Of a DNA stretch of 64,000 bases, positions 1 to 64,000 are shown piece after piece. Made by a program: the position numbers and the translations under genes. Origin of the DNA: a virus. The DNA lies in the IMG/VR virus record IMGVR_UViG_3300031707_000006, positions 20,499 through 84,498 of that record; one strand, written 5' to 3'. The notes below the pieces were generated by a model, which was given only the letters and a program-made list of their open reading frames with translations, made no database searches and was not told the origin of the DNA. The stretch's first letter is position 1. The number at the start of each line of letters is the position of its first letter.

Positions 1-874
1 AAAATTTTCCATCATCAAAAGTAAACGGACTTTCATATTTTTGATTGTTGATATCCCATATATTAAAGATAAATAAATCAATGCTTTCTAATCCTACTTT
101 ATTTCCCTGAATTCCTGGCCCACAGATTTCACCTTGTATAGCATATCCTTCTGGCAACCATTCTTCTATATGATACTTAGCTACCATATTCCAGTATACA
201 TCTGTTTTAGGAATTTTATAATGCAAGAATTTAATTTTGAAACTATGGATTAGTTTCTTTACAAAACCTTTAGGTGTTCTAGGATCAAGTAATAACATAT
301 TTCGAGAACACACTCCGAATTTACCATTATATCTGAAAAAAGAAGCGCTCATCCCGTCCAATTTTTGTGTAATATAATAAGACTTACCGTGTAGATTTTC
401 CAGTAACCAGGGTTCAGATTGTATTCTTACTTCATCTGTTTTTCTAAGAAATGATGGGAAACTTCTCCCTTTTCTAGTACCTGCCCAATTACTACTAGGA
501 CTTCCAGGTAGCTGTTTCTCATACTTTTCTATACCCAATATGGGAGTTACATCTGCTCCTATCTCAATTTTAACTAGATCCCCGTAGGAATCTAGGATAG
601 ATATTGGAAGAACAAGTCCCTGAGAGGTAACTTTCCTCAATCGTACAGTTCTTAAGCGATATTGTTTATCGTCTGTATTTGGTTTAAATAAGAATTCAGA
701 CCAATCTTTTCTAGGCAATAATGCATCTATTTCTAGATAGATACACAAATCTCCTGAGACAAATTCACCTTTTTTTACTACTACTTGCCACCCCAAGACC
801 ACCGCTGTTTCGATCTGATTTGCGTCAGGTATTGGTCTTATTTCTTTAATTTCTTGTATTGTTGCAAGTGTCAT
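1..874 (-). CDS. RNA ligase, DRB0094-like family (3' end outside window)
   Basis: This gene enters from the left edge, so its C-terminus is missing; about 291 residues are readable. The N-terminus looks like the OB-type domain of RNA ligases of the Deinococcus DRB0094 type (begins MTLATIQEIKEIRPIPDANQ). The nucleotidyltransferase motif KLDG is at residues 171-174, where the lysine would take the AMP. A ligase of this kind seals nicks in RNA or RNA/DNA, and phages may use it for tRNA repair. The start ATG at 874 lies 1 base from the stop of the next upstream gene. The family call rests on the N-terminal pattern and the KxDG motif; the downstream motifs are outside the window. Confidence 0.8.
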   Translation of the reverse strand, partial: MTLATIQEIKEIRPIPDANQIETAVVLGWQVVVKKGEFVSGDLCIYLEIDALLPRKDWSEFLFKPNTDDKQYRLRTVRLRKVTSQGLVLPISILDSYGDLVKIEIGADVTPILGIEKYEKQLPGSPSSNWAGTRKGRSFPSFLRKTDEVRIQSEPWLLENLHGKSYYITQKLDGMSASFFRYNGKFGVCSRNMLLLDPRTPKGFVKKLIHSFKIKFLHYKIPKTDVYWNMVAKYHIEEWLPEGYAIQGEICGPGIQGNKVGLESIDLFIFNIWDINNQKYESPFTFDDGKF

Positions 875-875
875 A

Positions 876-1079
876 TTAACCTTCTAATTCATCTGTCCAA
901 AATTCAGGACATTGCCAACCATACTCATCAAGATTATCTAACCATTTACGTTTAAAATTAGCAGTTGGTAATAAGACTTCGATTACACTCACCAAATCTA
1001 ATGAGCGTCCCTCCATAATTAATTGATCATTTAGATATAAACCCTGCCAATCATTAACTTCCAGTAGTCGGATTTTCAT
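876..1079 (-). CDS. small hypothetical protein (67 aa)
   Basis: A 67-residue acidic protein with no motif I recognise. Its start overlaps the end of the gene at 1054-1266 by 26 bases and its stop lies just before the RNA ligase start, so it is read as part of the same minus-strand operon. No membrane segment, signal peptide or cysteine cluster is visible. The tight packing is the main support that it is a real gene. Confidence 0.6.
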   Translation of the reverse strand: MKIRLLEVNDWQGLYLNDQLIMEGRSLDLVSVIEVLLPTANFKRKWLDNLDEYGWQCPEFWTDELEG

Positions 1080-1266
1080 TGCCTTTTATCCTTTCTTTTT
1101 CTACCCCAATAGCATATCTTAGTCGCTGTAAAATAGCTTCTTGTGTGTTAAAACAGCCCAGTATATATCCAACATTATAATCACTTTGTCCTTCAAAATT
1201 TTGCATTTCAACATCCTCAAACATTCCTATATAATCTTCTAACCATTGTAATAAACCTGGATACAT
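1054..1266 (-). CDS. small hypothetical protein (70 aa)
   Basis: A 70-residue protein of unknown function, tryptophan- and acid-rich at the N-terminus and lysine-rich near the C-terminus. It sits 1 base downstream of the methyltransferase gene stop and overlaps the next gene by 26 bases, an arrangement typical of translationally coupled phage genes. No recognisable domain. Confidence 0.6.
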   Translation of the reverse strand: MYPGLLQWLEDYIGMFEDVEMQNFEGQSDYNVGYILGCFNTQEAILQRLRYAIGVEKERIKGNENPTTGS

Positions 1267-1267
1267 A

Positions 1268-2023
1268 TTACACCCCTTCTATCCTTTCCTTTGCAATATT
1301 AAAATATTTTTTATCCATTTCTATACCTATAAAGTTTCTACCTGTTTGTACACATGCTACACCAGTTGTACCACTACCCATACAGAAATCCAGTACAATA
1401 TCATCAGGATTACTATATGTTTTTATAAGATATTCATAGAGGGCAACAGGCTTTTGAGTGGGATGCGGTGGATTATGTTCAGACCCAATTTCGAGTAAAC
1501 TACCAGGAAAATTCTCAAACGGAATGATGCGATCAAGTTTATTGGATGGTCTATCATATCGATGTTCTGAATTGTACATTTGCGGACGATGCCACTTTTT
1601 ATCCACTCGCACCAGCCCTTGTGGGTTATATATCATCCTGTTCTCAGAGTGCCCATCATGGGCAATCATCCCACTTGAGAAAACAATAATATTCTCATGC
1701 TGTCTTATGGGCGAGTTTTTGGCATGGAAGAAATTAAAACCCTTACTTTTTTTCCAAATCCACTCATATTTGAACCACTTTAGATTGCTCATTACTAATG
1801 CACTTGTGAAAGGTTGACTTGCCGTAGTGATGAATGCCCCGTGCGGTTTCAATATACGTCTAACTTCTTTCCACATTGGTTCAAACGGAATAATTACATC
1901 CCACTTACAAGCAGTAGTTCCATATGGCAAATCAGTAGCAATCAAATCTACACTTTGTGCTGGTAAAGTTGGCAGTATATCCAAACAATCACCAAGATAT
2001 AACGTTACATCAACTGTTGCCAT
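1268..2023 (-). CDS. DNA methyltransferase, beta class (N6-adenine or N4-cytosine)
   Basis: A 251-residue amino-methyltransferase. The catalytic motif IV reads DLPYGTT (residues 31-37) and lies before the SAM-binding motif I, DFCMGSGTTG (212-221). HPTQKP (187-192) directly precedes motif I. The order IV - target region - X - I is that of beta-class enzymes, which methylate adenine N6 or cytosine N4 in DNA. A likely role is protection of phage DNA from host restriction. No restriction endonuclease gene is next to it, so it looks like an orphan enzyme. The ATG has an AAGG site 7 bases upstream. Its C-terminal tail is repeated at the end of the next upstream gene. Confidence 0.9.
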   Translation of the reverse strand: MATVDVTLYLGDCLDILPTLPAQSVDLIATDLPYGTTACKWDVIIPFEPMWKEVRRILKPHGAFITTASQPFTSALVMSNLKWFKYEWIWKKSKGFNFFHAKNSPIRQHENIIVFSSGMIAHDGHSENRMIYNPQGLVRVDKKWHRPQMYNSEHRYDRPSNKLDRIIPFENFPGSLLEIGSEHNPPHPTQKPVALYEYLIKTYSNPDDIVLDFCMGSGTTGVACVQTGRNFIGIEMDKKYFNIAKERIEGV

Positions 2024-2058
2024 AAAAATGCCTTATAGAAAGTTATAAACTGAAATTA

Positions 2059-2448
2059 TCACGCTATTCTCTCATTTGCGATATTAAAATACTTTTCATC
2101 CATTATTTCCTTTACGAAAACTTTTAGATGATACTTCTTAGCAGTATCTATCATGTTTTTTGTGCCCTTACTTATACCATCCCAAATAGCAATTAGTGCA
2201 TCTGCATTTTTAGCCATTTGCTCATTACGAATCGGGCCAGCAGCAGTACCATATCTTTCCCAATCTGCTAAAAAAGAACTAACTGGTATATCATTACTCA
2301 TTGCGTAACCTAATCCTAAACTATCTACGCCCTTTGCACCACCATATACTACCACAGAAATTTGATCTTTCCAACCAGACTCTTCTATAGTAGTTTCTAG
2401 AAGTGCATAATCATCTATCGTCCTACTTCCAGCAATAATAACTCTCAT
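2059..2448 (-). CDS. SLOG / DprA-like nucleotide-binding protein (DUF2493 type)
   Basis: A 129-residue Rossmann-like protein. The N-terminus MRVIIAGSRTI, the middle YGGAKGVDSLG and the RNEQMAKNADALIAIWDG stretch fit the SLOG superfamily (YspA/DUF2493 branch), which binds nucleotide-derived ligands. Function in phages is not settled. The last 14 residues (MDEKYFNIANERIA) closely copy the last part of the neighbouring methyltransferase (MDKKYFNIAKERIEGV), so this tail is probably not part of the native fold. The start overlaps the stop of the next upstream gene by 4 bases. Confidence 0.75.
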   Translation of the reverse strand: MRVIIAGSRTIDDYALLETTIEESGWKDQISVVVYGGAKGVDSLGLGYAMSNDIPVSSFLADWERYGTAAGPIRNEQMAKNADALIAIWDGISKGTKNMIDTAKKYHLKVFVKEIMDEKYFNIANERIA

Positions 2449-4097
2449 ATATTCTTTTTCATTTCTTTTGTTAATTCTACAAAGGTTTCTGTTTGTCCTA
2501 AATTAAGATATCGAGTAAGCCACATACTGTGAAATTGTGCGGATGATTTCTTAATCTGATTAGGAGTTATGTAGTCTATTCTGTGATCTGGAATTATTTT
2601 TTCACAACCATATTTTCTTATGGCATCAATTACCCATAAACTATAATCAGCTGGAATCAATAGGGCGAGGGGTAAATTATATTCTATACATTTTTCAAAG
2701 AACTTTTTCTTTAAACTATTCCCGCTAAACGCCAACTTACCATTTCTTCTAACTAAAAATATATGATTATTTTTTAGTTCTAAACAATACACAAGATCAT
2801 TATATTGAACTATAGATTTTCTTTTTCCGAGAAATGCCCTTTTTTGTTTTGCCAAACAACCTTTATATCCTTTATTCGTTTTATCATAAATATATGAAGC
2901 AAAACTTCCCAACTTTACAGAAATTTCTACTAGATCGTTTGCTAATCTTCTAGATACTGTATAGAAATATCTTCCACCCATACTCATACAACCATCCCCA
3001 AATAAATACCATTTCAACAAAATATCCAGAAATCTTGGTGACAACTCTTTTAGATTAGATGGAATAAATTTAGTATGAGAATTTCCAAACTGATGTAAAT
3101 ATGTCCAAAGTTGAACACTGGAAATTTCAAACATACTAATTTCACCGGGATATTTGCGTTCTCTCACGTTAAAAGGAAGTTTACTAAGAAGTTCTCTAAT
3201 AATAGTTGCATTAGGTTCTTTTTGTTTTATAGAAACTTCATAAAGATGTTTTTGTTTCCCCTTATGATTTTCAAATTCTTCTTTCGTTGATCCTCTAGTA
3301 CATCCTTCTGAAACCCAAATACCAAAGAAAGCACACCAATCCTCCATTTTTACCTTAATTTCTTCAAATACTCTTTGTTGTTTATTATAAATTAGGGAGA
3401 CACTTGGAACAACAAAATATTCTTCTTCTTTCCCTTTCCATATAAATCCAGAACGGTTAAGACAGTGAGGAGATTTTACGTCACTTGCTAAGATTAATTC
3501 CTTAGATTTAGTATCCCTACCCTTTCCATATATTTTATTTGTAGTAATAACGTCTCCTTTATTATTAACCGCATAAATTCTATGATTGGGTGTTACTAAT
3601 AAATCCACTAATTTATTTTTGAAATAAATCATTTCTCCTTGATACGGGCTACTAATAACATTTTTTACATCATCCCAGGATATTTCCAGAGAATTTGAAT
3701 CAAGACTAAGCACTCTATCAGCAACAGACACATCTTTAAGCAATTTCCATCCGTTATTAGTTAAGGTTTCCGTCTGAGAGTCGTAACAAAAGGGAGGATT
3801 AGTTATAATACAAGTCGCATTCCAATCTAAAATTAATTTATCAGGTATTGGATCAGATAGAAAGTTACAATTATAATTCATATCTGTAAGCCTAATATCA
3901 GAAGTAAATACACTATAACCATTTACTTTAAATACATTAGCCAGTCTGTGTTCTCCTGCGGCACATTCCCATATAATTTCAAACCGATGATTTATAAAAG
4001 GAAGAAGTAATTCTGTGGCATATCGAGGAGTAGAAAACATATCACGTCTTTGAACTGTCCCTGGAGTTTGTTTTTGTGGCTTCTTTGGTTTATTCAT
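2445..4097 (-). CDS. Phage methyltransferase-like protein interrupted by an intein
   Basis: The 550-residue reading frame is a 193-residue host protein split by an intein (residues 104-460). Joined exteins give ...TNPPF|SLKKKFF..., where NPPF (100-103) is the catalytic motif IV of amino-methyltransferases. The N-terminal part WECAAGEHRLANVF resembles a weak SAM motif I and would put it among small phage DNA adenine methyltransferase-like proteins. Activity cannot be judged without the structure, since motif I (CAAGEH) is not fully canonical. The gene overlaps dUTPase by 4 bases and the SLOG gene by 4 bases, so splicing, rather than loss of the gene, is expected to restore the protein. Confidence 0.8.
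   Translation of the reverse strand: MNKPKKPQKQTPGTVQRRDMFSTPRYATELLLPFINHRFEIIWECAAGEHRLANVFKVNGYSVFTSDIRLTDMNYNCNFLSDPIPDKLILDWNATCIITNPPFCYDSQTETLTNNGWKLLKDVSVADRVLSLDSNSLEISWDDVKNVISSPYQGEMIYFKNKLVDLLVTPNHRIYAVNNKGDVITTNKIYGKGRDTKSKELILASDVKSPHCLNRSGFIWKGKEEEYFVVPSVSLIYNKQQRVFEEIKVKMEDWCAFFGIWVSEGCTRGSTKEEFENHKGKQKHLYEVSIKQKEPNATIIRELLSKLPFNVRERKYPGEISMFEISSVQLWTYLHQFGNSHTKFIPSNLKELSPRFLDILLKWYLFGDGCMSMGGRYFYTVSRRLANDLVEISVKLGSFASYIYDKTNKGYKGCLAKQKRAFLGKRKSIVQYNDLVYCLELKNNHIFLVRRNGKLAFSGNSLKKKFFEKCIEYNLPLALLIPADYSLWVIDAIRKYGCEKIIPDHRIDYITPNQIKKSSAQFHSMWLTRYLNLGQTETFVELTKEMKKNI
2718..3788 (-). mobile_element. Intein with LAGLIDADG endonuclease in the methyltransferase gene
   Basis: A 357-residue intein (residues 104-460 of the frame). 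It begins with Cys in block A (CYDSQTETLTNNGWKLL), has the block B motif TPNH (169-172), and ends with NNHIFLVRR..FSGN followed by Ser as the first residue of the C-extein. The terminal Asn is present; the usual penultimate His is Gly. Two LAGLIDADG-type helices are visible: FFGIWVSEG (257-265) and WYLFGDG (363-369). The reading frame is intact and both splice ends look functional. The insertion is immediately after the NPPF catalytic motif. Confidence 0.93.
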
Positions 4098-4594
4098 TTT
4101 ACTAATTCTTCGTTATAGTCTTCCTTCCAATCTAAATCATCTATATCCCAATAAGATAATTGTGAATACCCTTTAACAATCCCTCCAGTACTGCCTCTTG
4201 CTGTTTTAATTTGATGAATTTTATCTCGATTAACTTCTACTACTGCGGGAGTAATTACAGGTACTAATACTAATTGAGCAATTGCAGTACCATGTTGAAG
4301 AATTAATTCAGTATCCCAACCATTATAGATCTTTACTAGAATTTCCCCTTGGTAACTACTATCGATAATTCCTGCACCTACTAAATAATCACTACCACTT
4401 TTAGGCCAAATTTGGCCCACATACCCTTTAGGAATTTCAATAGTTATCCCTGTTTGTAATGCTTTAAAAGTAAATGGATGGACTACTGAATATTTTTCAG
4501 GAGAATAATTATATAAATCCAAACCCGCATCTGTGGGAAATTTCCGAGTAGGCAGTACTGTGTAATCATACAACTTACAAACTTTTATAAGCAT
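4094..4594 (-). CDS. dut: dUTP diphosphatase (trimeric dUTPase)
   Basis: A 166-residue dUTPase that converts dUTP to dUMP and pyrophosphate, keeping uracil out of DNA and feeding dTMP synthesis. The five family motifs can be followed: DAGLDLY (22-28), PKSGS (64-68), GIIDSSYQGE (75-84), GTAIAQLVL (102-110) and ARGSTGG (132-138). The last motif is shortened compared with the usual RGxGGFGSTG form. The length fits, with about 25 extra acidic residues at the C-terminus. The gene is coupled by overlaps to the HAD nucleotidase and the methyltransferase genes, and works with the dCMP deaminase further upstream. Confidence 0.92.
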   Translation of the reverse strand: MLIKVCKLYDYTVLPTRKFPTDAGLDLYNYSPEKYSVVHPFTFKALQTGITIEIPKGYVGQIWPKSGSDYLVGAGIIDSSYQGEILVKIYNGWDTELILQHGTAIAQLVLVPVITPAVVEVNRDKIHQIKTARGSTGGIVKGYSQLSYWDIDDLDWKEDYNEELVK

Positions 4595-5109
4595 TTTAAT
4601 ATCTCCATTAGTGAATAAATCCTAATTACATTTTCTTTTTCCCAATTTTGATTCCAGGGCTTATCTTTTAAGAATATTTTTATTGTGTCTGGAATTTTCT
4701 TTATATTTTTAATTTGATCTTCTGTAAAGGCAATGATATTTAATCTGGAAATTTCTACCTCTTTTTTATCAGTAAGAATCAAGTTCTCAGGATAAGGTAA
4801 ACTCTCTCTTTTCAACCAGTTCTGTGTAGCAATTAAAATTTCTGGAGGACGATTAGTAATATAATAAATATTATATTTTTCTGCCAGATAATTTAGCACC
4901 ACCAAATCTTGTGGTGTTATTTTCTCACAACTATAAAGAGTCTCTATCTTTATAAAATTCTTCCAGAATTCCTCTGTATAGTATTTAAGATGATTGCCCC
5001 AAAATTCAGTATAAGTTGCACTTAATCTATGATAGACTTGTAACTCTCTATATGCAGGATCAGCAAAGTTATAGAGTACATCATCCAGATCAAATCCTAT
5101 TGATTCCAT
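4585..5109 (-). CDS. HAD-family 5'(3')-deoxyribonucleotidase-like phosphatase
   Basis: A 174-residue haloacid-dehalogenase fold protein. Motif I is DLDDVLYNF (7-15), with the DxDxV nucleophile and acid pair, and motif II is TNRP (85-88). This pattern is that of NT5C-type nucleotidases that remove phosphate from deoxynucleoside monophosphates. Its place between dUTPase and a MazG-like protein supports a role in nucleotide pool control. A polynucleotide phosphatase activity is an alternative. It overlaps both neighbours by 10-20 bases. Confidence 0.75.
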   Translation of the reverse strand: MESIGFDLDDVLYNFADPAYRELQVYHRLSATYTEFWGNHLKYYTEEFWKNFIKIETLYSCEKITPQDLVVLNYLAEKYNIYYITNRPPEILIATQNWLKRESLPYPENLILTDKKEVEISRLNIIAFTEDQIKNIKKIPDTIKIFLKDKPWNQNWEKENVIRIYSLMEILKCL

Positions 5110-5323
5110 TTTCTTCTTCCCAAATCTTCTGCCTTAAATATACAGCCATATCTAAACATTCAAAATAAGCATCTCTAAGTGCTTTTCTCCCATTGAAAGG
5201 TTGTAACCTTGTACCATAAGTCTGCATACCAATCTGATCTCTTTGTTTCATATCTTCAATAACTAGATCCCACATAGCAGGAAGATCATTCCTAATCGGT
5301 GTAGGTTCTTCTTGATTATCCAT
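5090..5323 (-). CDS. small MazG-like / phage pyrophosphohydrolase-like protein
   Basis: A 77-residue all-helical protein. The segment QMQTYGTRLQPFNGR then DAYFECLDMAVYLRQ resembles the short family seen in many phages with the pattern YGT-LQPFNGR-AL-DAY-E-LD--VYLR, often annotated as MazG-like nucleotide pyrophosphohydrolase. The acidic EDM and ECLD residues could bind metal. It overlaps the HAD gene start by 20 bases. The family resemblance is from memory; the activity is inferred. Confidence 0.55.
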   Translation of the reverse strand: MDNQEEPTPIRNDLPAMWDLVIEDMKQRDQIGMQTYGTRLQPFNGRKALRDAYFECLDMAVYLRQKIWEEENGINRI

Positions 5324-5334
5324 TTTATTTTCCT

Positions 5335-5556
5335 TTATGCATCCACAGGTTTACTACTTGCAGCAAATATTTCACAAAATTTGATATAATTTTCAATATT
5401 AATTCCTAGATCATAAATCTTAACTTCTAGAATATTTACATACTCAGCAATTGCATCACCATTTATCCAACCATCTTCCTCAATCTGCCCATCTCCTTTC
5501 AAGGGGGCTAATGCAACAAATCCAATATCATCATGCAGTAATTTCCACTTTTTCAT
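5335..5556 (-). CDS. hypothetical protein (73 aa)
   Basis: A 73-residue acidic protein of unknown function with no membrane segment or clear motif. It starts with an ATGA overlap with the 45-residue gene upstream and ends 11 bases before the MazG-like gene. Only its position within a compact operon supports it. Confidence 0.55.
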   Translation of the reverse strand: MKKWKLLHDDIGFVALAPLKGDGQIEEDGWINGDAIAEYVNILEVKIYDLGINIENYIKFCEIFAASSKPVDA

Positions 5557-5690
5557 AATATTGCATCCACATTATGCGTGTAGTTAATTACCCAGGTAAA
5601 TCTAGATTCTAATAGTTTTTTTAGAGCATCTTTATCATAACCTTGACGCTGTTCCAAATCAAAAATCTCATTTACTAACGTATCTATCAT
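5553..5690 (-). CDS. small hypothetical protein (45 aa)
   Basis: A short gene encoding MIDTLVNEIFDLEQRQGY and 27 more residues, probably helical. It overlaps the primase gene end by 23 bases and shares an ATGA with the 73-residue gene downstream. Without it there would be an unexplained 110-base gap in a block where genes otherwise touch. No function can be suggested. Confidence 0.55.
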   Translation of the reverse strand: MIDTLVNEIFDLEQRQGYDKDALKKLLESRFTWVINYTHNVDAIL

Positions 5691-6588
5691 ATTTAAAACC
5701 TGCTCGTCCATTTTTATCTCCTAGTTCAAAAATATATTTTGACTTTTCCTTAATTAGATCTTGAAATTGCTCTTTTGTCCCACCATCCCTAAAAAAGTAT
5801 GATGGTGAATATCCTTTATCGAACTCCCAAAAGTTATATAATTTTGTTCTATATATTCCTAAATGTTGTACAACCTTTCTACTACCAATTTCTCCGCCTT
5901 GATCATTATCGTAAGAAATGATTATCTCCTTACAGTTAATGAATTTAGAATACCATTCTGGCAACCAGGTCTCTGCACCTGTATCACAACAAACTGCTGG
6001 TATACCTTGCTGTGCTAAAGCTAAGACATCATTTGGCCCTTCTACCACTACTACAAAATCCGTCACTCTCAATACACCTTCGTTGAATAATAGCGGTGGT
6101 ACTCCTCGATACCAACGTGCTACTTCTTTTTTTGGTAAGTCCCTTCTTTTCTGGAATTGCCTGAAAGTGCCATCCATGAAGATAGGGATTAGATACCAAC
6201 TATCATACCACCCCAATTGAAATCTTTGAATTGTGATGTCTGTAAACTTTCTGGTGTACCAATATTCTCTATGATATTTTCCTAACTCATAAAATGCCTC
6301 GATCAAAGCAGGATAAACAATTACATCCTCTTGATTAGTTGTAGTTAAAACATAGGTCGATGAATACCCCAACAACTTTAAATACTCACGGGCCTCAACC
6401 TCTGGCAGTCCCCTCACATTCATAAGGTAATGAAGAGCGTCACCAACTAATCCTTTCGAATTGAAGAAATACAACTGCTTCTGCTTGTCAATTACAAGCG
6501 AGGAGTGGTCACTCGATCTGCCCCAACGGGTTGATGAATAATCAATTCCAAAATCCTCACTAATTAGTTTTTCAAGTATCGTTTCCAT
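5668..6588 (-). CDS. DNA primase-like TOPRIM protein lacking zinc ligands
   Basis: A 306-residue protein with a DnaG-type TOPRIM domain: EGPND (183-187) supplies the catalytic glutamate and DNDQGG (227-232) the metal-binding acids. The first 75 residues follow the layout of the CHC2 zinc-finger domain of DnaG (SSDHSS ... LYFFNSKGLVGDALHYLM), but the Cys positions are Ser, Phe or Asn. The fold is probably kept without zinc. It would lay RNA primers for the DnaB-type helicase and the family A polymerase of this phage. A C-terminal helicase-interaction domain is not obvious. Confidence 0.82.
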   Translation of the reverse strand: METILEKLISEDFGIDYSSTRWGRSSDHSSLVIDKQKQLYFFNSKGLVGDALHYLMNVRGLPEVEAREYLKLLGYSSTYVLTTTNQEDVIVYPALIEAFYELGKYHREYWYTRKFTDITIQRFQLGWYDSWYLIPIFMDGTFRQFQKRRDLPKKEVARWYRGVPPLLFNEGVLRVTDFVVVVEGPNDVLALAQQGIPAVCCDTGAETWLPEWYSKFINCKEIIISYDNDQGGEIGSRKVVQHLGIYRTKLYNFWEFDKGYSPSYFFRDGGTKEQFQDLIKEKSKYIFELGDKNGRAGFKYDRYVSK

Positions 6589-6748
6589 AATTCTCCAAAT
6601 TAGAATCAGCTTGATGTCTTTTTAAGATCTCAGTGCGCTTCTTTTCTAAAATCTTTTGGATTAATTTCACACTATCCCCATCTTTTCTCATGCCATATTT
6701 TCTTTTATTAATTTTACGATCTCTTTTAATACATTTACTTAGTTTCAT
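6572..6748 (-). CDS. small basic protein (58 aa)
   Basis: A 58-residue, strongly basic protein (begins MKLSKCIKRDRKINKRKYGM). It overlaps the primase start by 17 bases and begins directly after the stop codon region of the deaminase gene. The charge would allow nucleic-acid binding but no motif proves it. Confidence 0.55.
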   Translation of the reverse strand: MKLSKCIKRDRKINKRKYGMRKDGDSVKLIQKILEKKRTEILKRHQADSNLENYGNDT

Positions 6749-7123
6749 TTAAATCTTTTCACAAATATAATAAGGAAATTCAGAAATACTAAAAAATATT
6801 CTCCTAATCCCTCTTTTCCTAAGAAGATTATAGCAATTATTGCATGGTCTAGCTAGCATAGGATTTCCATTATGATCCTCTCTATAGACATATACTGTAG
6901 CCCCGATCAAATCATATTTACCTGAAATTGTAACAGCTCTATATTCAGCATGAAAACTCTTTTGAAATGTGCCTAAATTTGATGGATGTGTTTTATTAAG
7001 ATTACATGCAGCAGAAAAAGGTTTTTTCTTAGCAATTATACATCCAACCCTTATAGAATGATCAGAAAATTTGCTTATGTTTCTTGCTAATTTAAAATAT
7101 CCTATATTCAATAAACTGTTCAC
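6749..7123 (-). CDS. deoxycytidylate (dCMP) deaminase-like protein
   Basis: A 124-residue zinc-dependent deaminase. HAE (58-60) supplies the zinc His and the proton-shuttle Glu, and PCNNC (93-97) the two zinc cysteines. Single-domain phage enzymes of this type usually turn dCMP into dUMP, the precursor for dTMP, which fits the neighbouring dUTPase. Cytidine deaminase or an RNA/DNA-editing activity are less likely alternatives. The gene shares ATGA with the zinc-ribbon gene upstream. Confidence 0.82.
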   Translation of the reverse strand: MNSLLNIGYFKLARNISKFSDHSIRVGCIIAKKKPFSAACNLNKTHPSNLGTFQKSFHAEYRAVTISGKYDLIGATVYVYREDHNGNPMLARPCNNCYNLLRKRGIRRIFFSISEFPYYICEKI

Positions 7124-7269
7124 TTACTTCTTCTAGCTCTCTTTGGAAGTTTTACAACCAGGATAGCCGTACCATTTTTATACTCTGTATTACATTTTGG
7201 ACAATAAGTAATTAATTTATTATTTTCGATCTTTGTTCTAAGGTGAATGTTACAATCTTTACATCTCAT
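7120..7269 (-). CDS. small zinc-ribbon protein (49 aa)
   Basis: A 49-residue protein with two CxxC knuckles: CKDC (3-6) and CPKC (23-26), followed by a basic tail (KLPKRARRSK). This is a typical rubredoxin-like zinc ribbon. It overlaps the gene upstream by 11 bases and the deaminase start by 4 bases (ATGA). Binding partner unknown. Confidence 0.65.
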   Translation of the reverse strand: MRCKDCNIHLRTKIENNKLITYCPKCNTEYKNGTAILVVKLPKRARRSK

Positions 7270-7579
7270 CTGCATCTACTCCATCTGTACAATACTCTCC
7301 TGTATAAGATTCTGTCACAAATAAAGTGACAGATAATTCATCATCCGGATATTTTTGGAATAACCAACCACCCGTCTCCAGGTCAGCATATTCAGTATCA
7401 TATCTGGTCTCTGTATAAAGAAGGACTAGATGTTCTCTAAGAAAGTCTAGTAGATCCCAACCACCCTCAAACGACCTATAACCAGCCCCAAAATGGCCTT
7501 CGATAAACTCTAATGCTCTACCTACATCTACTAAGTTTAATAATTTTCTAATTTTCAGTTCCCGTTCTGGTGTTAACAT
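7259..7579 (-). CDS. hypothetical acidic protein (106 aa)
   Basis: A 106-residue, acidic protein without recognised motif, rich in aromatic residues (WDLLDFL, GGWLFQKY). The N-terminus is helical. It is embedded in the operon with an overlap of 11 bases with the zinc-ribbon gene, and is preceded by a GGAG ribosome site. Confidence 0.55.
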   Translation of the reverse strand: MLTPERELKIRKLLNLVDVGRALEFIEGHFGAGYRSFEGGWDLLDFLREHLVLLYTETRYDTEYADLETGGWLFQKYPDDELSVTLFVTESYTGEYCTDGVDADEM

Positions 7580-7590
7580 ATTTTCTCCTT

Positions 7591-7776
7591 TTAATCTATT
7601 CTAGATAAATCTAATTGTTTCAATATTTTATTTTTTAGTTCTATTTCTACTTCTTGCAGACTACTGCCTTTTACTAATCTCCAGACCTTTAAACATAATT
7701 TACAATAGATAAATAATTGATTATCTGTAATGGTTTTATTTCTTCCAATACACGAATTACAATGGGGACACTTCAT
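7591..7776 (-). CDS. small zinc-ribbon protein (61 aa)
   Basis: A 61-residue protein with CPHC (3-6) and CKLC (25-28), a second zinc ribbon close to the one at 7120-7269. The C-terminal half is a helical, charged segment. Start shares an ATGA with the membrane micro-protein upstream. Confidence 0.65.
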   Translation of the reverse strand: MKCPHCNSCIGRNKTITDNQLFIYCKLCLKVWRLVKGSSLQEVEIELKNKILKQLDLSRID

Positions 7777-7874
7777 TTATCCTTAGGGCCTTTTATACGC
7801 AAGATAATAAATGTAAGTAAATATCCTGATATTCCAAACAATAAACTGATTAAAATTACTCTTATTATTTCCAT
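7773..7874 (-). CDS. single-span membrane micro-protein (33 aa)
   Basis: A 33-residue protein beginning MEIIRVILISLLFGISG with one transmembrane helix (about residues 3-25) and a positively charged tail (RIKGPKDK). It shares ATGA with the next gene and lies between it and a tRNA gene. A role at the host membrane is possible but unproven. Confidence 0.5.
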   Translation of the reverse strand: MEIIRVILISLLFGISGYLLTFIILRIKGPKDK

Positions 7875-7887
7875 ATTTTCGTCTTAG

Positions 7888-7962
7888 TCGAGGATGTAGA
7901 AATCGAATCTACCTATTGACAATGTATATAAGACATTCGCTTCACCAGCCAGCCCATCCTCG
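7888..7962 (-). tRNA. tRNA-Ile (anticodon UAU)
   Basis: Read on the minus strand the segment folds as a cloverleaf: acceptor stem CGAGGAT/ATCCTCG (7 pairs), a three-pair D stem GCT/AGC, anticodon stem AATGT/ACATT with loop CTTATAT, and T arm GTAGA/TCTAC with loop TTCGATT. The anticodon is UAU, for AUA codons. CCA is not encoded. The variable region is longer than usual (8 bases) and position 8 is G, so the gene is divergent. It lies between the stop of the 77-residue gene and the 33-residue gene, within the same transcript. Confidence 0.75.
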
Positions 7963-7963
7963 G

Positions 7964-8197
7964 TTAACATTTAAGCCACCCCATAAGATAAGCAGCATTG
8001 AGATTAAAGACGATCTCATCCACTTCTATCGGTTTAAGAGATAAAGGTAAAGACATCATTATTATTTCCTTAAAGAAAATATTATAACAACTTGAACATA
8101 AATTCACACGGTATGGTGCTTTAGGAAATTCTTTTTCATTCATTTCGTATTGCCTATCTAACCTTTCTAAATAATAATCAACTCTTTCCATGTTCAT
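7964..8197 (-). CDS. hypothetical protein with one CxxC (77 aa)
   Basis: A 77-residue protein with a single CSSC pair and hydrophobic C-terminal half; no family recognised. An AGAGG site lies 6 bases before the ATG at 8197. The stop lies 1 base from the 5' end of the tRNA-Ile gene. Confidence 0.55.
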   Translation of the reverse strand: MNMERVDYYLERLDRQYEMNEKEFPKAPYRVNLCSSCYNIFFKEIIMMSLPLSLKPIEVDEIVFNLNAAYLMGWLKC

Positions 8198-8212
8198 ATT
8201 AAACCTCTATTA

Positions 8213-8251
8213 AGATAAAAAGCAGAACCTTTTTGTGTGGGAAGATCCTGC
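8213..8251 (-). terminator. Rho-independent terminator-like hairpin
   Basis: On the minus strand GCAGGATC pairs with GGTTCTGC (8 pairs, two of them G-U), with a 14-base loop, and is followed by a run of five T. It sits after the stop of the gene at 8269-8739 and before the gene at 7964-8197. It could end or attenuate transcription coming from the promoter at 9067-9094. The loop is long, so strength may be moderate. Confidence 0.6.
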
Positions 8252-8268
8252 GGGAAACCCGAACTAGA

Positions 8269-8739
8269 TTAAAGTTTATAAGTTCTATTTACTGTAGCGG
8301 CAGAAACAACTGCTGCAACTGCTAAGACAATAAATTCTTTGGTAGAATCTAATTGGGCTAAAGTATCCGCGTTTGCGATTGCTACCTGATAAGTTTTATA
8401 CACATGGGGTGAGACTGTTGTAATTGACCAATATTTTTTAGTTTCCTTATCTCTTGATGCAATTACATAATCTTCTACATGTACTGTTTCTTTCATATTC
8501 TCTTCTCCTTTTGGAAAAATACCATACATTAAACCTTCAAATAATTTATTTGTTTCGTCCTCAAATTCATCTTTCCAGAACATATTTTTCTCCTTTTGTT
8601 TCCATTCTCCTAAACCTTTACACGAAAAACCAAGTTGATTCTCTAATCCGTGATCCATTTGAAACTCAAAAATAGTTGACATTTCAAATATTGTATCTTC
8701 TATTGTATCTTCAAATTCTACAGTTACCTTTTTTATCAT
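8269..8739 (-). CDS. hypothetical protein (156 aa) with internal start sites
   Basis: A 156-residue protein of unknown function. The reading frame can be extended to 8778 but that would begin inside the tRNA-Arg gene; the ATG at 8739 has AAGGAG 5 bases upstream and is the better start. The N-terminal half is acidic and the C-terminal end (IVLAVAAVVSAATV) is hydrophobic. Two further in-frame ATG codons (8583, 8496) each have an AGGAG site just upstream, so shorter products beginning MFWKDEF and MKETVHV may also be made. Confidence 0.6.
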   Translation of the reverse strand: MIKKVTVEFEDTIEDTIFEMSTIFEFQMDHGLENQLGFSCKGLGEWKQKEKNMFWKDEFEDETNKLFEGLMYGIFPKGEENMKETVHVEDYVIASRDKETKKYWSITTVSPHVYKTYQVAIANADTLAQLDSTKEFIVLAVAAVVSAATVNRTYKL

Positions 8740-8753
8740 AATTACTCCTTTAG

Positions 8754-8827
8754 CACCCTCGGTGAGATTCGGACTCACAACCCCATTTTTAGAAGAAATG
8801 TGCTCTGATCCGTTGAGCTACGAGGGT
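8754..8827 (-). tRNA. tRNA-Arg (anticodon UCU)
   Basis: A textbook cloverleaf on the minus strand: acceptor ACCCTCG/CGAGGGT, T8-A9, D stem GCTC/GAGC, anticodon stem CATTT/AAATG with loop CTTCTAA, five-base variable region, T arm GTGAG/CTCAC with loop TCCGAAT, discriminator G. The anticodon UCU reads AGA, an abundant arginine codon in this AT-rich genome. CCA is not encoded. Confidence 0.95.
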
Positions 8828-8829
8828 AG

Positions 8830-8958
8830 TTTATCCTGGACTGTCTGTGTGAGTTTGATCAGACTCTGGTATATGACCTGACAGCAAGGCTATGCATCTT
8901 TGGATCCAAGCCAATTGGAGATCAATCCGTGCATACTTCCCTCTCACACCAGGATAAA
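8830..8958 (-). ncRNA. candidate structured RNA next to tRNA-Arg
   Basis: No reading frame fits here, yet complementary segments are arranged regularly. A 10-pair closing stem joins 8949-8958 to 8830-8839, directly followed by a 6-pair stem (8943-8948 with 8848-8853). Inside are a hairpin closed by 8930-8935/8891-8896 and another closed by 8878-8881/8859-8862. GACAG at 8880-8884 could also pair with CTGTC at 8841-8845, a possible pseudoknot. The 3' end is 2 bases from the tRNA-Arg gene. The promoter at 9067-9094 should transcribe it. Not a tRNA; family unknown. Confidence 0.55.
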
Positions 8959-9060
8959 TTAGGCAGAACTCCTTAGTTGCAGTCTAAACTGCCCGATCTT
9001 CTTTTTGCATCTGGTGGGAAGGCTAGACCACAGTTTTTAGAGCAAAGATGGACTTGACTT
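8959..9060 (-). other. transcribed leader with hairpins, no gene
   Basis: The predicted start of the transcript from the 9067-9094 promoter is near 9060. The first 100 bases have no open frame. A hairpin with stem pairs 8989-8993/8962-8966 and an inner TTTAG/CTAAG stem is visible, as is a weaker one with GTGG/CCAC near 9010-9030. It may be part of the structured RNA downstream or only a processed leader of the tRNA. Confidence 0.4.
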
Positions 9061-9066
9061 ATTTAT

Positions 9067-9094
9067 ATTATACACCAATTTTCTACTTTGTCAA
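9067..9094 (-). promoter_or_regulatory. consensus sigma-70-type promoter
   Basis: A perfect -35 box TTGACA (9089-9094) and perfect -10 box TATAAT (9067-9072) are separated by 16 bases on the minus strand. It faces the structured RNA, tRNA-Arg and the early genes further left. Position between a tRNA-like gene and noncoding RNA suggests high-level RNA production. Confidence 0.85.
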
Positions 9095-9102
9095 GTACCA
9101 AT

Positions 9103-9180
9103 ATAGCGGGAATGTGATTCGAACATCCGATCTCAAGGTTCAAAGCCTCACGTTTTTATCCAGTTAAACTATATGCCTAT
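9103..9180 (-). tRNA. tRNA-Gln-like gene (anticodon UUG), divergent or decayed
   Basis: The anticodon arm TGAGG/CCTTG with loop CTTTGAA gives UUG for CAA codons, and a D arm GTTT/AAAC with GG in the loop is present. The T arm pairs only as GATGT/ACATT around TCGAATC, out of the normal register. The acceptor stem (ATAGGCA with CCCGCTAT) has only about five pairs and a bulge. It may be a pseudo-tRNA or an unusual one. It ends just upstream of the 9067-9094 promoter. Confidence 0.5.
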
Positions 9181-9181
9181 T

Positions 9182-9385
9182 TTAATAAAACACAATATTA
9201 ATTACATATCCCAATTGCTGTAGTGCCTTTACAATAAAACTATTCATAATCACTGTTGAATCACCAGACTTCGTTATCCAAACGGTAACAACCCTGGCAG
9301 CAAAGTCTACAGCAGCGGAGACTCCAAAGAGAAGATTTATCTCCATAAGCAGATCGGATATTTTACTTTTATCACCAATAGCCAT
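9182..9385 (-). CDS. hypothetical protein (67 aa)
   Basis: A 67-residue protein with two moderately hydrophobic stretches and no known motif. Its start overlaps the membrane protein gene by 14 bases, pointing to co-translation. Both may act at the membrane, but nothing specific can be assigned. Confidence 0.5.
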   Translation of the reverse strand: MAIGDKSKISDLLMEINLLFGVSAAVDFAARVVTVWITKSGDSTVIMNSFIVKALQQLGYVINIVFY

Positions 9386-9707
9386 TGCGTTCTGCTAACT
9401 CATCTTTATATTCTTTCATTGGTTTAACAGTCAGTTCGTATGAACCAAATGTTATTAACGATTGTAGAACGATTACCGTTGCACCAATACCCCACTGTTT
9501 CCAGTCCGTAGGGATTAAGTATCCTTCTATTTTAAGTAGGGCTAAGGGCAATGCTGTAAATATATTTAAAATTGCTACCATTAATACATAGAGTTTTGGA
9601 GAGAAATCATATTGCCCTCCTAATTTCAATCTAAGTAATGGTTTCACAACGAATTGCAGGATGAACATAGATAATGCACCTGCTGATACAATAACGATCT
9701 CATTCAT
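9372..9707 (-). CDS. three-span membrane protein, possibly holin-like
   Basis: A 111-residue protein with three likely transmembrane helices: about residues 4-24, 40-61 and 73-93, followed by a charged C-terminal tail (PMKEYKDELAERNG). Size and topology are compatible with a class I holin, but no endolysin gene is adjacent and it lies among early genes, so this is only a possibility. A GGAG site precedes the ATG. Confidence 0.5.
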   Translation of the reverse strand: MNEIVIVSAGALSMFILQFVVKPLLRLKLGGQYDFSPKLYVLMVAILNIFTALPLALLKIEGYLIPTDWKQWGIGATVIVLQSLITFGSYELTVKPMKEYKDELAERNGYW

Positions 9708-9718
9708 AATTTTGCTCC

Positions 9719-10018
9719 TTAATCATCTGTTTTCCATTCTTCTTTTATGGAGAATAAATCTCCTTCACATCTTACTAAATAAGTTTGTACATCGGTTAGT
9801 GTCTGTAAATAAGCTGTTTCAGGTACTTCATTAATTGATTCACTGTAAACCATTTTCCTATTTGTAGATAAATCAGGCATGGTTTTTTCTTGCACAATTT
9901 GAGTCATTGCTTTCCAACCACCATCATCTAATTTAGCAAGACTGCTTATAGTTACCTGTTGAAATCTTTTTAATTCTTTAAAGTCCATTGTGAATCCTAT
10001 AGTGGATTTCTTGTCCAT
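9719..10018 (-). CDS. hypothetical protein (99 aa)
   Basis: A 99-residue protein of unknown function; no cysteine cluster, membrane segment or catalytic motif stands out. It overlaps the exonuclease gene end by 22 bases and is followed 11 bases later by the membrane protein gene. Confidence 0.5.
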   Translation of the reverse strand: MDKKSTIGFTMDFKELKRFQQVTISSLAKLDDGGWKAMTQIVQEKTMPDLSTNRKMVYSESINEVPETAYLQTLTDVQTYLVRCEGDLFSIKEEWKTDD

Positions 10019-10710
10019 TTCGAGAAGGAATAGAGTCGTTTGTGAAGTTCCTCTAAAATTTTTACGTCAGCCCTGTTATGATCTAAAACTTCTAAAATTG
10101 ATTCTGGATCACCATATCTTGCCTTACGCCACGTTGATTTTTTCAAAGGAGTCTTTCCCTCTATTCCCAACCAATCACAAACATTTTCTAGACTTTTCCT
10201 AGATAGTGCTCCTAATTTACTTCTTACAAGATAATATAAATCGAAGTGATATAGTTCTGCATTATACTTACAAACTTCTTTTCCAGATTTAGTTACTATA
10301 ATCTCATCTACAAATCCAGGAAAGTCAAGTCCATAGTGTAAACTTTTAGCCCGTAAGAAACTGGCATCGAAGCGTGTACCAAAATAAGTAACTATAATCT
10401 TATACTTTTTAATCTCTTCAATGCAAGAACGTACTATTCTCTCATCAAATTTTAGATCAAATAGTTCTTTTTTAGTCACACAATCATAAGCGATTTCTCC
10501 GTCTTTTCGTTTAATGCTCCATGATAACATGGTGCTGAAGTCCACAGTTAACCCGTCAGTCTCAATATCTAAATAACCCACGTTCTCTTCGTCCTTTATA
10601 AACCAGGGAATATATTCTTTTTCTTCTTTTGTATCTCCTTTCCTAAAGCAATTTGGATGGTGCTGTATATCTTGTCTGTGTTTGCAACGATTTTGTATTA
10701 TGTATTTCAC
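9997..10710 (-). CDS. RNase H-like 3'-5' exonuclease (DEDD type)
   Basis: A 237-residue DnaQ-like exonuclease. YLDIETDG gives Exo I acids D48 and E50, TYFGTRFD gives D115 and HNRADVKIL gives D215, the order of the RNase_H_2 / DEDD superfamily. A CKHR...HHPNC segment near the N-terminus may bind zinc. The frame stays open to a TTG at 10761, but the GTG at 10710 has AGAGG 5 bases upstream and shortens the overlap with the sigma-like gene, so it is chosen. Likely roles are DNA processing during replication or recombination. Confidence 0.75.
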   Translation of the reverse strand: MKYIIQNRCKHRQDIQHHPNCFRKGDTKEEKEYIPWFIKDEENVGYLDIETDGLTVDFSTMLSWSIKRKDGEIAYDCVTKKELFDLKFDERIVRSCIEEIKKYKIIVTYFGTRFDASFLRAKSLHYGLDFPGFVDEIIVTKSGKEVCKYNAELYHFDLYYLVRSKLGALSRKSLENVCDWLGIEGKTPLKKSTWRKARYGDPESILEVLDHNRADVKILEELHKRLYSFSKWTRNPL

Positions 10711-11152
10711 TTTTTCCTCTATAAATTTTGAATTTTCCTTGTATATATGTTTCTGCTGCAAGAGTTTCTTCGTCTGTTAAATGATATTTCTCTTGTAAGT
10801 AATTTAAATATCCAGCATCTGTAAATCGATCTCCAAGTAGAAAGCCAAGCCTATCGCATAATTCTCTTACCTCTCGTGCGAGCACACTCCGATCAATACC
10901 TTCTTCTTTTCCTATTAGAGTTAAAGATTTATTATCTTGAATCCGAGATAAAATAATACGATCATAATCAGATAGTAACTTTCGTCTATTAAGTTCGGAT
11001 ATCTTGGTTTCTACTGTGAGTAGATCATCAAAACTTTCAGACTCAGGAATAATAATAATATCTCCTTCTGAATCTATTCTCCCAACTTTTTTATATAAGC
11101 CTTCGCGTATTTGCTGGCTATTTGCTAGTAATTGATAAACATACCATGACAT
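10643..11152 (-). CDS. sigma factor-like helix-turn-helix protein
   Basis: A 169-residue protein whose residues 64-104 (DRIILSRIQDNKSLTLIGKE then GIDRSVLAREV) resemble sigma-70 region 4. The helix-turn-helix contains the IGKEEGIDRS turn. No clear region 2 is seen, so it could be a region-4-only phage regulator, for example one that redirects host RNA polymerase to late genes. The last 68 bases overlap the exonuclease gene. The extended -10 late promoter candidates at 37607 and 62523 make this idea worth testing. Confidence 0.6.
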   Translation of the reverse strand: MSWYVYQLLANSQQIREGLYKKVGRIDSEGDIIIIPESESFDDLLTVETKISELNRRKLLSDYDRIILSRIQDNKSLTLIGKEEGIDRSVLAREVRELCDRLGFLLGDRFTDAGYLNYLQEKYHLTDEETLAAETYIQGKFKIYRGKSEIHNTKSLQTQTRYTAPSKLL

Positions 11153-11186
11153 ATTCTAATTATACACCTTTACTGTGATTAGTTGC

Positions 11187-11546
11187 TTACAGTACAACTG
11201 AGTTCCTTCTGTTTGCTGATTCGGTTCTGTAAAGTTCCAGCATACCATAGTATACCTTAAATTTTAATTCTTCTTCTGCTAATAAACCTTTAACATTAGC
11301 TAGACGCATTCTACTTGTTGCTAATTCACCATGAAGTCCTGGATAATGATACGTATTTTGAATAAAAGACATGGATGGGATCTTACCATCTGGAGAATAT
11401 TTCTCAGGATGTGTTACACATTCTTTAGTTATCTTAGCCTCTGCTAACTTTAACTCCGCCTCTATTATTTCTTCCTCAGTTGTTAATTTTCCAATTGCAG
11501 AAACAATTATCATAAATGTATCAAAATCGGGGGGTTGTTCGATCAT
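11187..11546 (-). CDS. hypothetical protein (119 aa)
   Basis: A 119-residue, largely helical protein with charged heptad-like stretches (EEEIIEAELKLAEAKI; LLAEEELKFKVYYGMLELY) that suggest coiled coils. No family recognised. Overlaps the upstream gene by 26 bases. Confidence 0.55.
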   Translation of the reverse strand: MIEQPPDFDTFMIIVSAIGKLTTEEEIIEAELKLAEAKITKECVTHPEKYSPDGKIPSMSFIQNTYHYPGLHGELATSRMRLANVKGLLAEEELKFKVYYGMLELYRTESANRRNSVVL

Positions 11547-11922
11547 AATACTCCTCTATAATTTTTGATATCTTATTAAAATTTTCACATGCTGTAAAAT
11601 ATGCTGATATTGTATTTTTATCCAAATATGAATCTTCATTTTTGCATAAAATATTAAAAGTTTGTTTCTCGCCCTTTGCTATAGTATAAATAGCTAATGG
11701 ATTAATATAAAGAGTTTCATTCCAACCATATACTTTAAGGAACTCTATAATTGTTGCTTGTATATAACCTAGAGATAAATCATTTATCTCAGAGATGTCA
11801 CGATTAGACACACCAGCAACACAACCTTCTAGAATATTAAATACTGCAATATATTCCAAAGTTTTTGGATCTATATTAATTTGATTCGCTAAAAAATCTC
11901 TAATGGTTGTCCAGTTTAGCAT
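11521..11922 (-). CDS. hypothetical protein (133 aa)
   Basis: A 133-residue protein. Residues 40-65 (VSNRDISEINDLSLGYIQAT) have the shape of a helix-turn-helix as in regulators of response type, which would suggest DNA binding, but the evidence is weak. It overlaps the resolvase gene end by 23 bases and the gene downstream by 26 bases. Confidence 0.5.
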   Translation of the reverse strand: MLNWTTIRDFLANQINIDPKTLEYIAVFNILEGCVAGVSNRDISEINDLSLGYIQATIIEFLKVYGWNETLYINPLAIYTIAKGEKQTFNILCKNEDSYLDKNTISAYFTACENFNKISKIIEEYYDRTTPRF

Positions 11923-12367
11923 ATGCTTTGTCTAACTCCTCTCTCATCTTGGTTATATGATTCGCAAGAGAAAGAAATGTATCTAAATCTAACGTTACAA
12001 ATATCTTAACTCCGTTACGAACATTATCAAACTTACCAAATAACATAGGCATTCTAAAACCATTGATTGCCTCTACTTTAATTTTATCTAACCAACTCTT
12101 TGCTAACGTTAAACTCTTAGCATCTGCACCTGTTTTATTAGAATAGCCTACTTTACACTCTGCTTTGATTGCAGTAGGGAATCCATAGATCGTACCATTA
12201 ACATCTCCAGTTAATAAAGGTTCACTCATAATAGTGCCGATTGATCCTGAACTCGGACATCTTTTAAAAGAACCATGAGTTAGATTCTCATTCAGAGTAT
12301 TTACAATATCTCGTTCAAAACTTGATCCCTTTCTTTTCTGACTAGATGGCATCACTACACTTCCCAT
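11900..12367 (-). CDS. PD-(D/E)XK resolvase-like nuclease (Holliday junction resolvase type)
   Basis: A 155-residue nuclease-fold protein. The motif set GSSFERD (E18), LLTGDV (D55) and AIKAECK (E70, K72) matches archaeal Hjc-like and related phage Holliday-junction resolvases. It would cut branched recombination intermediates before packaging. Two starts are possible, 12367 and the internal ATG at 12352; both are close to purine-rich sites. It overlaps the small Tat-signal gene upstream by 26 bases. Confidence 0.75.
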   Translation of the reverse strand: MGSVVMPSSQKRKGSSFERDIVNTLNENLTHGSFKRCPSSGSIGTIMSEPLLTGDVNGTIYGFPTAIKAECKVGYSNKTGADAKSLTLAKSWLDKIKVEAINGFRMPMLFGKFDNVRNGVKIFVTLDLDTFLSLANHITKMREELDKAYAKLDNH

Positions 12368-12623
12368 ACATTACTTCTATTTCAAATTTACAAGCGCCTT
12401 TAGAAATTGATTCAATAATCTCTTGATGTGTAACCATAGAACCATCTCTAAGTTTATAGACATTATTTATACCCAAGTCGAGAACTGCTATTGTTCCTTC
12501 AATTGTATCCGATTTAGGAATAGAATATTTATTTCTAAATTCAGATTTAATCTTTGGTACGAATTTCACAAATGGTGTGATAATTATCATACCCAAAAAT
12601 TTAAGAAAATTTCTACGATTCAT
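12342..12623 (-). CDS. small protein with twin-arginine signal-like N-terminus (93 aa)
   Basis: The N-terminus MNRRNFLKFLGMIIITPFV has the RRxFLK motif and a hydrophobic stretch typical of Tat export signals. The remainder (about 65 residues) has no known fold and includes KGACKFEIEVMYGKC with two cysteines. Tat signals are rare on phage proteins, so this might be a captured host protein or a simple membrane anchor. Function unknown. Confidence 0.6.
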   Translation of the reverse strand: MNRRNFLKFLGMIIITPFVKFVPKIKSEFRNKYSIPKSDTIEGTIAVLDLGINNVYKLRDGSMVTHQEIIESISKGACKFEIEVMYGKCSDAI

Positions 12624-12796
12624 TTAAATACTCTTTTTAACCAATTATAAAATCTATTATGGAAGAGAATAAATTGTATAAAATTAACTCTTTTAAGCCC
12701 CAGATATAAGGCCAATAACCAATAAGGATCTACAGTATTAGAAACACTAATAGATATTCTGGTTCCGTTTTTATCAATCATAGTATAATATTTCAT
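12620..12796 (-). CDS. small basic protein (58 aa)
   Basis: A 58-residue basic protein beginning MKYYTMIDKNGTRISISVSN with an aromatic, amphipathic C-terminal helix (FILFHNRFYNWLKRVFK). It shares ATGA with the Tat-signal gene and follows the helicase gene by 9 bases. Unknown function. Confidence 0.55.
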   Translation of the reverse strand: MKYYTMIDKNGTRISISVSNTVDPYWLLALYLGLKRVNFIQFILFHNRFYNWLKRVFK

Positions 12797-12805
12797 ATTA
12801 ATTCC

Positions 12806-14107
12806 CTATCCATGTTTAGTAATCCTTCCAGTCTTATCATCAAAGTCTGAAAAAATAGAACCTAAAATTCCTGTTTGTCTATTTTTTACTATCATGTGTT
12901 CTAATACTCCAGGCATAGTAGTGTCCTTTGGTTTATAAAGTTCATCTCGATAATACATGATTATTACATCTGCATCTTCCTCTAAGTTTCCCGATTGTCT
13001 TAAATCGGCCTGCATTGGATGTTTATCCTCGCCTCTTAACTCAACACCACGATTTAATTGGGATGCAAGTGTAATTGAAATATTAAGTTCGATTGCTAAT
13101 AATTTCATTGCCCTAGAAATCTGGCCTAATGCGTTCGTAGCATTTTGGTCTCTTGCTGCCATGAGTTGAATATAATCTATAAATACTTGATCTAGATGTT
13201 TCAATTGACAGAATTTTCTTATCGTACCTGTAACATAGGGGATACTCGCTGAGAAATTATTATCCACATAAATTGGTAAAGATTTAATTCTAGGAATTGC
13301 ATCATCAATTAGTTGTAATTTTTCTTTATTCAGATAGCCAAGATGAATATCAGAAATGGGAATTCCTGTTTCAATTCCTAACCATCTCTCTGCTAACATA
13401 TATTTGGGCATTTCATAAGAAAACAGTAAAGAACTATACCCTTTTTTAGCAGACTCCAACATAGATAAACAAATGCTGGATGATTTTCCCATACCTGGCC
13501 TGCCCGCCTCAATCCATAAATTTCCTCTGCCTCTGCCCCCTGTAGCAAAATCTATATCTGGAAAACAAGTAAAAATACCAGAAGTACCTGGATTATTAAT
13601 TCTCTCTTTAATTTCATTCCAACCTGCTCTTAATACGTCTTCAAAAGTAGAGGTAGTTTCCCCGCCGGAAGATAAAGAAAGATTATCTATTCTTACCCTT
13701 GCTTCAGCAATAACTGTATCAATATTTTCCAGATTGGATGCTGGAAGTGAAACAAGCGTACTACCTAATTCAACTAACTGTTTGGCTTTAAAACTCCCAA
13801 CCAATAACCTTTCAAATTCCAAAAGGTTATCAACAGAGTAAGCCTGATTTTTTAAGTATTCTAAGTACGTTGTACCTCCAGCATCCAGCAATCTGGCATT
13901 CGTTTGTAAATAATTTGTTATTAATGATATATCAGGTATAGAACCTTTTGCCGCTAATTCTTGAATTGTAGTAAATAATAACTCATTTGCAATAGAACTC
14001 ATCATAAAAGATTTTAGATAAGTTAATTCAAATACCTTTAATGGATTATTAAGTAAGATACATAAAATTGCTGTCTCGTTTTCAGTGTTAAATATCTTCG
14101 TTGGCAT
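12806..14107 (-). CDS. replicative DNA helicase, DnaB type
   Basis: A 433-residue hexameric helicase. Numbered from the upstream GTG, Walker A is AGRPGMGKSS (206-215) and the second acidic motif is QVFIDYIQLM (311-320), with the N-terminal helical domain before and the RQSGNLEEDAD region after. The frame continues upstream to a GTG at 14122, but the ATG at 14107 has GAGG 6 bases before it and is chosen. It unwinds DNA ahead of the polymerase and recruits the primase. The gene overlaps the 131-residue gene by 20 bases, which may encode its loader. Confidence 0.92.
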   Translation of the reverse strand: MPTKIFNTENETAILCILLNNPLKVFELTYLKSFMMSSIANELLFTTIQELAAKGSIPDISLITNYLQTNARLLDAGGTTYLEYLKNQAYSVDNLLEFERLLVGSFKAKQLVELGSTLVSLPASNLENIDTVIAEARVRIDNLSLSSGGETTSTFEDVLRAGWNEIKERINNPGTSGIFTCFPDIDFATGGRGRGNLWIEAGRPGMGKSSSICLSMLESAKKGYSSLLFSYEMPKYMLAERWLGIETGIPISDIHLGYLNKEKLQLIDDAIPRIKSLPIYVDNNFSASIPYVTGTIRKFCQLKHLDQVFIDYIQLMAARDQNATNALGQISRAMKLLAIELNISITLASQLNRGVELRGEDKHPMQADLRQSGNLEEDADVIIMYYRDELYKPKDTTMPGVLEHMIVKNRQTGILGSIFSDFDDKTGRITKHG

Positions 14108-14483
14108 GGCTATCCTCGTCACAAAATGGATCTTGCATAACTATATCTTTTAAATCATCTCTAGCACTATTGTATTGAAACTCTAATTGTTTTATATCAA
14201 TTCGATTAATGGGATTCACCTTATCTTCTAATCTTTTCTTTAGGAAATATGTAAGTAACGCATATGGATTCTCTGGTCTAAAATTATCCACATCATACGT
14301 ATCTAATATTGCAAAGAATATATTTTTCCTACTATATACTTTAACAAGTTTGCCAAATATTTTTATATAGGTTGCAAAATTTGTTAAATCATATAACTTA
14401 CAATACAATGAGGTTAATACCACCGCCGGATTGGAAGTGGTATTAATCTCATTTAGAAACTGGTCACTAATATTCTCATCCAT
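14088..14483 (-). CDS. hypothetical protein (131 aa), possible helicase partner
   Basis: A 131-residue, probably helical protein directly upstream of the helicase gene. No AAA+ motif is seen, so it is not a DnaC-like ATPase. Its place between single-strand binding protein and helicase genes suggests a replication accessory role such as a T4 gp59-like loader, but sequence alone does not show this. It overlaps the helicase start by 20 bases and follows the SSB by 4 bases. Confidence 0.5.
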   Translation of the reverse strand: MDENISDQFLNEINTTSNPAVVLTSLYCKLYDLTNFATYIKIFGKLVKVYSRKNIFFAILDTYDVDNFRPENPYALLTYFLKKRLEDKVNPINRIDIKQLEFQYNSARDDLKDIVMQDPFCDEDSHANEDI

Positions 14484-14487
14484 AAAA

Positions 14488-15303
14488 TTAATCTGCTAGA
14501 ATACTATTAACTCTGTCAACAATATCTGCTGGGACTGCTGCATCACTTTCAGCGACTTCCATCGTTTTCTCCGCACTTTTCTTAGCAAAGATATCCTTTA
14601 AAGAAGCGCCCCTTAGAAAATCTTCCATCTCAGCCAATTCAAGACGGATAACTGCCCTTGATGTATCAAAGTATGCCTCTTCAGGCACAATAATCACATC
14701 ACATCTTTCTCTTGCCACTTGTGGGGTCATCTCCTTTTTCTTTCCCTTTTGCATGACAAGAAGTTCAAAATCATACCTGGTTACGGGTACAGGATTACCA
14801 GCCTCATCTAATTGTGCGGCTTCTAATTGACTAATTAAATCCGCAATAGTAGGAGGAATGGATAATACTTTAACTTTCCCGGATTCCTTTATAGCCGCTT
14901 GATTCAAAATAGAGTTACAGTACGGACAGGTATCTGGAAATCTGCCCGTAAATCCTGCTTTGACTTCTGCCTGACATTCCGTTTTTGGACAAACTTTTAC
15001 CATAGTCCGATCTAGAATATTAATTGCTATTCGATCACTTAAAGAAATTAAACCTTCAATATCTTTCCACTTCTTCCCAGGATTCTCTAACCACAATCTA
15101 CGATTGTTTTTACATGCTGGGCAATCTTCACCTAAACATTGTAAAGAAATTCCAGTTTGTCCTCTAGGGAAATAATGAGAGGGGAGTATTGAAGCTTTCT
15201 CAGTTGGCTCTATAAAACGAATGTAATGTTTTCCTGGTTCTTGAAAAAAATAGTCTAATTTTTTAAATGTACTTGTTGCTCTTGGTGTAAGTTGAAATGG
15301 CAT
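14488..15303 (-). CDS. single-stranded DNA-binding protein, zinc-containing (gp32-like)
   Basis: A 271-residue protein arranged like T4 gp32-type phage SSBs: an OB-like core with CLGEDCPAC (C56, C61, C64) and a second knuckle set CPKTEC...CPYC (C105, C110, C126, C129), then an acidic C-terminus (AVPADIVDRVNSILAD) of the kind that contacts replication partners. It would coat single strands made by the helicase. Position beside RecA-like, polymerase and helicase genes agrees. Confidence 0.75.
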   Translation of the reverse strand: MPFQLTPRATSTFKKLDYFFQEPGKHYIRFIEPTEKASILPSHYFPRGQTGISLQCLGEDCPACKNNRRLWLENPGKKWKDIEGLISLSDRIAINILDRTMVKVCPKTECQAEVKAGFTGRFPDTCPYCNSILNQAAIKESGKVKVLSIPPTIADLISQLEAAQLDEAGNPVPVTRYDFELLVMQKGKKKEMTPQVARERCDVIIVPEEAYFDTSRAVIRLELAEMEDFLRGASLKDIFAKKSAEKTMEVAESDAAVPADIVDRVNSILAD

Positions 15304-15318
15304 TTTATTTTTCCTTTT

Positions 15319-15609
15319 TTATATTTTTGATTGTGTTGGATTTAAATATTCTTTTATTTTATTTGTTGTAAATTCTTTGAAAGTTTCTAGATATACATCT
15401 TGATCTGCCTCATTTGACAATTCACGTAACAATTTTAGATATCTTTTATATTGACTCTCCACTTCTGCTAACTGTTGAGCATGAATAATATTTGAGAACT
15501 TATGGTCATTCACCAGATGTTCTGGGATCTCTGCCATCGTTTCCACAACTTCCAATGAATTGAAAGGTGATAACTGAAATACTCGCCTGGTTACTACTGT
15601 TTTATACAT
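15319..15609 (-). CDS. hypothetical protein (96 aa)
   Basis: First gene after the promoter at 15633-15661. The ATG at 15609 is 7 bases from AAGGAG, while the upstream ATG at 15615 is only 1 base away, so 15609 is the likely start. The protein is mostly helical and charged (QYKRYLKLLRELSNEADQD). Function unknown; its place just before the SSB suggests replication. Confidence 0.55.
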   Translation of the reverse strand: MYKTVVTRRVFQLSPFNSLEVVETMAEIPEHLVNDHKFSNIIHAQQLAEVESQYKRYLKLLRELSNEADQDVYLETFKEFTTNKIKEYLNPTQSKI

Positions 15610-15632
15610 CCTCATACTCCTTTATTATAAAT

Positions 15633-15661
15633 ATTGTACCACATATCTCTTACCTTGTCAA
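15633..15661 (-). promoter_or_regulatory. sigma-70-type promoter
   Basis: TTGACA (15656-15661) and TACAAT (15633-15638) are spaced by 17 bases on the minus strand. The start would lie near 15626, about 16 bases before the AUG of the gene at 15609. The -35 box overlaps the 3' end of the gene at 15658-15924. It should give an extra transcript for SSB, helicase and everything to the left. Confidence 0.8.
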
Positions 15662-15924
15662 GAACTAATTGTCGTCAAAATTGCCCGGATAGCCCGGATG
15701 CCAATGATATCCCCAAAATTAATTTCATCTCTGTCATTTAGAATATCCTCAAAATAATCCATTGTTACTGCGTCTAAATCAAAATCAGGGATATTCTCGA
15801 TCATCCACTCTACATATTCGGGATCGGCATCAATGATCTGTTGTAGAGTTTCACCTTGATGTTTACCGAAGGTTAACCTATCCCTCAGATTGTATACTTT
15901 TATTTTCTTTTGTAAGAATGGCAT
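15658..15924 (-). CDS. exodeoxyribonuclease X C-terminal-like protein (88 aa)
   Basis: An 88-residue protein. LTFGKHQGETLQQIIDADPE followed by YVEWMIENI matches the small domain found at the C-terminus of ExoX and as DUF3820-like stand-alone proteins (FGKHKG pattern). It may bind DNA and assist a nuclease or recombinase. It overlaps the RecA-like gene by 47 bases and its last codons carry the -35 box of the next promoter. Confidence 0.65.
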   Translation of the reverse strand: MPFLQKKIKVYNLRDRLTFGKHQGETLQQIIDADPEYVEWMIENIPDFDLDAVTMDYFEDILNDRDEINFGDIIGIRAIRAILTTISS

Positions 15925-16936
15925 AGCATGTGCTCTTAATCCTTTCTAATACTTCTGGAGTTTGTTTAAGATACTCCATTGTTTTTACAAATCCTTGGCC
16001 CAATCTTTCTTCTCCAAAATAATACCACGCACCGTGTAAACTTAGTATCCCTAAATCCTCTGAGAACCGTATAAAATCCCTTAATCTATCTATGCCTTTT
16101 CCAAATAGAATTGGAATCTGATAACTTCTAAATGGAGGAGCTAATTTATTTTTCATGATAGTAAATTTACACATAATCCCAATTGCTTCTTTATCTAACA
16201 TGAGCATATTTTTTTCCCCTGTTAATGCTTTAGTTTGGATTTCAACAGAAGAAAAATGTTTTATCGCATTGCCTCCAGTAGTTGTAACCATAGGTATATA
16301 CGAACCAATTACTGCCCTTGCCTGCCCAATAAAAATCATTGCTACTTCATTTCTCAAAATAGAGAATTGATTCCTTCTAAAAAATTTGGCTAATAACCTT
16401 GATTGTTGAGTCATTGTGGATTCAATTAATTCCTTTTCCAATTCCTCATCGGGAGATCCAGCACTAACTGAATCTATTACAACTACTCCTACCTCTTTAG
16501 AACGTACAGCATCCTCACATAACGTCATACAATCCTCAAATGATTCTGGTTTTAATATCTTTAACCAATTACCTCCTATATGTAAAGTATAATATAAAAC
16601 ATTACCACTAATTAGATAATCATAACCTTTAAAATATTCATCTACTAAGCCCTGTTCAAGTCCGGCCTCTGAATCAATATAAACAGCATTCAAATGATAT
16701 GTAAGAACTGCATTCTTAACTATCTCCAAAGCCAAATGTGATTTTCCTGATCCGGCAACTCCCCAGATAAAGGTTGTTTTTCCTCTAGGAATACCCCCAA
16801 TACCCAAAGATACATCTAAAGATAAAGCACCTGTTTCTATAACTTTTAAGGTCTTTAATCTTTCTTCTTCTTCCTCAGATAAATCGTATAATTTTTTATA
16901 TTTTTCTTCTAATAGTTCTTCAAAAGTTTCTACCAT
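15878..16936 (-). CDS. RecA/UvsX-like recombinase
   Basis: A 352-residue ATPase of the RecA family. Walker A is GVAGSGKS (59-66), Walker B VVVIDS (151-156), and TTTGGNAIKHFSS (about 228-240) matches the RecA L2/G-rich region. It forms filaments on single-stranded DNA for strand exchange and recombination-dependent replication. The ATG has AAGGG 8 bases upstream. The neighbours polymerase, SSB and resolvase complete a recombination set. Confidence 0.88.
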   Translation of the reverse strand: MVETFEELLEEKYKKLYDLSEEEEERLKTLKVIETGALSLDVSLGIGGIPRGKTTFIWGVAGSGKSHLALEIVKNAVLTYHLNAVYIDSEAGLEQGLVDEYFKGYDYLISGNVLYYTLHIGGNWLKILKPESFEDCMTLCEDAVRSKEVGVVVIDSVSAGSPDEELEKELIESTMTQQSRLLAKFFRRNQFSILRNEVAMIFIGQARAVIGSYIPMVTTTGGNAIKHFSSVEIQTKALTGEKNMLMLDKEAIGIMCKFTIMKNKLAPPFRSYQIPILFGKGIDRLRDFIRFSEDLGILSLHGAWYYFGEERLGQGFVKTMEYLKQTPEVLERIKSTCYAILTKENKSIQSEG

Positions 16937-17137
16937 TTATTCTTCCCTTTTCTTAGAAAAATTACTTATAAATAGATCTAATCCTTTTTCTAGCGCGTCA
17001 TCTTCCAAATAAAAGATATCTGCATTCCCTAAATTAACAAGGACAAAGAGGACTTGGCCCAATCTCCAATCAGGAAAAATAGACCATATTGCCTCTAATT
17101 TAGTTATTATCCGCGTAATTCTAGTTATATCTCTCAT
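16937..17137 (-). CDS. small conserved-type phage protein (66 aa)
   Basis: A 66-residue protein with the pattern IWSIFPDWRLGQVLFVLVN then DIFYLEDDAL, which I recall from a family of short phage and bacterial proteins (PDxRLGQL...DxFYxED) without known function. The frame extends to 17158, but the ATG at 17137 has TTGGAG 8 bases upstream and does not overlap the polymerase gene, so it is chosen. Confidence 0.6.
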   Translation of the reverse strand: MRDITRITRIITKLEAIWSIFPDWRLGQVLFVLVNLGNADIFYLEDDALEKGLDLFISNFSKKREE

Positions 17138-17138
17138 T

Positions 17139-19991
17139 TTATTTGCTCCAATAATCATTTACTGTAATCTCTACAGCAGCAGGAATTACTTTTAGATATA
17201 TTCTTTCTGCTGTTAACATAGTTTCTTCTACAAACTTTATTGCAGCATTTACGATTTCATCTTTTACCTCTATTACAACTTCATCGTGTACTTGCATAAG
17301 AATATGAAAATCTTTATATTCAAAAGGATTATTATAAAATAGATTACACATTGCATCTTTAATAATATCCGCCGCACTCCCTTGTATGAGCATATTGTAA
17401 CCCTCTCTCATACTTGCCGCATTTTCTTTTTCAGCTTCTTCCATATTTTTGTAGATTCTTCGATGATCAAAATATCTTTTTCTACCTAATAAAGTTTTAG
17501 TATGCCCTTTACTTAATACTGCCTCACCAAAAGATTTTCTAAATGCAACCATTGTTGGATATCCCGTATTAATTGCAATAAGAACATCTTCTGCGACATC
17601 TTGAGAAATATGTAATTTCTTAGAAAGTCCCCAAGCACTGCTTCCAAATAAAGAAGCAAAGTTGATATTTTTGGCATCATCTCTTTGTTCCTTTATAACT
17701 TCATCAAGGGTACAATGATTAACCAAAGCAGCAGTAGAGGTATGCATATCCTTACCTTCCTGATATGCTTTAATAATCAATTCATCTTCTGTTATTTCTC
17801 CCACCAATCTATACTCTTCTTGATTATAATCTGCACGTAAAAGTTTATATCCAGGTCTCGCTATAAATGTTGCACGATATTCTGCCAATTTAGGTATGTT
17901 TTGTAAATTTATTGAGTCACTATTTCCAGTGATAGCCACAATATGTCCTTGTTTCATAACCCAAGTTCCACATTCTGTTGTTGGACACCAAACATCCATT
18001 TCTTTTTCTGGAGCCCAATTACAATTTCGATTCGCATATAATTCATCAGAACAAGTAAGATGATAATAAATAAAGGGTTTCCCTGATTTTAATTTTCTTT
18101 TACTAAAACTATATGGCTTCGCTAAGGCTAAAGAAAGTAATTCAAAGTACTCACAGGATTGTTTCTTTTGGGTTTCCAAACTTCCAAATCCAATATATTT
18201 CTTTAATTCTCTCCGATAAGATCCATCTCCCTCAATCATAGATAAGTACATTATTTCCCAGCATTCCTCTGATAAACTCATGATAATTTTACTTGGGGGA
18301 TGTGTAAGAAACGTTTGATAGATTGGCTCAAATATTTCAGAACTAATATGAAAAGCACTCACATAATGTGAATCGTATTCATATTGTTTATATCTATTTA
18401 GCGTATAAGATACATTATTTTCATCTAACCAACCTTTTAATAATTGAATACTCCTCCCTTTTACAAGGGAAATTCCTAATCCATGATTTTTCTTTCCGGT
18501 TAAAAATCCATCGGATAAGTACCAGCCAAGTAACAATGCTTGTGTTTTATCTAAAAGAGACGTTTTACAATCCTGCAATTTAACGTTTGGCATTAAAACT
18601 GTGTCATATTTTCTTGGAATACTATTTGCATTACTAAATCCAATTATCTTTGAATCCTTAGTAATCCATTTATGATTGGCTGTACATAAAATTCCTTTTT
18701 GATATTTAGAATCATGACCTTTGTTAACTACTAATCTTCCAACAAGGTCTTTTCCAATCGTTATATCATCTATAGTTGTAATTTTATATTGATATTTTTG
18801 TAAATCAAAACCAATAACTTGATCCCCAATATTTACCTCATTATATTTTTTCCAACCATTCAACGTGAGTATTTCTGAATCCAAAGGTACACAACTGTAT
18901 CTCCCAGAAGTTGCCCCAAGTTGATTAAATTTAGAATGTATTCTACCTGTAGTTGGGTGTATATTTTCAAACCAACTTACACCATAAGTAGATACTCTTT
19001 TAGCGCGATTTCTATATTCTAATATTAAATCTATAAGAGGTTCTCCAGCAAATAATACTAATGTATCTTCATTCGTATCTTCTACAGGAATATTAAATAG
19101 ATTTAATGCATTCTTCATATGTACATGAGAACCAGGATTTAATCTTTCATAAATCCAAGAAGTAAGTGCATAAGTTGAATCTACTTGTTCGAGATATTTC
19201 TTATCTCTGACCAATTTTACTTTAATTCCTAATGTTTCAGATAACTCTATAGAACTATTGAACTTAGTTGTATCTATATTATTAAGTATATAATCTTTTA
19301 TTTTTTTATGGAATAAATCTCTTTCAACTTCTGCTAATTTAGCAAGATTCTCCCATGCAACTTTATCTAATAAGATGCCCTCTAATTCCATCATTACGGT
19401 AACTGGAGTTAATCTATTCTCAAGATTAAATACATCTAGTTGTTTTTGTTCTATTAACTTTACTAAAAGAATATCTTTTAATCTCTTAAGATACATTACA
19501 TCCTCGGTAGAGTATACTAACATATCTTCAGTGATTTGTCCAAATGGATCTTCATAGAATTTTTTTCTTACTGTTTTATCTAATTGTATTCCTAGATATT
19601 TTAAGCAAATATCGTCTAAAGATGGATATCTGGATAAGGCTAGACCATTTGTAACCATTACTTCAGCAGATTGTAAATCTATTAAATCTGTAAAGAGTAG
19701 ATTATATTTAGATTTAATGAATTTTAGGTCAAACTTTAGATTAAATCCAACAAGGATTGAATCACTTTCTTGTAATAAAGAACAAATATAAATAATATTC
19801 TTATCTCCTAAGAGTTGAGCATCAAATAAGAATATTTTATTATCTATCTCTACTTGAATTAATCTAATAAAATTCAGATAAGGATCTAATCCACTTGTTT
19901 CTATATCAAATCCTATTACAGTATCTTTTCTATTAATAAGAGACTTTTGAAAAGATGATAATTCACTTAAAGAAGCGATATAAGAATACAT
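17139..19991 (-). CDS. DNA polymerase I-like (family A) interrupted by an intein
   Basis: A 950-residue frame; without the intein (367-690) the polymerase has 626 residues. The N-terminal 3'-5' exonuclease has FDIETSG (28-34), NLKFDLKF (84-91) and YSTEDVMYL (160-168). The polymerase part has SGRYS|SDSINLQNIP at the intein junction, motif A DYNQEEYRLV (721-730), motif B NINFASLFGSSAWG (775-788) and motif C VHDEVV (901-906). There is no 5' nuclease domain. It copies the phage genome with proofreading. The stop is close to the next gene and the gene lies at the head of the replication block. Confidence 0.95.
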   Translation of the reverse strand: MYSYIASLSELSSFQKSLINRKDTVIGFDIETSGLDPYLNFIRLIQVEIDNKIFLFDAQLLGDKNIIYICSLLQESDSILVGFNLKFDLKFIKSKYNLLFTDLIDLQSAEVMVTNGLALSRYPSLDDICLKYLGIQLDKTVRKKFYEDPFGQITEDMLVYSTEDVMYLKRLKDILLVKLIEQKQLDVFNLENRLTPVTVMMELEGILLDKVAWENLAKLAEVERDLFHKKIKDYILNNIDTTKFNSSIELSETLGIKVKLVRDKKYLEQVDSTYALTSWIYERLNPGSHVHMKNALNLFNIPVEDTNEDTLVLFAGEPLIDLILEYRNRAKRVSTYGVSWFENIHPTTGRIHSKFNQLGATSGRYSCVPLDSEILTLNGWKKYNEVNIGDQVIGFDLQKYQYKITTIDDITIGKDLVGRLVVNKGHDSKYQKGILCTANHKWITKDSKIIGFSNANSIPRKYDTVLMPNVKLQDCKTSLLDKTQALLLGWYLSDGFLTGKKNHGLGISLVKGRSIQLLKGWLDENNVSYTLNRYKQYEYDSHYVSAFHISSEIFEPIYQTFLTHPPSKIIMSLSEECWEIMYLSMIEGDGSYRRELKKYIGFGSLETQKKQSCEYFELLSLALAKPYSFSKRKLKSGKPFIYYHLTCSDELYANRNCNWAPEKEMDVWCPTTECGTWVMKQGHIVAITGNSDSINLQNIPKLAEYRATFIARPGYKLLRADYNQEEYRLVGEITEDELIIKAYQEGKDMHTSTAALVNHCTLDEVIKEQRDDAKNINFASLFGSSAWGLSKKLHISQDVAEDVLIAINTGYPTMVAFRKSFGEAVLSKGHTKTLLGRKRYFDHRRIYKNMEEAEKENAASMREGYNMLIQGSAADIIKDAMCNLFYNNPFEYKDFHILMQVHDEVVIEVKDEIVNAAIKFVEETMLTAERIYLKVIPAAVEITVNDYWSK
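17922..18893 (-). mobile_element. Intein with LAGLIDADG endonuclease in the polymerase gene
   Basis: A 324-residue intein, residues 367-690 of the frame. It starts with Cys in block A (CVPLDSEILTLNGWKKYNEV), has TANH (437-440) in block B, endonuclease helices LLGWYLSDG (487-495) and LSMIEGDG (583-590), and ends GHIVAITGN followed by Ser. As in the methyltransferase intein, the penultimate His is replaced by Gly. The point of insertion lies within the conserved TGR-S-S-x-NLQNIP element that contacts template and primer. Confidence 0.93.
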
Positions 19992-19992
19992 A

Positions 19993-20247
19993 TCAGTCTA
20001 CTGTAAAATTAATTATATCGTTTTCATGCTTTAAGCAATGCATCTTCTCATAAGCATTAGCAAATGCCATATAATAGCCTGCCTGTTCACTCCACACATC
20101 TCCTGGTAAACATCTTGCAATTCCTTTAACACCATTAGGTAGGATAACGATTGTAACAGGTTTTGACCAAATTACATTTACCAATCCAATTCCTCGAACA
20201 GGGAATTGATGATGCTTGCACGATTTTTCCTTAACCTTTTTATTCAT
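19993..20247 (-). CDS. hypothetical protein (84 aa)
   Basis: First gene after the 160-base leader from the promoter at 20413-20441 and immediately before the polymerase (1 base apart). 84 residues, with CKHHQF and MHCLKH segments that could bind metal. No family recognised. Confidence 0.5.
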   Translation of the reverse strand: MNKKVKEKSCKHHQFPVRGIGLVNVIWSKPVTIVILPNGVKGIARCLPGDVWSEQAGYYMAFANAYEKMHCLKHENDIINFTVD

Positions 20248-20406
20248 TTTATTTTTCCTTTCAAATTATTTCTTCTTGCTCAGTTCTATCTTTTGAATAC
20301 TGGAGAAGCACTGAATAAGTTACATTTATTACTTATAAACTTTAATGGTTTATTTCCTCTTGCTCCCCGTCTTGGCTTCGCAAGTATAACTCTAGTTTAT
20401 TCAATT
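20248..20406 (-). other. long untranslated leader of the polymerase operon
   Basis: About 160 bases between the predicted transcript start (near 20406) and the ATG at 20247. No convincing gene is found in either direction. Hairpins are visible on the minus strand: CTTGC/GCAAG (20380-20384 with 20359-20363) and ATAAGT/ACTTAT (20331-20336 with 20315-20320). The AAGGA ribosome site is near the end. Such a leader could hold post-transcriptional control. Confidence 0.45.
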
Positions 20407-20412
20407 ATGAGT

Positions 20413-20441
20413 AGTATAGCATAATTTTGAGGGGCTGTCAA
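20413..20441 (-). promoter_or_regulatory. sigma-70-type promoter for the polymerase operon
   Basis: TTGACA (20436-20441) and TATACT (20413-20418) with 17 bases between them, minus strand. The -35 box overlaps the stop codon of the 37-residue gene at 20438-20551, so that gene is read from a promoter further upstream. Confidence 0.8.
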
Positions 20442-20551
20442 GAGGCAATTTTCTCTAAACACCATTCACGAACACCCTCATAGGTAACTTTATCATCCAA
20501 TTCTATCTTTGCCTCTACTTCAAAATTAATTGTGAATCTCCGTTTAGCCAT
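20438..20551 (-). CDS. first minus-strand early gene, 37 aa
   Basis: A short gene encoding MAKRRFTINFEVEAKIELDD plus 17 residues. AAGGAG lies 6 bases before the ATG, within the left arm of the inverted repeat at 20552-20684. It is the first gene from the minus-strand promoter at 20647-20674, so it may be an immediate-early protein. No family can be assigned, and its mostly charged strands resemble small regulators or inhibitors. Confidence 0.65.
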   Translation of the reverse strand: MAKRRFTINFEVEAKIELDDKVTYEGVREWCLEKIAS

Positions 20552-20561
20552 ATTTTGCTCC

Positions 20562-20590
20562 TTGACAATCTTAGACTTTTAGGGTAAAAT
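20562..20590 (+). promoter_or_regulatory. promoter for the plus-strand genes
   Basis: TTGACA (20562-20567) and TAAAAT (20585-20590) with a 17-base spacer. Transcripts would begin near 20597 and enter the gene at 20683. It mirrors the minus-strand promoter. Confidence 0.75.
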
Positions 20591-20646
20591 ACACACTAAT
20601 TCACCTATGAGAGGCAAATTTTTTTGTGTATCTCATTCTGAATTAC

Positions 20647-20674
20647 ATGATACCCTAAATTTGTAGTTTGTCAA
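20647..20674 (-). promoter_or_regulatory. promoter for the minus-strand genes
   Basis: TTGACA (complement of 20669-20674) and TATCAT (complement of 20647-20652) with a 16-base spacer. Transcripts would begin near 20640 and run left into the 37-residue gene. The two facing transcripts share about 44 complementary bases at their 5' ends. Confidence 0.75.
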
Positions 20675-20682
20675 GGAGCAAA

Positions 20683-20922
20683 ATGCCAATCCGTCATGAT
20701 TTCAATTTCTGGGAGTGTAAATATTGCCACAAAGATTACAAGTTAGAACTCATGGCTTTAGGTTGCGAGCAAAGCCACGAGATTATATACCTCCCTATCC
20801 GTAAAGATGATCTTCAAAGGTTAATCCAATTCATCTACATGAAGGACGAGCGATTACTTACACCTACGTTATTAGAGACCCTTATGCCATATTCCCAGAA
20901 CATGCGGGGAGGGAATGCATGA
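20683..20922 (+). CDS. small zinc-finger protein (79 aa), first plus-strand gene
   Basis: 79 residues, starting MPIRHDFNFWECKYCHKDYK. CKYC followed by ALGCEQSHE gives a C2-CH zinc-finger pattern often seen in short phage proteins. The frame is open from a TTG at 20668, but the ATG at 20683 is 4 bases behind AAGGAG and is the true start. It is the first gene downstream of the plus-strand promoter, so a regulatory role is reasonable. Confidence 0.65.
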   Translation: MPIRHDFNFWECKYCHKDYKLELMALGCEQSHEIIYLPIRKDDLQRLIQFIYMKDERLLTPTLLETLMPYSQNMRGGNA

Positions 20923-21143
20923 TCTGTATCTTCTGTGATAAAGAAGTATTAGATGATATATTTACTCTGGGAATTGATATCCCCTATATTAACTTAAAAG
21001 TGCATAAATATTGCTGGAAAATGCATAAAAATACTAATTATCTACAACAAAATGCAGAAGTGTGCTATAATAGGATCGTAAAGATTATTGAGGAAAGAGA
21101 TAATGGATCAACCAGAAAAGAAAAAAAGAAAACCACGAACTAA
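20919..21143 (+). CDS. small Cys-rich protein (74 aa)
   Basis: A 74-residue protein with CIFC at residues 3-6 and VHKYC further on, probably a small zinc-binding fold, and a basic C-terminus. It starts with an ATGA overlap with the gene before and overlaps the next gene by 41 bases. Unknown function. Confidence 0.6.
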   Translation: MICIFCDKEVLDDIFTLGIDIPYINLKVHKYCWKMHKNTNYLQQNAEVCYNRIVKIIEERDNGSTRKEKKKTTN

Positions 21144-21822
21144 AACCGTATTGTCGTCTAAAAATCAGATGCGGAATCTGAGTCAATTTAAGGAATTATC
21201 AAATGATGAATTTGATGAGATGTTTGCTAAGAGGCTTTTTGGAATCGAAAAGGCTCAAATTTTTGAACAAAGGATTGAAAAGAAACTAGCCGATTTTGCT
21301 GAAGATTATGACGTTTCTGATATGAAAATTAATGACAAATATCTTCTAAGAGCATTAGCACAGGCAGTAGTTTCTCTAGAAGATTATGAAAATTTTGTTT
21401 TTAATATTCGTGCAGAAGGTATTGGTACAGAGAATATCTTTCTAATTGAAAAAATTCAAAAGGTTATGACCGATCTTAGAAGAGATGTTTCTACGATGCA
21501 GGATGATCTTAAAATTACCAGGAAGATTAGAAAAGGAGACTCAGAAACATCAGTTATTAATTATATTGAAACTTTAAAAGAAAAAGCAAAAAAGTTTTAT
21601 GAATCTAGAATGATGATAGTTACCTGTCCTAAATGTAATAAGTGGATCTTTTCTGGTTGGTTTTTATTTCCACATGAAAAACAAAATAAAATTATTTTAC
21701 AGTGTGATGGTGATATGGGAGATGGGACAAAATGTGGAGAAGTTATAAGATTAACTTCTACAGAGTTATTGGAAAAACGTGGGTATAGTGATCCAGAAAT
21801 TTTTCCTGAGTCACTTATCTAG
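21103..21822 (+). CDS. hypothetical protein with C-terminal zinc ribbon; possible small terminase subunit
   Basis: A 239-residue protein. The basic, Lys-rich N-terminus (MDQPEKKKRKPRTKTVLSSK) is followed by a long helical region and a zinc ribbon, CPKCNKWIFSGW ... CDGDMGDGTKCGE. The gene order (upstream of the large terminase, though 11 kb away) and the helical central oligomer-like part suggest TerS, but no clear family signature was seen. The TTG at 21088 was not used because ATG 21103 has GAGG 9 bases before it. Confidence 0.45.
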   Translation: MDQPEKKKRKPRTKTVLSSKNQMRNLSQFKELSNDEFDEMFAKRLFGIEKAQIFEQRIEKKLADFAEDYDVSDMKINDKYLLRALAQAVVSLEDYENFVFNIRAEGIGTENIFLIEKIQKVMTDLRRDVSTMQDDLKITRKIRKGDSETSVINYIETLKEKAKKFYESRMMIVTCPKCNKWIFSGWFLFPHEKQNKIILQCDGDMGDGTKCGEVIRLTSTELLEKRGYSDPEIFPESLI

Positions 21823-21834
21823 TTATGGAGAAAT

Positions 21835-22518
21835 ATGTATAAAGGATTTAATATTACAGTTGGAATTCCTGTTTATAACAATTATCGGGGATTAAGGAAA
21901 TGTATTATTTCTGCCGAAATGGGAGAGGTAAAGCCTGATCTTTATTTTATATTTGATAATGGTGGTTTATATAATAATATTTTATTTAAAGATGAAATGG
22001 ATGTTAGTAAGATCCGGTTATATAGACCTGGGTATAATCAAGGTGTCGCAAAGGCATGGAATCTTATTATTAGAAATACAACAGATATAAGAATTATCTG
22101 TAATGATGATATTGAATTTCATACGGATACTGTAAAAGTGTTTGTAGATAATTTTGATGAAAACAAGATAACATTCCCGGATGAAAAGAGAGATAATCTT
22201 TTTTCTTGTTTTAGTATACCAACAAAATTATTTAATGCAATTGGTGAGTTTGATGAATCGCTGAGTCCTAACTATGGATATTTTGAGGACAACGATTATT
22301 ATCGTAGAGTAATTCTTTATGGACAAGAATTTGGTTTCCAATCTATTCCTACTGGATATGAACACATTGGTAGTACTACATTGAAAAATTATAGTCCAGG
22401 TGAATTATCTTTACACCATAAAAAGTTTGAATTAGCAAAAGCCAATTACATAAAAAAATGGGGAAATCTCCCACATCAAGAAACTTTTACAATTCCTTAT
22501 AACGGTGTGAAACAATGA
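21835..22518 (+). CDS. glycosyltransferase family 2 (GT-A fold)
   Basis: A 227-residue protein with the N-terminal NITVGIPVYNNYRGLRKCI strand-helix start of GT2 enzymes, IICNDDIEF (DxD-like metal site) and a FEDNDYYRRV acceptor-side motif. No membrane span, so it is soluble and likely acts in the host cytoplasm on a sugar nucleotide. It is first in an 11-kb sugar island and overlaps the next gene by 4 bases. Confidence 0.85.
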   Translation: MYKGFNITVGIPVYNNYRGLRKCIISAEMGEVKPDLYFIFDNGGLYNNILFKDEMDVSKIRLYRPGYNQGVAKAWNLIIRNTTDIRIICNDDIEFHTDTVKVFVDNFDENKITFPDEKRDNLFSCFSIPTKLFNAIGEFDESLSPNYGYFEDNDYYRRVILYGQEFGFQSIPTGYEHIGSTTLKNYSPGELSLHHKKFELAKANYIKKWGNLPHQETFTIPYNGVKQ

Positions 22519-23282
22519 TAACATATCTGCAACTGAATAACAGAAGTGTAGCAGGCCGCTTGGGAAACAATTTATTTGAGATCGCAAGTACGATAGGAAT
22601 CGCAGATTCTTTAAATATTCCTTTTTACTTTCCTACTTGGCCGTACAGCAGGTATTTTAAACATGAGTTACCTCAAAAAAGTTATGATGAACTTTCTTCT
22701 TATAAACTAAAAATATTTACTGAGAAACAATTCAATTATGATTTTATTTCTTTAGATGTTCGCCATTCTTGGAGTCTCTGTGGGTATCTACAATCCTGGA
22801 AATATTTTGTAAATTCATTTGATAAAATTAAATATTATTTTGAACCTAATTTTGAAACAAATGATAATTCAAAAGACCTAGTTTCAGTGCATGTGAGGAG
22901 AGGCGATTATCTCGATCGTAAAGGATTCCATACTTGTTTAACTGAAACAAATTATTATCAGAAAGCAATGGCCCTATTTCCTGATGATAAATTCCTAATC
23001 TTCTCTGATGATATTCACTGGTGTATGCAAAGTGATTTATTTGATAATGATCGATGTATCTATAAAATGAATGAGACATCTGATACTGCAACTCCCGCAC
23101 CCTTTGATTTATTACACATGGTTTATATGGCAAAATGTAAACATCATATTATCGCCAATTCTAGTTATTCCTGGTGGGGTTCTTTTCTTGGAAATTCAAA
23201 TAGTATAACTATTGCTCCTAGACAATGGTGGGTTAATAATAATTCCAGCGATATTTACTTACCACATTGGATTCAAATATGA
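22515..23282 (+). CDS. glycosyltransferase family 11-like (alpha-1,2-fucosyltransferase type)
   Basis: A 255-residue protein. GRLGNNLFEIA (14-24), HVRRGDY (126-132) and NSSYSWWGSFLG fit the GDP-fucose-binding motifs of GT11. A fucosyl or related 6-deoxysugar donor is expected. It overlaps its neighbours by 4 bases on each side, so the three genes are translated together. Confidence 0.85.
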   Translation: MITYLQLNNRSVAGRLGNNLFEIASTIGIADSLNIPFYFPTWPYSRYFKHELPQKSYDELSSYKLKIFTEKQFNYDFISLDVRHSWSLCGYLQSWKYFVNSFDKIKYYFEPNFETNDNSKDLVSVHVRRGDYLDRKGFHTCLTETNYYQKAMALFPDDKFLIFSDDIHWCMQSDLFDNDRCIYKMNETSDTATPAPFDLLHMVYMAKCKHHIIANSSYSWWGSFLGNSNSITIAPRQWWVNNNSSDIYLPHWIQI

Positions 23283-24229
23283 TTGAGGATCAATTAGTCT
23301 TTATAGACACATTTGCAAAACTTGATTCCATTATGGATAAGTATAAAAATAAGAAAATTAGAGTAGCCTATAGTGGGGGATCGGACTCTGATAATGTAAT
23401 GTGGTTATTACGAACTAGAGGATATAATGTTCCCGCTGTATTTTGGGATACAGGATTAGAATATGCTGCTACATATGAACATTTAGATTATATGAGATCA
23501 GTTGGATTTAGTATTGAAAAAGTTAAGGCCAAAAACCCCATCCCAACAACTTTGATGAAATATGGTCAACCCTTTGTAAGTAAAAGAGTCAGTGATTATT
23601 TATCCAGACTACAAAAGCATGGTTTTAATTTCCAGAATGATGGGAATAAAACTTTTAAAGACTTAACTGTAAAATATGAAAATTGTAAAACAGCATTATC
23701 GTGGTGGTGTAATAAGTTCCCCTATATAACAACAAATATTACTTATAATCGGTATTTAAAAGAATTCTTAATAGAATATGGACTCCCCTTTTCTGTATCC
23801 GATCAGTGTTGCACTTGGGCGAAAAAACAACCTAGTAAGGACTATACAAAAAAAAATCATATTGATTTAATGATTTTAGGAATTAGGAAAGCTGAAGGGG
23901 GTTCTAGAGCCAGAGCATATAAAACTTGCTTTTTACCTCCAAAATTGCACACATATGCTTTATATTTCCCCTTATTTTGGTGGAAAAAAGTCGAGAAGCA
24001 ACTTTTTTGTGGGGAATTGAATATAAAATATAGTGATTGTTATACAAAATATGGGATGACAAGAACAGGTTGTGCTGGTTGTCCTTTTAGTAGAACTTTT
24101 GAAAATGAATTGGATATCCTGAGACAATATGAACCAAATCTATATAAGGGAGCAACAAAAATGTTTAATTCTTCTTATGAGTGGACTAGAAAGTATAAAC
24201 AATTTATAGAGAATGAAAAACGTGGATAA
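23279..24229 (+). CDS. PP-loop protein of the PAPS reductase/adenylyltransferase type
   Basis: A 316-residue protein with PP-loop SGGSDS (32-37) in VAYSGGSDSDNVMWLL, and a Cys cluster GMTRTGCAGCPF near the C-terminus as in phage PAPS-reductase-like proteins. Additional cysteines (DQCCTWAKK) are in the middle. Such proteins activate a carbonyl or sulfate by adenylation; DndC-like and reductase activities are alternatives. The ATG at 23279 shares ATGA with the gene before; a TTG 12 bases upstream is ignored. Confidence 0.75.
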   Translation: MIEDQLVFIDTFAKLDSIMDKYKNKKIRVAYSGGSDSDNVMWLLRTRGYNVPAVFWDTGLEYAATYEHLDYMRSVGFSIEKVKAKNPIPTTLMKYGQPFVSKRVSDYLSRLQKHGFNFQNDGNKTFKDLTVKYENCKTALSWWCNKFPYITTNITYNRYLKEFLIEYGLPFSVSDQCCTWAKKQPSKDYTKKNHIDLMILGIRKAEGGSRARAYKTCFLPPKLHTYALYFPLFWWKKVEKQLFCGELNIKYSDCYTKYGMTRTGCAGCPFSRTFENELDILRQYEPNLYKGATKMFNSSYEWTRKYKQFIENEKRG

Positions 24230-25538
24230 TATTGAAGAAAGAATCAAGGATCTTATTGGTCTTTTAAGAGAAGATGGAAGTAATGTATTAGGCTATGTCT
24301 ATAATGATGACGCTAAATTTATACCTGGTATTACTCCAGTATACTACTCAGGCCCGTATTGGGATAATAAAGAAATTATTGCGGCTGTAAAGGCATTACT
24401 TACTGGTAAGTGGTTATCTTCTGGAGAAAAAGTTAAAGAATTTGAAGATAAATTCTCTGAAAAATTTGGTGGTGGTTATTCTGTAATGGTTAACTCAGGC
24501 TCATCTGCTAATTTAGTTATGTTAGCAGCATTGAAAAAATATTATGGTTGGGCAGATGGTGCAGAAGTTATTGTTTCTTGTGTGGGTTTTCCTACTACAA
24601 TTGCCCCCATCGTACAGAACAATCTAAAACCAGTTTTTGTAGATATTGAATTAGACACACTAAATGCAGACTATTTAGAGATATATAATTCTATAAATGC
24701 TAATACAGTAGCAATATTAATCTCTCCAGTATTAGGTAATCCTCCTGATATGGGTAAATTACTAAATTTACATTCTATATTAGACTTAGAATTAATCTTG
24801 GATAATTGTGATAGTTTGGGGACTACTTGGGATTATACTTTACTTAATCAATTAGTTGTGGCATCTTCTTGTTCATTCTATCCGGCTCACCACTTAGCCA
24901 TCGGTGAAGGAGGAATGATCTCATCTAAAAATGAAAGTATTATTAAACTTGCAAGAAGTATTGCATGGTGGGGTAGAGATTGTGAATGCACTGGCGCTCA
25001 GAATTTATTGTCTAATGGGATGTGTCATAAACGATTTGCTTGTTGGTTGGATAACTATGATGGGATTATTGATCATAAATATTTATTTACAAATATGGGA
25101 TATAATTTAAAACCATTAGATTTTCAAGGCGCAATGGGGTTAGAACAACTCAAAAAATTTGATGAGATACATTATCGTAGAGTACAGAATGAACACATTA
25201 TTACAGAGACTTTTCTAAAATATCTTCCAGAATTAAAAACCCCAACAGTATTATCAGGAGCGAAACCATCCTGGTTTGGTACTCCTTTTATTTGTCCTAA
25301 TAAGGAATATAAAAATAAATTAGTGGCATTTTTAGAATCTAAGAAGATTCAGACACGGAATTATTTCGCTGGTAATATACTTTTGCACCCCGGCTATAAA
25401 CATTTGGGGAACTATAGGGATTATCCTAATGCAAATAAGATATTGGATACCGTATTTTTTATCGGTTGTGCCCCGCATTATGGGGAAAATATTTTGGGTT
25501 ATATAGAAGATTGTGTAAAGGAGTTCTATATTAATTAG
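24213..25538 (+). CDS. RfbH/E1-type dehydratase, DegT/DnrJ family with His instead of Lys
   Basis: A 441-residue PLP-family protein. The site that normally carries the PLP lysine reads SFYPAHHLAIGEGG (221-234), with His in that place, as in RfbH/E1 (3-dehydratases of 4-keto-6-deoxyhexoses) and ColD. C199, C257, C259 and C271 give C-X57-C-X-C-X11-C, very close to the iron-sulfur motif of E1 (recalled as C-X57-C-X-C-X7-C). A 3,6-dideoxy or 3-deoxy sugar is therefore the likely product. The partner reductase is not visible in the window. It overlaps the PP-loop gene by 17 bases. Confidence 0.8.
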   Translation: MKNVDNIEERIKDLIGLLREDGSNVLGYVYNDDAKFIPGITPVYYSGPYWDNKEIIAAVKALLTGKWLSSGEKVKEFEDKFSEKFGGGYSVMVNSGSSANLVMLAALKKYYGWADGAEVIVSCVGFPTTIAPIVQNNLKPVFVDIELDTLNADYLEIYNSINANTVAILISPVLGNPPDMGKLLNLHSILDLELILDNCDSLGTTWDYTLLNQLVVASSCSFYPAHHLAIGEGGMISSKNESIIKLARSIAWWGRDCECTGAQNLLSNGMCHKRFACWLDNYDGIIDHKYLFTNMGYNLKPLDFQGAMGLEQLKKFDEIHYRRVQNEHIITETFLKYLPELKTPTVLSGAKPSWFGTPFICPNKEYKNKLVAFLESKKIQTRNYFAGNILLHPGYKHLGNYRDYPNANKILDTVFFIGCAPHYGENILGYIEDCVKEFYIN

Positions 25539-25541
25539 AAC

Positions 25542-25595
25542 AAGATGGCTAGTGATAGCTACACGAAAAAGCATACCTCCATGCTCTGCCATTTT
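25542..25595 (+). other. short palindromic structure between genes
   Basis: AAGATGGC (25542-25549) pairs with GCCATTTT (25588-25595, one G-U), enclosing a hairpin GCAT/ATGC (25571-25584) and a second smaller one. It lies just after the dehydratase stop, in a 170-base segment that otherwise contains only a truncated endonuclease start. It may be debris of a mobile element or a structured RNA. Confidence 0.4.
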
Positions 25596-25625
25596 GTATT
25601 TTAAGGAGAACTAAAAGGAGAAAAG

Positions 25626-25682
25626 ATGAGCAAATTAATTAATTTAATCGGTCAAAGATTTGGTAGATTGACCGTTAAATAA
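25626..25682 (+). pseudogene. truncated start of an AP2/HNH-type homing endonuclease
   Basis: An 18-codon frame with AAAAGGAG ribosome site reads MSKLINLIGQRFGRLTVK and stops. NLIGQRFGRLTV is the typical N-terminus of phage HNH/AP2 homing endonucleases. The rest of the gene is absent. It is a leftover of a freestanding element between the dehydratase and the next glycosyltransferase. Confidence 0.6.
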
Positions 25683-25709
25683 CATAATTAGATATATGAA
25701 AGAAACTTT

Positions 25710-26399
25710 ATGACATTATTAAGTATAGCAATTCCAACATATGGATATCACGGAAGGGGAGAAGGACTTTTAGAATATTCCTTTAATAAATTAGAATCTC
25801 AGTATTTTACAGATTTTGATGTAGTTGTTGCAGATCATTCTGAAGATGATAAGATTAAGAATTTATGTGAAAAGTGGAATCATAAATTGTCTATTCATTA
25901 TCTCAGAAATGAAGAAAATAGAGGATCGGCAGCATATAATACTGACTTTGTTATAAGACATAGTACTGGTAAATTTATTAAAATTCTTTGCGGAGATGAC
26001 TACCTTTATGATGCATTTTCACTAGAAAAACCCATTCTAGCATTTGATGAAACTACTATGTGGATTGCAACTGCATATATGCACACAAGAGATAAATTAC
26101 ATTTTTTCAAATACCATTGTCCTAGTTTAAATCCTAAGATTTATATGTGTAATACTATAGGAACTCCAAGTTGTATTACTATACGCAATTCCTCAGATAT
26201 TCCTCGAATGGATACAAATCTTAAATATGCATATGATTGTGATTGGTATTATAGAATGATAAATAGTCCATACGGTAATCCTAAAATTATAAATGATATT
26301 ACAATTATTAACTATTTATGGGATGGTAGTATTACATCAGAAATGTCTGATAAACAAATCTCTGATGAATTAGAAAAGGTAAGAAAGAAATATGAATAA
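25710..26399 (+). CDS. glycosyltransferase family 2
   Basis: A 229-residue GT-A enzyme. LSIAIPTYGYHGRGEGLL opens the donor domain and the metal site is FIKILCGDDYLYD. It is second in type to the one at 21835 but only weakly similar to it, so probably a different linkage or sugar. It overlaps the next gene by 8 bases. Confidence 0.85.
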   Translation: MTLLSIAIPTYGYHGRGEGLLEYSFNKLESQYFTDFDVVVADHSEDDKIKNLCEKWNHKLSIHYLRNEENRGSAAYNTDFVIRHSTGKFIKILCGDDYLYDAFSLEKPILAFDETTMWIATAYMHTRDKLHFFKYHCPSLNPKIYMCNTIGTPSCITIRNSSDIPRMDTNLKYAYDCDWYYRMINSPYGNPKIINDITIINYLWDGSITSEMSDKQISDELEKVRKKYE

Positions 26400-27030
26400 A
26401 CTGTTTATAATTAGTAGGTATGAAGAGAATTTAGATTGGTTAAAATCTTATAACTTTAATTATCTTATTTATAATAAAGGAAAACCAATTGAAGACCCAA
26501 ATATAATTAATATTGAGAATATAGGTGGAAATCAAATAGATATTTTTAGATTTATTTATGATCATTATGAAGATCTTCCTGATGTTATGGTGTTTATACA
26601 AGCCCATCCTTTTGATCACTGCCGTAAAGAACTTTTTGACTTACTTATAAATAATATAGTTTTTACACCACTAGAATATTATGGAAAATTTCCGGCAAAC
26701 TCTTGGGAAAGACGAACAGAGGAGGGGGGATATTTAGAAATAAATAATAATTGGTATATAAAAAATAATAACGATCATTATAATATAACTTGTAGATATT
26801 CATCTTTTGATGAGTTTATGAATAAATATTTTAATAATTATGAACACATAGAGTGGATACGTTTTTCCCCTGGTTCTCAGTATATTGTGGAGAGAATGCG
26901 AGTACTGCACTATCCCAGGGAATTTTGGAGAAAATTAATGGATGAACTTAATAGTAGATTTTCAACTGAGGGACATATTATTGAAAGGAGTTTATGGATG
27001 ATATTTCAATGCAAACTAAACCTGAGATAA
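26392..27030 (+). CDS. DUF3431-like glycosyltransferase-associated protein
   Basis: A 212-residue protein. VFIQAHPFDH and the C-terminal SPGSQYIVERMRVLHYPREF then ERSLWMIF pattern remind of DUF3431, proteins often seen with glycosyltransferases in eukaryotes and bacteria. Activity is not known. It overlaps the radical SAM gene by 37 bases. Confidence 0.6.
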   Translation: MNKLFIISRYEENLDWLKSYNFNYLIYNKGKPIEDPNIINIENIGGNQIDIFRFIYDHYEDLPDVMVFIQAHPFDHCRKELFDLLINNIVFTPLEYYGKFPANSWERRTEEGGYLEINNNWYIKNNNDHYNITCRYSSFDEFMNKYFNNYEHIEWIRFSPGSQYIVERMRVLHYPREFWRKLMDELNSRFSTEGHIIERSLWMIFQCKLNLR

Positions 27031-27953
27031 ATCATTTCTCTCCAGGGTTGCACAAGTTGATTCACCATACAGAACACTTAGCAAAAATACAAAGAGGTGA
27101 AATTGTTGGGCCAATTCATGTATCTGTATGGCCTACAAATAAATGTCAATTAGCCTGTACATACTGTTGTTTTAGGAATGTAATGAGAAATGATATAGAA
27201 TTAGGTTTACACGATTTCAAACATGCTACAAATGTACTTAGATCTCATGGACTTAAAGCAATGGAATTCTCTGGTGGAGGAGAGCCATTACTTTGGAAAC
27301 ATTTTGATGAAACTGTGGAGTTTGCTTTTCAAGAGGGTTTGAAATTATCTTTAGTAACCAATGGACTTTTACTGCCTAAGATTCCTACGAAAACATTAGA
27401 AAAATTTACCTGGATTCGGGTAAGTATCCAATCTGCAAACTATGCAAGAAAGATTGATTTTGATTGTATTCCCAAAAATGTTCGACATAGTGCCTCATTT
27501 ATCGTTCATGATGATCATACTTTAGCTGGGATAAAAAATTTATATCTATTTGCCAAAGATTTAAATTTGGTTATCAGAGTGGCTCCTATACGTCCGTGTA
27601 CATTAGAGTGGGAGAAAACAGTGGGAGATGAAACTGATAAATATGGATATCCATTAGTATTCTTTAGAAAAGAATCGGGTACACCATTAGGTTGTTATAT
27701 GATATATCTTCGGGCGGCAATAGATTGGAATGGTAATTTTCTTCCTTGTCCATCTATAGAATTAGGGTATGAATCTGAAGCGAATATACCAGATGATTTT
27801 GCTGTTTGTCATGTTTCTAAATTAGAGGAATGGTTACAAAACAATCCTCCTCATGATATGGGATATCGTTGCAAATTTTGCAACTGCGGTAAGGAATCAA
27901 ATGATCTAATCTATAATTTATTACAGCCGATTGAGGATGTGGATTTTGTATAA
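26994..27953 (+). CDS. radical SAM protein
   Basis: A 319-residue enzyme. The cluster-binding site CQLACTYC (C51, C55, C58) is canonical CxxxCxxC, and FSGGGEPLL binds SAM. A C-terminal CKFCNCGKE and other cysteines may carry an auxiliary cluster (SPASM-like). It makes radicals on an unknown substrate, possibly sugar or peptide maturation. AAAGGAG lies 3 bases upstream of the ATG at 26994, slightly close. Confidence 0.8.
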   Translation: MDDISMQTKPEINHFSPGLHKLIHHTEHLAKIQRGEIVGPIHVSVWPTNKCQLACTYCCFRNVMRNDIELGLHDFKHATNVLRSHGLKAMEFSGGGEPLLWKHFDETVEFAFQEGLKLSLVTNGLLLPKIPTKTLEKFTWIRVSIQSANYARKIDFDCIPKNVRHSASFIVHDDHTLAGIKNLYLFAKDLNLVIRVAPIRPCTLEWEKTVGDETDKYGYPLVFFRKESGTPLGCYMIYLRAAIDWNGNFLPCPSIELGYESEANIPDDFAVCHVSKLEEWLQNNPPHDMGYRCKFCNCGKESNDLIYNLLQPIEDVDFV

Positions 27954-28521
27954 TTGTGGGATTTATCAAATTAAGAATTTAGTAAATAAAAAATGTTATG
28001 TGGGACAGGCCGTCAGATTACATAAAAGAGAAATAGATCATTTTTCCCAACTTAGATCGGACAGACACGAGAATCAACATCTTCAAAGGGCTTGGAATAA
28101 ATATGGAAAAGAAAACTTTAAATTTGAAATATTAATCTATTGTGAACCGTTTGAATTAACTAGATATGAACAATTTTTTAGTGATTACTATAAAAAACTA
28201 GATCTTCCTTATAATATAAGAAATTGTGTAGACAGTAATAAGGGTTTACCTTGTTCTGATGAAACTAAAAGAAAGATATCTGAAAAACAAAAAGGAGAAA
28301 AAGCATATAATTACAAAAAGATTTTTTCTAAAGAAACAAGAGATAAAATTTCCAAGGAACTAAAAGGACGAAAAAGAACAGAAGAACACATAAAAAATTT
28401 ATTAACTTCTTTAAATGGAAGTTCCGGAATGTTTGGCAAACAACACAGAGAAGATACAAAGAAAAAAATGTCAGAGGCTAGAAAACTATATTGGCAGAAG
28501 AGGAGAAAAGAACGTGCTTGA
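27937..28521 (+). CDS. GIY-YIG homing endonuclease (freestanding)
   Basis: A 194-residue GIY-YIG nuclease. GIYQIKN (8-14) and CYVGQ (20-24) are the hallmark, with Arg and E78 (TRYEQFF) as catalytic residues. The C-terminal half has repeats of NUMOD3-like DETKRKISEKQKG and RGRKRTEEHIKNL type that bind DNA. It sits between two sugar-island genes, overlapping the radical SAM gene by 17 bases and the methyltransferase start by 8 bases, as a mobile gene without its own promoter. Confidence 0.85.
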   Translation: MWILYNCGIYQIKNLVNKKCYVGQAVRLHKREIDHFSQLRSDRHENQHLQRAWNKYGKENFKFEILIYCEPFELTRYEQFFSDYYKKLDLPYNIRNCVDSNKGLPCSDETKRKISEKQKGEKAYNYKKIFSKETRDKISKELKGRKRTEEHIKNLLTSLNGSSGMFGKQHREDTKKKMSEARKLYWQKRRKERA

Positions 28522-29203
28522 TCGGTTGGAAAAACAAAAAATGTTTAGTGAGTACATAAATTCCGATGGAAGTTTTAAACCCGAATTCTACAATGAAGAT
28601 TATTATGAAAGAGGAAAAGAAAGTGGCCGCGGCTGGCTCGAAAATTACCATTTAATGCCCGAAAGAAGTATCAGAGAGTCTTTTGCTTTTATTGATTATA
28701 TGGGTTTAGATTCTCAAAGGGATTTTATTTTAGACTTTGGTTGTGCTAAAGGATTCTTAGTATGGGCATTTAGATTCTTAGGATATAAAGCAGAGGGTTG
28801 TGACATCAGTGATTATGCACTCTCTTTTGCCCCAGATGGTTGTTGGAATTGTGCTACTTTAGATTCCTGGAGAGACCATGAATTAAGATATAGTCACATC
28901 GTGTGTAAAGATGTGTTTGAACACATTGAAGAGAAAACATTATTCTCTACCTTACGAGGATTAACTATGTTTGCTCCTAAGATGATGTGTGTAATCCCTA
29001 TGGGAGATCATGGTAAATATCGTATCCCGGAATATCATATGGAGATTTCACACGTAATTATTGAGAATGAAATTTGGTGGGAAGATATGTTTATCGGTGC
29101 AGATTGGAATGTTATTAAGCATACAAATCATGTACCTGGATTAAAAGACAACTGGATGAATGTGCCTGATGGGAATCATGTATTTGTATTGGAGGCTAAA
29201 TGA
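28514..29203 (+). CDS. class I SAM-dependent methyltransferase
   Basis: A 229-residue protein with ILDFGCAKGFLVWAFRFLG (SAM motif I) and AEGCDISDYAL as motif II. The wider frame begins at 28415 inside the endonuclease, but the GTG at 28514 has GGAG 8 bases upstream and yields a sensible N-terminus. Probably methylates sugar or another small part of the island product. Confidence 0.8.
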   Translation: MLDRLEKQKMFSEYINSDGSFKPEFYNEDYYERGKESGRGWLENYHLMPERSIRESFAFIDYMGLDSQRDFILDFGCAKGFLVWAFRFLGYKAEGCDISDYALSFAPDGCWNCATLDSWRDHELRYSHIVCKDVFEHIEEKTLFSTLRGLTMFAPKMMCVIPMGDHGKYRIPEYHMEISHVIIENEIWWEDMFIGADWNVIKHTNHVPGLKDNWMNVPDGNHVFVLEAK

Positions 29204-30081
29204 CAATTTGTGCCGATCTCACGGGCAATATAGGAAATAATTTATGGCAGTACTCGGTCACGAGAACGGTGGCTGAACATAGTGGATTTGAGTTTGGATT
29301 CAATCGTCATCCATCCAATGATTATTTTCATGGCAAAGAACAGATGGACTTTATGGAGATTGATTATGGCAAAGAACATGATGCGCCCTGGTGTAGAGAC
29401 TTAAGTAACCCTCCTCCAGGAATTAATAAAATCTGGTGTGAACCTAGAGAATATCGAAATACAGATGGGCATGAGTATACTTATTTTCCTTATACTCCTG
29501 AGATCTTTAATGTACAAGACAATACGAAACTCATAATTGATTGCTGTCAGAATTTCAAATACATTGAGGAGAGAAAAGAAGATATCCGAAACTGGTTTAA
29601 AATAAAACCAGAGTGTGCAGATAAATTTGCACAAACTATTCACTTCTATGATGGTTTAGAATTAGATGAGAATGTCTGTATAATCAATGTTAGAGGTGGG
29701 GAATACGTAGGAGTAAAAGATTTTAATCTGCCTGTAACGTATTGGAACAATGCGATTAAACAGATGTTGTCCAGGAATCGTAAGATGAAATTCATTGTAG
29801 TTACTGAGGATATTGGTTATGCAAAGAGTATCTTACCTTATCCTGTAGTGCATTTTGGCATTAGTATTGACTACTATATGGTTAATCAAGCGAAGAATTT
29901 GATTATCTCTAACTCGTCTTTTGCACAATTTCCTACATGGTTGAATCCTCATAACCCATTTGTGATTGCTCCTCTTTATTGGGGGAGATATAATGTATCT
30001 ACGGGATATTGGTCGGCTTGTGAAATGAATCGCCCGGACTGGAATTTTATGGATAGAGGAGGAAATCTACATAAAGTATGA
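29200..30081 (+). CDS. glycosyltransferase family 11-like protein (second copy type)
   Basis: A 293-residue protein with GNIGNNLWQYSV (9-20), VRGGEYVG and NSSFAQFPTWL, the three places where GT11 has its conserved motifs. It is divergent; HxRRGDY is changed to NVRGGEY. Sugar specificity cannot be given. Overlaps the methyltransferase by 4 bases and the GT17-like gene by 4 bases. Confidence 0.7.
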   Translation: MTICADLTGNIGNNLWQYSVTRTVAEHSGFEFGFNRHPSNDYFHGKEQMDFMEIDYGKEHDAPWCRDLSNPPPGINKIWCEPREYRNTDGHEYTYFPYTPEIFNVQDNTKLIIDCCQNFKYIEERKEDIRNWFKIKPECADKFAQTIHFYDGLELDENVCIINVRGGEYVGVKDFNLPVTYWNNAIKQMLSRNRKMKFIVVTEDIGYAKSILPYPVVHFGISIDYYMVNQAKNLIISNSSFAQFPTWLNPHNPFVIAPLYWGRYNVSTGYWSACEMNRPDWNFMDRGGNLHKV

Positions 30082-30938
30082 AAGTATTTGATCTTATAAA
30101 TTTTTATCATGAAATGGATCTTTTGGAGATCCGACTAAATACCTTAGATCCCATTGTAGATTATTTTATAATTAGTGAATCTAATGTAACATTCTCTGGG
30201 ATTCCTAAACCATATTACTATCTTGAAAATAAAGATAGATATAAAAAGTTTGAACATAAAATTATTTCACAAATAATCACAGATACACCGGAAGATTATT
30301 TACATCTTTCTCCTGATAGTGCTAAAGATCCTCTTCATAGATTGGTAATAGAAAGAGTTAATAAGGGAGATTGGTGGCCCCACAATATCCTTACGTATGG
30401 GAGAAATACCTATCAAAAAGAATGTCTTATTAGATCATTGGGAAATTGTGCCCCAGATGACATTATAATGACTTCTGATACAGATGAGATATTTAATCCA
30501 GAAAAAGTTAAAACAGTTCTTGATAATTTTGATCCAAATCAGGTATATAATTTTAGAAATAAAAATTATATCTTCTATTTTAATCTATGTAATGGAGAAC
30601 CCTGGTTAGGTGGACAGTTACTTACTTGTAATAAACTTTTAACTGAAGCAGGTTTATGTGAATTAAAAATGAGAAGAAGAGGAGTATTTATAGAAGATGG
30701 TGGTTGGCACTTTAGCTATATGGGTGGTATAGAAAAGGTAAAAGAAAAATTAATTGCACTTGATGAACCAGAACTTAAAAATGTTAAAGGTGACATACGA
30801 ACTATTGTAAACACTTGTATTACTAAAGGATTTGATTTATATGGCAGAAATTATGGAATCTGGAAAGTTCCTATTGATGAAACTTTTCCAAAATATCTTA
30901 TTGATAATCAGGATAAGTTTAAGGAGTATATTTATTGA
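30078..30938 (+). CDS. glycosyltransferase family 17-like
   Basis: A 286-residue protein. The N-terminus VFDLINFYHEMDLLEIRLNT then DPIVDYFIISES, and MTSDTDEIF (DxD site), match GT17 (MGAT3-like N-acetylglucosaminyltransferases), which is common among giant viruses and phages. It may add a GlcNAc-like sugar. It overlaps the isomerase by 4 bases. Confidence 0.82.
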   Translation: MKVFDLINFYHEMDLLEIRLNTLDPIVDYFIISESNVTFSGIPKPYYYLENKDRYKKFEHKIISQIITDTPEDYLHLSPDSAKDPLHRLVIERVNKGDWWPHNILTYGRNTYQKECLIRSLGNCAPDDIIMTSDTDEIFNPEKVKTVLDNFDPNQVYNFRNKNYIFYFNLCNGEPWLGGQLLTCNKLLTEAGLCELKMRRRGVFIEDGGWHFSYMGGIEKVKEKLIALDEPELKNVKGDIRTIVNTCITKGFDLYGRNYGIWKVPIDETFPKYLIDNQDKFKEYIY

Positions 30939-31462
30939 CTTTAATAAAATATAGGGATGAATTTATAGATTTATTGAATACTTTAGATAAAGTATGTATT
31001 GAACATGTTATTAATTTAATATCAGTGCGCAAGACCTATCCATTTTTTGTTATTGGTAATGGTGGTAGTGCTTCTAATGCATCTCATTTTGCACAAGATT
31101 TACTTAATACAGTAAAGATTAATGCAATTAGTTTATGCAATGACATCTCAACTATAACTGCAATTGCTAACGATATATCCTATGAAGATATTTTTAGTGA
31201 ACAATTAGAAAGAATGGGAAAAAAGTGGGGGGTATTAGTTGCTATTAGTGGTTCTGGTAATAGTAAAAATATTATTAAAGCAGTTAATACCGCAAATAAA
31301 ATTGGTATGACTATACTTGGTTTTACAGGATTTGATGGTGGGGAACTTGCAAAATTAATAGATTATTCAATTATTGTTCCATCAAATGATATGAGGATGA
31401 TAGAAAGCACCCATTCTTTTGTCTTACATTATATAGTTAATGAATTAGTCCATGAAACTTAA
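30935..31462 (+). CDS. SIS-domain isomerase, GmhA-like
   Basis: A 175-residue SIS protein. GNGGSASNASH (41-51) is the sugar-phosphate site seen in GmhA/phosphoheptose isomerase, and STHSF near the end supplies another active-site motif. The product would be D-glycero-heptose-7-phosphate or related, for a heptose-type sugar nucleotide. The start is TTG with AAGGAG 8 bases upstream; no ATG in frame is better. Confidence 0.8.
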   Translation: MTLIKYRDEFIDLLNTLDKVCIEHVINLISVRKTYPFFVIGNGGSASNASHFAQDLLNTVKINAISLCNDISTITAIANDISYEDIFSEQLERMGKKWGVLVAISGSGNSKNIIKAVNTANKIGMTILGFTGFDGGELAKLIDYSIIVPSNDMRMIESTHSFVLHYIVNELVHET

Positions 31463-32090
31463 TGAATTATCCCCTTTATCTTATTACATAAACCTGGATT
31501 ATCGCCCAGACCGGAATACTTATGCACAACAAGAGATTATGAAACTAGGATTAATTCCTATTAGAATCCCAGGAGTTATTTATACAGGGACAAATAATAC
31601 AGTATTTAATAGACAGATTGGGTGTGGTTTAGCACATTTAAATGGCTTAAGATTAGCTAAAGAACAAAACCAAAATGTGTTGATGTTTGAGGATGATGTT
31701 AAATTAATTAACGACTATACTAATATTATTCAAGGGGCATTAACTGAATTACCTGAACAATGGGACATGCTTTATTTAGGTGGGAATATCTGTAGTAGTA
31801 TCTTTCAAATTTCAACACATTTGGGAAAATTAACTCACGCACAATCCACCCACGCATACGCGATTAATAAGAATTTTCTAGATAGATTAATAAACCATAT
31901 TGAACCAAGAATTACTACAACTATTATTGATGTGATGTATGCAAATGATATTGTTCCCTCTCATAATTGTTATATCACTATACCTATGGTTGCTGTACAA
32001 AAATCTGGATATTCTAACATTGAAGAACGAAATGTTTCATACCAAGACTGGATGGAGACTCGATTTTACGAGCAATTAAGGAGAAATTAA
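31452..32090 (+). CDS. glycosyltransferase family 25-like
   Basis: A 212-residue protein. YINLDYRPDR (12-21), GCGLAHLNGLRLAK (57-70) and FEDDV (79-83) are the features of GT25, LPS-type galactosyl/glucosyltransferases. It overlaps the GmhA-like gene by 11 bases. Confidence 0.82.
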   Translation: MKLNELSPLSYYINLDYRPDRNTYAQQEIMKLGLIPIRIPGVIYTGTNNTVFNRQIGCGLAHLNGLRLAKEQNQNVLMFEDDVKLINDYTNIIQGALTELPEQWDMLYLGGNICSSIFQISTHLGKLTHAQSTHAYAINKNFLDRLINHIEPRITTTIIDVMYANDIVPSHNCYITIPMVAVQKSGYSNIEERNVSYQDWMETRFYEQLRRN

Positions 32091-32091
32091 T

Positions 32092-32361
32092 ATGTGTAAA
32101 CATGGCGATGAAGTAGTTTTACGAGTACCGATTAATCCTGAATTATCTTTTGATGGTCAATCTCGTTGGGACGATAAAGGTATTGATCGTTGTATTGCCC
32201 CATTAGTACAAGCACTTAATTTCGCTGGAATTTATACATCCAGTTGTTGTTGTGGACATAATGCTGAATATGGTCATATATGGTTGCAAGATGGGAGGGT
32301 TTTAATAATATTACCTTTTGGAACAAAAACTATTATAACAGAATATGTAAGGAAAAATTAA
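32092..32361 (+). CDS. conserved-type small phage protein (89 aa)
   Basis: An 89-residue protein. RCIAPLVQALN then SSCCCGHN and DGRVLIILPF recall a widespread phage hypothetical family with a CGHG metal-like motif. Function unknown. AAGGAG precedes the ATG by 8 bases. Confidence 0.6.
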   Translation: MCKHGDEVVLRVPINPELSFDGQSRWDDKGIDRCIAPLVQALNFAGIYTSSCCCGHNAEYGHIWLQDGRVLIILPFGTKTIITEYVRKN

Positions 32362-32979
32362 ATGAATAAGGACAATCCATCAATTTGTTATTTTATTCCT
32401 ACTCTTGGTAGAAAAACATTGACCAACACCCTCCGTTCTTTATATGGACAATTTGGACATAGTTTAGATAAAATAGAGGTGTTTTTTGATGGGTCTAATT
32501 TTACAGAAGTTGGGCCAGATTATTTTCAATCAGAGCAAGACTTATATGGGAGTGACCTAATATTTCATGTTTTAGATCATAATCTTGGTTGCTATGGGCA
32601 TGGGATTAGGAATACTTATCAAGGTACATTCCAAACAGACTATATTCATCATATGGATGATGATGATATGTATGCAAATAATGTGATCCCATCAATCCGT
32701 AGTGATCTAAGAACTTGGTATGGTAAGATGATTATTTATAAATTTAGAGCACATGGAGTGGGGATTGTAGGAGGTTCTGATGATTTTAGGCATGGTTTTG
32801 TAGGCACACCTGCTGGTTTAATTCCTAATAGGCCAGAAATATTTGGACATTGGGTAGAGGCATATGGGGGAGATGCTGATTTCTATTCTCAAACTAGAGA
32901 TAAGATTGGTAAAGGAAATGTAGTCTATAAAAACAGGATTATCGTTTTGACGAGGCCCCATGTGTACGGGTATACCTAA
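32362..32979 (+). CDS. glycosyltransferase family 2-like
   Basis: A 205-residue protein with CYFIPTLGRKTLTNTLRSLY at the N-terminus and MDDDDMYANN as the metal-binding site. No membrane segment. It starts at the base after the stop of the gene before and is the last of the sugar-island enzymes. Confidence 0.75.
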   Translation: MNKDNPSICYFIPTLGRKTLTNTLRSLYGQFGHSLDKIEVFFDGSNFTEVGPDYFQSEQDLYGSDLIFHVLDHNLGCYGHGIRNTYQGTFQTDYIHHMDDDDMYANNVIPSIRSDLRTWYGKMIIYKFRAHGVGIVGGSDDFRHGFVGTPAGLIPNRPEIFGHWVEAYGGDADFYSQTRDKIGKGNVVYKNRIIVLTRPHVYGYT

Positions 32980-33032
32980 AACCTTGCTGTAAACGAAATT
33001 CTAATTTATTCAAAAAATTGAAGGAGATTAAA

Positions 33033-33296
33033 ATGTTTCATACACACGATTTAAATTATATACAGATACAACCAGGAAATCAGTTACCTGGCACATTAAC
33101 AGTTGGGAGCACTTATTCTCCACATCAACATACTCATACATGTATACACAATCTTGCATACTGTTCAGTGTGTGATGCAGTATATTGTACAATCTGTGGG
33201 AAAGAGTGGGGTCAACCTTATCGTTGGTATCCTTGCACTTGGCAACCCTATACAGGTATTACTTATAATAATCTTCCAGGACTTACTTATACATAA
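33033..33296 (+). CDS. His/Cys-rich small protein next to terminase
   Basis: An 87-residue protein. Residues 1-40 are His-rich (HQHTHTCIHN) and residues 41-60 contain CSVCDAVYCTICGKEW, two CxxC knuckles. Probably zinc-binding. The start is ATG 33033 with AAGGAG 6 bases upstream. The stop lies directly before the terminase ATG. Confidence 0.6.
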   Translation: MFHTHDLNYIQIQPGNQLPGTLTVGSTYSPHQHTHTCIHNLAYCSVCDAVYCTICGKEWGQPYRWYPCTWQPYTGITYNNLPGLTYT

Positions 33297-36050
33297 ATGG
33301 CAATACGAGAGGTAATCACTCAAGGGGATATTCTACTATACGAAATTTTGAGGAATCCCTGTCTTTTTGGAGAGTTTGTTGAAAATATAGATAAACTCCC
33401 TTACGAAGAGGAATTTAGATTCCATGATTATCAGAATGAAATGATTATGGACTTCAGTACCTATGTAAGTTTTTGTACAGGAAGAAGTGTTGGAAAAACA
33501 GTTTCGATAAGTCATTTAATGTCTTGGGCATTAACTTTTAATATCTTTCCCTCTGAGTATCTTGTTTATACTGTACCGGGAAGAGCACATCTAGAGCCTG
33601 TATTTAATGCTTTGGTTAGGTTATTCAGAACCAACTCTTTTCTTAAACATTTTATTGCCTCAAACTCAGGTGTGAATAACTCAGACTTTACAATTCATTT
33701 ATTAAATCAGTCTGATTTATTTTGTAGAATTGCAGGACAAAGCGGTAGTGGTTTACCTGTAGTTGGTTTACACTCTCCATATGAATTCGTGGATGAATGT
33801 GTTGTGGGATCACAACTCGTAAGATGCAAAAACGGGAAAAACCCAATCTCTCATATAAAATCTGGAGATATCGTCATTTCATGGGATGGGGAAAATACTG
33901 TCGAAGATCGAGTTATTTCTACTCAAAAGGTCAAAAAAAATCAAAACGTATTAGAGATAGGATTTGATGGAGGATATATTAGAATTGGAGAACACCATAG
34001 AATATATACAGATGCCGGATATATAGAGGCACATTTACTAAACATTAAAGATAATATTTATCATTCTACAAATTCGATTAGACAACGTTGGACTAAAAAT
34101 GAAATAGATATTGTTAAAAAACGGATTAAAAATTCTGTACCTGTATATGAAATTGCTAAAGAATTGAATCGGACAGAATTAGGAGTTTTTAGAAAAATTA
34201 GTCATCTGGGATTATCAGTAAGAGAGATCTTTGATTCCATTCCTTTAACAGAGGAAGAATTTCAAGTGATTGCGGGATCATTTTTAGGGGATGGATCAGC
34301 ACAAATAGAACCATATAGAGCAAGATATACTACAAATCACAGTTTAAAACAAAAAGAATATGTCGATTGGCTTAGAATAAAGTTAAATAGACTTATAAGG
34401 GTTGAACCAAGGATCTCAAAAAATGGTGGATGGGGGACTTATAATTATTCTTTAAGTACCATAGGCCACCCAACAATCCTAACTCTTGCAAACGAATTGT
34501 ATATTAATGGAAAAAAGACAATTACTCGATATTATTTAGATAGATTAACTCCACTTGGTTTTGCTATTTGGTTTATGGACGATGGATCAGAAAGTGGAAT
34601 GTTATCTACACATTCATTCTCTGAATCTGAAAACGAAATTATAAAACAGTATCTATGGGAAAAATGGGGTATTGAATCGAAAATTTATAAAGACAAGAGA
34701 AAAAGTTTATATTTTATAGTAATTAGAATTAAGTCATTATCCATTCTTAGAAAAATTATTGAACCATATATTCCAGAATGTATGGGATATAAAATAGGAA
34801 AGGGAAAGTATAATAATACACTTCCAGAAATATCTATTATAAAGAATGGAGAAAATAAACAATCCCTAGAGAAAAAAGAAATTACTTATATTAAAAAGAT
34901 TAAATCAACGGCAAGATACTTATATAATATTGAGGTTGAAAATAATCATAATTACTTTATTAATGGAATCCTAACAAAAAATTCGGGCTACTATCCGTAT
35001 CCAACCTTCATTGAATTTAGACCTACCTTTAATAAATGGATGCCAGGATGCAAATTAATTGTATCTGGTGTCCCTACAGGTTTAAGAGAAAATAATGTTT
35101 TATATCACTGTGATCAAGAAGATTCATCTTTCTCAAAACATAGAATCAGTGCAGATGATAATCCAAGATTAACCAAAGAAGATAGAGAACAAGCAATCGT
35201 TGATTATGGTGGAGAAGATTCGGAAGATTTTGAGCATTTGTGGCGGGGCAGACATGGCCGTCCTGTATTTGCACTCTTTGATCGCAGTCTAATGGAAATA
35301 TCTAACTATCCTGTATCTAAATTAGAGATAGATGGAATTAAATTAGCGGATAATATTGCTCTTTATGTTGAGAGATTGTCCCTACTTCCAGGATTACCAC
35401 ATAAAGATTATTCCTGTTTTTTTGGAATAGATCTTGGTTATACGCAACCATCCGCTATTTATGTTCTTTATATAGATAATTATGGAAGAATTAAGTTTCA
35501 TGCCAAAATAAAATTAAGTAAAGTTTCTTATCCTATACAAGAAAGATTAATAGATTATTTAGATTCTAAATATAATCCATTATTCTTAGGAATGGACGAG
35601 GGTTCATCTGGTAAATCAGTAAAACAACATCTTATGGAAGATAAAGAATATTGGCATAAAGATTATGAAAAAAGATTAATACCGATTGATTTCTCATCTT
35701 GGGTTATATTAGGATATGATTCAGAAAAGAAAGAAATTAAAAGTAAAACTAAACCATATGCGACTACCATTCTACAAGAATGGGCAAATAGTCACAAAAT
35801 AATATTTACATCAACTGACCTTGAAACAGTTACAGAACTGGAGAGAATGACGTTTACAAAGAATCCATCTGGAGAAATCGTTTATCGTACCTTAACAGAA
35901 CGTGGGGGTAAACGAGGCGAAGATCACTTCACCGCTGCTTTACTTTGTGCAACAATGGCACATTATATTACTTATGATTCTCTTACTTCAGTTAAACATG
36001 TACAACTTTTTAAAGGTGGTTGGATAGGAAATATAGGGAGACAACTATGA
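33297..36050 (+). CDS. terminase large subunit interrupted by an intein
   Basis: A 917-residue frame; exteins make 522 residues. Walker A is TGRSVGKT (61-68) and Walker B ends FVDE (164-167), where the intein is inserted. The C-terminal nuclease has FGIDLGYT (D712), LGMDEGSSG (D767) and GEDHFTAA (D876). It cuts concatemers and pumps DNA into the prohead. Its ATGA overlap couples it to the portal gene, the normal neighbour. The packaging mode (cos or pac) is not shown by the sequence. Confidence 0.95.
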   Translation: MAIREVITQGDILLYEILRNPCLFGEFVENIDKLPYEEEFRFHDYQNEMIMDFSTYVSFCTGRSVGKTVSISHLMSWALTFNIFPSEYLVYTVPGRAHLEPVFNALVRLFRTNSFLKHFIASNSGVNNSDFTIHLLNQSDLFCRIAGQSGSGLPVVGLHSPYEFVDECVVGSQLVRCKNGKNPISHIKSGDIVISWDGENTVEDRVISTQKVKKNQNVLEIGFDGGYIRIGEHHRIYTDAGYIEAHLLNIKDNIYHSTNSIRQRWTKNEIDIVKKRIKNSVPVYEIAKELNRTELGVFRKISHLGLSVREIFDSIPLTEEEFQVIAGSFLGDGSAQIEPYRARYTTNHSLKQKEYVDWLRIKLNRLIRVEPRISKNGGWGTYNYSLSTIGHPTILTLANELYINGKKTITRYYLDRLTPLGFAIWFMDDGSESGMLSTHSFSESENEIIKQYLWEKWGIESKIYKDKRKSLYFIVIRIKSLSILRKIIEPYIPECMGYKIGKGKYNNTLPEISIIKNGENKQSLEKKEITYIKKIKSTARYLYNIEVENNHNYFINGILTKNSGYYPYPTFIEFRPTFNKWMPGCKLIVSGVPTGLRENNVLYHCDQEDSSFSKHRISADDNPRLTKEDREQAIVDYGGEDSEDFEHLWRGRHGRPVFALFDRSLMEISNYPVSKLEIDGIKLADNIALYVERLSLLPGLPHKDYSCFFGIDLGYTQPSAIYVLYIDNYGRIKFHAKIKLSKVSYPIQERLIDYLDSKYNPLFLGMDEGSSGKSVKQHLMEDKEYWHKDYEKRLIPIDFSSWVILGYDSEKKEIKSKTKPYATTILQEWANSHKIIFTSTDLETVTELERMTFTKNPSGEIVYRTLTERGGKRGEDHFTAALLCATMAHYITYDSLTSVKHVQLFKGGWIGNIGRQL
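33798..34982 (+). mobile_element. Intein with LAGLIDADG endonuclease and extra helix-turn-helix, in terminase
   Basis: A 395-residue intein (168-562). It begins with Cys (CVVGSQLVRCKNGKNPISHI), has GEHHRIYT in the block B position, endonuclease helices AGSFLGDG (326-333) and IWFMDDG (424-430), and ends NYFINGILTKN followed by Ser. Between splicing and endonuclease parts lies a Myb/SANT-like or winged HTH stretch (RWTKNEIDIVKKRIKNSVPV then AKELNRTELGVFRKI). The penultimate residue is Lys, not His. Confidence 0.93.
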
Positions 36051-37549
36051 TAGACGAAAAATATAAAAGTGGATTCGCAGGACTACTTGTAAATACAGGA
36101 GAAGCCCAGTTTATTACTGGAAGTCAGAATACAGTATATCCACAAGACATAGATAAGATGGATAGTATGGATATTAAGGAATATCGAGAGGTTGTGAAGA
36201 GTTGTAGATTCTTCTATAGGAAAGATCCTATCGCTGGAACCGTGATCGATAAGATGATTGATCTCGGAATCACAGATATCTATATTGAGAAAAATGGATT
36301 ATCCGAAAATGAATTCCGAATTTTCACTGGAATTAAACCAATATTGAAAAAACTTGCTGCCACTTGTGGTTTAGAATGGTTACTATCTGGTTTGGTTATT
36401 CCAGAAATTTCATATGGTGCAGCAACTAAGGATGTCTTAAAAGAAATGGGGGTTAAAAAATATGAAACTATGACCATTCCACAAGACTTCTGGTTAGTTC
36501 CTTCTGAAACAGTTAAAATTAATTCCGTGTTGTTAACTTCAACACCATCTTATTATATTGAAATTCCCGCAGAATTGATCCATTTTATCCAAACTGAGGG
36601 AACATACCCAGATAGTACAGAGGATAAACCAGCTTATGTAGCTTTAGCAGAAATGTTTCCCGAATTTGTGGCGGCAATTAAGGCAGGGAAACTTGAAATA
36701 CAGATTAAGAATCCATTAATTGTAAGACGTAGACCATTATCTGATTGCCCATATCCAACTCCGTATCTTTATAGATCATTAGAATCTATGAAAGAAAAAA
36801 GAAATCTAAAAAGAATGGACTATTCTCTTGTTTCTAGAGTGACTACTGCTATTGAACATGTTAAGGTCGGTGATAAGGATTTCCCTGCTGTAGAACAAGA
36901 CCAAGATCGTATTACTCATCTACAAAATCAACTCATCCATAGAAATTCTGGTAGAGTAGATATAGATAGGATCTTCCAGTTAGTTACTGATCACACTGTA
37001 TCAATCGAATGGGTTTTTCCAGATGTCCAGGCATTACTCGCGGATTCAAAATATATACCAGTGAATAATGATATCTTTTTTGGACTTGGCTTTCCTAAAA
37101 TTTTAACTACAGGAGAGACAGACCGCTCATCTGCCTCTGATCCAGAGTTTGCTACTATGTCACCAGTGAAAACTATGGAAGCAATGCAAGAAGATATTTT
37201 ACCTATTATTAAAGGAGTATTAAAAGAAGTATCTAATTATAATGGATTTAAGAGTGTACCTACTGCAAAATTTGATAATATTAACTTACATTCTTTTACT
37301 ACATTTGTAGAGGGCATGACTGCACTTTATAATACAGGTAACTTATCTAGAACAGATTATGCTGCTGCACTTGGTTATAATTGGCTTAACCAAATGGTAC
37401 AAAAATCAGATGAAAAGAAAGTTATGACAGAACTTGGTATAGAAGAATTCCCACAAGTGCCTTTCTCTCCACAACCAAATAACGATAAAAGTAAACAAAA
37501 TAGACCTCAAGAGAAAAAAGATATAACACAAAACGAAGAAAATAAGTGA
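36047..37549 (+). CDS. portal protein
   Basis: A 500-residue protein directly after the large terminase. FRIFTGIKPILKKLAATCGL and later the IHRNSGRVDI segment with an acidic, polar tail fit phage portal proteins, and the position is standard. The start ATG at 36047 overlaps the terminase stop by 4 bases and has GGGAG 6 bases before it; the longer frame from a TTG at 36020 is ignored. It forms the dodecameric ring for DNA passage. Confidence 0.75.
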   Translation: MIDEKYKSGFAGLLVNTGEAQFITGSQNTVYPQDIDKMDSMDIKEYREVVKSCRFFYRKDPIAGTVIDKMIDLGITDIYIEKNGLSENEFRIFTGIKPILKKLAATCGLEWLLSGLVIPEISYGAATKDVLKEMGVKKYETMTIPQDFWLVPSETVKINSVLLTSTPSYYIEIPAELIHFIQTEGTYPDSTEDKPAYVALAEMFPEFVAAIKAGKLEIQIKNPLIVRRRPLSDCPYPTPYLYRSLESMKEKRNLKRMDYSLVSRVTTAIEHVKVGDKDFPAVEQDQDRITHLQNQLIHRNSGRVDIDRIFQLVTDHTVSIEWVFPDVQALLADSKYIPVNNDIFFGLGFPKILTTGETDRSSASDPEFATMSPVKTMEAMQEDILPIIKGVLKEVSNYNGFKSVPTAKFDNINLHSFTTFVEGMTALYNTGNLSRTDYAAALGYNWLNQMVQKSDEKKVMTELGIEEFPQVPFSPQPNNDKSKQNRPQEKKDITQNEENK

Positions 37550-37606
37550 TTAATCTTGCAATATCTCTTGTAATAGACCAATTATCCACAAGTTTTTAGT
37601 GTGATG

Positions 37607-37615
37607 TGGTATACT
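37607..37615 (+). promoter_or_regulatory. extended -10 promoter upstream of head genes
   Basis: TGGTATACT fits an extended -10 box (TGnTATAAT type). No good -35 box is found 16-18 bases upstream. The sequence ATGTGGTATACTAATAATA is similar to the one at 62523. The transcript would start near 37622 and read the scaffold and capsid genes. Confidence 0.6.
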
Positions 37616-37663
37616 AATAATAGAAACTGAGATCCCCAGGAAGATCTTACAGAGAAAAACTTT

Positions 37664-38653
37664 ATGGAAGATAAACTAATTTATTTAACTTCGGATTTTG
37701 AGTTAGTTGAGGCGACTGCCGAGACTGAAGCTTCTGCATCTGCTATTTCTCTAAATCCATATGTATCTTGGGCTAAATTTGTCTTTACAGATGATTTACC
37801 CAATGCTAACAATCAACGCATTCCAAAAGAAGAGTTTCCAAGCATAATTAAAACTGGTGTACATATGCCGATTAAAATGGCTATCGGGAAGATTAACGAA
37901 GATCATTCTTTAGCTATTCCATTAGGCACAATCGCACAACTAAAAGTAGAAGGAAATAAAGTCCTTGGTCTTGCTGCACTTTGGATGAAAGAAAGACCAG
38001 AAGATGTTGAAATGCTTAAAAATAAAGAATCCAAACCACAATTATCGTGGGAGGTTCTTTATTCAGGCGCTGAGAAAGATGACGCTGGTATTGAAACATT
38101 ATCTGGAGTGGTAGTAAGAGCATCTACGATAGTTGGCTTGCCTGCTTATAGAGGCAGAACACCCTTTTTAGCCTTTGCTTCGGAAGATGCGGAGGAAAAT
38201 AAAGTGACAATGGAAGAGTTATTGGCTAAAATAGCCGATCTTGAAAATACAATTAAACAACTACAGGCATCTATCGTTGAGAAAGACTCAGCACTTGCGG
38301 AAAAAGAAACTGCTTTATCTTCACAGATTGATGAACTAACTCAGTTAAAATCATATAAAGAAGAAAAAGAAAAGAAAGAGCAAGAAGAAGTAAAGATGGT
38401 TGCAATTAGAACCAAATTTGCGGATGCTGGTATTGAAAAAGACGAAACATACTTTACAGAAAGACGTGAAAATTTCTTAAAACTAGAAGATTCAGAAATT
38501 GAATTTATGGTTCAGGAATTGGTTGCTTTTAAACCAGCAATAGCTGGAGAAAGTTCTGCTAAAGTACCTAATCTAACATCTGTTGCTCAGATTCCAAGTG
38601 ATCCTAGAGAACTTGGTAAACTATTAAGAGAACAAGTTAGTATCAAATCATAA
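37664..38653 (+). CDS. scaffolding / prohead protease-like protein
   Basis: A 329-residue protein. Residues 30-160 look like a compact domain (PNANNQRIPKEEFPSIIKTG ... LGTIAQLKVEGNKVLGLAAL), and residues 185-245 are a coiled coil rich in Glu and Lys, as in scaffolds. The size and order between portal and capsid suggest a protease-scaffold fusion, but no catalytic Ser/His pair can be assigned with certainty. Confidence 0.6.
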   Translation: MEDKLIYLTSDFELVEATAETEASASAISLNPYVSWAKFVFTDDLPNANNQRIPKEEFPSIIKTGVHMPIKMAIGKINEDHSLAIPLGTIAQLKVEGNKVLGLAALWMKERPEDVEMLKNKESKPQLSWEVLYSGAEKDDAGIETLSGVVVRASTIVGLPAYRGRTPFLAFASEDAEENKVTMEELLAKIADLENTIKQLQASIVEKDSALAEKETALSSQIDELTQLKSYKEEKEKKEQEEVKMVAIRTKFADAGIEKDETYFTERRENFLKLEDSEIEFMVQELVAFKPAIAGESSAKVPNLTSVAQIPSDPRELGKLLREQVSIKS

Positions 38654-38667
38654 CGGAGATAAGAAAC

Positions 38668-39246
38668 ATGGAAATAAATGTTTATGGGGACACAATTCTA
38701 CCCGCTGTAGCGGCAGAAACGTTATACGAAGGTAGAATGGCTCGCCTATGCACACATTCCACTGATTATGATTTTGGAAGTTTACTAGATCTCCCTGGGG
38801 CCGAACTACCTGACAATGCTGCGGAAGCACTTACTGCCAGATATGTTATTGCCTGGGCGGAAGATAATCGTAGCCTTCCAATTTATACTCCACAACCTCA
38901 CTATGATTGGGCATTACGTGAAGGTTGGGATCAGACTGAGAATGTACCCTTCGATGCAACTGTATGGTTAGACCATCCAGCTAATATGTACACACCTCCA
39001 AGCATTGCTTCTGGTACTGGTGTTAGACTATTAGGCGAAGGTATCTATACAATTCCATCTGGCGTTTATATGTATAACGTTTTGATGGAAACCCCCGGTA
39101 CACAACTGACTGTTGCCAGTACAGATGTGAACGGTGCAGGTAACGCCGGTAAACTAAAATATTTAGATGGAACTACAGGAATTGTAGCTGAAGTTTATAA
39201 ATATAATAGTACTAACGGTGATTTAACCTTTAAGATCTTACACTAA
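38668..39246 (+). CDS. head decoration-like protein
   Basis: A 192-residue, beta-rich protein without coiled coil, encoded just before the capsid gene. Such small proteins between scaffold and capsid are often decoration or head-stabilising proteins. GGAG precedes the ATG by 10 bases. No motif proves the role. Confidence 0.55.
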   Translation: MEINVYGDTILPAVAAETLYEGRMARLCTHSTDYDFGSLLDLPGAELPDNAAEALTARYVIAWAEDNRSLPIYTPQPHYDWALREGWDQTENVPFDATVWLDHPANMYTPPSIASGTGVRLLGEGIYTIPSGVYMYNVLMETPGTQLTVASTDVNGAGNAGKLKYLDGTTGIVAEVYKYNSTNGDLTFKILH

Positions 39247-39259
39247 AATGGAGGCTAAT

Positions 39260-40180
39260 ATGGTAGATCAAAAACAACTTTACGAAGCTGCTGCCTCCTT
39301 GATGAAAGATAAGGCAAAAAGAGAAGCATTTGCTGCAATGTTGGTAGAATTTGTACAGCCCAATCACATTGTACCAGATTTTGTCAGTATGCTTCTAGAT
39401 ACGAGAGCATTACAACCCGGTGACTCTCTAGTCAAGAAATTACGCACAGGCATTACCGTTAGAACGCTAGTCCCTGGCACTATTCCACTAGCTAGTGAAG
39501 TAGTCGTGCGCGATAGAATGAACTATGTGCTTGATCAAGCAGTAGTTAAAATTAGAGCCTCACAGTGGGATCTAGATAATGGTGATATTGGTACAGTAGC
39601 CAGCCTCAGAGCTGAGATGATGGCTAAACTAAGAGACTATTATCAGAACAAAGTTTTTTCTGCACTAGGTTCTGTATGGAGTGCAGTTAATACTCCTCTC
39701 AACTATATTAGTGTTGGCGGGCCTATTACTGCTACCGTACTAAAAGCCGGTATTGACTACATCACAAGAATTTGTGGTGGAGTTAAAGCAGTGGTTGGTG
39801 TCAAAGCGGTAATGAACCCTATTACTGAATTTGGTGCTTTCTGGACTGATCCTAGTTCTGGTGCAACTGGTGTTAGTGATCCCGCCCTCGAAGAGATTAG
39901 AACTTCAGGGAAATTAGGTGTATTCTACGGTGCTCCTTTGGTTGGTCTTGAGCAAGTATGGGATAACCCAACGGATTATAATACTCTATTACCAGAAACT
40001 AAGATTGTGATCATTGGTAAGAATGTCGGTGACTTTATTACCTTTGGGCCAGAGAAATCTCAGGAATATACAGATATGAGATTAGTTCCCCCAGATTGGT
40101 TCTTAGCTATTTATCAACAATTCGGTTTATTAATTTGGCGTGCCGAAGGCATTTATGTGATCGATAACGTTACTAGTTAA
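39260..40180 (+). CDS. major capsid protein, HK97-fold type
   Basis: A 306-residue protein that by position, size and composition is the capsid shell protein. It contains LRTGITVRTLVPGTIPLASE in the N-terminal arm/E-loop region, and a long alpha helix LRAEMMAKLRDYYQNK, features of HK97-like proteins. The ATG at 39260 has GGAGG 5 bases upstream and is chosen over that at 39248. A terminator hairpin follows. Confidence 0.7.
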   Translation: MVDQKQLYEAAASLMKDKAKREAFAAMLVEFVQPNHIVPDFVSMLLDTRALQPGDSLVKKLRTGITVRTLVPGTIPLASEVVVRDRMNYVLDQAVVKIRASQWDLDNGDIGTVASLRAEMMAKLRDYYQNKVFSALGSVWSAVNTPLNYISVGGPITATVLKAGIDYITRICGGVKAVVGVKAVMNPITEFGAFWTDPSSGATGVSDPALEEIRTSGKLGVFYGAPLVGLEQVWDNPTDYNTLLPETKIVIIGKNVGDFITFGPEKSQEYTDMRLVPPDWFLAIYQQFGLLIWRAEGIYVIDNVTS

Positions 40181-40190
40181 CATATAAATA

Positions 40191-40221
40191 AAGGGGTTAT
40201 ATGATAATACTATAACCCCTT
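40191..40221 (+). terminator. terminator-like hairpin after the capsid gene
   Basis: AAGGGGTTATA (40191-40201) pairs perfectly with TATAACCCCTT (40211-40221), 9-base loop, followed by ATTTACATTT. The tail is T-rich but interrupted, so termination may be partial, which would lower expression of downstream genes relative to capsid. Confidence 0.7.
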
Positions 40222-40242
40222 ATTTACATTTAGGAGAATAAT

Positions 40243-40533
40243 ATGGCTTTAGCACAATACTTATCATTTCTTCCCTACGTAGTTGTATCTAAGCCTTGGA
40301 CTACGGCTCAAGCTGCTATAGACGACTTTAATACTCAATGGAAAATCGAATTCCCTGTTGGTATGGCCTTCTACATTACTGGTTGGGAGGGGCCAAGTGA
40401 CCCAGATGACTATGGGTATTTAGCCATAGAGGATGGGGTTGCCACCTTTGGTGCAGATTTTATCACCTCACCTCCAGTTGGTACTGTGGTATTCATAGTA
40501 GATTTTGATGCTTATGCAGATCGTTGGGAGTAA
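40243..40533 (+). CDS. hypothetical virion-associated protein (96 aa)
   Basis: A 96-residue acidic protein, aromatic-rich, with no family I recognise. RBS AGGAG precedes it. Lies right after the terminator behind the capsid gene; a minor structural role is likely but unproven. Confidence 0.55.
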   Translation: MALAQYLSFLPYVVVSKPWTTAQAAIDDFNTQWKIEFPVGMAFYITGWEGPSDPDDYGYLAIEDGVATFGADFITSPPVGTVVFIVDFDAYADRWE

Positions 40534-40592
40534 ATTTTTATTTTATATAATAAGTTAAATTAGGTTAGGATAATAAAAGGAATGGAGAAAAA

Positions 40593-41120
40593 ATGAGTGA
40601 ATTTAATAAAGAACTTTATGCTGCTGTACAATTAGAGAAACCTTATAAGTCCTATATTAAAACAATATTAGGTCAGATATACATTACGATTTTAAACCCC
40701 TTCAATGAGGAGGAGATTACGGGGTTAATCTTAAAGGGGAATCAAAGAAGAGAAAAAGATAAAGAAGCTTGTATTATAGATGTTTGGTCTGAAGTACAGG
40801 ATCGTTTCTTTAAAAAAATGAATAAAAGGCACTTTGAGAATAGAAGATTAATTCCTTATCAAAGAACAGAAACAGAGCAAATCGTAGAGAGAACCTTTGC
40901 TGACTATTCCGATATCGAACTTTTAGCAATATTCAAACAACCTTTTGCTCAATTTCAAAAGACAATTAATCAAATTGAATTGCCTGCGGTATTAGCAGCA
41001 ATGATTGAACTAGCAGAGAATGAAGGTAAGATCTCTAAACGCATATTTACAGTATTAGAGAGTAAATTATCTGAACTGCAAAAAGCAACTTACACGACTC
41101 CTGATCTGGAACAAGATTAG
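40593..41120 (+). CDS. hypothetical protein (175 aa)
   Basis: A 175-residue, helical protein with basic middle (RFFKKMNKRHFENRR) and acidic C-terminus. No family recognised. Located between head and accessory structural genes. Confidence 0.5.
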   Translation: MSEFNKELYAAVQLEKPYKSYIKTILGQIYITILNPFNEEEITGLILKGNQRREKDKEACIIDVWSEVQDRFFKKMNKRHFENRRLIPYQRTETEQIVERTFADYSDIELLAIFKQPFAQFQKTINQIELPAVLAAMIELAENEGKISKRIFTVLESKLSELQKATYTTPDLEQD

Positions 41121-41129
41121 GAGTTAACT

Positions 41130-41273
41130 ATGAAAAAACTCTTGTGGAATTTATCTGTAAGATTTAATGACTGGTTTAGAGTTTTTTATAGAAAAATTAA
41201 ACCAGCAAAAAAGAATCATACATTATCCATTGATAATCTAGAGATAGATATTAATATGATACTTGGGAGATAA
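41130..41273 (+). CDS. small basic protein (47 aa)
   Basis: A short gene with AGGAG 6 bases upstream encodes MKKLLWNLSVRFNDWFRVFY and 27 more residues. Basic and aromatic; unknown function. Fits between genes that otherwise leave 150 bases empty. Confidence 0.55.
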   Translation: MKKLLWNLSVRFNDWFRVFYRKIKPAKKNHTLSIDNLEIDINMILGR

Positions 41274-41276
41274 TTT

Positions 41277-41645
41277 ATGGCAAAATTAGTCCATAATGAT
41301 GTTTTAGATGGTGCTCTTAATATTATTAAAGCTAACTGTAATATCATGACGGTTTGTAATGCACAACCTACTACTAGAGATGAAGCAATCACTACTTATA
41401 AGTTAGCGGATGTCGCAATGGCGACTGGTGATTTTACTCTTAGTGTTGGCGATACAAATGGTAGAAAAATGGCAGTAGCACAAAAAGCTGCTGTAGCAGT
41501 TGATTCAGGTGGAACAGCAAATCATGTTGCGCTTTGTGATGCTACTAGATTATTGGCAGTAACTACTTGTACTTCACAGGTATTAACAGCAGGAAATACT
41601 GTTACATTCCCAACTTGGGATCATGAAATTGCCGATCCCGTGTGA
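41277..41645 (+). CDS. phage structural protein (122 aa)
   Basis: A 122-residue protein, beta-rich and alanine/threonine-rich, with NHVALCDATRLLAVTTCTSQ resembling a family found in many phages beside head-tail genes. The stop falls within the sequence GCCGATCCCGTGTGA, which is found again 160 bases downstream as GCCGATCCCACGTAA after the endonuclease remnant. Confidence 0.6.
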   Translation: MAKLVHNDVLDGALNIIKANCNIMTVCNAQPTTRDEAITTYKLADVAMATGDFTLSVGDTNGRKMAVAQKAAVAVDSGGTANHVALCDATRLLAVTTCTSQVLTAGNTVTFPTWDHEIADPV

Positions 41646-41651
41646 AATTCA

Positions 41652-41756
41652 ATGGAATATAAATCCTTAAATATTTCTGGTATATATCAAATAAGAAACA
41701 CTAAAAATAATCATATCTATATTGGAAGTGCCAAGAATATACGTATTCGTTCGTGA
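41652..41756 (+). pseudogene. truncated GIY-YIG homing endonuclease
   Basis: A 34-codon frame with SGIYQIRNTKNNHIYIGSAK, the first half of a GIY-YIG domain, then an in-frame stop. The remaining domain is absent. Only the GIY and YIG strands survive. It lies just after the gene at 41277-41645 and before a duplicated 3' end of that gene. Confidence 0.75.
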
Positions 41757-41805
41757 TTCAATGAAAATAGCACGTTCTATACGATTTTGGTCTACCAAAA
41801 TGGTA

Positions 41806-41820
41806 GCCGATCCCACGTAA
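41806..41820 (+). repeat. copy of the 3' end of the preceding structural gene
   Basis: GCCGATCCCACGTAA matches the last codons and stop region of the gene at 41277-41645 (41631-41645, GCCGATCCCGTGTGA; three differences). Both copies flank the GIY-YIG remnant. This resembles a gene end supplied by an inserted homing element. Confidence 0.6.
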
Positions 41821-41832
41821 GGAGAATATAAA

Positions 41833-42261
41833 ATGGCAATTTATTCAGCAGCGCAAAGAACTTCAACTTTTACTATTAATGTTGGTTGTTGGGAATTACG
41901 TACCACAGCAACTGACCGACCGCGTGTTATGGAGATGGGATTTTTCTCTGCCACTGCTACAGTACAAACTATTGGTATTGGCAGACCGGCAGCGATTGGT
42001 ATTACTCCAGCGGGTGGGGTCACTGTGCAAGCAGAAGACCCCGGTGATCCTGCCGGTACAGTAGTTACCGCGTTATCGTGGGCAACACCTCCTACCGCGC
42101 CAACCGTGTTTCTGCGGCGTTATCCCCTGGCCGGGACTGTAGGAGTTGGGTTTATTGCTACCTTTCCCAATGGATTGGTAATTCCAATTTCCTATGGACT
42201 GGTATTCAACAATATTACCGTTTCAGTAGCAAGCGATGTTCACTGCGTCCTCGATGAGTGA
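41833..42261 (+). CDS. virion-associated protein in GC-rich patch (142 aa)
   Basis: A 142-residue beta-rich protein, low in Lys, with GITPAGGVTVQAEDPGDPAG. GC content is far above neighbours (over half G+C in the second part by eye), suggesting recent transfer. Function unknown; a head or tail surface role is possible. AAGGAG precedes the ATG. Confidence 0.6.
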   Translation: MAIYSAAQRTSTFTINVGCWELRTTATDRPRVMEMGFFSATATVQTIGIGRPAAIGITPAGGVTVQAEDPGDPAGTVVTALSWATPPTAPTVFLRRYPLAGTVGVGFIATFPNGLVIPISYGLVFNNITVSVASDVHCVLDE

Positions 42262-42264
42262 TCC

Positions 42265-42480
42265 ATGCAATGGGATAACGATAAGAAAAGCGCCCCGAAA
42301 GAACTCGTGTGCGGGCACTGTATGCGTTTATTCCAGGTTGATGATTTGACTTGGAGCGCTGCGGAGCATCGTGTATGCCCATACTGTAAACGTACAGATG
42401 CGATAACACCCATATTGGATGTTCGTATTGGTGCTAAACGCATGGTAAATTATTCTATTGCATATCATCCAAAGAGATAG
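42265..42480 (+). CDS. small zinc-ribbon protein (71 aa)
   Basis: A 71-residue protein with CGHC (16-19) and CPYC (38-41), a zinc ribbon. It lies within the GC-rich patch, together with the genes on either side. Partner unknown. Confidence 0.6.
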   Translation: MQWDNDKKSAPKELVCGHCMRLFQVDDLTWSAAEHRVCPYCKRTDAITPILDVRIGAKRMVNYSIAYHPKR

Positions 42481-42483
42481 CAA

Positions 42484-42978
42484 ATGGCAACCTCACTCAA
42501 TAGATTTTTTGATGGCGTACAAACTCATCCTGCGATGGGGTCAATGAGTTGGTTTAGCAATGTTTTATATCCTTTGGATAATGATGATCGCAGTCGCAGA
42601 GATTTACGAGTAAGATCATTGTGGAAACGAAATCAACCTGCTCCTAAATGGCCTTGGAGCAGAAGTCAATTTCTGGCTGAATCGTCTGACTTTGGTGTTT
42701 GGCGTACTCAATGGTGGGGTAATGCGCGCTGGAGACATGGGGCAAACTCGCGTTTTCGCATCGATGGTATTACTCGTGATCCTTATGGTACACCTATGCC
42801 CGGATGTGTTGTATTGTGTTTAGGTCAAGTAGCAGGTGATATAGTTTATACAACAATTTCAGATGCGAATGGGGCATACAGTGTTTATACTCCTTATTAT
42901 GGGGCAGCGAATATCGTTGTGAGCTATAAGGCTGTTCCAGATATTGCAGGGGCAGTGATTAATGTACAAGGAATTTAA
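42484..42978 (+). CDS. structural protein with carboxypeptidase-regulatory-like domain
   Basis: A 164-residue protein, Trp/Arg-rich in the first half (WRTQWWGNARWRHG) and with a C-terminal beta domain FRIDGITRDPYGTPMPGCVV then TTISDANGAYSVYTPY, like the CarboxypepD_reg/SdrD-B-like fold. Such domains decorate phage heads or fibres. Same GC-rich patch. Confidence 0.6.
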   Translation: MATSLNRFFDGVQTHPAMGSMSWFSNVLYPLDNDDRSRRDLRVRSLWKRNQPAPKWPWSRSQFLAESSDFGVWRTQWWGNARWRHGANSRFRIDGITRDPYGTPMPGCVVLCLGQVAGDIVYTTISDANGAYSVYTPYYGAANIVVSYKAVPDIAGAVINVQGI

Positions 42979-42980
42979 TA

Positions 42981-44312
42981 GTGCCAGATGTTAAACTGTA
43001 TTCCAGTCCTGCAATTCCGAATGAAATTCGGCAATATCGAGATACAGGTTGGATTTGGGATGTTACTTTACTTCGTGTATTAGGTAATAATGATGTAATA
43101 ATGATTCGTCGGATGTTTACTCCGATTATTCTAGAAACATCAATAAATCTTATTATTAGTGAATTACTATATTTCTACATTCTTGATCCAATAACTTTAA
43201 TACAACTACATAATTTAATAATTGATACATTAGATCACAGCGAAGTTTTAGATTCTATTCTACTTTCACAAATACATAGTCTTGTAGTAAATGAATTACT
43301 AGATGCATTTTCTATAGATAACATTACTTTAACACAGTTATCTTTATTAATAATAAATGAACTTTTACATTCAGAAACTTTAGATAATTTAGTATTAACT
43401 CAAGCACATAGTTTACTTATTGCTGCATTAGATCATAGTGAAACATTAGATAATTTAACATTAACTCAAGTACATAATATTATTGTAAACGAACTTTTAC
43501 ATAACTATACCATAGATTTATTATTACTATCTCAAGCACATCAACTTGTTGTAAATGAACTTTTACATATATTTACTTTAGACAGTACAAATCTAACACA
43601 AAATCATATCCTGATTGTTAATGATTTAACGCAACAAGAATTATTAGATACAATAAATCTTTTACAAAACCATGTACTGCTGATTAATGAGTTATTAGAA
43701 TCATCTACATTAGATAATCTTACACTAGTACAAAGTTTATTATTAATTGTAAATAATTTATTACATACTCTTTCTATAGAAAATATATCACTATCACAAG
43801 TACATAATTTAAATATCTCAGATATAGTACAAAATTTTTCTATAGATACTTTAAATCTACTTCTTAATCTTCTATTAGTAATTCAAGATTTAACTAATAC
43901 AGAAACTATTGATGGACTTATTCTAGTACAGAATATACAACTTGTACTAAATAAATTACAACATTTATATTCAATAGACAAATTCACTCTATCTCAAGAT
44001 TATGTATTAGCAGTTCAAAAATTAATAAATGATTATCAGTTAGACAATATAACTTTTAATGTACTTATATTATTAATAATTCAAAATATATTAAATCAAC
44101 AAATCCTTGATAATGTCTCCCTTGATTTCTTTATCTCAATAAAACAAAATATTCAAAAGATTATATCAGTACAAAGTAAAACACAAAACATAATATTAAA
44201 ACAAGAAACTATGCAAAGAATTATTAATAAAGTATCAAAAGATAATGTGACAAGGGACATAAAAAAAATAAGGACTAGAATAACTAAAAAATTAAGGATA
44301 AATAAAGCATGA
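42981..44312 (+). CDS. 22-residue repeat protein
   Basis: A 443-residue protein with residues 57-386 built from 15 repeats of exactly 22 residues. The common pattern is L-I/V-I/V-N-E-L-L-H, two variable, T/S-L/I-D-N-L/I, variable, L-T/S-Q, variable, H. The C-terminus (SKDNVTRDIKKIRTRITKKL) is basic. The Leu/Ile-rich units could form a solenoid. Similar spaced repeats (ADNVTLTQH type) occur in structural proteins of other phages. It starts 3 bases after the stop of the preceding gene. Confidence 0.7.
   Translation: MPDVKLYSSPAIPNEIRQYRDTGWIWDVTLLRVLGNNDVIMIRRMFTPIILETSINLIISELLYFYILDPITLIQLHNLIIDTLDHSEVLDSILLSQIHSLVVNELLDAFSIDNITLTQLSLLIINELLHSETLDNLVLTQAHSLLIAALDHSETLDNLTLTQVHNIIVNELLHNYTIDLLLLSQAHQLVVNELLHIFTLDSTNLTQNHILIVNDLTQQELLDTINLLQNHVLLINELLESSTLDNLTLVQSLLLIVNNLLHTLSIENISLSQVHNLNISDIVQNFSIDTLNLLLNLLLVIQDLTNTETIDGLILVQNIQLVLNKLQHLYSIDKFTLSQDYVLAVQKLINDYQLDNITFNVLILLIIQNILNQQILDNVSLDFFISIKQNIQKIISVQSKTQNIILKQETMQRIINKVSKDNVTRDIKKIRTRITKKLRINKA
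43149..44138 (+). repeat. 15 tandem 66-base units
   Basis: The coding DNA for the repeats, 66 bases per unit, runs for 990 bases with no length variation. Units differ by many substitutions, so they diverged after duplication, but the period never changes. Very A+T-rich compared with the preceding gene. Confidence 0.85.
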
Positions 44313-44611
44313 GTATTCAAGTAGGAAATTATGGTTTTATATTTGAAGAAACAATTGTAGACGAAGACGGACTTCCTATAAATCTATCTGCCGCCACTTG
44401 TATCTGCTTTACTTTTGAAAAACCAGATGGTACAGAAATACTTTGTTCAGGAACATTTTCCACAAATGGTATAGACGGTAAAGTAAGATATGTAGTAGAA
44501 AATACATTGTTTACTGTTGCTGGTGTGTGGCAATATCAAATGAGCGTAATTACGTCCGCTAGAAATTGGAAGACAGAAATTGCTAGTTTCTTTGTAGAGG
44601 AATTAATATGA
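44309..44611 (+). CDS. structural protein, BppU-N-like beta domain (100 aa)
   Basis: A 100-residue beta-sandwich-like protein: GFIFEETIVDEDGLPINLSA ... TFEKPDGTE ... AGVWQYQMSVITSA. This pattern is typical of BppU N-terminal or similar Ig-like domains in phage tail/baseplate proteins. It shares ATGA with the repeat protein gene before. Confidence 0.65.
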   Translation: MSIQVGNYGFIFEETIVDEDGLPINLSAATCICFTFEKPDGTEILCSGTFSTNGIDGKVRYVVENTLFTVAGVWQYQMSVITSARNWKTEIASFFVEELI

Positions 44612-45114
44612 CATTATCAGTAGCACCAGATTATCTAATTCCTTCTTTCAGAATTAGATTAGGAGATCTTGATTCTACTGCTTATCGGTATTTAGATGAG
44701 TGGTTAAAAACTGCTTTAATCCTTGCTGTAAAAGGTTTAAGTAAATATTGGAACTATAGATATTTAATTGATAATTCAAATAGAGTTTATAGAAATCCAC
44801 ATCAAAGTTTCTTATTTGCAGAACCACCCGTAATACAAAATGCTGACGAAGATCTTATTATCTTAATGGCAAATATTATTCTCTTGGAAGGAAGTTTGGA
44901 GAATAGCGCCTGGAGTGCTACAAGTTGGAGAGATGCTGAAATCGCATTTAGTAATCTGGAACAATTCAGAACAAGAGATAGTTCACTTACTCGATTGATT
45001 AATGAATTAAATAGTAAAATACTCCCACCTACTAAGAGATTAGCATGGGCAGTAAAACAAAGTTTACCAGGATTTCAAAAAAATCAATACGAAAGAATAG
45101 ACGAAACGGCTTAA
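44608..45114 (+). CDS. head-tail connector-like protein (168 aa)
   Basis: A 168-residue, helical protein. Its size, helical make-up and place ahead of the head-closure genes suggest a gp6/gp15-like adaptor. No diagnostic motif. The first neck gene in the window. Confidence 0.55.
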   Translation: MTLSVAPDYLIPSFRIRLGDLDSTAYRYLDEWLKTALILAVKGLSKYWNYRYLIDNSNRVYRNPHQSFLFAEPPVIQNADEDLIILMANIILLEGSLENSAWSATSWRDAEIAFSNLEQFRTRDSSLTRLINELNSKILPPTKRLAWAVKQSLPGFQKNQYERIDETA

Positions 45115-45134
45115 TAAAGGAAAGGAATATAGGA

Positions 45135-46307
45135 ATGATAGAAGGAAAAATTAAATTAATGTTTTATGGGGACGCCACTGTACCCACAGGTTTTGCAAGA
45201 GTATTGCATACAGTGCAAAAATATTTATCTACAGAAATTTATGATTTTTCATGGTTAGGCATAAACTATACTGGAGATCCACACAGTTACCCAATTAGGA
45301 TTTATCCAGCATTTACTAAGGGGGATATTTGGGGGATCAATAGAATAAAAGAAGTGATAGAATTAGAAGATCCCGATGTTCTCTTCTTATTAAATGATGC
45401 ATGGGTTCTTTCTAATATTCTAAATAATATTAAAGAATTAAAACGAATACCACAAATTGTTGTATATTTCCCAGTTGATTCTATGTATTTTGATAGAAAC
45501 TGGTTTAAAAATTATGGGATTGTTTCTAGAGCATTTACATATACTGAATTTGGAAAAAAAGTTGTAGAAGATAGTGGAGCAAATATAAAAATAGAGGTTA
45601 TGCCTCACGGTGTAGACGCCACAACTTTCTATAAAATAGATAAACCAAAACCAGAAATCAAAAAACTAATTTATCCAGATCAACCAGATTTTACAGATTC
45701 ATTTATTTTCTTAAACGCTAATCGGAATCAACCAAGAAAAAGAATAGACACAACCATAGAAGCCTTTGGGAAATTTGTAAAAGATAAACCAACGAATGTG
45801 AAGTTATATCTTCACATGGGATTGCGCGACAGCGGCTGGGATATTAATAGATTAGCAAAACGACATGGTTTAGAAAAAAGAGTGCTAGTCTCCGGTACAA
45901 CTGCACAAATGCCCATGTTAACAGATGAAAAACTAAATCTAGTTTACAACGCCACTGATTGTGGGGTCAACAGTTCAATCGCGGAAGGTTTTGGACTTTG
46001 TAGTATAGAACATGCAGTAACGGGTGCGCCTCAAATTGTAGGTAATCATTCTGCATGTAAAGAACTATTCTCAGATTGTGGTTTAACAGTGGAACCTAAA
46101 TTATGGTTAACGTCTCCAGGAGAAGGGGTAGTTAGTGGTTTTATAAGTTCTGATGATCTTGCTGATGCAATGGAAAAAGTGTATTCGGATAAGGAATTAT
46201 ATACAGAACTTGCAGAAAAAGCCTATAAAAAATTTACTGCACCAGAATGGCAATGGAAAACAATTGCCGGAAGATTCAATGAGATATTCCTGCAAACAGT
46301 AGCGTAA
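45135..46307 (+). CDS. glycosyltransferase family 4-like (GT-B)
   Basis: A 390-residue enzyme. GDATVPTGFARVLHTVQKYL at the start and the C-terminal NATDCGVNSSIAEGFGLCSI with a long EGFG...E motif are those of GT4 enzymes. It is oddly placed among neck genes. The longer frame from 45045 overlaps the connector gene; ATG 45135 with AGGAAAGGAATATAGG upstream is chosen. Confidence 0.85.
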   Translation: MIEGKIKLMFYGDATVPTGFARVLHTVQKYLSTEIYDFSWLGINYTGDPHSYPIRIYPAFTKGDIWGINRIKEVIELEDPDVLFLLNDAWVLSNILNNIKELKRIPQIVVYFPVDSMYFDRNWFKNYGIVSRAFTYTEFGKKVVEDSGANIKIEVMPHGVDATTFYKIDKPKPEIKKLIYPDQPDFTDSFIFLNANRNQPRKRIDTTIEAFGKFVKDKPTNVKLYLHMGLRDSGWDINRLAKRHGLEKRVLVSGTTAQMPMLTDEKLNLVYNATDCGVNSSIAEGFGLCSIEHAVTGAPQIVGNHSACKELFSDCGLTVEPKLWLTSPGEGVVSGFISSDDLADAMEKVYSDKELYTELAEKAYKKFTAPEWQWKTIAGRFNEIFLQTVA

Positions 46308-46311
46308 ATAT

Positions 46312-46755
46312 ATGGTAACAATAACATTTCCTGATACAAGAGATACCATAAATTCTATCCGTGATGCTATAGGCCGAGATGTTACTTTTATATCTTCTAC
46401 CGTATCAGGTTGTTCTGTTTGTACTCTTGATCCTTTTACAGATACGGCAACTGACTCATTTTGTCCAACTTGTTCGGGGTTATATTGGATACCTACTTAT
46501 TCTGGCACAGACATCTTAGCACATATAACTTGGGGAAGTGCAGATATAAATAATTGGTATACTGCTGGTTGGCAATTTGATGGTGATGTTAGAATACAAA
46601 TTGAATTAACAGTTGCTAATCTTGCTGCTGTAGATAATTGTGATTGGGTTGAAGTAGATGGGAAAAAGGTAGAAATTAAAAAGAGGATATTGCGAGGAGT
46701 TCCAGGTCTTAATAGAATACTATTAGACTGCATCGAACTAGAACGAGAGGTATAA
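46312..46755 (+). CDS. head-closure-like protein with zinc knuckle (147 aa)
   Basis: A 147-residue, beta-rich protein, with CSVC (34-37) and CPTC (51-54). Position between connector and HK97 gp10-like proteins fits head closure (gp16-like). Four Cys suggest zinc. Confidence 0.6.
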   Translation: MVTITFPDTRDTINSIRDAIGRDVTFISSTVSGCSVCTLDPFTDTATDSFCPTCSGLYWIPTYSGTDILAHITWGSADINNWYTAGWQFDGDVRIQIELTVANLAAVDNCDWVEVDGKKVEIKKRILRGVPGLNRILLDCIELEREV

Positions 46756-46756
46756 T

Positions 46757-46999
46757 ATGGGAATAATTACACAGAAGGTAGATCTGTTAAATTTAACAGA
46801 CTTAATTTCACGGAAAAACAAAAAATTACAGGCAGTTGCATTAAGTCAAATAGAAAGTTTATTATTAGATCAACCAGAAATCTTTACACAAATTAGAAAA
46901 GTTTATCTGGATTCAATGAATGATTTTGCAAGACTCATATTAACTGCTTTGTATCAAGATGTAGAAAAACCAGAAATGAGTCGGGTCTATAATGGTTGA
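46757..46999 (+). CDS. small helical protein in neck region (80 aa)
   Basis: An 80-residue helical protein of unknown function, beginning 1 base after the stop of the preceding gene and overlapping the next by 8 bases. Its place suggests a structural or chaperone role. Confidence 0.5.
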   Translation: MGIITQKVDLLNLTDLISRKNKKLQAVALSQIESLLLDQPEIFTQIRKVYLDSMNDFARLILTALYQDVEKPEMSRVYNG

Positions 47000-48083
47000 A
47001 ATCAGTGGGTACAATGCTTTTGCACAAGAATCGTCACAAAATGCGATAGAGCGTTTGCGGGGAAGAGTAAATACGGAACGGGGATTAGTGCAAAAGATTG
47101 ATATCGAAACTGAAATAATTGATAAATATATACAAGAACTAACTCAACATAAAACAAGTCAAGATCTTTCACAACGAGCACTTCTAATTGCAATTAGTAA
47201 TATAATGGATCAAGCTAGGATGATTTTATCTAGCGAAGCATTGGAAGCCATAAATCAAACCCAAGAGTTTGATTATCCACCACTAAAAACTGGATTACTA
47301 AGTGCAATAGATAATGAGAATACTTATGAGTATTCACTCAGTACAAGAGGGGAAAACACAACATCAGTTGTGAAAATTAATCTCGATAAAACTGCCGGAA
47401 GATTACAAGATTATGCCAGCGCAGTCAAAAAAGCTAGAACTACTTTATTATCGGGTAGACCCAAATGGCGAAAATTCTTTGCCGGGCCAGCAATGGCATC
47501 TCATTTCTGGAAAGAGAAAATCTATCGCCCTTCTAGAGAGGGCGTTGGTGAGGAGAAATATGCAGATCGGTATCCAGATACGATTGCATTAAGAGTAGGG
47601 TTCTTTAGATCTCCTGCTCCCTGGTGGAGTTTATTAGAATACGGTAACGCACCAGGTAAGATGTCAAGTGATCGTGTGGGGGGCACACCATATCCTTCGT
47701 TTGGCCCAACAGGGTTTGTTAAAAAAGCAGAAGGAAGAATAAACAGATTGATCCGAGGCGAGTTCAACTCTGCAAAAGTAGAGTTACAAACCAAAGTACA
47801 AAAGATCATTGATAAACTATATAATAAAAAAATAAAAATGCTGGAATATGCAAGTAGTTTATCTAGTTCATTACAGACTGATACATTTCAAACAAAAGTC
47901 ATTGCCATAGAAAACTTACTTAAAGGCCAAGTGGCAGGATATGACTATGATCCTGTGAAATTAAAAATACTTGCAGGAAAAATCGCCACTGGGGAGATTA
48001 TACAGGGAAGATATAGAATTGGTGGTGGTACGAGGATAAGGATCAAAATGATTAGTAAACAAATAAGAACTCTTTATGAATAG
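46992..48083 (+). CDS. HK97 gp10-like neck/tail protein, enlarged
   Basis: A 363-residue protein. WWSLLEYGNAPGKMSSDRVG is reminiscent of the HK97 gp10-like fold (here with a long N-terminal extension and helical C-terminus). Coiled-coil helices flank the core. It would join the tail tube to the head-closure ring. Confidence 0.55.
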   Translation: MVEISGYNAFAQESSQNAIERLRGRVNTERGLVQKIDIETEIIDKYIQELTQHKTSQDLSQRALLIAISNIMDQARMILSSEALEAINQTQEFDYPPLKTGLLSAIDNENTYEYSLSTRGENTTSVVKINLDKTAGRLQDYASAVKKARTTLLSGRPKWRKFFAGPAMASHFWKEKIYRPSREGVGEEKYADRYPDTIALRVGFFRSPAPWWSLLEYGNAPGKMSSDRVGGTPYPSFGPTGFVKKAEGRINRLIRGEFNSAKVELQTKVQKIIDKLYNKKIKMLEYASSLSSSLQTDTFQTKVIAIENLLKGQVAGYDYDPVKLKILAGKIATGEIIQGRYRIGGGTRIRIKMISKQIRTLYE

Positions 48084-48097
48084 GAGAATTTAAGAAT

Positions 48098-48596
48098 ATG
48101 GCAGATAGAGATTGTGTAAATAATTTCTACGGGGGAGGATACTAAAATCTATACTGAAAGATTAGAAGATCTATCCTTCTTATACTTTATACAAAATCAA
48201 TTCTTAGATTTTCCAGGTGTAGCTGTTGTAAATGCATTCCCTAAAGTAGATTTAACTACGCCAACCATCTCAGTTGTCGCAAAATCTATCGAACTCTTTC
48301 CTGGGGAACTTGGAAATGCAAAGCAGATGGCTATAAGGACTTGGGATATAGACGTTTTTGCAGAAACCATCACACAAAGAGATGAATTTGCATACCGAAT
48401 TATCAATGCTTTACAATATCCCGTTTCTGTTCTGGATTTTAATATGGGGTTTCCACCAACTGTAACTCCAAGTCAGTTATATTGTTTGAAACCACAAGCT
48501 ATCCGTATGGATAATATAGATGTAGATGCAGAACTTGTAAGTAAATTCTATTATAGAAACTGGGTAAATTATACAGCATATCGAGATAAGTTATAA
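48098..48596 (+). CDS. tail terminator-like protein, frame shifted near its start
   Basis: From ATG 48098 a frame of 15 codons ends at 48145. An open frame without ATG, GTG or TTG runs from 48120 to the ATG at 48327 and continues to 48596, and codes for a coherent protein (IYTERLEDLSFLYFIQNQFL ...). Joined by skipping one G in GGGGG at 48131-48135, the product is 165 residues, the normal size for a tail terminator. Its position, just before the tail tube gene, fits. A +1 frameshift, an extra base in the sequence, or a non-standard start are possible. Confidence 0.6.
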
Positions 48597-48610
48597 TTGG
48601 AGGCAAATAA

Positions 48611-49813
48611 ATGGCAAGAAGATTAGCAATACCTTCCGAGGACGTACAACTTACAATAGTTGGCCCTACAAACTTCTTCAAAGCCTCAAGAGTTCAAAGA
48701 GTTACGTTCAATGCGGACGTACCTACTACTGATGTATACGAATTAGGTAATAGTTCTCTGGCGGGTACTGTACAGGATGTTCCTAATGTTACTGCTACTT
48801 TTAGTGCATTTGATGTTGGGATTAAAGTGTTTGGTACATTAGCTGGAAAAGATATTACTGCGTTCCCTGCTGCTGGTGCAAGTATTTCAGATCTTGGTGA
48901 AGCCGGTATCGTTGTAGACATACAAGATGCAGTCCTAGATGATTTTGCAAAGGCTGCACACGGTAAAAGATTACAAGTAAGAGACTTCTCATTCAGTTAC
49001 TCAGTAGATGGTGAATCAACAGAAGATTATACTCTGATTGGTTCTAAGAAAAGATGGTTTAAAAATGATGTTCTTGTACAAAGATTTACAGGAGCTGGCC
49101 CATACATCTTAACTTATACACCATTGGTATTAAGGAATGGTGATTACGCTCTCTCTGTGGTTCTTGATGGAGTATATCTTGAAGAACATGCTACTCCCGG
49201 AACAGGACAATATAGTATAAATGCTGGTACTAAAACAGTAACTCTAGGTGACGCATTAAGTGCCCAGATGTTAGTTGTATATGCTACTAATCCTGGTGGA
49301 AGTCCCTGGACAGATGTAAATGATACAACTGTACCCGCAGCAATCAGAGGTAGAGATGTTGTAGTTTCGATCTCTGCTAATGAAATCCCAAGAGTACAAA
49401 ATGTAACCATCAATGGTAACTTGAATGTACAACCAGTAAAAGAAATGGGGGAAAGAGAAATTACTGGTTATCAGGCACAAGTTCCCACTGTTGAGGGTAC
49501 AATTACTGTACTCGATACTGATACCGAATTAATATCTCTATTAACTACTGGCACTATTTCCGGTGCTGGTGTATATGAGTACGAAATCGGTGAACAATGC
49601 CCAACCTCAGGTGTAAGCCTAAAGGTGGAATTACTCGATCCTTGTGATACTACTTCCCCATATGAGATCTTAAAGACTGTATATGTGGATGAGATCATTC
49701 CTACAGGTGAATCATGGACAAGCAATATTAATAATAATGCGAGTCAGACCTTTAACTGGAGAGCAATTCATGCTCACTTAGTTGTGTATGCCGGTAGTGG
49801 CACTTCACACTAA
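48611..49813 (+). CDS. major tail tube protein
   Basis: A 400-residue, beta-rich protein, of typical size and position between tail terminator and tail chaperones. It has repeated beta domains; the C-terminal part (VVVSISANEIPRVQNVTING) resembles an Ig-like extension. It forms the stacked hexamers of the tail. Followed by a strong terminator, as expected for an abundant product. Confidence 0.65.
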   Translation: MARRLAIPSEDVQLTIVGPTNFFKASRVQRVTFNADVPTTDVYELGNSSLAGTVQDVPNVTATFSAFDVGIKVFGTLAGKDITAFPAAGASISDLGEAGIVVDIQDAVLDDFAKAAHGKRLQVRDFSFSYSVDGESTEDYTLIGSKKRWFKNDVLVQRFTGAGPYILTYTPLVLRNGDYALSVVLDGVYLEEHATPGTGQYSINAGTKTVTLGDALSAQMLVVYATNPGGSPWTDVNDTTVPAAIRGRDVVVSISANEIPRVQNVTINGNLNVQPVKEMGEREITGYQAQVPTVEGTITVLDTDTELISLLTTGTISGAGVYEYEIGEQCPTSGVSLKVELLDPCDTTSPYEILKTVYVDEIIPTGESWTSNINNNASQTFNWRAIHAHLVVYAGSGTSH

Positions 49814-49854
49814 ATAATTAAATAAGAAAGAGCCATAAGTAAAGGATTAGTAAA

Positions 49855-49895
49855 GGGGCAGCAGAGTAAGTATCTTTTGCTGTCCCTATTTTTTT
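49855..49895 (+). terminator. Rho-independent terminator after tail tube gene
   Basis: GGGGCAGCA (49855-49863) pairs with TGCTGTCCC (49878-49886), one G-U pair, 14-base loop, then TATTTTTTT. A classic intrinsic terminator. Confidence 0.88.
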
Positions 49896-49917
49896 AAGTA
49901 GGTTAGGAGAAGAAAAA

Positions 49918-50640
49918 ATGAATAAGGTAAATCCAATAGAGAGAAATGATGTGGACGTTGCAAAACTTTTTAGATGGAAAAAGGAAGTTACAATTCTGGA
50001 TGAGGACGAAGAACCAATATTAACTGCTTATATTAGATTGGTTGGAGATGCAGATCTAAATAGAGCAAGAGTTTTTGCTATACGCAGTTCAAAAGATTAT
50101 AGAAGAATTCTAAAAGATTTAGATTCAGATGAACGTATTGCATTAATTCCAGAGAAGGATGAATTAACTAAAGATGCGACTATAGATTCTATTGTAATCT
50201 ATTCTATGAGAGACTTTGCTTTAGATGCAAATGATCAAGTTAAAATAAAAGAACCAAAAGAACTTACAAGTATTGCAACTCTCGAAGATCAAGAAGAATT
50301 CCAGGAAGATGTGGATCAATATCCTGAGAATAAAAAAGAAGCCATAGAAAAATACGTAGAAGAAAAAATAGAGGAAAAGAGAAAAGAACTCTCTAAAAGA
50401 GAATTTGATGATATGTATCCTGAGTTAGTAACTAAAATTATTGACCAATATTGTGAAAATAAAATGTTTGAATCATTTAGAGAATACTCGGTATACTTGG
50501 GTGCATATACAGATAAGAAATACACAACTAAATTCTTCAAAAACTTTGAGGAATTTGCAAATCTTCCTACAATCATTAAAGATCAATTTGAATTGGCTTA
50601 TAGTAATTTGGAACTAGGAATAGATGAACTAAAAAACTAG
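49918..50640 (+). CDS. tail assembly chaperone G
   Basis: A 240-residue acidic, helical protein at the usual place between tail tube and tape measure. Its end CTA AAA AAC TAG carries a slippery heptamer so that a part of the ribosomes makes a longer GT protein. It has AGGAG in its ribosome site. The protein helps tape measure and tube assemble. Confidence 0.8.
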   Translation: MNKVNPIERNDVDVAKLFRWKKEVTILDEDEEPILTAYIRLVGDADLNRARVFAIRSSKDYRRILKDLDSDERIALIPEKDELTKDATIDSIVIYSMRDFALDANDQVKIKEPKELTSIATLEDQEEFQEDVDQYPENKKEAIEKYVEEKIEEKRKELSKREFDDMYPELVTKIIDQYCENKMFESFREYSVYLGAYTDKKYTTKFFKNFEEFANLPTIIKDQFELAYSNLELGIDELKN

Positions 50641-50688
50641 CAAGGAGCAATGCTTTTTCAGCACTTTGGGCAGTTAGTCGGGCATTGC
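50631..50688 (+). promoter_or_regulatory. -1 programmed ribosomal frameshift site (G/GT)
   Basis: The heptamer A AAA AAC (50631-50637) is immediately followed by TAG in the G frame. Nine bases later a stem forms between GCAATGC (50647-50653) and GCATTGC (50682-50688). This is a standard slippery site plus downstream structure. Shifting to the -1 frame joins G to the T part, which has no natural start except a weak TTG. Confidence 0.9.
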
Positions 50689-50933
50689 AAATCCCTATAG
50701 ATAAAGAAGTTAATCAACTTATTGAACTGCCTTTTACCATCTCTTATGTAATTAGAAAAAGAGCACAGGTGGATAGTTTAATGGAATTGCCCCGTGAACA
50801 ACGCCCAACTGATGAGTTACTTTGGAATGGATCAGCAGACGAAATTGATGCGTGGTTAGATAAGGTGATGCGTGGTAAAAATCCGGGGAAACAAGAATCG
50901 ACATTTATAATTTCAGAAAAAGATATTGAGTAA
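50638..50933 (+). CDS. T part of tail chaperone GT (frameshift extension)
   Basis: After -1 slippage translation continues as LARSNAFSALWAVSRALQIP and ends at 50933. The full GT protein would have 338 residues. A start at TTG 50685 was considered, but the slippery site and stem make fusion more probable. The T part binds tape measure, G the tube protein. Confidence 0.85.
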
Positions 50934-50935
50934 AT

Positions 50936-53900
50936 ATGACAGATGCATTAGATATCCTAAGACAAAAATTAATAGATATTTCCGCACAACTTTCTATAGT
51001 TAATACGAAACTTGGTAATGTAACCCAAGCGAGTATTGCATTTAATCCTGCAATCGGAAGTACGGGTCGTTGGCAAGGTGCAGGAGGAAGAACTATTTCT
51101 GGTGCAGAAATAAACCCCATTAATACTCTTGCTCAAAAAGCTGTATCCCAGGGACTGATGCAGGCCACAGTCCAGATTAGAGAAATGGGGAAACAAGCAG
51201 GGCTTTCTGGTAAAGAAGTTAATGAATTTGTTGGGAGATTAAAAACATTTTCTTCGGCGGACTTGTCTATTGGGACAAGAGATTGGATTAAGGATCTTCA
51301 ACAACTTAATATTGTTCTTAGTTCTACACAAGCAGAACTTCAAGAACTGATTGCACTAAGACAACAACTTAAAGCACCAACTAAAGGAACTCTTCCTACA
51401 ACTGAACCTGCACAACTTCTTGGTACTCCTATTTCAATTCAAGAAATAGATAAAATGCAGGCTCAACTTGAAAAAAGTTTAGGCCCCCAAGAAAAACTCA
51501 AAAAAAATGAGTTAGATTCACAACAACTGGCTAAAGCTAGAACTTTAGATCGCTATAAACAGGCATTTGCAATGTTGGATAAACAAGCTATATCTGTAGG
51601 ATTAGATCCATCTCAAATGAGGATACAAGCTGTTAGCCAATTAGTTACTGGTTATACAACATTTAATGCTACTTTGGGGGAAGTAAATGGGATTGCTCAA
51701 AAGGCGACAGTTACCATAGATCGTTTAGGGAATGCTACTGGAGATTCTCAGAGAAGATTTAGATCTTTTGGTGATGCAGTTAAAAGAGATATGGTTGAAT
51801 TCCTCAAATGGAGTATTGCTGCTGCTGCTATCTATGGTACTTTCCAAAAATTATCTCAATTAGTTGGGGTAATGATTAAGAACCAATCTGAGTTAGCAGA
51901 TATTACTATTGTGCTTGGTAAAGCACAATCAGATACTAATAAAATATTTGCTGATGCTGCGGATATTGCTAATATAACTGGTTCTTCTATTAATGGTGTT
52001 TTAGATGGATATAATCTAGCTTATAGGGCTACAGGGAATTTAGGCACTGCTTCAGAAAAAGCCGCCGTTGCAAATAAATTAATGGCGGACTCTTTAATTC
52101 TATCCAGCCTTTCTGGTATGTCTCAAGCAGAGGCATTAGATGCTTTAGTTGCCTCATTAAAACAAACAGGTTCATCTTTAACAGATGGTACTGCCTTAAT
52201 GGACAAATGGGTAAAAACCACCAGAGTAGCCAATGTTGATTTACAAACGTTAGCTACTGGTTTTGCTATAGTGGGGGATACCGCCGAAGCTGCTGGATTA
52301 AAAGTAGATGAATTAAATGGCCTATTAGCGGCAATTGCTGAAACAGGTATTGCCTCAGGTAAAGAAGTTGCTAATGCAGCCAGAGCGGTTATTTCTGGTT
52401 TTGAAACGGAAACAGCAAAAAAAGCATTAAGTACTTTAGGTATTGCTCTTGAAGATGCTTCTGGGCAAGCTAGAGCCTTTACCAGTATTATGGAAGAACT
52501 TCATGATCTCAGAATAACTGGTATTATTTCTGATCAAGAATTCTCTAAATTAACTTTAGCTTTAGGTGGTGGTTATCGTAGACAGGCTGTTTATTCTACC
52601 TTAATTGAAAACTATAATAGAGTTGGGGAAGTTGCTAAACAATCTGCAAGTGCTTCTGGAGAAGCTGCTGAGGCGTTATCTATTAAACTAAATACAGTAG
52701 AAAAATCTGTTGTAAAATTAGGAAATGCTTTTCAAGTCTTAGCACAAGGTTTAGGGTCTGAAAATGGCGCATTAGCTATGATTAACCTTTTAGTTAAAGC
52801 ATTAACTGGCTTAGTAAAAGTTTCTGGAGAATTTGGGAAATTAGCTGGGGGTACATTAATCCCCGCCCTGGCTACTTTAGGAACAATGTGGGCAATAAGT
52901 GGTAAAAATACAAAAATAGGCCAAATGGGACAAAGTTTTGCTAATCCATTTATTAGCGCTACTGGTGCAATAATCCCTAGTTGGAAACAAATGCCCGGAA
53001 CTTATGGAGAAAAAACTGGACAATTCCTACCTTCAGGCCCATCCAGAGCACAAACTGTTGGCACAAATATGGCAGCACTCACTGGTGGAGTATTATTGGC
53101 AGGTCTTTTACCAACTGTTATGAATACTTTAAATACAGGAAAAGTAGACCTTACAAAAGCTGGTGCTACCTTAGCGGGAGCTACTGCGGGAGGATTGGTT
53201 GGTTTATTAATTGGCCCTGAAGGTGCATTAGTGGGGAGTACAATTGGATCAATGGTTGGAGAAAGTTTTGTATCCTTCTTAGAAGCTAATAAATTGCAAG
53301 TTGCAAATGTATTTAAACAGGTTATCACTACACCAAAAACAGAAGGAGAAATTACTGTTGACCAGGCAAGAGTAAATACTGAAGTGGCATTGAAAATGTC
53401 ATTAGATGGATTAAGAATAGAACTCGGATCGTGGGCGGGTTTAAAAGGAAATGTACAACCTAGAGAAGAAAAGGATAGACTAGCAAAAATGCTGTTTGGC
53501 GAAAAATTCCAAACGGGGGCATATACAAATGAACAAAGTCAGATCATTAAATATGCTGGTTTATTAGAAAAAGGAGGTAGAAAAGATGAGTTAGCAAAAC
53601 TCATAGAGTTGTTACAATCTGCTGGTGGTGTTATGGGCTTGGGGGGCACTGAAGTAATAACTACTGCACAAAAAGAATTTCAAGAGAAATATGCACAATA
53701 CATTAAAGATGTGATTTCTAAAACAAATGTGGAAGTAACTAAAAATTTAGCTACGGGGGATATAACAAAAGCTGCTGCAAATGCTGCTACTTTAGCAATG
53801 TCGGGGTTTAATACTAAATTCGCATTATGGGGTACTACTCTTCGAGATTCATTTTTAAATATGGCAGATCAACAATTCACAGAAATGATTGCGAATATTG

Positions 53901-55288
53901 TTGCTTATTCCCCTACGGATGTACAAGAACAAATTAGTGCCTTTGTAAAAAGTGCTGAAACTGCTAAAGCCTGGGCTATTTTCCTTGATAGTATGGGTAA
54001 GAGTGCTGCTGCTGCAATGGCAAATCAAATTGCTGCAACACAAGTCCAATACGCAGGCCAATTAACTGCATTTGCAAATAAACAAATACTAACTGGAATT
54101 CCTGCTATGCAACAGTTAGATTTAAGTAAATTCGCTACTAAAGATATAGATAAAATCATACAAGGAATAATGCAGAACTATAAGGGGAAACTTACTACTG
54201 AAGCCGCATATGCTCCACAAGATAAATACACAATGGAACGTGTAGAAGCTCTTATGGCAGATTTGCAACCTTTTATGATGCTCACTGAATCAGGATTTAT
54301 AATTAGAGAACTTCCAGCATCTATTACATCCTCATGGGGAGATCTTCTAGAGGAAACTAAGAAACAAACAGGAATTATGGAACTAGGTTTAGGATACCAA
54401 TTGGGGGGAATGACTGCTGCACAATTTGCTTCCATTCAGGGGCAATATGCGGCGATTAGGGGTCAAATATTAGCTAGAGGAGGTACTTCGGAAGAAACCC
54501 CACAATTGGTTATGACAGACGATGGGCAATGGATTTCAGAAAGAAAGGATTGGAAAATTATTCAATATCTCTTAGGTCAAATTGCCGATAATACTAAGAA
54601 ACAACTGGAAGGTATTTATAATATGCCCGAAGGCGCTAACTTTTGGTTCCCATCTTCAGCACTTGCTTCTATTCAAAATGCTGCTGGTGGGGGTGGAATT
54701 ACATTAGATAATCTTCCGGGAGCAATTTCAGCAGGTATTAAAATGGCTGGTACTACTGGCCCCGGTATGGGTATGACAATAAATCCAAATGTCACTAACC
54801 CTATTACGAGTACATGGAATCCTCTTATACCTATGGGGCCATTCCAAAATCCAATCCCTCTAGGGGCAACTAACCAAACTTCTACACCGGGAAGTTGGTT
54901 AGATCAATTATTGAAGCCGGTTGGACCTCCTGCCCCTGAAACAACTTCTAACGAAATGTTTAGTAAAATATTGGACATGTTAACTACATTAAATTCAACC
55001 CTGTTTAAACCATCCTTTACTCCTCCTCCATCTGGTGTAGGTGGTACTCCATTTATGGGCGATCAAGAAAGTTTTGCAAATGCAATTAGTGAGGGGATTG
55101 GTGGAGTTCTTGGTTTAGGGAAAGAAGTTAAATTACCCACTTTAAATACGAAAATAGAACTTATGAGCACAATTCAATTGATTGCCGATGGGAGAACCTT
55201 AGCAAGTGTGGTCGCTCCCTGGTTAGGTGAATTTTTATCTAACTTTAATGGCTCTACTACCTCACAAACTCTTTCGGCTGTAATATAG
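50936..55288 (+). CDS. tape measure protein, TP901-1 type
   Basis: A 1450-residue protein. The core (DALVASLKQTGSSLTDGTAL ... AAIAETGIASGKEVANAARA) matches the phage tail tape measure TP901 domain; hydrophobic segments occur around residues 280-310, 620-660 and 745-775. The protein sets tail length and passes through the tube. At about 0.15 nm per residue, a tail of roughly 200 nm is possible by the usual rule. Confidence 0.93.
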   Translation: MTDALDILRQKLIDISAQLSIVNTKLGNVTQASIAFNPAIGSTGRWQGAGGRTISGAEINPINTLAQKAVSQGLMQATVQIREMGKQAGLSGKEVNEFVGRLKTFSSADLSIGTRDWIKDLQQLNIVLSSTQAELQELIALRQQLKAPTKGTLPTTEPAQLLGTPISIQEIDKMQAQLEKSLGPQEKLKKNELDSQQLAKARTLDRYKQAFAMLDKQAISVGLDPSQMRIQAVSQLVTGYTTFNATLGEVNGIAQKATVTIDRLGNATGDSQRRFRSFGDAVKRDMVEFLKWSIAAAAIYGTFQKLSQLVGVMIKNQSELADITIVLGKAQSDTNKIFADAADIANITGSSINGVLDGYNLAYRATGNLGTASEKAAVANKLMADSLILSSLSGMSQAEALDALVASLKQTGSSLTDGTALMDKWVKTTRVANVDLQTLATGFAIVGDTAEAAGLKVDELNGLLAAIAETGIASGKEVANAARAVISGFETETAKKALSTLGIALEDASGQARAFTSIMEELHDLRITGIISDQEFSKLTLALGGGYRRQAVYSTLIENYNRVGEVAKQSASASGEAAEALSIKLNTVEKSVVKLGNAFQVLAQGLGSENGALAMINLLVKALTGLVKVSGEFGKLAGGTLIPALATLGTMWAISGKNTKIGQMGQSFANPFISATGAIIPSWKQMPGTYGEKTGQFLPSGPSRAQTVGTNMAALTGGVLLAGLLPTVMNTLNTGKVDLTKAGATLAGATAGGLVGLLIGPEGALVGSTIGSMVGESFVSFLEANKLQVANVFKQVITTPKTEGEITVDQARVNTEVALKMSLDGLRIELGSWAGLKGNVQPREEKDRLAKMLFGEKFQTGAYTNEQSQIIKYAGLLEKGGRKDELAKLIELLQSAGGVMGLGGTEVITTAQKEFQEKYAQYIKDVISKTNVEVTKNLATGDITKAAANAATLAMSGFNTKFALWGTTLRDSFLNMADQQFTEMIANIVAYSPTDVQEQISAFVKSAETAKAWAIFLDSMGKSAAAAMANQIAATQVQYAGQLTAFANKQILTGIPAMQQLDLSKFATKDIDKIIQGIMQNYKGKLTTEAAYAPQDKYTMERVEALMADLQPFMMLTESGFIIRELPASITSSWGDLLEETKKQTGIMELGLGYQLGGMTAAQFASIQGQYAAIRGQILARGGTSEETPQLVMTDDGQWISERKDWKIIQYLLGQIADNTKKQLEGIYNMPEGANFWFPSSALASIQNAAGGGGITLDNLPGAISAGIKMAGTTGPGMGMTINPNVTNPITSTWNPLIPMGPFQNPIPLGATNQTSTPGSWLDQLLKPVGPPAPETTSNEMFSKILDMLTTLNSTLFKPSFTPPPSGVGGTPFMGDQESFANAISEGIGGVLGLGKEVKLPTLNTKIELMSTIQLIADGRTLASVVAPWLGEFLSNFNGSTTSQTLSAVI

Positions 55289-55300
55289 GAGAATGATAAT

Positions 55301-55672
55301 ATGGCATGGACGCTTGGAGGCACTCCTCTCTTTGTAACTAAATTAGGTAATCTTGCTACACAAGCAATTGCAAGATTACAACCATTAGCTTCTGGTACAT
55401 TATATCATTCCTTTGGTTATGAATTTTTAATCAAGAAACTTACTGCTTATGTAGTAGGTACTGATGATGAATTAGCATTAATTGATTGTACTAGAACTGG
55501 TAACGCTTACACATTATTGGGCCCGACTGGTTGGACTTGGGGGGATTATTATGTAAAATCGGCGAGTTTTGATATGCAAAATTCAATTTCACAAACTTTA
55601 ATAATAGATGCAGATCATGACTGTTTAGATCCAGTATTCGTTTGTGATTTGGAACTTTTCAAGCAGGAATAG
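55301..55672 (+). CDS. small tail protein (123 aa)
   Basis: A 123-residue beta-rich protein, right after tape measure. May act at the tail distal end, as do distal tail proteins in siphophages, but shorter. No motif identifies it. Confidence 0.5.
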   Translation: MAWTLGGTPLFVTKLGNLATQAIARLQPLASGTLYHSFGYEFLIKKLTAYVVGTDDELALIDCTRTGNAYTLLGPTGWTWGDYYVKSASFDMQNSISQTLIIDADHDCLDPVFVCDLELFKQE

Positions 55673-55680
55673 GAAGAATA

Positions 55681-56712
55681 ATGGCTAGAAAACTTTTTGC
55701 AGATATTCTTGGAATAACTAAACCACTTGTAGTATCTGTAAATAATTCACATAATAATGCTACCGCGATGGCGACAATAACCGCCGAGGGAACTTCTATG
55801 GACATAGGTGATCCTATTTCTATTGATTTAGGTTTTACAGACGATCATGCTAATATCTTTAATGGTTGGGTAAAAGGAGTAGATAGACAAGTCCCCGAAG
55901 ATGTTTATACAATTACTGCACAAGATAAATTAGTACAGGCAATTGATTATTTTATTGTTTCTGCAAGCCCAGATGCCCCCTATAATTATGGAAAAGGAAT
56001 TTCTGCTGAAGATTTGGTAGATAAAGTATTAACTCTAGCGGATGTACCTTTAACACATAGTTGTATTGATCCAACTTTTTTTACTTTTGGGGTGAATAAT
56101 GATGTAGAAGTTAATCTTGTTTCTTCTTATGATTATGCGAAAATGATTGCTGATATTGTAACTTGGGGGGTATGGTGTGATCGTGCAGGAAATATTCATT
56201 TTGAAAATAGAAAACCATTTGTAATGGGGGCTGATCCTGGACAACCGGGTTGGGATGCGGATACTCCAATTAATGCTGATCCCTATACGGATGTTATTAT
56301 AATAGATAATACTTATAAAAGAACTGAAAAAGAGTTAAGAAATAGGGTAGTAGTCTATGGAGAAGGTGGAATTAAAGCAGACAAAAAAAGGGCAGACTCT
56401 TATGATCCTTTTGATGATTCTTATAAACAAATTCTTCCTGTAGGTTTTTATAAATCAGTTGTATGCTCTTATGGGTTTATTGGTACACAAGCAATTGCAG
56501 ATGATATTGCTCAATATAATCTAGATAAATTAAATAAGATTACTGAACAAGTTGCTGTAACAATGGAGGGAAAACCAGAATTGGAGGCTAGAATCGTGAT
56601 TCGATTGAAGGAAGATATTACTGAAATACCGAATAGTTTATGGTATACTTACTCCGTGGATCACGCGTGGAGCAAGGATGGCTACGTTTGTATGATGGAT
56701 CTTCGCCGTTAG
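55681..56712 (+). CDS. tail tip/hub protein
   Basis: A 343-residue protein. Regions IGDPISIDLGFTDDHANIFN and VPEDVYTITAQDKLVQAIDY followed by ISAEDLVDKVLTLADVPL resemble phage late control D/hub proteins that cap the tail. The next gene begins with a similar segment, indicating that both belong to the tip complex. Confidence 0.65.
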   Translation: MARKLFADILGITKPLVVSVNNSHNNATAMATITAEGTSMDIGDPISIDLGFTDDHANIFNGWVKGVDRQVPEDVYTITAQDKLVQAIDYFIVSASPDAPYNYGKGISAEDLVDKVLTLADVPLTHSCIDPTFFTFGVNNDVEVNLVSSYDYAKMIADIVTWGVWCDRAGNIHFENRKPFVMGADPGQPGWDADTPINADPYTDVIIIDNTYKRTEKELRNRVVVYGEGGIKADKKRADSYDPFDDSYKQILPVGFYKSVVCSYGFIGTQAIADDIAQYNLDKLNKITEQVAVTMEGKPELEARIVIRLKEDITEIPNSLWYTYSVDHAWSKDGYVCMMDLRR

Positions 56713-56719
56713 GCAACTT

Positions 56720-59700
56720 ATGACCTCACCCGTAATTGTTATTACCCACGCTGGAACTAATATTATAGATTATGTAATTTCCTATGAGAGAAATAAATTT
56801 ATTTGTACTGGAATAGGTACTTTTAACTTCTCTATAACAGATAACTATCCAAATGCGATTATGGAATGGGATACAATCGTTTTAAGGGAAGCAGGTAGAC
56901 GAAAAGGCACATATTTTGTAGTAGAGACATCTAGAAATGCAATTACTGGTTTAATGGATATTTCTTGTCAAGATGGTTCTTTAAGATTAACTTCTTATTT
57001 TATTCCAGATATTTATAATATAAATTATGCAACTTATGCAAGATATTGGATTGAAAAGTTCCTTACCGAAGCTGGAGTAACTTATGAATTTAACACCGAT
57101 TCACAAGGAGCATTATTATCTGAAAACTTCGCTCTTGGGCCAGCATCTGCATATGAAACCATTCAAACTTTATTACAGAACTCCGGTTGGTATATGTATT
57201 TTGATGGGGATAATACCTGTTGTATTGGGACACTCACTGTAGATCTTACACACCCTGAGAAAACAATTCGTGCGGAGACTCTTATATCCTTTTTAGGTAA
57301 GAAAGATGATAAGATGTTAAGAAATCGTGTGGTTGTTTGGGGAAACTATGATCCAATAGAACAAATGTGGGTATTTGCAGATGTAACTCAACATACCCCT
57401 TGGGATCGTAGTGAGAATGATATTAGAACAACCGTTTTATCTAATGCGGGTGTTCGAGGTTATGGAACAGCTTATGCCTTAGCAATGAGACTTTTACAAG
57501 AACTTGCTAGGATAACCTATACCAAAGAATTAGAAATAGCGGGAGAAGTTAATTTAGATATTGGTGATGTAGTAAAATTAAAAATCAAATATCATCGTGG
57601 AGATTGTTTAGTAACATCTATTGGTTCAAGAGCAACATCAAATGGATTAATTACAACAATGACAGTAGATCAACGTTGTCCTAGACTATTTGGGTATGTA
57701 GAATATTTAGATTATGTTTATGTAGGTACTATAGACGGAGGTGTGTGGAGAAAACCATTAGACAGTAATGCATGGGAAAGTTTCTCAACGGGATTAATTT
57801 ATTGGAATGTTCCCGATTTAATTATCAAGAATGGAATTTTTGCGTGTGTAGCTACGGACATAAGTGCTGGAGGCTATGCTTTTGTTAATACAGATAGAGT
57901 AGCAGATTGGCATATATATTTCCCATTATCATTAATTGATGGAGAGGGAATATCTTATGCATCCACAGATTTTGAAGCAGTAGCGGTAGATATAGATGAT
58001 TATTCTAATAATATCCTTATCGGATATAGACTAAGAAGTCCCAGATTTGATGGGGAATTTCGCTCTTGGATAGTAGAAATAACGCCTGATTTAGAATTAG
58101 TTAGTGTAAGACAAATATTTATTATAGATCAAGACCATCAAAACTTTAAATTAATTGATGTAGATAAATATGCTGCTGAAAGATTGTGTACAGCAGAGGG
58201 GCCAGCAGCCTATGCACCATCTGATCCGGGATTTTGGGGCACAAGAAAAGTTCGTCTATTTACTGATCCTGATCCTAAATCAGTTGTATTGGGGCCACCA
58301 CCAGAATGTGAAACCTATGATGATCCTCTAGTAGAAGTAGTATCCCATCTTGGTGCATATTATGAAGATTCAACAAATATCGTAGAAGGAAATGCAATCT
58401 CTGGTTTTTGGTCTAGTGGTTGGTTAACCTATTTTACATATGATTACTTTATTGGTGAAACACACTATGGTATAGAACATCCTATTGAGTGGCCTATACA
58501 GTATCATAATCCTTTTTCTGGTGATCCATATCTATTTGCTAGAATGGTTTATAGGAAATCCTTTGAGGCTTTAACTGAAGAAACGGCTGAAAAAGATAGA
58601 ATGTATCATGTGTGTGATATGGTTAAAACTGGTGGGGAAGTATATTTATATCACCATCAAATTACTCCTTTAGTAGAAGGGAATTCATACCAAATTCAGA
58701 ATGTGGATTTAGCTACTACAGAAAATATAGTCTTATTTGGGGAACAAACCATAGATGGTGCTTTTGCATTAGCAGGAATGAGAATTCTTGTAAAAGATCA
58801 AACTAATGCCATAGAGAATGGAATTTATTATGTTCATGCCCTCGCTGCATGGTCTCGTTCTATAACTGTTGCTTTAGATGAAACTTTACAGAATGGAATG
58901 TTTGTAAAAGTAGATGCCGGTGTTGAAAATAGATGGACGGCTTGGCAAGTAGAATCTGAGGGTTGGAATACAATTGATGTAGATGAGATTAATTTTGCAC
59001 GAGTTCTGGAATTAATAGCAGGAAGTGCAATGCGTTGTGGGGGGGAATCTGAATTTTTTATAGAACTTCCCAATGATGGTTATTATACACCTGAATTAGT
59101 ACGGTATCCAAGAATGAGAGAAGGGATAATATATTATTTATATGATGGTCATGTAAATGTTGCTACTGATCCTAATAATCCCTTCACTGGAAAGGGCACA
59201 CATTATTTTAAATTAGTAAAATATGATATTCTAAATAGTGTTATAACACACGATGAGGCCTATCAATATGATTATGTTGCTGTTTGGAAAACAAATATAA
59301 AAACCCACTCTCCCACCCAATTAATTCCTGCTGGAACCGGGGTAGGATTTGCTTTCTTTTTATTTACTTGGTATCCACAATGGGAAAGTAAGTGCGAACT
59401 TTGTGTATTTTCATTCACTTTAGGTGGGATTTCAAATGCAGTTACTGAATTATGGAAAGCTCCAAATTATCCTCCTGGAGGGCCAGGATGTGCTGCTGAA
59501 ACTGTTTATGCAAGTATTACTGAAAACGCTATTGCATGGACGGGCACAACCATGCATGGAGAAAATCCTTCTATAACATCTTATGGAAAATTCAGAGCAT
59601 TACTTACATCTTCTCTTCTATATTGGTGTTGTCTTGGTTATGGGCAACCAGAAGCTTTTGAACAAGCCCAAACTTTAGTAAGTGGGAATATTGATTTTAG

Positions 59701-60781
59701 AAATTTGGGGATAACATCAATGGAAACAGCAAGGGGTTGGGTTCTTGAAAATTGTACTAGACAACCTTATGATAATTTAGATTATGTTGAGCTCGGACAT
59801 AACTACGGTTCTATCTTTCCTCTATATATCAGAAATGGATCTCCATATTATATTTATGAAAATTGGACAGTTTATGATGCAAAGAACATTACTGCGGATG
59901 GTGCAATAATTGGTTATTTAAATCATACTGGATTAATCTCTCCCCATCAAGATGACTTCGATAATGGTATCTATGTTTTTGATCATGGGACTAAAAAAAT
60001 ATATAAAGAATCTATAGATGGTACAACACTTGCAACACTAAATGTTGAAAACTATAGTTGGCCTATAACAACATTTACTAATAAAATGTTATATTCTAAT
60101 GGTTATTTCTTTTTTATCCATACAAGTTATAAATCACAAGTTGATAGTCATCATATTCTAAAATTAAAGGATGAATTACTATTTCCAGGAAAAAATCTTT
60201 GTTATTTACTACAAGAAAATAAAACTGTAGGCACAACCAGAGGTTTAGATTATGAAATTAAAGATTATGACTTCTATGATTTACAACTAGAGAATTCTCA
60301 AGAATTTCCTTTGGTTGCATGGACAGTGGGGAGTGGGTTGATTGTATATTCTGGTTGTGGTGGAGTAATGTATGGATTTCCGCAACATTTAAAGTATTAT
60401 AGTGTAGAATTAGATAATACGACCATTGCTGGTGAATTTAATGATGCTAGAATTTTTACAATTACGGGAGATTTTGTAACTGAAGCTGGAACATTAACTT
60501 CAACAAATGGTAGATATATTGGTGTTGCAGATAGAAACGAAAATACATTCTCTATCATATCGTCTGAAAGTCTGACAGAAGATGATTTTGTAACCTTAGT
60601 GACTTTCTCAGGTACATCAGGAAAATTGGAAACATCCAATTCTGTATATCCATATATATTTGCAAGTACCAGTGGGGTTTGTTTTTATCAAAGAACGCCT
60701 GGTTCTGGTGCATTTGTAGATTATTCTCCTGGTGGGTTATTTGGTGAAATTCAGACTATAAGAATTGATGATCGTGTGTAG
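56720..60781 (+). CDS. large tail tip protein with propeller and fibre-like domains
   Basis: A 1353-residue protein. Residues 1-330 are a hub-like domain (FICTGIGTFNFSITDNYPNA). Then YVYVGTIDGGVWRKPL and similar blades suggest a beta-propeller. Around residue 690 a typical tail-fibre segment LFGEQTIDGAFALAGMRILV then KDQTNAIENGIYYV is inserted. The C-terminus continues in propeller-like style. It probably joins the hub to receptor recognition. Confidence 0.7.
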   Translation: MTSPVIVITHAGTNIIDYVISYERNKFICTGIGTFNFSITDNYPNAIMEWDTIVLREAGRRKGTYFVVETSRNAITGLMDISCQDGSLRLTSYFIPDIYNINYATYARYWIEKFLTEAGVTYEFNTDSQGALLSENFALGPASAYETIQTLLQNSGWYMYFDGDNTCCIGTLTVDLTHPEKTIRAETLISFLGKKDDKMLRNRVVVWGNYDPIEQMWVFADVTQHTPWDRSENDIRTTVLSNAGVRGYGTAYALAMRLLQELARITYTKELEIAGEVNLDIGDVVKLKIKYHRGDCLVTSIGSRATSNGLITTMTVDQRCPRLFGYVEYLDYVYVGTIDGGVWRKPLDSNAWESFSTGLIYWNVPDLIIKNGIFACVATDISAGGYAFVNTDRVADWHIYFPLSLIDGEGISYASTDFEAVAVDIDDYSNNILIGYRLRSPRFDGEFRSWIVEITPDLELVSVRQIFIIDQDHQNFKLIDVDKYAAERLCTAEGPAAYAPSDPGFWGTRKVRLFTDPDPKSVVLGPPPECETYDDPLVEVVSHLGAYYEDSTNIVEGNAISGFWSSGWLTYFTYDYFIGETHYGIEHPIEWPIQYHNPFSGDPYLFARMVYRKSFEALTEETAEKDRMYHVCDMVKTGGEVYLYHHQITPLVEGNSYQIQNVDLATTENIVLFGEQTIDGAFALAGMRILVKDQTNAIENGIYYVHALAAWSRSITVALDETLQNGMFVKVDAGVENRWTAWQVESEGWNTIDVDEINFARVLELIAGSAMRCGGESEFFIELPNDGYYTPELVRYPRMREGIIYYLYDGHVNVATDPNNPFTGKGTHYFKLVKYDILNSVITHDEAYQYDYVAVWKTNIKTHSPTQLIPAGTGVGFAFFLFTWYPQWESKCELCVFSFTLGGISNAVTELWKAPNYPPGGPGCAAETVYASITENAIAWTGTTMHGENPSITSYGKFRALLTSSLLYWCCLGYGQPEAFEQAQTLVSGNIDFRNLGITSMETARGWVLENCTRQPYDNLDYVELGHNYGSIFPLYIRNGSPYYIYENWTVYDAKNITADGAIIGYLNHTGLISPHQDDFDNGIYVFDHGTKKIYKESIDGTTLATLNVENYSWPITTFTNKMLYSNGYFFFIHTSYKSQVDSHHILKLKDELLFPGKNLCYLLQENKTVGTTRGLDYEIKDYDFYDLQLENSQEFPLVAWTVGSGLIVYSGCGGVMYGFPQHLKYYSVELDNTTIAGEFNDARIFTITGDFVTEAGTLTSTNGRYIGVADRNENTFSIISSESLTEDDFVTLVTFSGTSGKLETSNSVYPYIFASTSGVCFYQRTPGSGAFVDYSPGGLFGEIQTIRIDDRV

Positions 60782-60789
60782 GATAAAAC

Positions 60790-61941
60790 ATGAGTTTAAA
60801 GTTTGAACAAACTGTCTTTGAAATATTTGGGAATGTAGTGCGTTACTTAAAAGCCCAACCTCTTAATCTAGGTGGGTATATGGCATCTGGTGGGGGCGCT
60901 GGAGGCCCTCCAGGAGGTTTTATTGGGCAACTTCCCCAAACCAGAGTCTCCTATGACCTTACAGAAGCAGCAACTTTGGCTGTACCTTTTAGTGGTGCAT
61001 CCCTTATAGATAACTTAAATCATATCCGGTATAGATTAGGCACTGTAGAGGGTAGTGGCAATATGGGAGTTGATGTTTATGAGGATGGTGCAGTTATTGC
61101 TGAAGGAATTCACGTTGTAAATTTTATAAATCATTTTGACATAGAAACAAGTGGGCCAGATGGTGTAACCATAGCACTATTATCTAGTGGAGTATTGAGT
61201 GATGTTACATATTCTGGAGTTTACGGAGAAAATTTAACTCCATATATAAATGGAGTTGATTCTCATTTTGATTTACTTGGCACGGTAAATGATAATTCTT
61301 TAGAAGTATATTTTAATGGTATTCGACAATCTACTTCAGAATATACATTAGATGGGGATTATCAAGGATTTACTACTACTTTTGTTCCCTTAGTTGATGA
61401 TACTCTCCAAGTAGATTATATAGAGGCATATACTGGTGCTTTTCACACTCATAGTCAATATGCTTCAGCTTCTGGGGTAATGACTGTAGAACAAGTTCTA
61501 GCTCTTATTGCTACTAAAGCTAATCTTGCTCATTATCATACTGTGAGTGACATAACAGATTTACCAGACCCTCTTACAATAAATCAGCAAATTGTATTCA
61601 CAATCGCAAGTAGTGGTTATTTAACATCTGGCGTAAAACCTTTAAGAATATATGCTCACGATGTAAATGATCATGCCACAATCTCTGAAATATTTGTTTG
61701 TTTTAACACTCCTCCTGCAACAACTGCTGTAAGAATGAATGTACTAAAAAATGGTTCAACAATATTTAATGCGCCCACTTATGTAACAGTGGCATCGGGA
61801 GCATATACAGGAAGTAAAACAACTGGCTTTTTAGATGATACTTTTGTAAAAGACGATTATTTCCAGATAAAAGTCGAACAGGGGGATAATGCTGCTTCTG
61901 ATATGACACTTCATATTAGATTTAGTTATGAGTTAGATTAA
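60790..61941 (+). CDS. tail fibre/receptor-binding-type protein (383 aa)
   Basis: A 383-residue protein with a Gly-rich linker (SGGGAGGPPGGFIGQ), a beta domain (LIDNLNHIRYRLGTVEGSGN), and a HTHSQYASASG/HYHTVSDITDLPDPL stretch typical for fibres. The C-terminus is a small beta domain. Host-contact role inferred. Confidence 0.65.
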   Translation: MSLKFEQTVFEIFGNVVRYLKAQPLNLGGYMASGGGAGGPPGGFIGQLPQTRVSYDLTEAATLAVPFSGASLIDNLNHIRYRLGTVEGSGNMGVDVYEDGAVIAEGIHVVNFINHFDIETSGPDGVTIALLSSGVLSDVTYSGVYGENLTPYINGVDSHFDLLGTVNDNSLEVYFNGIRQSTSEYTLDGDYQGFTTTFVPLVDDTLQVDYIEAYTGAFHTHSQYASASGVMTVEQVLALIATKANLAHYHTVSDITDLPDPLTINQQIVFTIASSGYLTSGVKPLRIYAHDVNDHATISEIFVCFNTPPATTAVRMNVLKNGSTIFNAPTYVTVASGAYTGSKTTGFLDDTFVKDDYFQIKVEQGDNAASDMTLHIRFSYELD

Positions 61942-61942
61942 T

Positions 61943-62497
61943 ATGACAAGTAAAATAGTGACTCTTACATATACTTCCTTAGATATACCGGTTGCTTCCG
62001 ATTGGGAGTTTGAAGAGGAAGCAGAAATAGATGATAATACTCCAGCATTTTATAGTATGCCTCCAGATGGACAAACAGGATTATTAGCTGGAGTAATATC
62101 TGCCGATCAAATCCCAGAAGGGGCTACAATTGATGGAATAGAATTTTATATAAAAAAGCAACAAAGGATTGATTACCTTACTACATATGATACTCATGTA
62201 ACAATTGCAAATAATGGAGGAGCTATCGGAGATAATAAGGCAGATACAGTTAATAAATGGCCCAACTCCTATCAATATTTTACTTATGGTGGTTCTACTG
62301 ATATGTGGGGGACTACTTTAACCGCAAATGATATTAATTCTGGGGATATTGCAGTAGGAATAGCAGGAACAAAAATTGGCGGAAGTTTGTGGATATTTAT
62401 GGATGTAGACTATATAAGAATTACAGTCTACTATACTGAAGGAGTAACCCCTCCTGCTGGCGAAAATCCTTATGGGCCTCTAATACAAGTAATTTAA
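61943..62497 (+). CDS. virion-associated beta-rich protein (184 aa)
   Basis: A 184-residue acidic protein, beta-rich, ending in VTPPAGENPYGPLIQVI. It follows the fibre gene after 1 base. Likely a fibre or a tail-end component. Confidence 0.55.
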   Translation: MTSKIVTLTYTSLDIPVASDWEFEEEAEIDDNTPAFYSMPPDGQTGLLAGVISADQIPEGATIDGIEFYIKKQQRIDYLTTYDTHVTIANNGGAIGDNKADTVNKWPNSYQYFTYGGSTDMWGTTLTANDINSGDIAVGIAGTKIGGSLWIFMDVDYIRITVYYTEGVTPPAGENPYGPLIQVI

Positions 62498-62522
62498 TAA
62501 TACTCAATTTTATATGTATTTA

Positions 62523-62531
62523 TGGTATAAT
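62523..62531 (+). promoter_or_regulatory. extended -10 promoter before last fibre genes
   Basis: TGGTATAAT, an extended -10 element, followed by TAATATGA; no TTGACA box is upstream. It resembles the site at 37607 (TGGTATACTAATA). A start near 62538 would read the 40-residue gene and the fibre. Confidence 0.6.
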
Positions 62532-62561
62532 TAATATGATATTAAATATAAAAGGAAGATT

Positions 62562-62684
62562 ATGAGTCCATTTAAATCGGAAAGACAAAAACGTTTTTTA
62601 TATGCAAAACACCCAAAAATTGCAAAAAGATGGTCAAAAAAGTATGGATCAAGGATAGTTAAGAGTAAAAAAAAGAAAAAATAA
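62562..62684 (+). CDS. small basic phage protein (40 aa)
   Basis: A short gene with AAAGGAAG before ATG: MSPFKSERQKRFLYAKHPKI plus 20 residues ending in poly-Lys. The SERQKRFLYAKHPKIAKRW pattern is very common in small phage proteins of unknown function. It ends directly before the next ATG. Confidence 0.75.
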   Translation: MSPFKSERQKRFLYAKHPKIAKRWSKKYGSRIVKSKKKKK

Positions 62685-64000
62685 ATGGATACAATTCGTC
62701 CTGAACAATTAAAAGCTATTGATGTTCCCGCTAATAATGAAGTACCTTCTTATGATTCTGCTACAGAACAATTTGAATGGGTAGAGGCAGGTGTGGGTGG
62801 AGGACATACCATTCAAGATGAGGGGACTCCTCTTACTTCTAGAACTAATTTAAACTTTGTTGGTTCTGGTGTAGCTGCTACTGATGATGCGGGCAATAAT
62901 GCAACTGTTATTACAATAAATGGTGTTGCTGATCATGCTGCATTATCTAATTTAGCGTATGTAAATGCCGCACATACAGGATTTGAACCAACAGTTACTA
63001 AAGGGAACTTAACTGCAACTACTCCTGTAGTAATAGATCAGACAAGACAAGTTATTGGTGGCGCAGCAGTAATTTCTATTCCTAAAGCAACGACAACCAT
63101 TTCCGGTTATTTATCTTCTGAAGATTGGAATATTTTTAATAACAAATTAGATGCAACATTATTGTCTGATTTGGGAGACGTAAATGTTGCGGGAGTAACA
63201 GATGGACAACTCCTGGCCTATGATGGCGGAGCTGGAGAATGGATCGCTGTTGACCCAGGTGATGGTGTAGACGCCTATGTGGGTACAGAAATATATCGGA
63301 CTATAGTTGGGGTTGGTGGTGTAGCAAATATTGATATTACTAACATTCCTGCTGGATATGATGAACTGCGCTTAGTTATTTACGGTAAATCCGAAGAAGC
63401 CGATTCTACTGACGAGATACTTATCGCATTCAATGGTGATACAACTAACTCTAATTATCGCCGGGCAAGACTTTATGGTGGAGAAAGTACGGGTAGCGAC
63501 CAACAAGACAATAGACAAATTGGAGAACTAGGTGGAGCAGCCGATACGTTATGTATAGGTATGATTGAGGCCACTATCCCTGATTATTCAAGCGTTGCTT
63601 TCCATAAAGTTTGCAGATCAAAAACAGGAATCCGACAGCAAGTAAATATCTATGTAATGGACTATTTGTTAGCCTGGGAAAATCTTGCGGCAATAAACCA
63701 AGTTACATTTACATTAGCGTCCGGATCCGACTTTGCCGAGGGAACATTTGTAAATCTTATTGCTTACAAAAAACAAACTATTGGGGGTGGTGTCCACATA
63801 ACTACAAGAGTAGTTGCCTCACCCTACAATATTCTTGCGACGGACGAAATCGTATTTGTGGATACAGATAGTGGAGGCATCACAGTAAACCTTCCTGCGG
63901 GCAACGCAGGACGACATTACAAAGTGATCAATTGCGGCAGTGGCAGTCATGATGTCACGCTAGATCCCAACGGAACAGAACAAATTTATGGTGGTGGTGC
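62685..64000 (+). CDS. tail fibre protein (3' end outside window)
   Basis: The frame is open from ATG 62685 to the right edge (about 438 residues). The N-terminus PSYDSATEQFEWVEAG and IQDEGTPLTSRTNLNFVGSG are typical of phage fibre repeats; residues about 380-435 (YNILATDEIVFVDTDSGGIT ... LPAG) form a fibre C-terminal-like domain. It starts at the base after the preceding stop, coupled to it. Confidence 0.75.
   Translation, partial: MDTIRPEQLKAIDVPANNEVPSYDSATEQFEWVEAGVGGGHTIQDEGTPLTSRTNLNFVGSGVAATDDAGNNATVITINGVADHAALSNLAYVNAAHTGFEPTVTKGNLTATTPVVIDQTRQVIGGAAVISIPKATTTISGYLSSEDWNIFNNKLDATLLSDLGDVNVAGVTDGQLLAYDGGAGEWIAVDPGDGVDAYVGTEIYRTIVGVGGVANIDITNIPAGYDELRLVIYGKSEEADSTDEILIAFNGDTTNSNYRRARLYGGESTGSDQQDNRQIGELGGAADTLCIGMIEATIPDYSSVAFHKVCRSKTGIRQQVNIYVMDYLLAWENLAAINQVTFTLASGSDFAEGTFVNLIAYKKQTIGGGVHITTRVVASPYNILATDEIVFVDTDSGGITVNLPAGNAGRHYKVINCGSGSHDVTLDPNGTEQIYGGG

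What the first reader, a model, noticed from the sequence alone, without database searches (positions are those of the whole stretch)
48098..48596. Tail terminator gene without a normal start: +1 shift at GGGGG
The reading frame from the only ATG stops after 15 codons, while a coherent 200-base stretch upstream of ATG 48327 is open in another frame with no start codon. Skipping one G of five restores a 165-residue protein. This may be a programmed +1 shift, an inactivating base, an assembly error in a homopolymer, or initiation at AUC 8 bases after a perfect GGGGGAGG site.
Basis: seen in the sequence. Interest (0 to 1): 0.55.

Follow-up and report, generated by a model that had tools for sequence, protein, structure and literature searches.

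The report
Phage tail gene starting at AUC
A phage gene that looks broken is probably intact: its tail-capping protein appears to start at the rare codon AUC behind a very strong ribosome-binding site, and related phages repeatedly use equally rare start codons for the same gene, perhaps to keep the protein scarce.

Summary
The open frame encodes a tail terminator: a confident model (pLDDT 91.5) matches T5 p142 and lambda gpU. Of 79 distinct family members, 65 have ATG/GTG/TTG exactly where the window has AUC 48147-48149, 6 start 1-5 codons upstream with ATG, and 8, window included, have AUA/AUU/AUC there with no ordinary start. All 8 sit behind strong Shine-Dalgarno sites. A ninth, AUA, is in two metagenome records. 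Pairs with AUU starts are under purifying selection (dN/dS 0.037-0.149). The trait changes 6-7 times on the trees. No clear second case was seen in the neighbour genes that could be tested. That the weak start keeps this ring protein scarce is inferred. AUH starts are known in bacteria; I saw no phage case in ten searches. Not shown: translation itself. The link of strong sites with weak starts is not significant in a tree-aware test.

The parts
48147..48596 (+). Tail terminator gene, 149 codons, initiation codon ATC (48147-48149), stop TAA
   Evidence: Homologs start at or close to the aligned codon; AF2 model pLDDT 91.5, helix 1 at residues 2-17 counted from the Tyr after ATC; fold matches T5 p142, lambda gpU
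48131..48138 (+). GGGGGAGG Shine-Dalgarno site, 8 nt before ATC
   Evidence: Duplex -11.3 kcal/mol with a 16S tail recalled from E. coli; relative L055 has GGAGGATACTAAA in front of its ATG, the same letters as in front of the window's ATC
48098..48145 (+). Short leader ORF MADRDCVNNFYGGGY, stop TAA ending 1 nt before the ATC; possible translational coupling
   Evidence: L054 and L019 also have a short ATG ORF ending near the start; role inferred
46992..48083 (+). Upstream gene (363 aa), ends TAG 48081-48083
   Evidence: found by an iterated profile in 128 of 129 sources, N-terminus not alignable
48611..49813 (+). Putative tail tube protein gene, ATG start with GGAGG; control for ordinary initiation
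   Evidence: the label rests on gene order and conservation, no family hit

Best explanation
The gene is intact. Ribosomes bind GGGGGAGG and the initiator tRNA starts at AUC 48147-48149, giving a 149-residue tail terminator with N-terminal Met. Supported by comparison: the start position, the intact frame, purifying selection in relatives, and recurrence of AUA/AUU/AUC at the same place. Inferred: AUC initiates weakly and is checked by the host's IF3; a strong Shine-Dalgarno site offsets this; and the net low rate keeps the terminator (one ring per tail) scarce beside the tube protein made from the next gene. Also inferred: the 15-codon leader ORF, whose stop ends 1 nt before AUC, couples the start to upstream translation. 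The confidence given is for initiation at AUC; for the dosage role it is about 0.5.
For: (1) 79 distinct members: 64 ATG, 4 GTG, 3 TTG and 8 AUH starts. 73 of 79 have their start codon exactly at the aligned place. The 8 AUH are window ATC, L054 ATC, L028, L037, L038, L098 and L099 ATT, and L019 ATA; none has a canonical start from the upstream in-frame stop through the next 10 codons. (2) L028 and L038 have no in-frame ATG and their first GTG is at codon 28 or 16; L054 has no ATG and its first GTG is at codon 51. (3) Separate metagenome records agree: L019/L031 identical over 5167 nt; L028/L037 99.2% identical, both ATT; L129/L131 identical over 7192 nt, both ATA. (4) Purifying selection between AUU-start pairs: 19 synonymous to 3 non-synonymous changes (L098/L099), omega 0.037; 0.065 and 0.149 for L028/L037 and L028/L038. 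(5) AUH against other starts: 7 changes on a 78-row tree, 6 on a 77-row one; the tight clade L025/L028/L029/L038 has TTG/ATT/GTG/ATT and no ATG. (6) AUH members have a mean Shine-Dalgarno energy of -11.0 against -6.7 kcal/mol for ATG members. ATG members have weaker sites than the tube gene beside them (-6.67 against -10.0, 62 loci, p 5.5e-11). (7) Structure: the residue after AUC aligns with residue 2 of T5 p142. (8) Precedent: staphylococcal AUU/AUA starts with extended sites give about 10% of AUG expression in poor medium (PMC13009471, passages); IF3 represses such starts (PMC5472188, passages).
Against: No protein, ribosome-profiling or read data. The window protein is at most 45% identical to any relative, so no near relative tests the GGGGG or the leader. 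Six members (L011, L026, L046, L050, L087, L097) start 1-5 codons upstream of this place, so it is not absolutely fixed. The layout TAGGAG-spacer-ATG at 48081-48100 resembles relatives that start at that ATG (L010, L012, L022), and the leader ORF has a fair Shine-Dalgarno energy of its own (-7.3). All energies use a 16S tail recalled from E. coli; the host is unknown. On well-supported independent pairs the link of weak start with strong site goes one way in about 3 and the other way in 0 (thresholds -8.5 and -9), p 0.25; at -9.5 the non-ATG comparison gives about 3 to 1, p 0.625. Low dosage is not measured.
Confidence: 0.86

Rival explanations
1. Programmed +1 frameshift: ribosomes start at ATG 48098 and a Gly-tRNA slips forward one base on GGGGG, giving a 165-residue protein.
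For: GGGGG allows re-pairing of a Gly anticodon; the ATG has a fair Shine-Dalgarno site (-7.3) and a leader stop 4 codons after the first Gly codon of the run. A phage tail gene with a programmed +1 shift is known: SPP1 gp17.1* (PMC6316719, passages).
Against: None of the other 78 members shows such a two-frame layout with a G run. The SPP1 site has a rare codon overlapping the stop; here neither a stop nor an obvious hungry codon is in the A site. The 16 extra residues have no counterpart, and helix 1 begins right after the AUC. A ready GGAGG-8nt-AUC site would be coincidence.
Confidence: 0.05
2. Assembly or sequencing error in the G run; the real genome has one frame from ATG 48098.
For: Homopolymer; no reads available; upstream stop-TAGGAG layout resembles relatives that start there with ATG (L010, L012, L022).
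Against: The window has 40 G or C runs of 5 or more, one of them (six Gs at 47678) inside the intact upstream gene. The same start anomaly recurs in 8 other relatives without a run of five Gs at the start.
Confidence: 0.05
3. Dead or dying gene: a mutated start codon in a degenerate lineage.
For: The window protein sits on a long branch (1.48).
Against: Open to the end, confident fold, conserved motifs; relatives with AUH starts are under purifying selection. All members without a canonical start have AUH; none has AAG, ACG, AGG or CUG in its place.
Confidence: 0.02
4. Compatible with the best explanation, not exclusive of it: initiation at AUC happens mainly by re-initiation of ribosomes that have just translated the leader ORF; the weak codon is a coupling device rather than a dosage device.
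For: Leader TAA ends 1 nt before AUC; in the other AUH members the stop of an upstream gene or short ORF lies 4-15 nt before the start (L019, L028, L037, L098, L099, L129) or 10-19 nt past it (L054, L038).
Against: Close stops are common in phage operons, so this is not specific; a strong Shine-Dalgarno site also serves direct initiation.
Confidence: 0.3

Closest known systems
infC (IF3) of bacteria: AUU in E. coli, AUC in Streptomyces, AUA in S. aureus
   Same: AUH initiation codon; in S. aureus an extended Shine-Dalgarno site as well (PMC5472188 and PMC13009471, passages)
   Different: Cellular gene with feedback on its own start; here a phage structural gene without such a loop
cvfC1 (AUU), ccpN and citZ (AUA) of S. 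aureus
   Same: AUU/AUA start, for cvfC1 and ccpN with extended SD; reporters about 10% of AUG in poor medium, ccpN up to 30% in rich (PMC13009471, passages)
   Different: Chromosomal genes; in cvfC1 and ccpN the unusual start is described as conserved, here it alternates with AUG, GUG and UUG among relatives
pcnB (AUU) of E. coli and IS911 (AUU)
   Same: AUU initiation (titles seen in reference lists only)
   Different: IS911 combines it with a programmed frameshift in a mobile element (title); no phage structural protein
sigR of Streptomyces (GTC start)
   Same: A non-canonical start limits one of two partner proteins, repressed by IF3 (PMC5472188, passages)
   Different: Different codon, host gene
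Tail terminators T5 p142, lambda gpU
   Same: Fold
   Different: About 10-15% identity; no unusual start recalled for them (recall, not checked)

Membership tests
Phage tail terminator proteins (T5 p142 / lambda gpU) | Tail-terminator fold | tested here: met
   AF2 pLDDT 91.5; Foldseek 8bcp_A E 3.4e-6, 3fzb_A E 6.2e-5; VIA Z 12.9 for 8bcu_A over 138 residues
Phage tail terminator proteins (T5 p142 / lambda gpU) | Gene lies upstream of the G/T-type pair and the tape measure gene | tested here: met
   G-like 49918-50640 with a -1 heptamer, tape measure 50936-55288 by PHROGs; the tube label in between is inferred
Phage tail terminator proteins (T5 p142 / lambda gpU) | Hexameric ring at the tail end | not testable with these tools
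   No virion data
Genes initiated at AUH codons | AUH at the first codon of a conserved protein, no canonical start available | tested here: met
Genes initiated at AUH codons | Strong Shine-Dalgarno site at proper spacing | tested here: met
   -11.3 kcal/mol with an E. coli-type 16S tail, 8-nt spacer
Genes initiated at AUH codons | Initiation observed, reduced and IF3-sensitive | not testable with these tools
   Needs peptides and reporters
Programmed +1 frameshift genes | Two-frame layout conserved among relatives | tested here: not met
   0 of the other 78 distinct members show the window's layout; no close relative was available
Programmed +1 frameshift genes | Shifted product detected | not testable with these tools
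   Needs mass spectrometry

The most novel reading that the evidence does not exclude
In a large uncultured phage family the tail terminator is held at a set low synthesis rate by translation initiation, and lineages reach that rate by two interchangeable routes: AUG with a weak ribosome-binding site, or AUA/AUU/AUC (also GUG/UUG) with a very strong one. The AUH route puts tail completion under the host's IF3, and in the window adds a 15-codon leader ORF that hands ribosomes to the AUC.
Probability: 0.35. Interest if true: 0.75.

Novelty: new variant of a known kind. Interest (0 to 1): 0.62.

Why it matters
Few non-canonical starts have been characterised experimentally, and gene prediction assumes ATG, GTG and TTG (PMC5472188, passages), although proteomics reports over 60 non-canonical initiation codons in Deinococcus deserti (cited in PMC9523058, passage). 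Here one phage structural gene appears to use AUA, AUU and AUC repeatedly, so a caller limited to the usual starts would truncate or miss it. The family offers a natural series (AUG, GUG, UUG, AUA, AUU, AUC at one site) for measuring how start codon and ribosome-binding site trade off under selection. It also warns that 'broken' phage genes in metagenomes may be intact.

Tried and rejected
Close kin by DNA in GenBank phages: none; by protein: none for the window or L012 terminator, and one 24% match for the tube gene. PHROGs and Pfam: no family for the terminator at the cut-offs used. A degenerate exact pattern for the window's own N-terminus found no other viral contig. A phage-encoded initiator tRNA with a matching anticodon: not found. 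The window has tRNA-Arg(UCU) and a weak tRNA-Ile(UAU) whose anticodon stem lacks the three G-C pairs of initiators (that hallmark is recalled); the first 20,000 bases of the record have none, nor have 9 loci of AUH relatives, which are fragments.

Other AUH starts: a scan of 138 of 139 held loci (L001, a copy of window DNA, skipped; redundant, both strands, about 905 kb) gave 23 distinct sites at -8.5 kcal/mol or lower. The 11 on the plus strand are the start codons of 7 AUH terminators, two in-frame sites inside those genes, one upstream of the ATG of L017, and one in the G-T fusion part of L008. The 12 on the minus strand, ORFs of 60-94 codons, each lie under a longer open frame of the plus strand.

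Neighbour genes: gp147 68 of 68 aligned starts canonical (8 N-termini not aligned); tube 77 of 77 (1 not aligned); gp80 71 of 74, the 3 misses having an ATG 11-20 codons further up; G-like 63 of 69, the 6 misses having a Met as fifth residue (5 not aligned). In the separate tube count, L046 had no canonical start within -6 to +4 codons; not resolved. Glycosyltransferase: 44 canonical, 2 without, 34 not aligned; of the 2, L028 has a Met as fifth residue and L119 did not look like a true N-terminus. Connector: 5 canonical, 18 not aligned. Upstream gene: 127 of 127 not aligned, so untested.

mRNA folding around the start (-30 to +20) is not weaker for AUH (mean -4.9, 9 members) than for ATG (-3.6, 64), so accessibility does not explain them. 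Second codon TAY in 8 of 8 AUH but 17 of 57 ATG starts: not corrected for kinship, left open. The last pattern scan selected for AUH-Tyr, so its two new loci are not part of the 79. Papers: ten searches showed me no phage gene with an AUH start; I saw listings, and passages of nine papers; subscription journals are mostly not held.

Full report
WHAT IS THERE. The window is part of an 84,498-base IMG/VR virus record. ATG 48098 opens 15 codons ending in TAA 48143-48145. A second frame, open from 48120 to the TAA at 48594-48596, carries a coherent protein but no ATG, GTG or TTG until ATG 48327. GGGGGAGG (48131-48138) stands 8 bases before ATC 48147-48149.

WHAT THE PROTEIN IS. Relatives were collected by protein search from IMG/VR. 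A model built on 77 aligned sequences is confident (mean pLDDT 91.5, pTM 0.85). Its best solved matches are neck or tail-terminator proteins: by Foldseek DT57C (8hqo_a), T5 p142 (8bcp_A E 3.4e-6) and lambda gpU; by VIA-align the phiCD508 neck (9gb5_H Z 13.5) and T5 p142 (8bcu_A Z 12.9, 138 residues, 3.7 A). The next genes are a conserved protein taken as the tail tube from gene order, a G/T-type pair and the tape measure protein. Helix 1 covers residues 2-17 counted from the Tyr after ATC, and that Tyr aligns with residue 2 of T5 p142. So the protein is complete if it starts at ATC, and would lack helix 1 and the first two strands if it started at Met 48327.

WHERE RELATIVES START. The profile found the gene in all of the 128 loci then held except L013 and L085; these gave 79 distinct members with the window. 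Counting the best start within 7 codons: 64 ATG, 4 GTG, 3 TTG, 8 AUH. At the exact place of the window's ATC, 65 have ATG, GTG or TTG, 8 have AUH, and 6 (L011, L026, L046, L050, L087, L097) have another codon and an ATG 1-5 codons upstream. The 8 AUH members have no canonical start at all between the upstream in-frame stop and the tenth codon after it: window ATC, L054 ATC, L028, L037, L038, L098, L099 ATT, L019 ATA. In L028, L037, L019, L098 and L099 an in-frame stop lies 4-7 codons upstream; in L038 and L054 it is 15 and 23 codons, in the window 10. The ORFs of L028, L037, L038 and L054 hold no ATG at all. A last pattern scan, which selects for AUH-Tyr and so is not counted in the 79, added L129 and L131, identical over 7192 nt in two metagenome records, with ATA behind AAAGGAGGG and a stop 7 codons upstream. 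L019/L031 and L028/L037 likewise repeat their AUH start in separate records. Relative L055 has GGAGGATACTAAA followed by ATG (two codons upstream of the aligned place); the window has the same thirteen letters followed by ATC.

THE GENES ARE ALIVE. Between L098 and L099 (both ATT) there are 19 synonymous and 3 non-synonymous changes, omega 0.037; L028/L037 gives 0.065 (only 5 changes) and L028/L038 0.149. On a 78-row tree (148 columns, several weak forks) AUH against other starts needs 7 changes, ATG against all else 11; an earlier quick tree of 77 rows gave 6 and 9. The tight clade L025, L028, L029, L038 has TTG, ATT, GTG, ATT. Weak starts exchanged for other weak starts fit selection for a low rate better than decay; that is inference.

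IS IT ONLY THIS GENE. Among aligned neighbours, gp147 has 68 of 68 and the tube gene 77 of 77 canonical starts; gp80 lacks one near the aligned start in 3 of 74 and the G-like gene in 6 of 69, explained by a different N-terminal length. A second count of the tube gene left L046 without a start near the aligned place, unresolved. N-termini of the upstream gene could not be aligned, so that gene is untested. A scan for AUH behind a strong site in the held loci found, on the coding strand, nothing outside the terminator gene except one site in the G-T fusion part of L008. In the window ATC 48147 is the only one.

THE RIBOSOME-BINDING SITE. Duplex energy with an E. coli-type 16S tail (recalled; the host is unknown) averages -11.0 kcal/mol for the 8 AUH members, -9.9 for 7 GTG/TTG and -6.7 for 64 ATG. 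In 62 loci with an ATG terminator the site is weaker than that of the tube gene in the same locus (-6.67 against -10.0; p 5.5e-11); in the 8 AUH loci it is about as strong (-11.04 against -10.38). Rows are related, so these p-values overstate. On independent well-supported pairs the trend goes one way in about 3 and the other way in none at thresholds -8.5 and -9, too few to reach significance; at -9.5 the non-ATG comparison has one contrary pair. The trade-off is suggested, not proven.

HOW IT PROBABLY WORKS. GGGGGAGG recruits the 30S subunit, initiator tRNA pairs with the first two bases of AUC, and initiation is slow and subject to rejection by IF3 (inferred). Staphylococcal AUU and AUA starts give about a tenth of AUG expression in poor medium (PMC13009471, passages read), and IF3 represses non-canonical starts (PMC5472188, passages read). 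A tail needs one terminator ring but hundreds of tube subunits (established knowledge; hundreds of tube copies also in PMC6316719, passage), so a low rate makes sense. The leader ORF in the window ends 1 nt before AUC; L019 (MSLGG) and L054 (MYLDVPGIYQIKEGVPSI) have similar short ORFs. A stop close to the start is seen in all AUH members, so coupling is plausible; in E. coli excess IF3 lowers re-initiation, less so when a Shine-Dalgarno site is present (PMC2268962, passages read).

ALTERNATIVES. A programmed +1 shift, an assembly error and a dead gene each could explain the window alone, but none explains why the same position carries ATA, ATT or ATC in relatives with no G run. They cannot be excluded for the window itself without reads or peptides, because its protein is at most 45% identical to any relative.

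NOVELTY. Known kind: AUH initiation (infC, pcnB, IS911, cvfC1, ccpN). New here, as far as the ten searches went: a phage structural gene, recurrent and interchangeable use within one gene family, and pairing with unusually strong sites.

Noticed in passing
window 50631-50637: A AAA AAC heptamer just before the stop (TAG 50638-50640) of the G-like gene; the T-like part continues an open frame, and 30 of 70 counted relatives have no canonical start for it while residues such as W-S-x-S-K-A are kept upstream: a classical -1 frameshift of the gpG/gpGT type, so the TTG 50685 ORF is probably not a separate gene.
   Followed up: partly
window 45135-46307: A group 1 glycosyltransferase gene (PF00534, E 1.1e-11) lies inside the head-tail module, and similar genes are in the same place in L003, L011 and L012.
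   Followed up: partly
window 33297-36050: A 917-aa ORF with HINT/intein matches and a LAGLIDADG endonuclease (PF03161, E 1.9e-32): an intein, probably in the large terminase (that host protein is a guess from position).
   Followed up: no
window 42981-44312: 443-aa ORF of diverged repeats of the type LDNLTLTQ-LLINELLH, no Pfam family at E 0.01; TRF finds only a 44-base array near its end.
   Followed up: no
window 7887-7962 (-): ARAGORN calls a tRNA-Ile with UAU anticodon that Rfam does not reach at its gathering score, near a clear tRNA-Arg(UCU).
   Followed up: partly
second codon of AUH-start terminators: Tyr (TAT/TAC) follows the start in 8 of 8 AUH members but in 17 of 57 ATG members; could be kinship or could help weak initiation.
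   Followed up: no
L046, tube gene: The tube gene of L046 has no ATG/GTG/TTG within -6 to +4 codons of the aligned start; start not resolved.
   Followed up: partly
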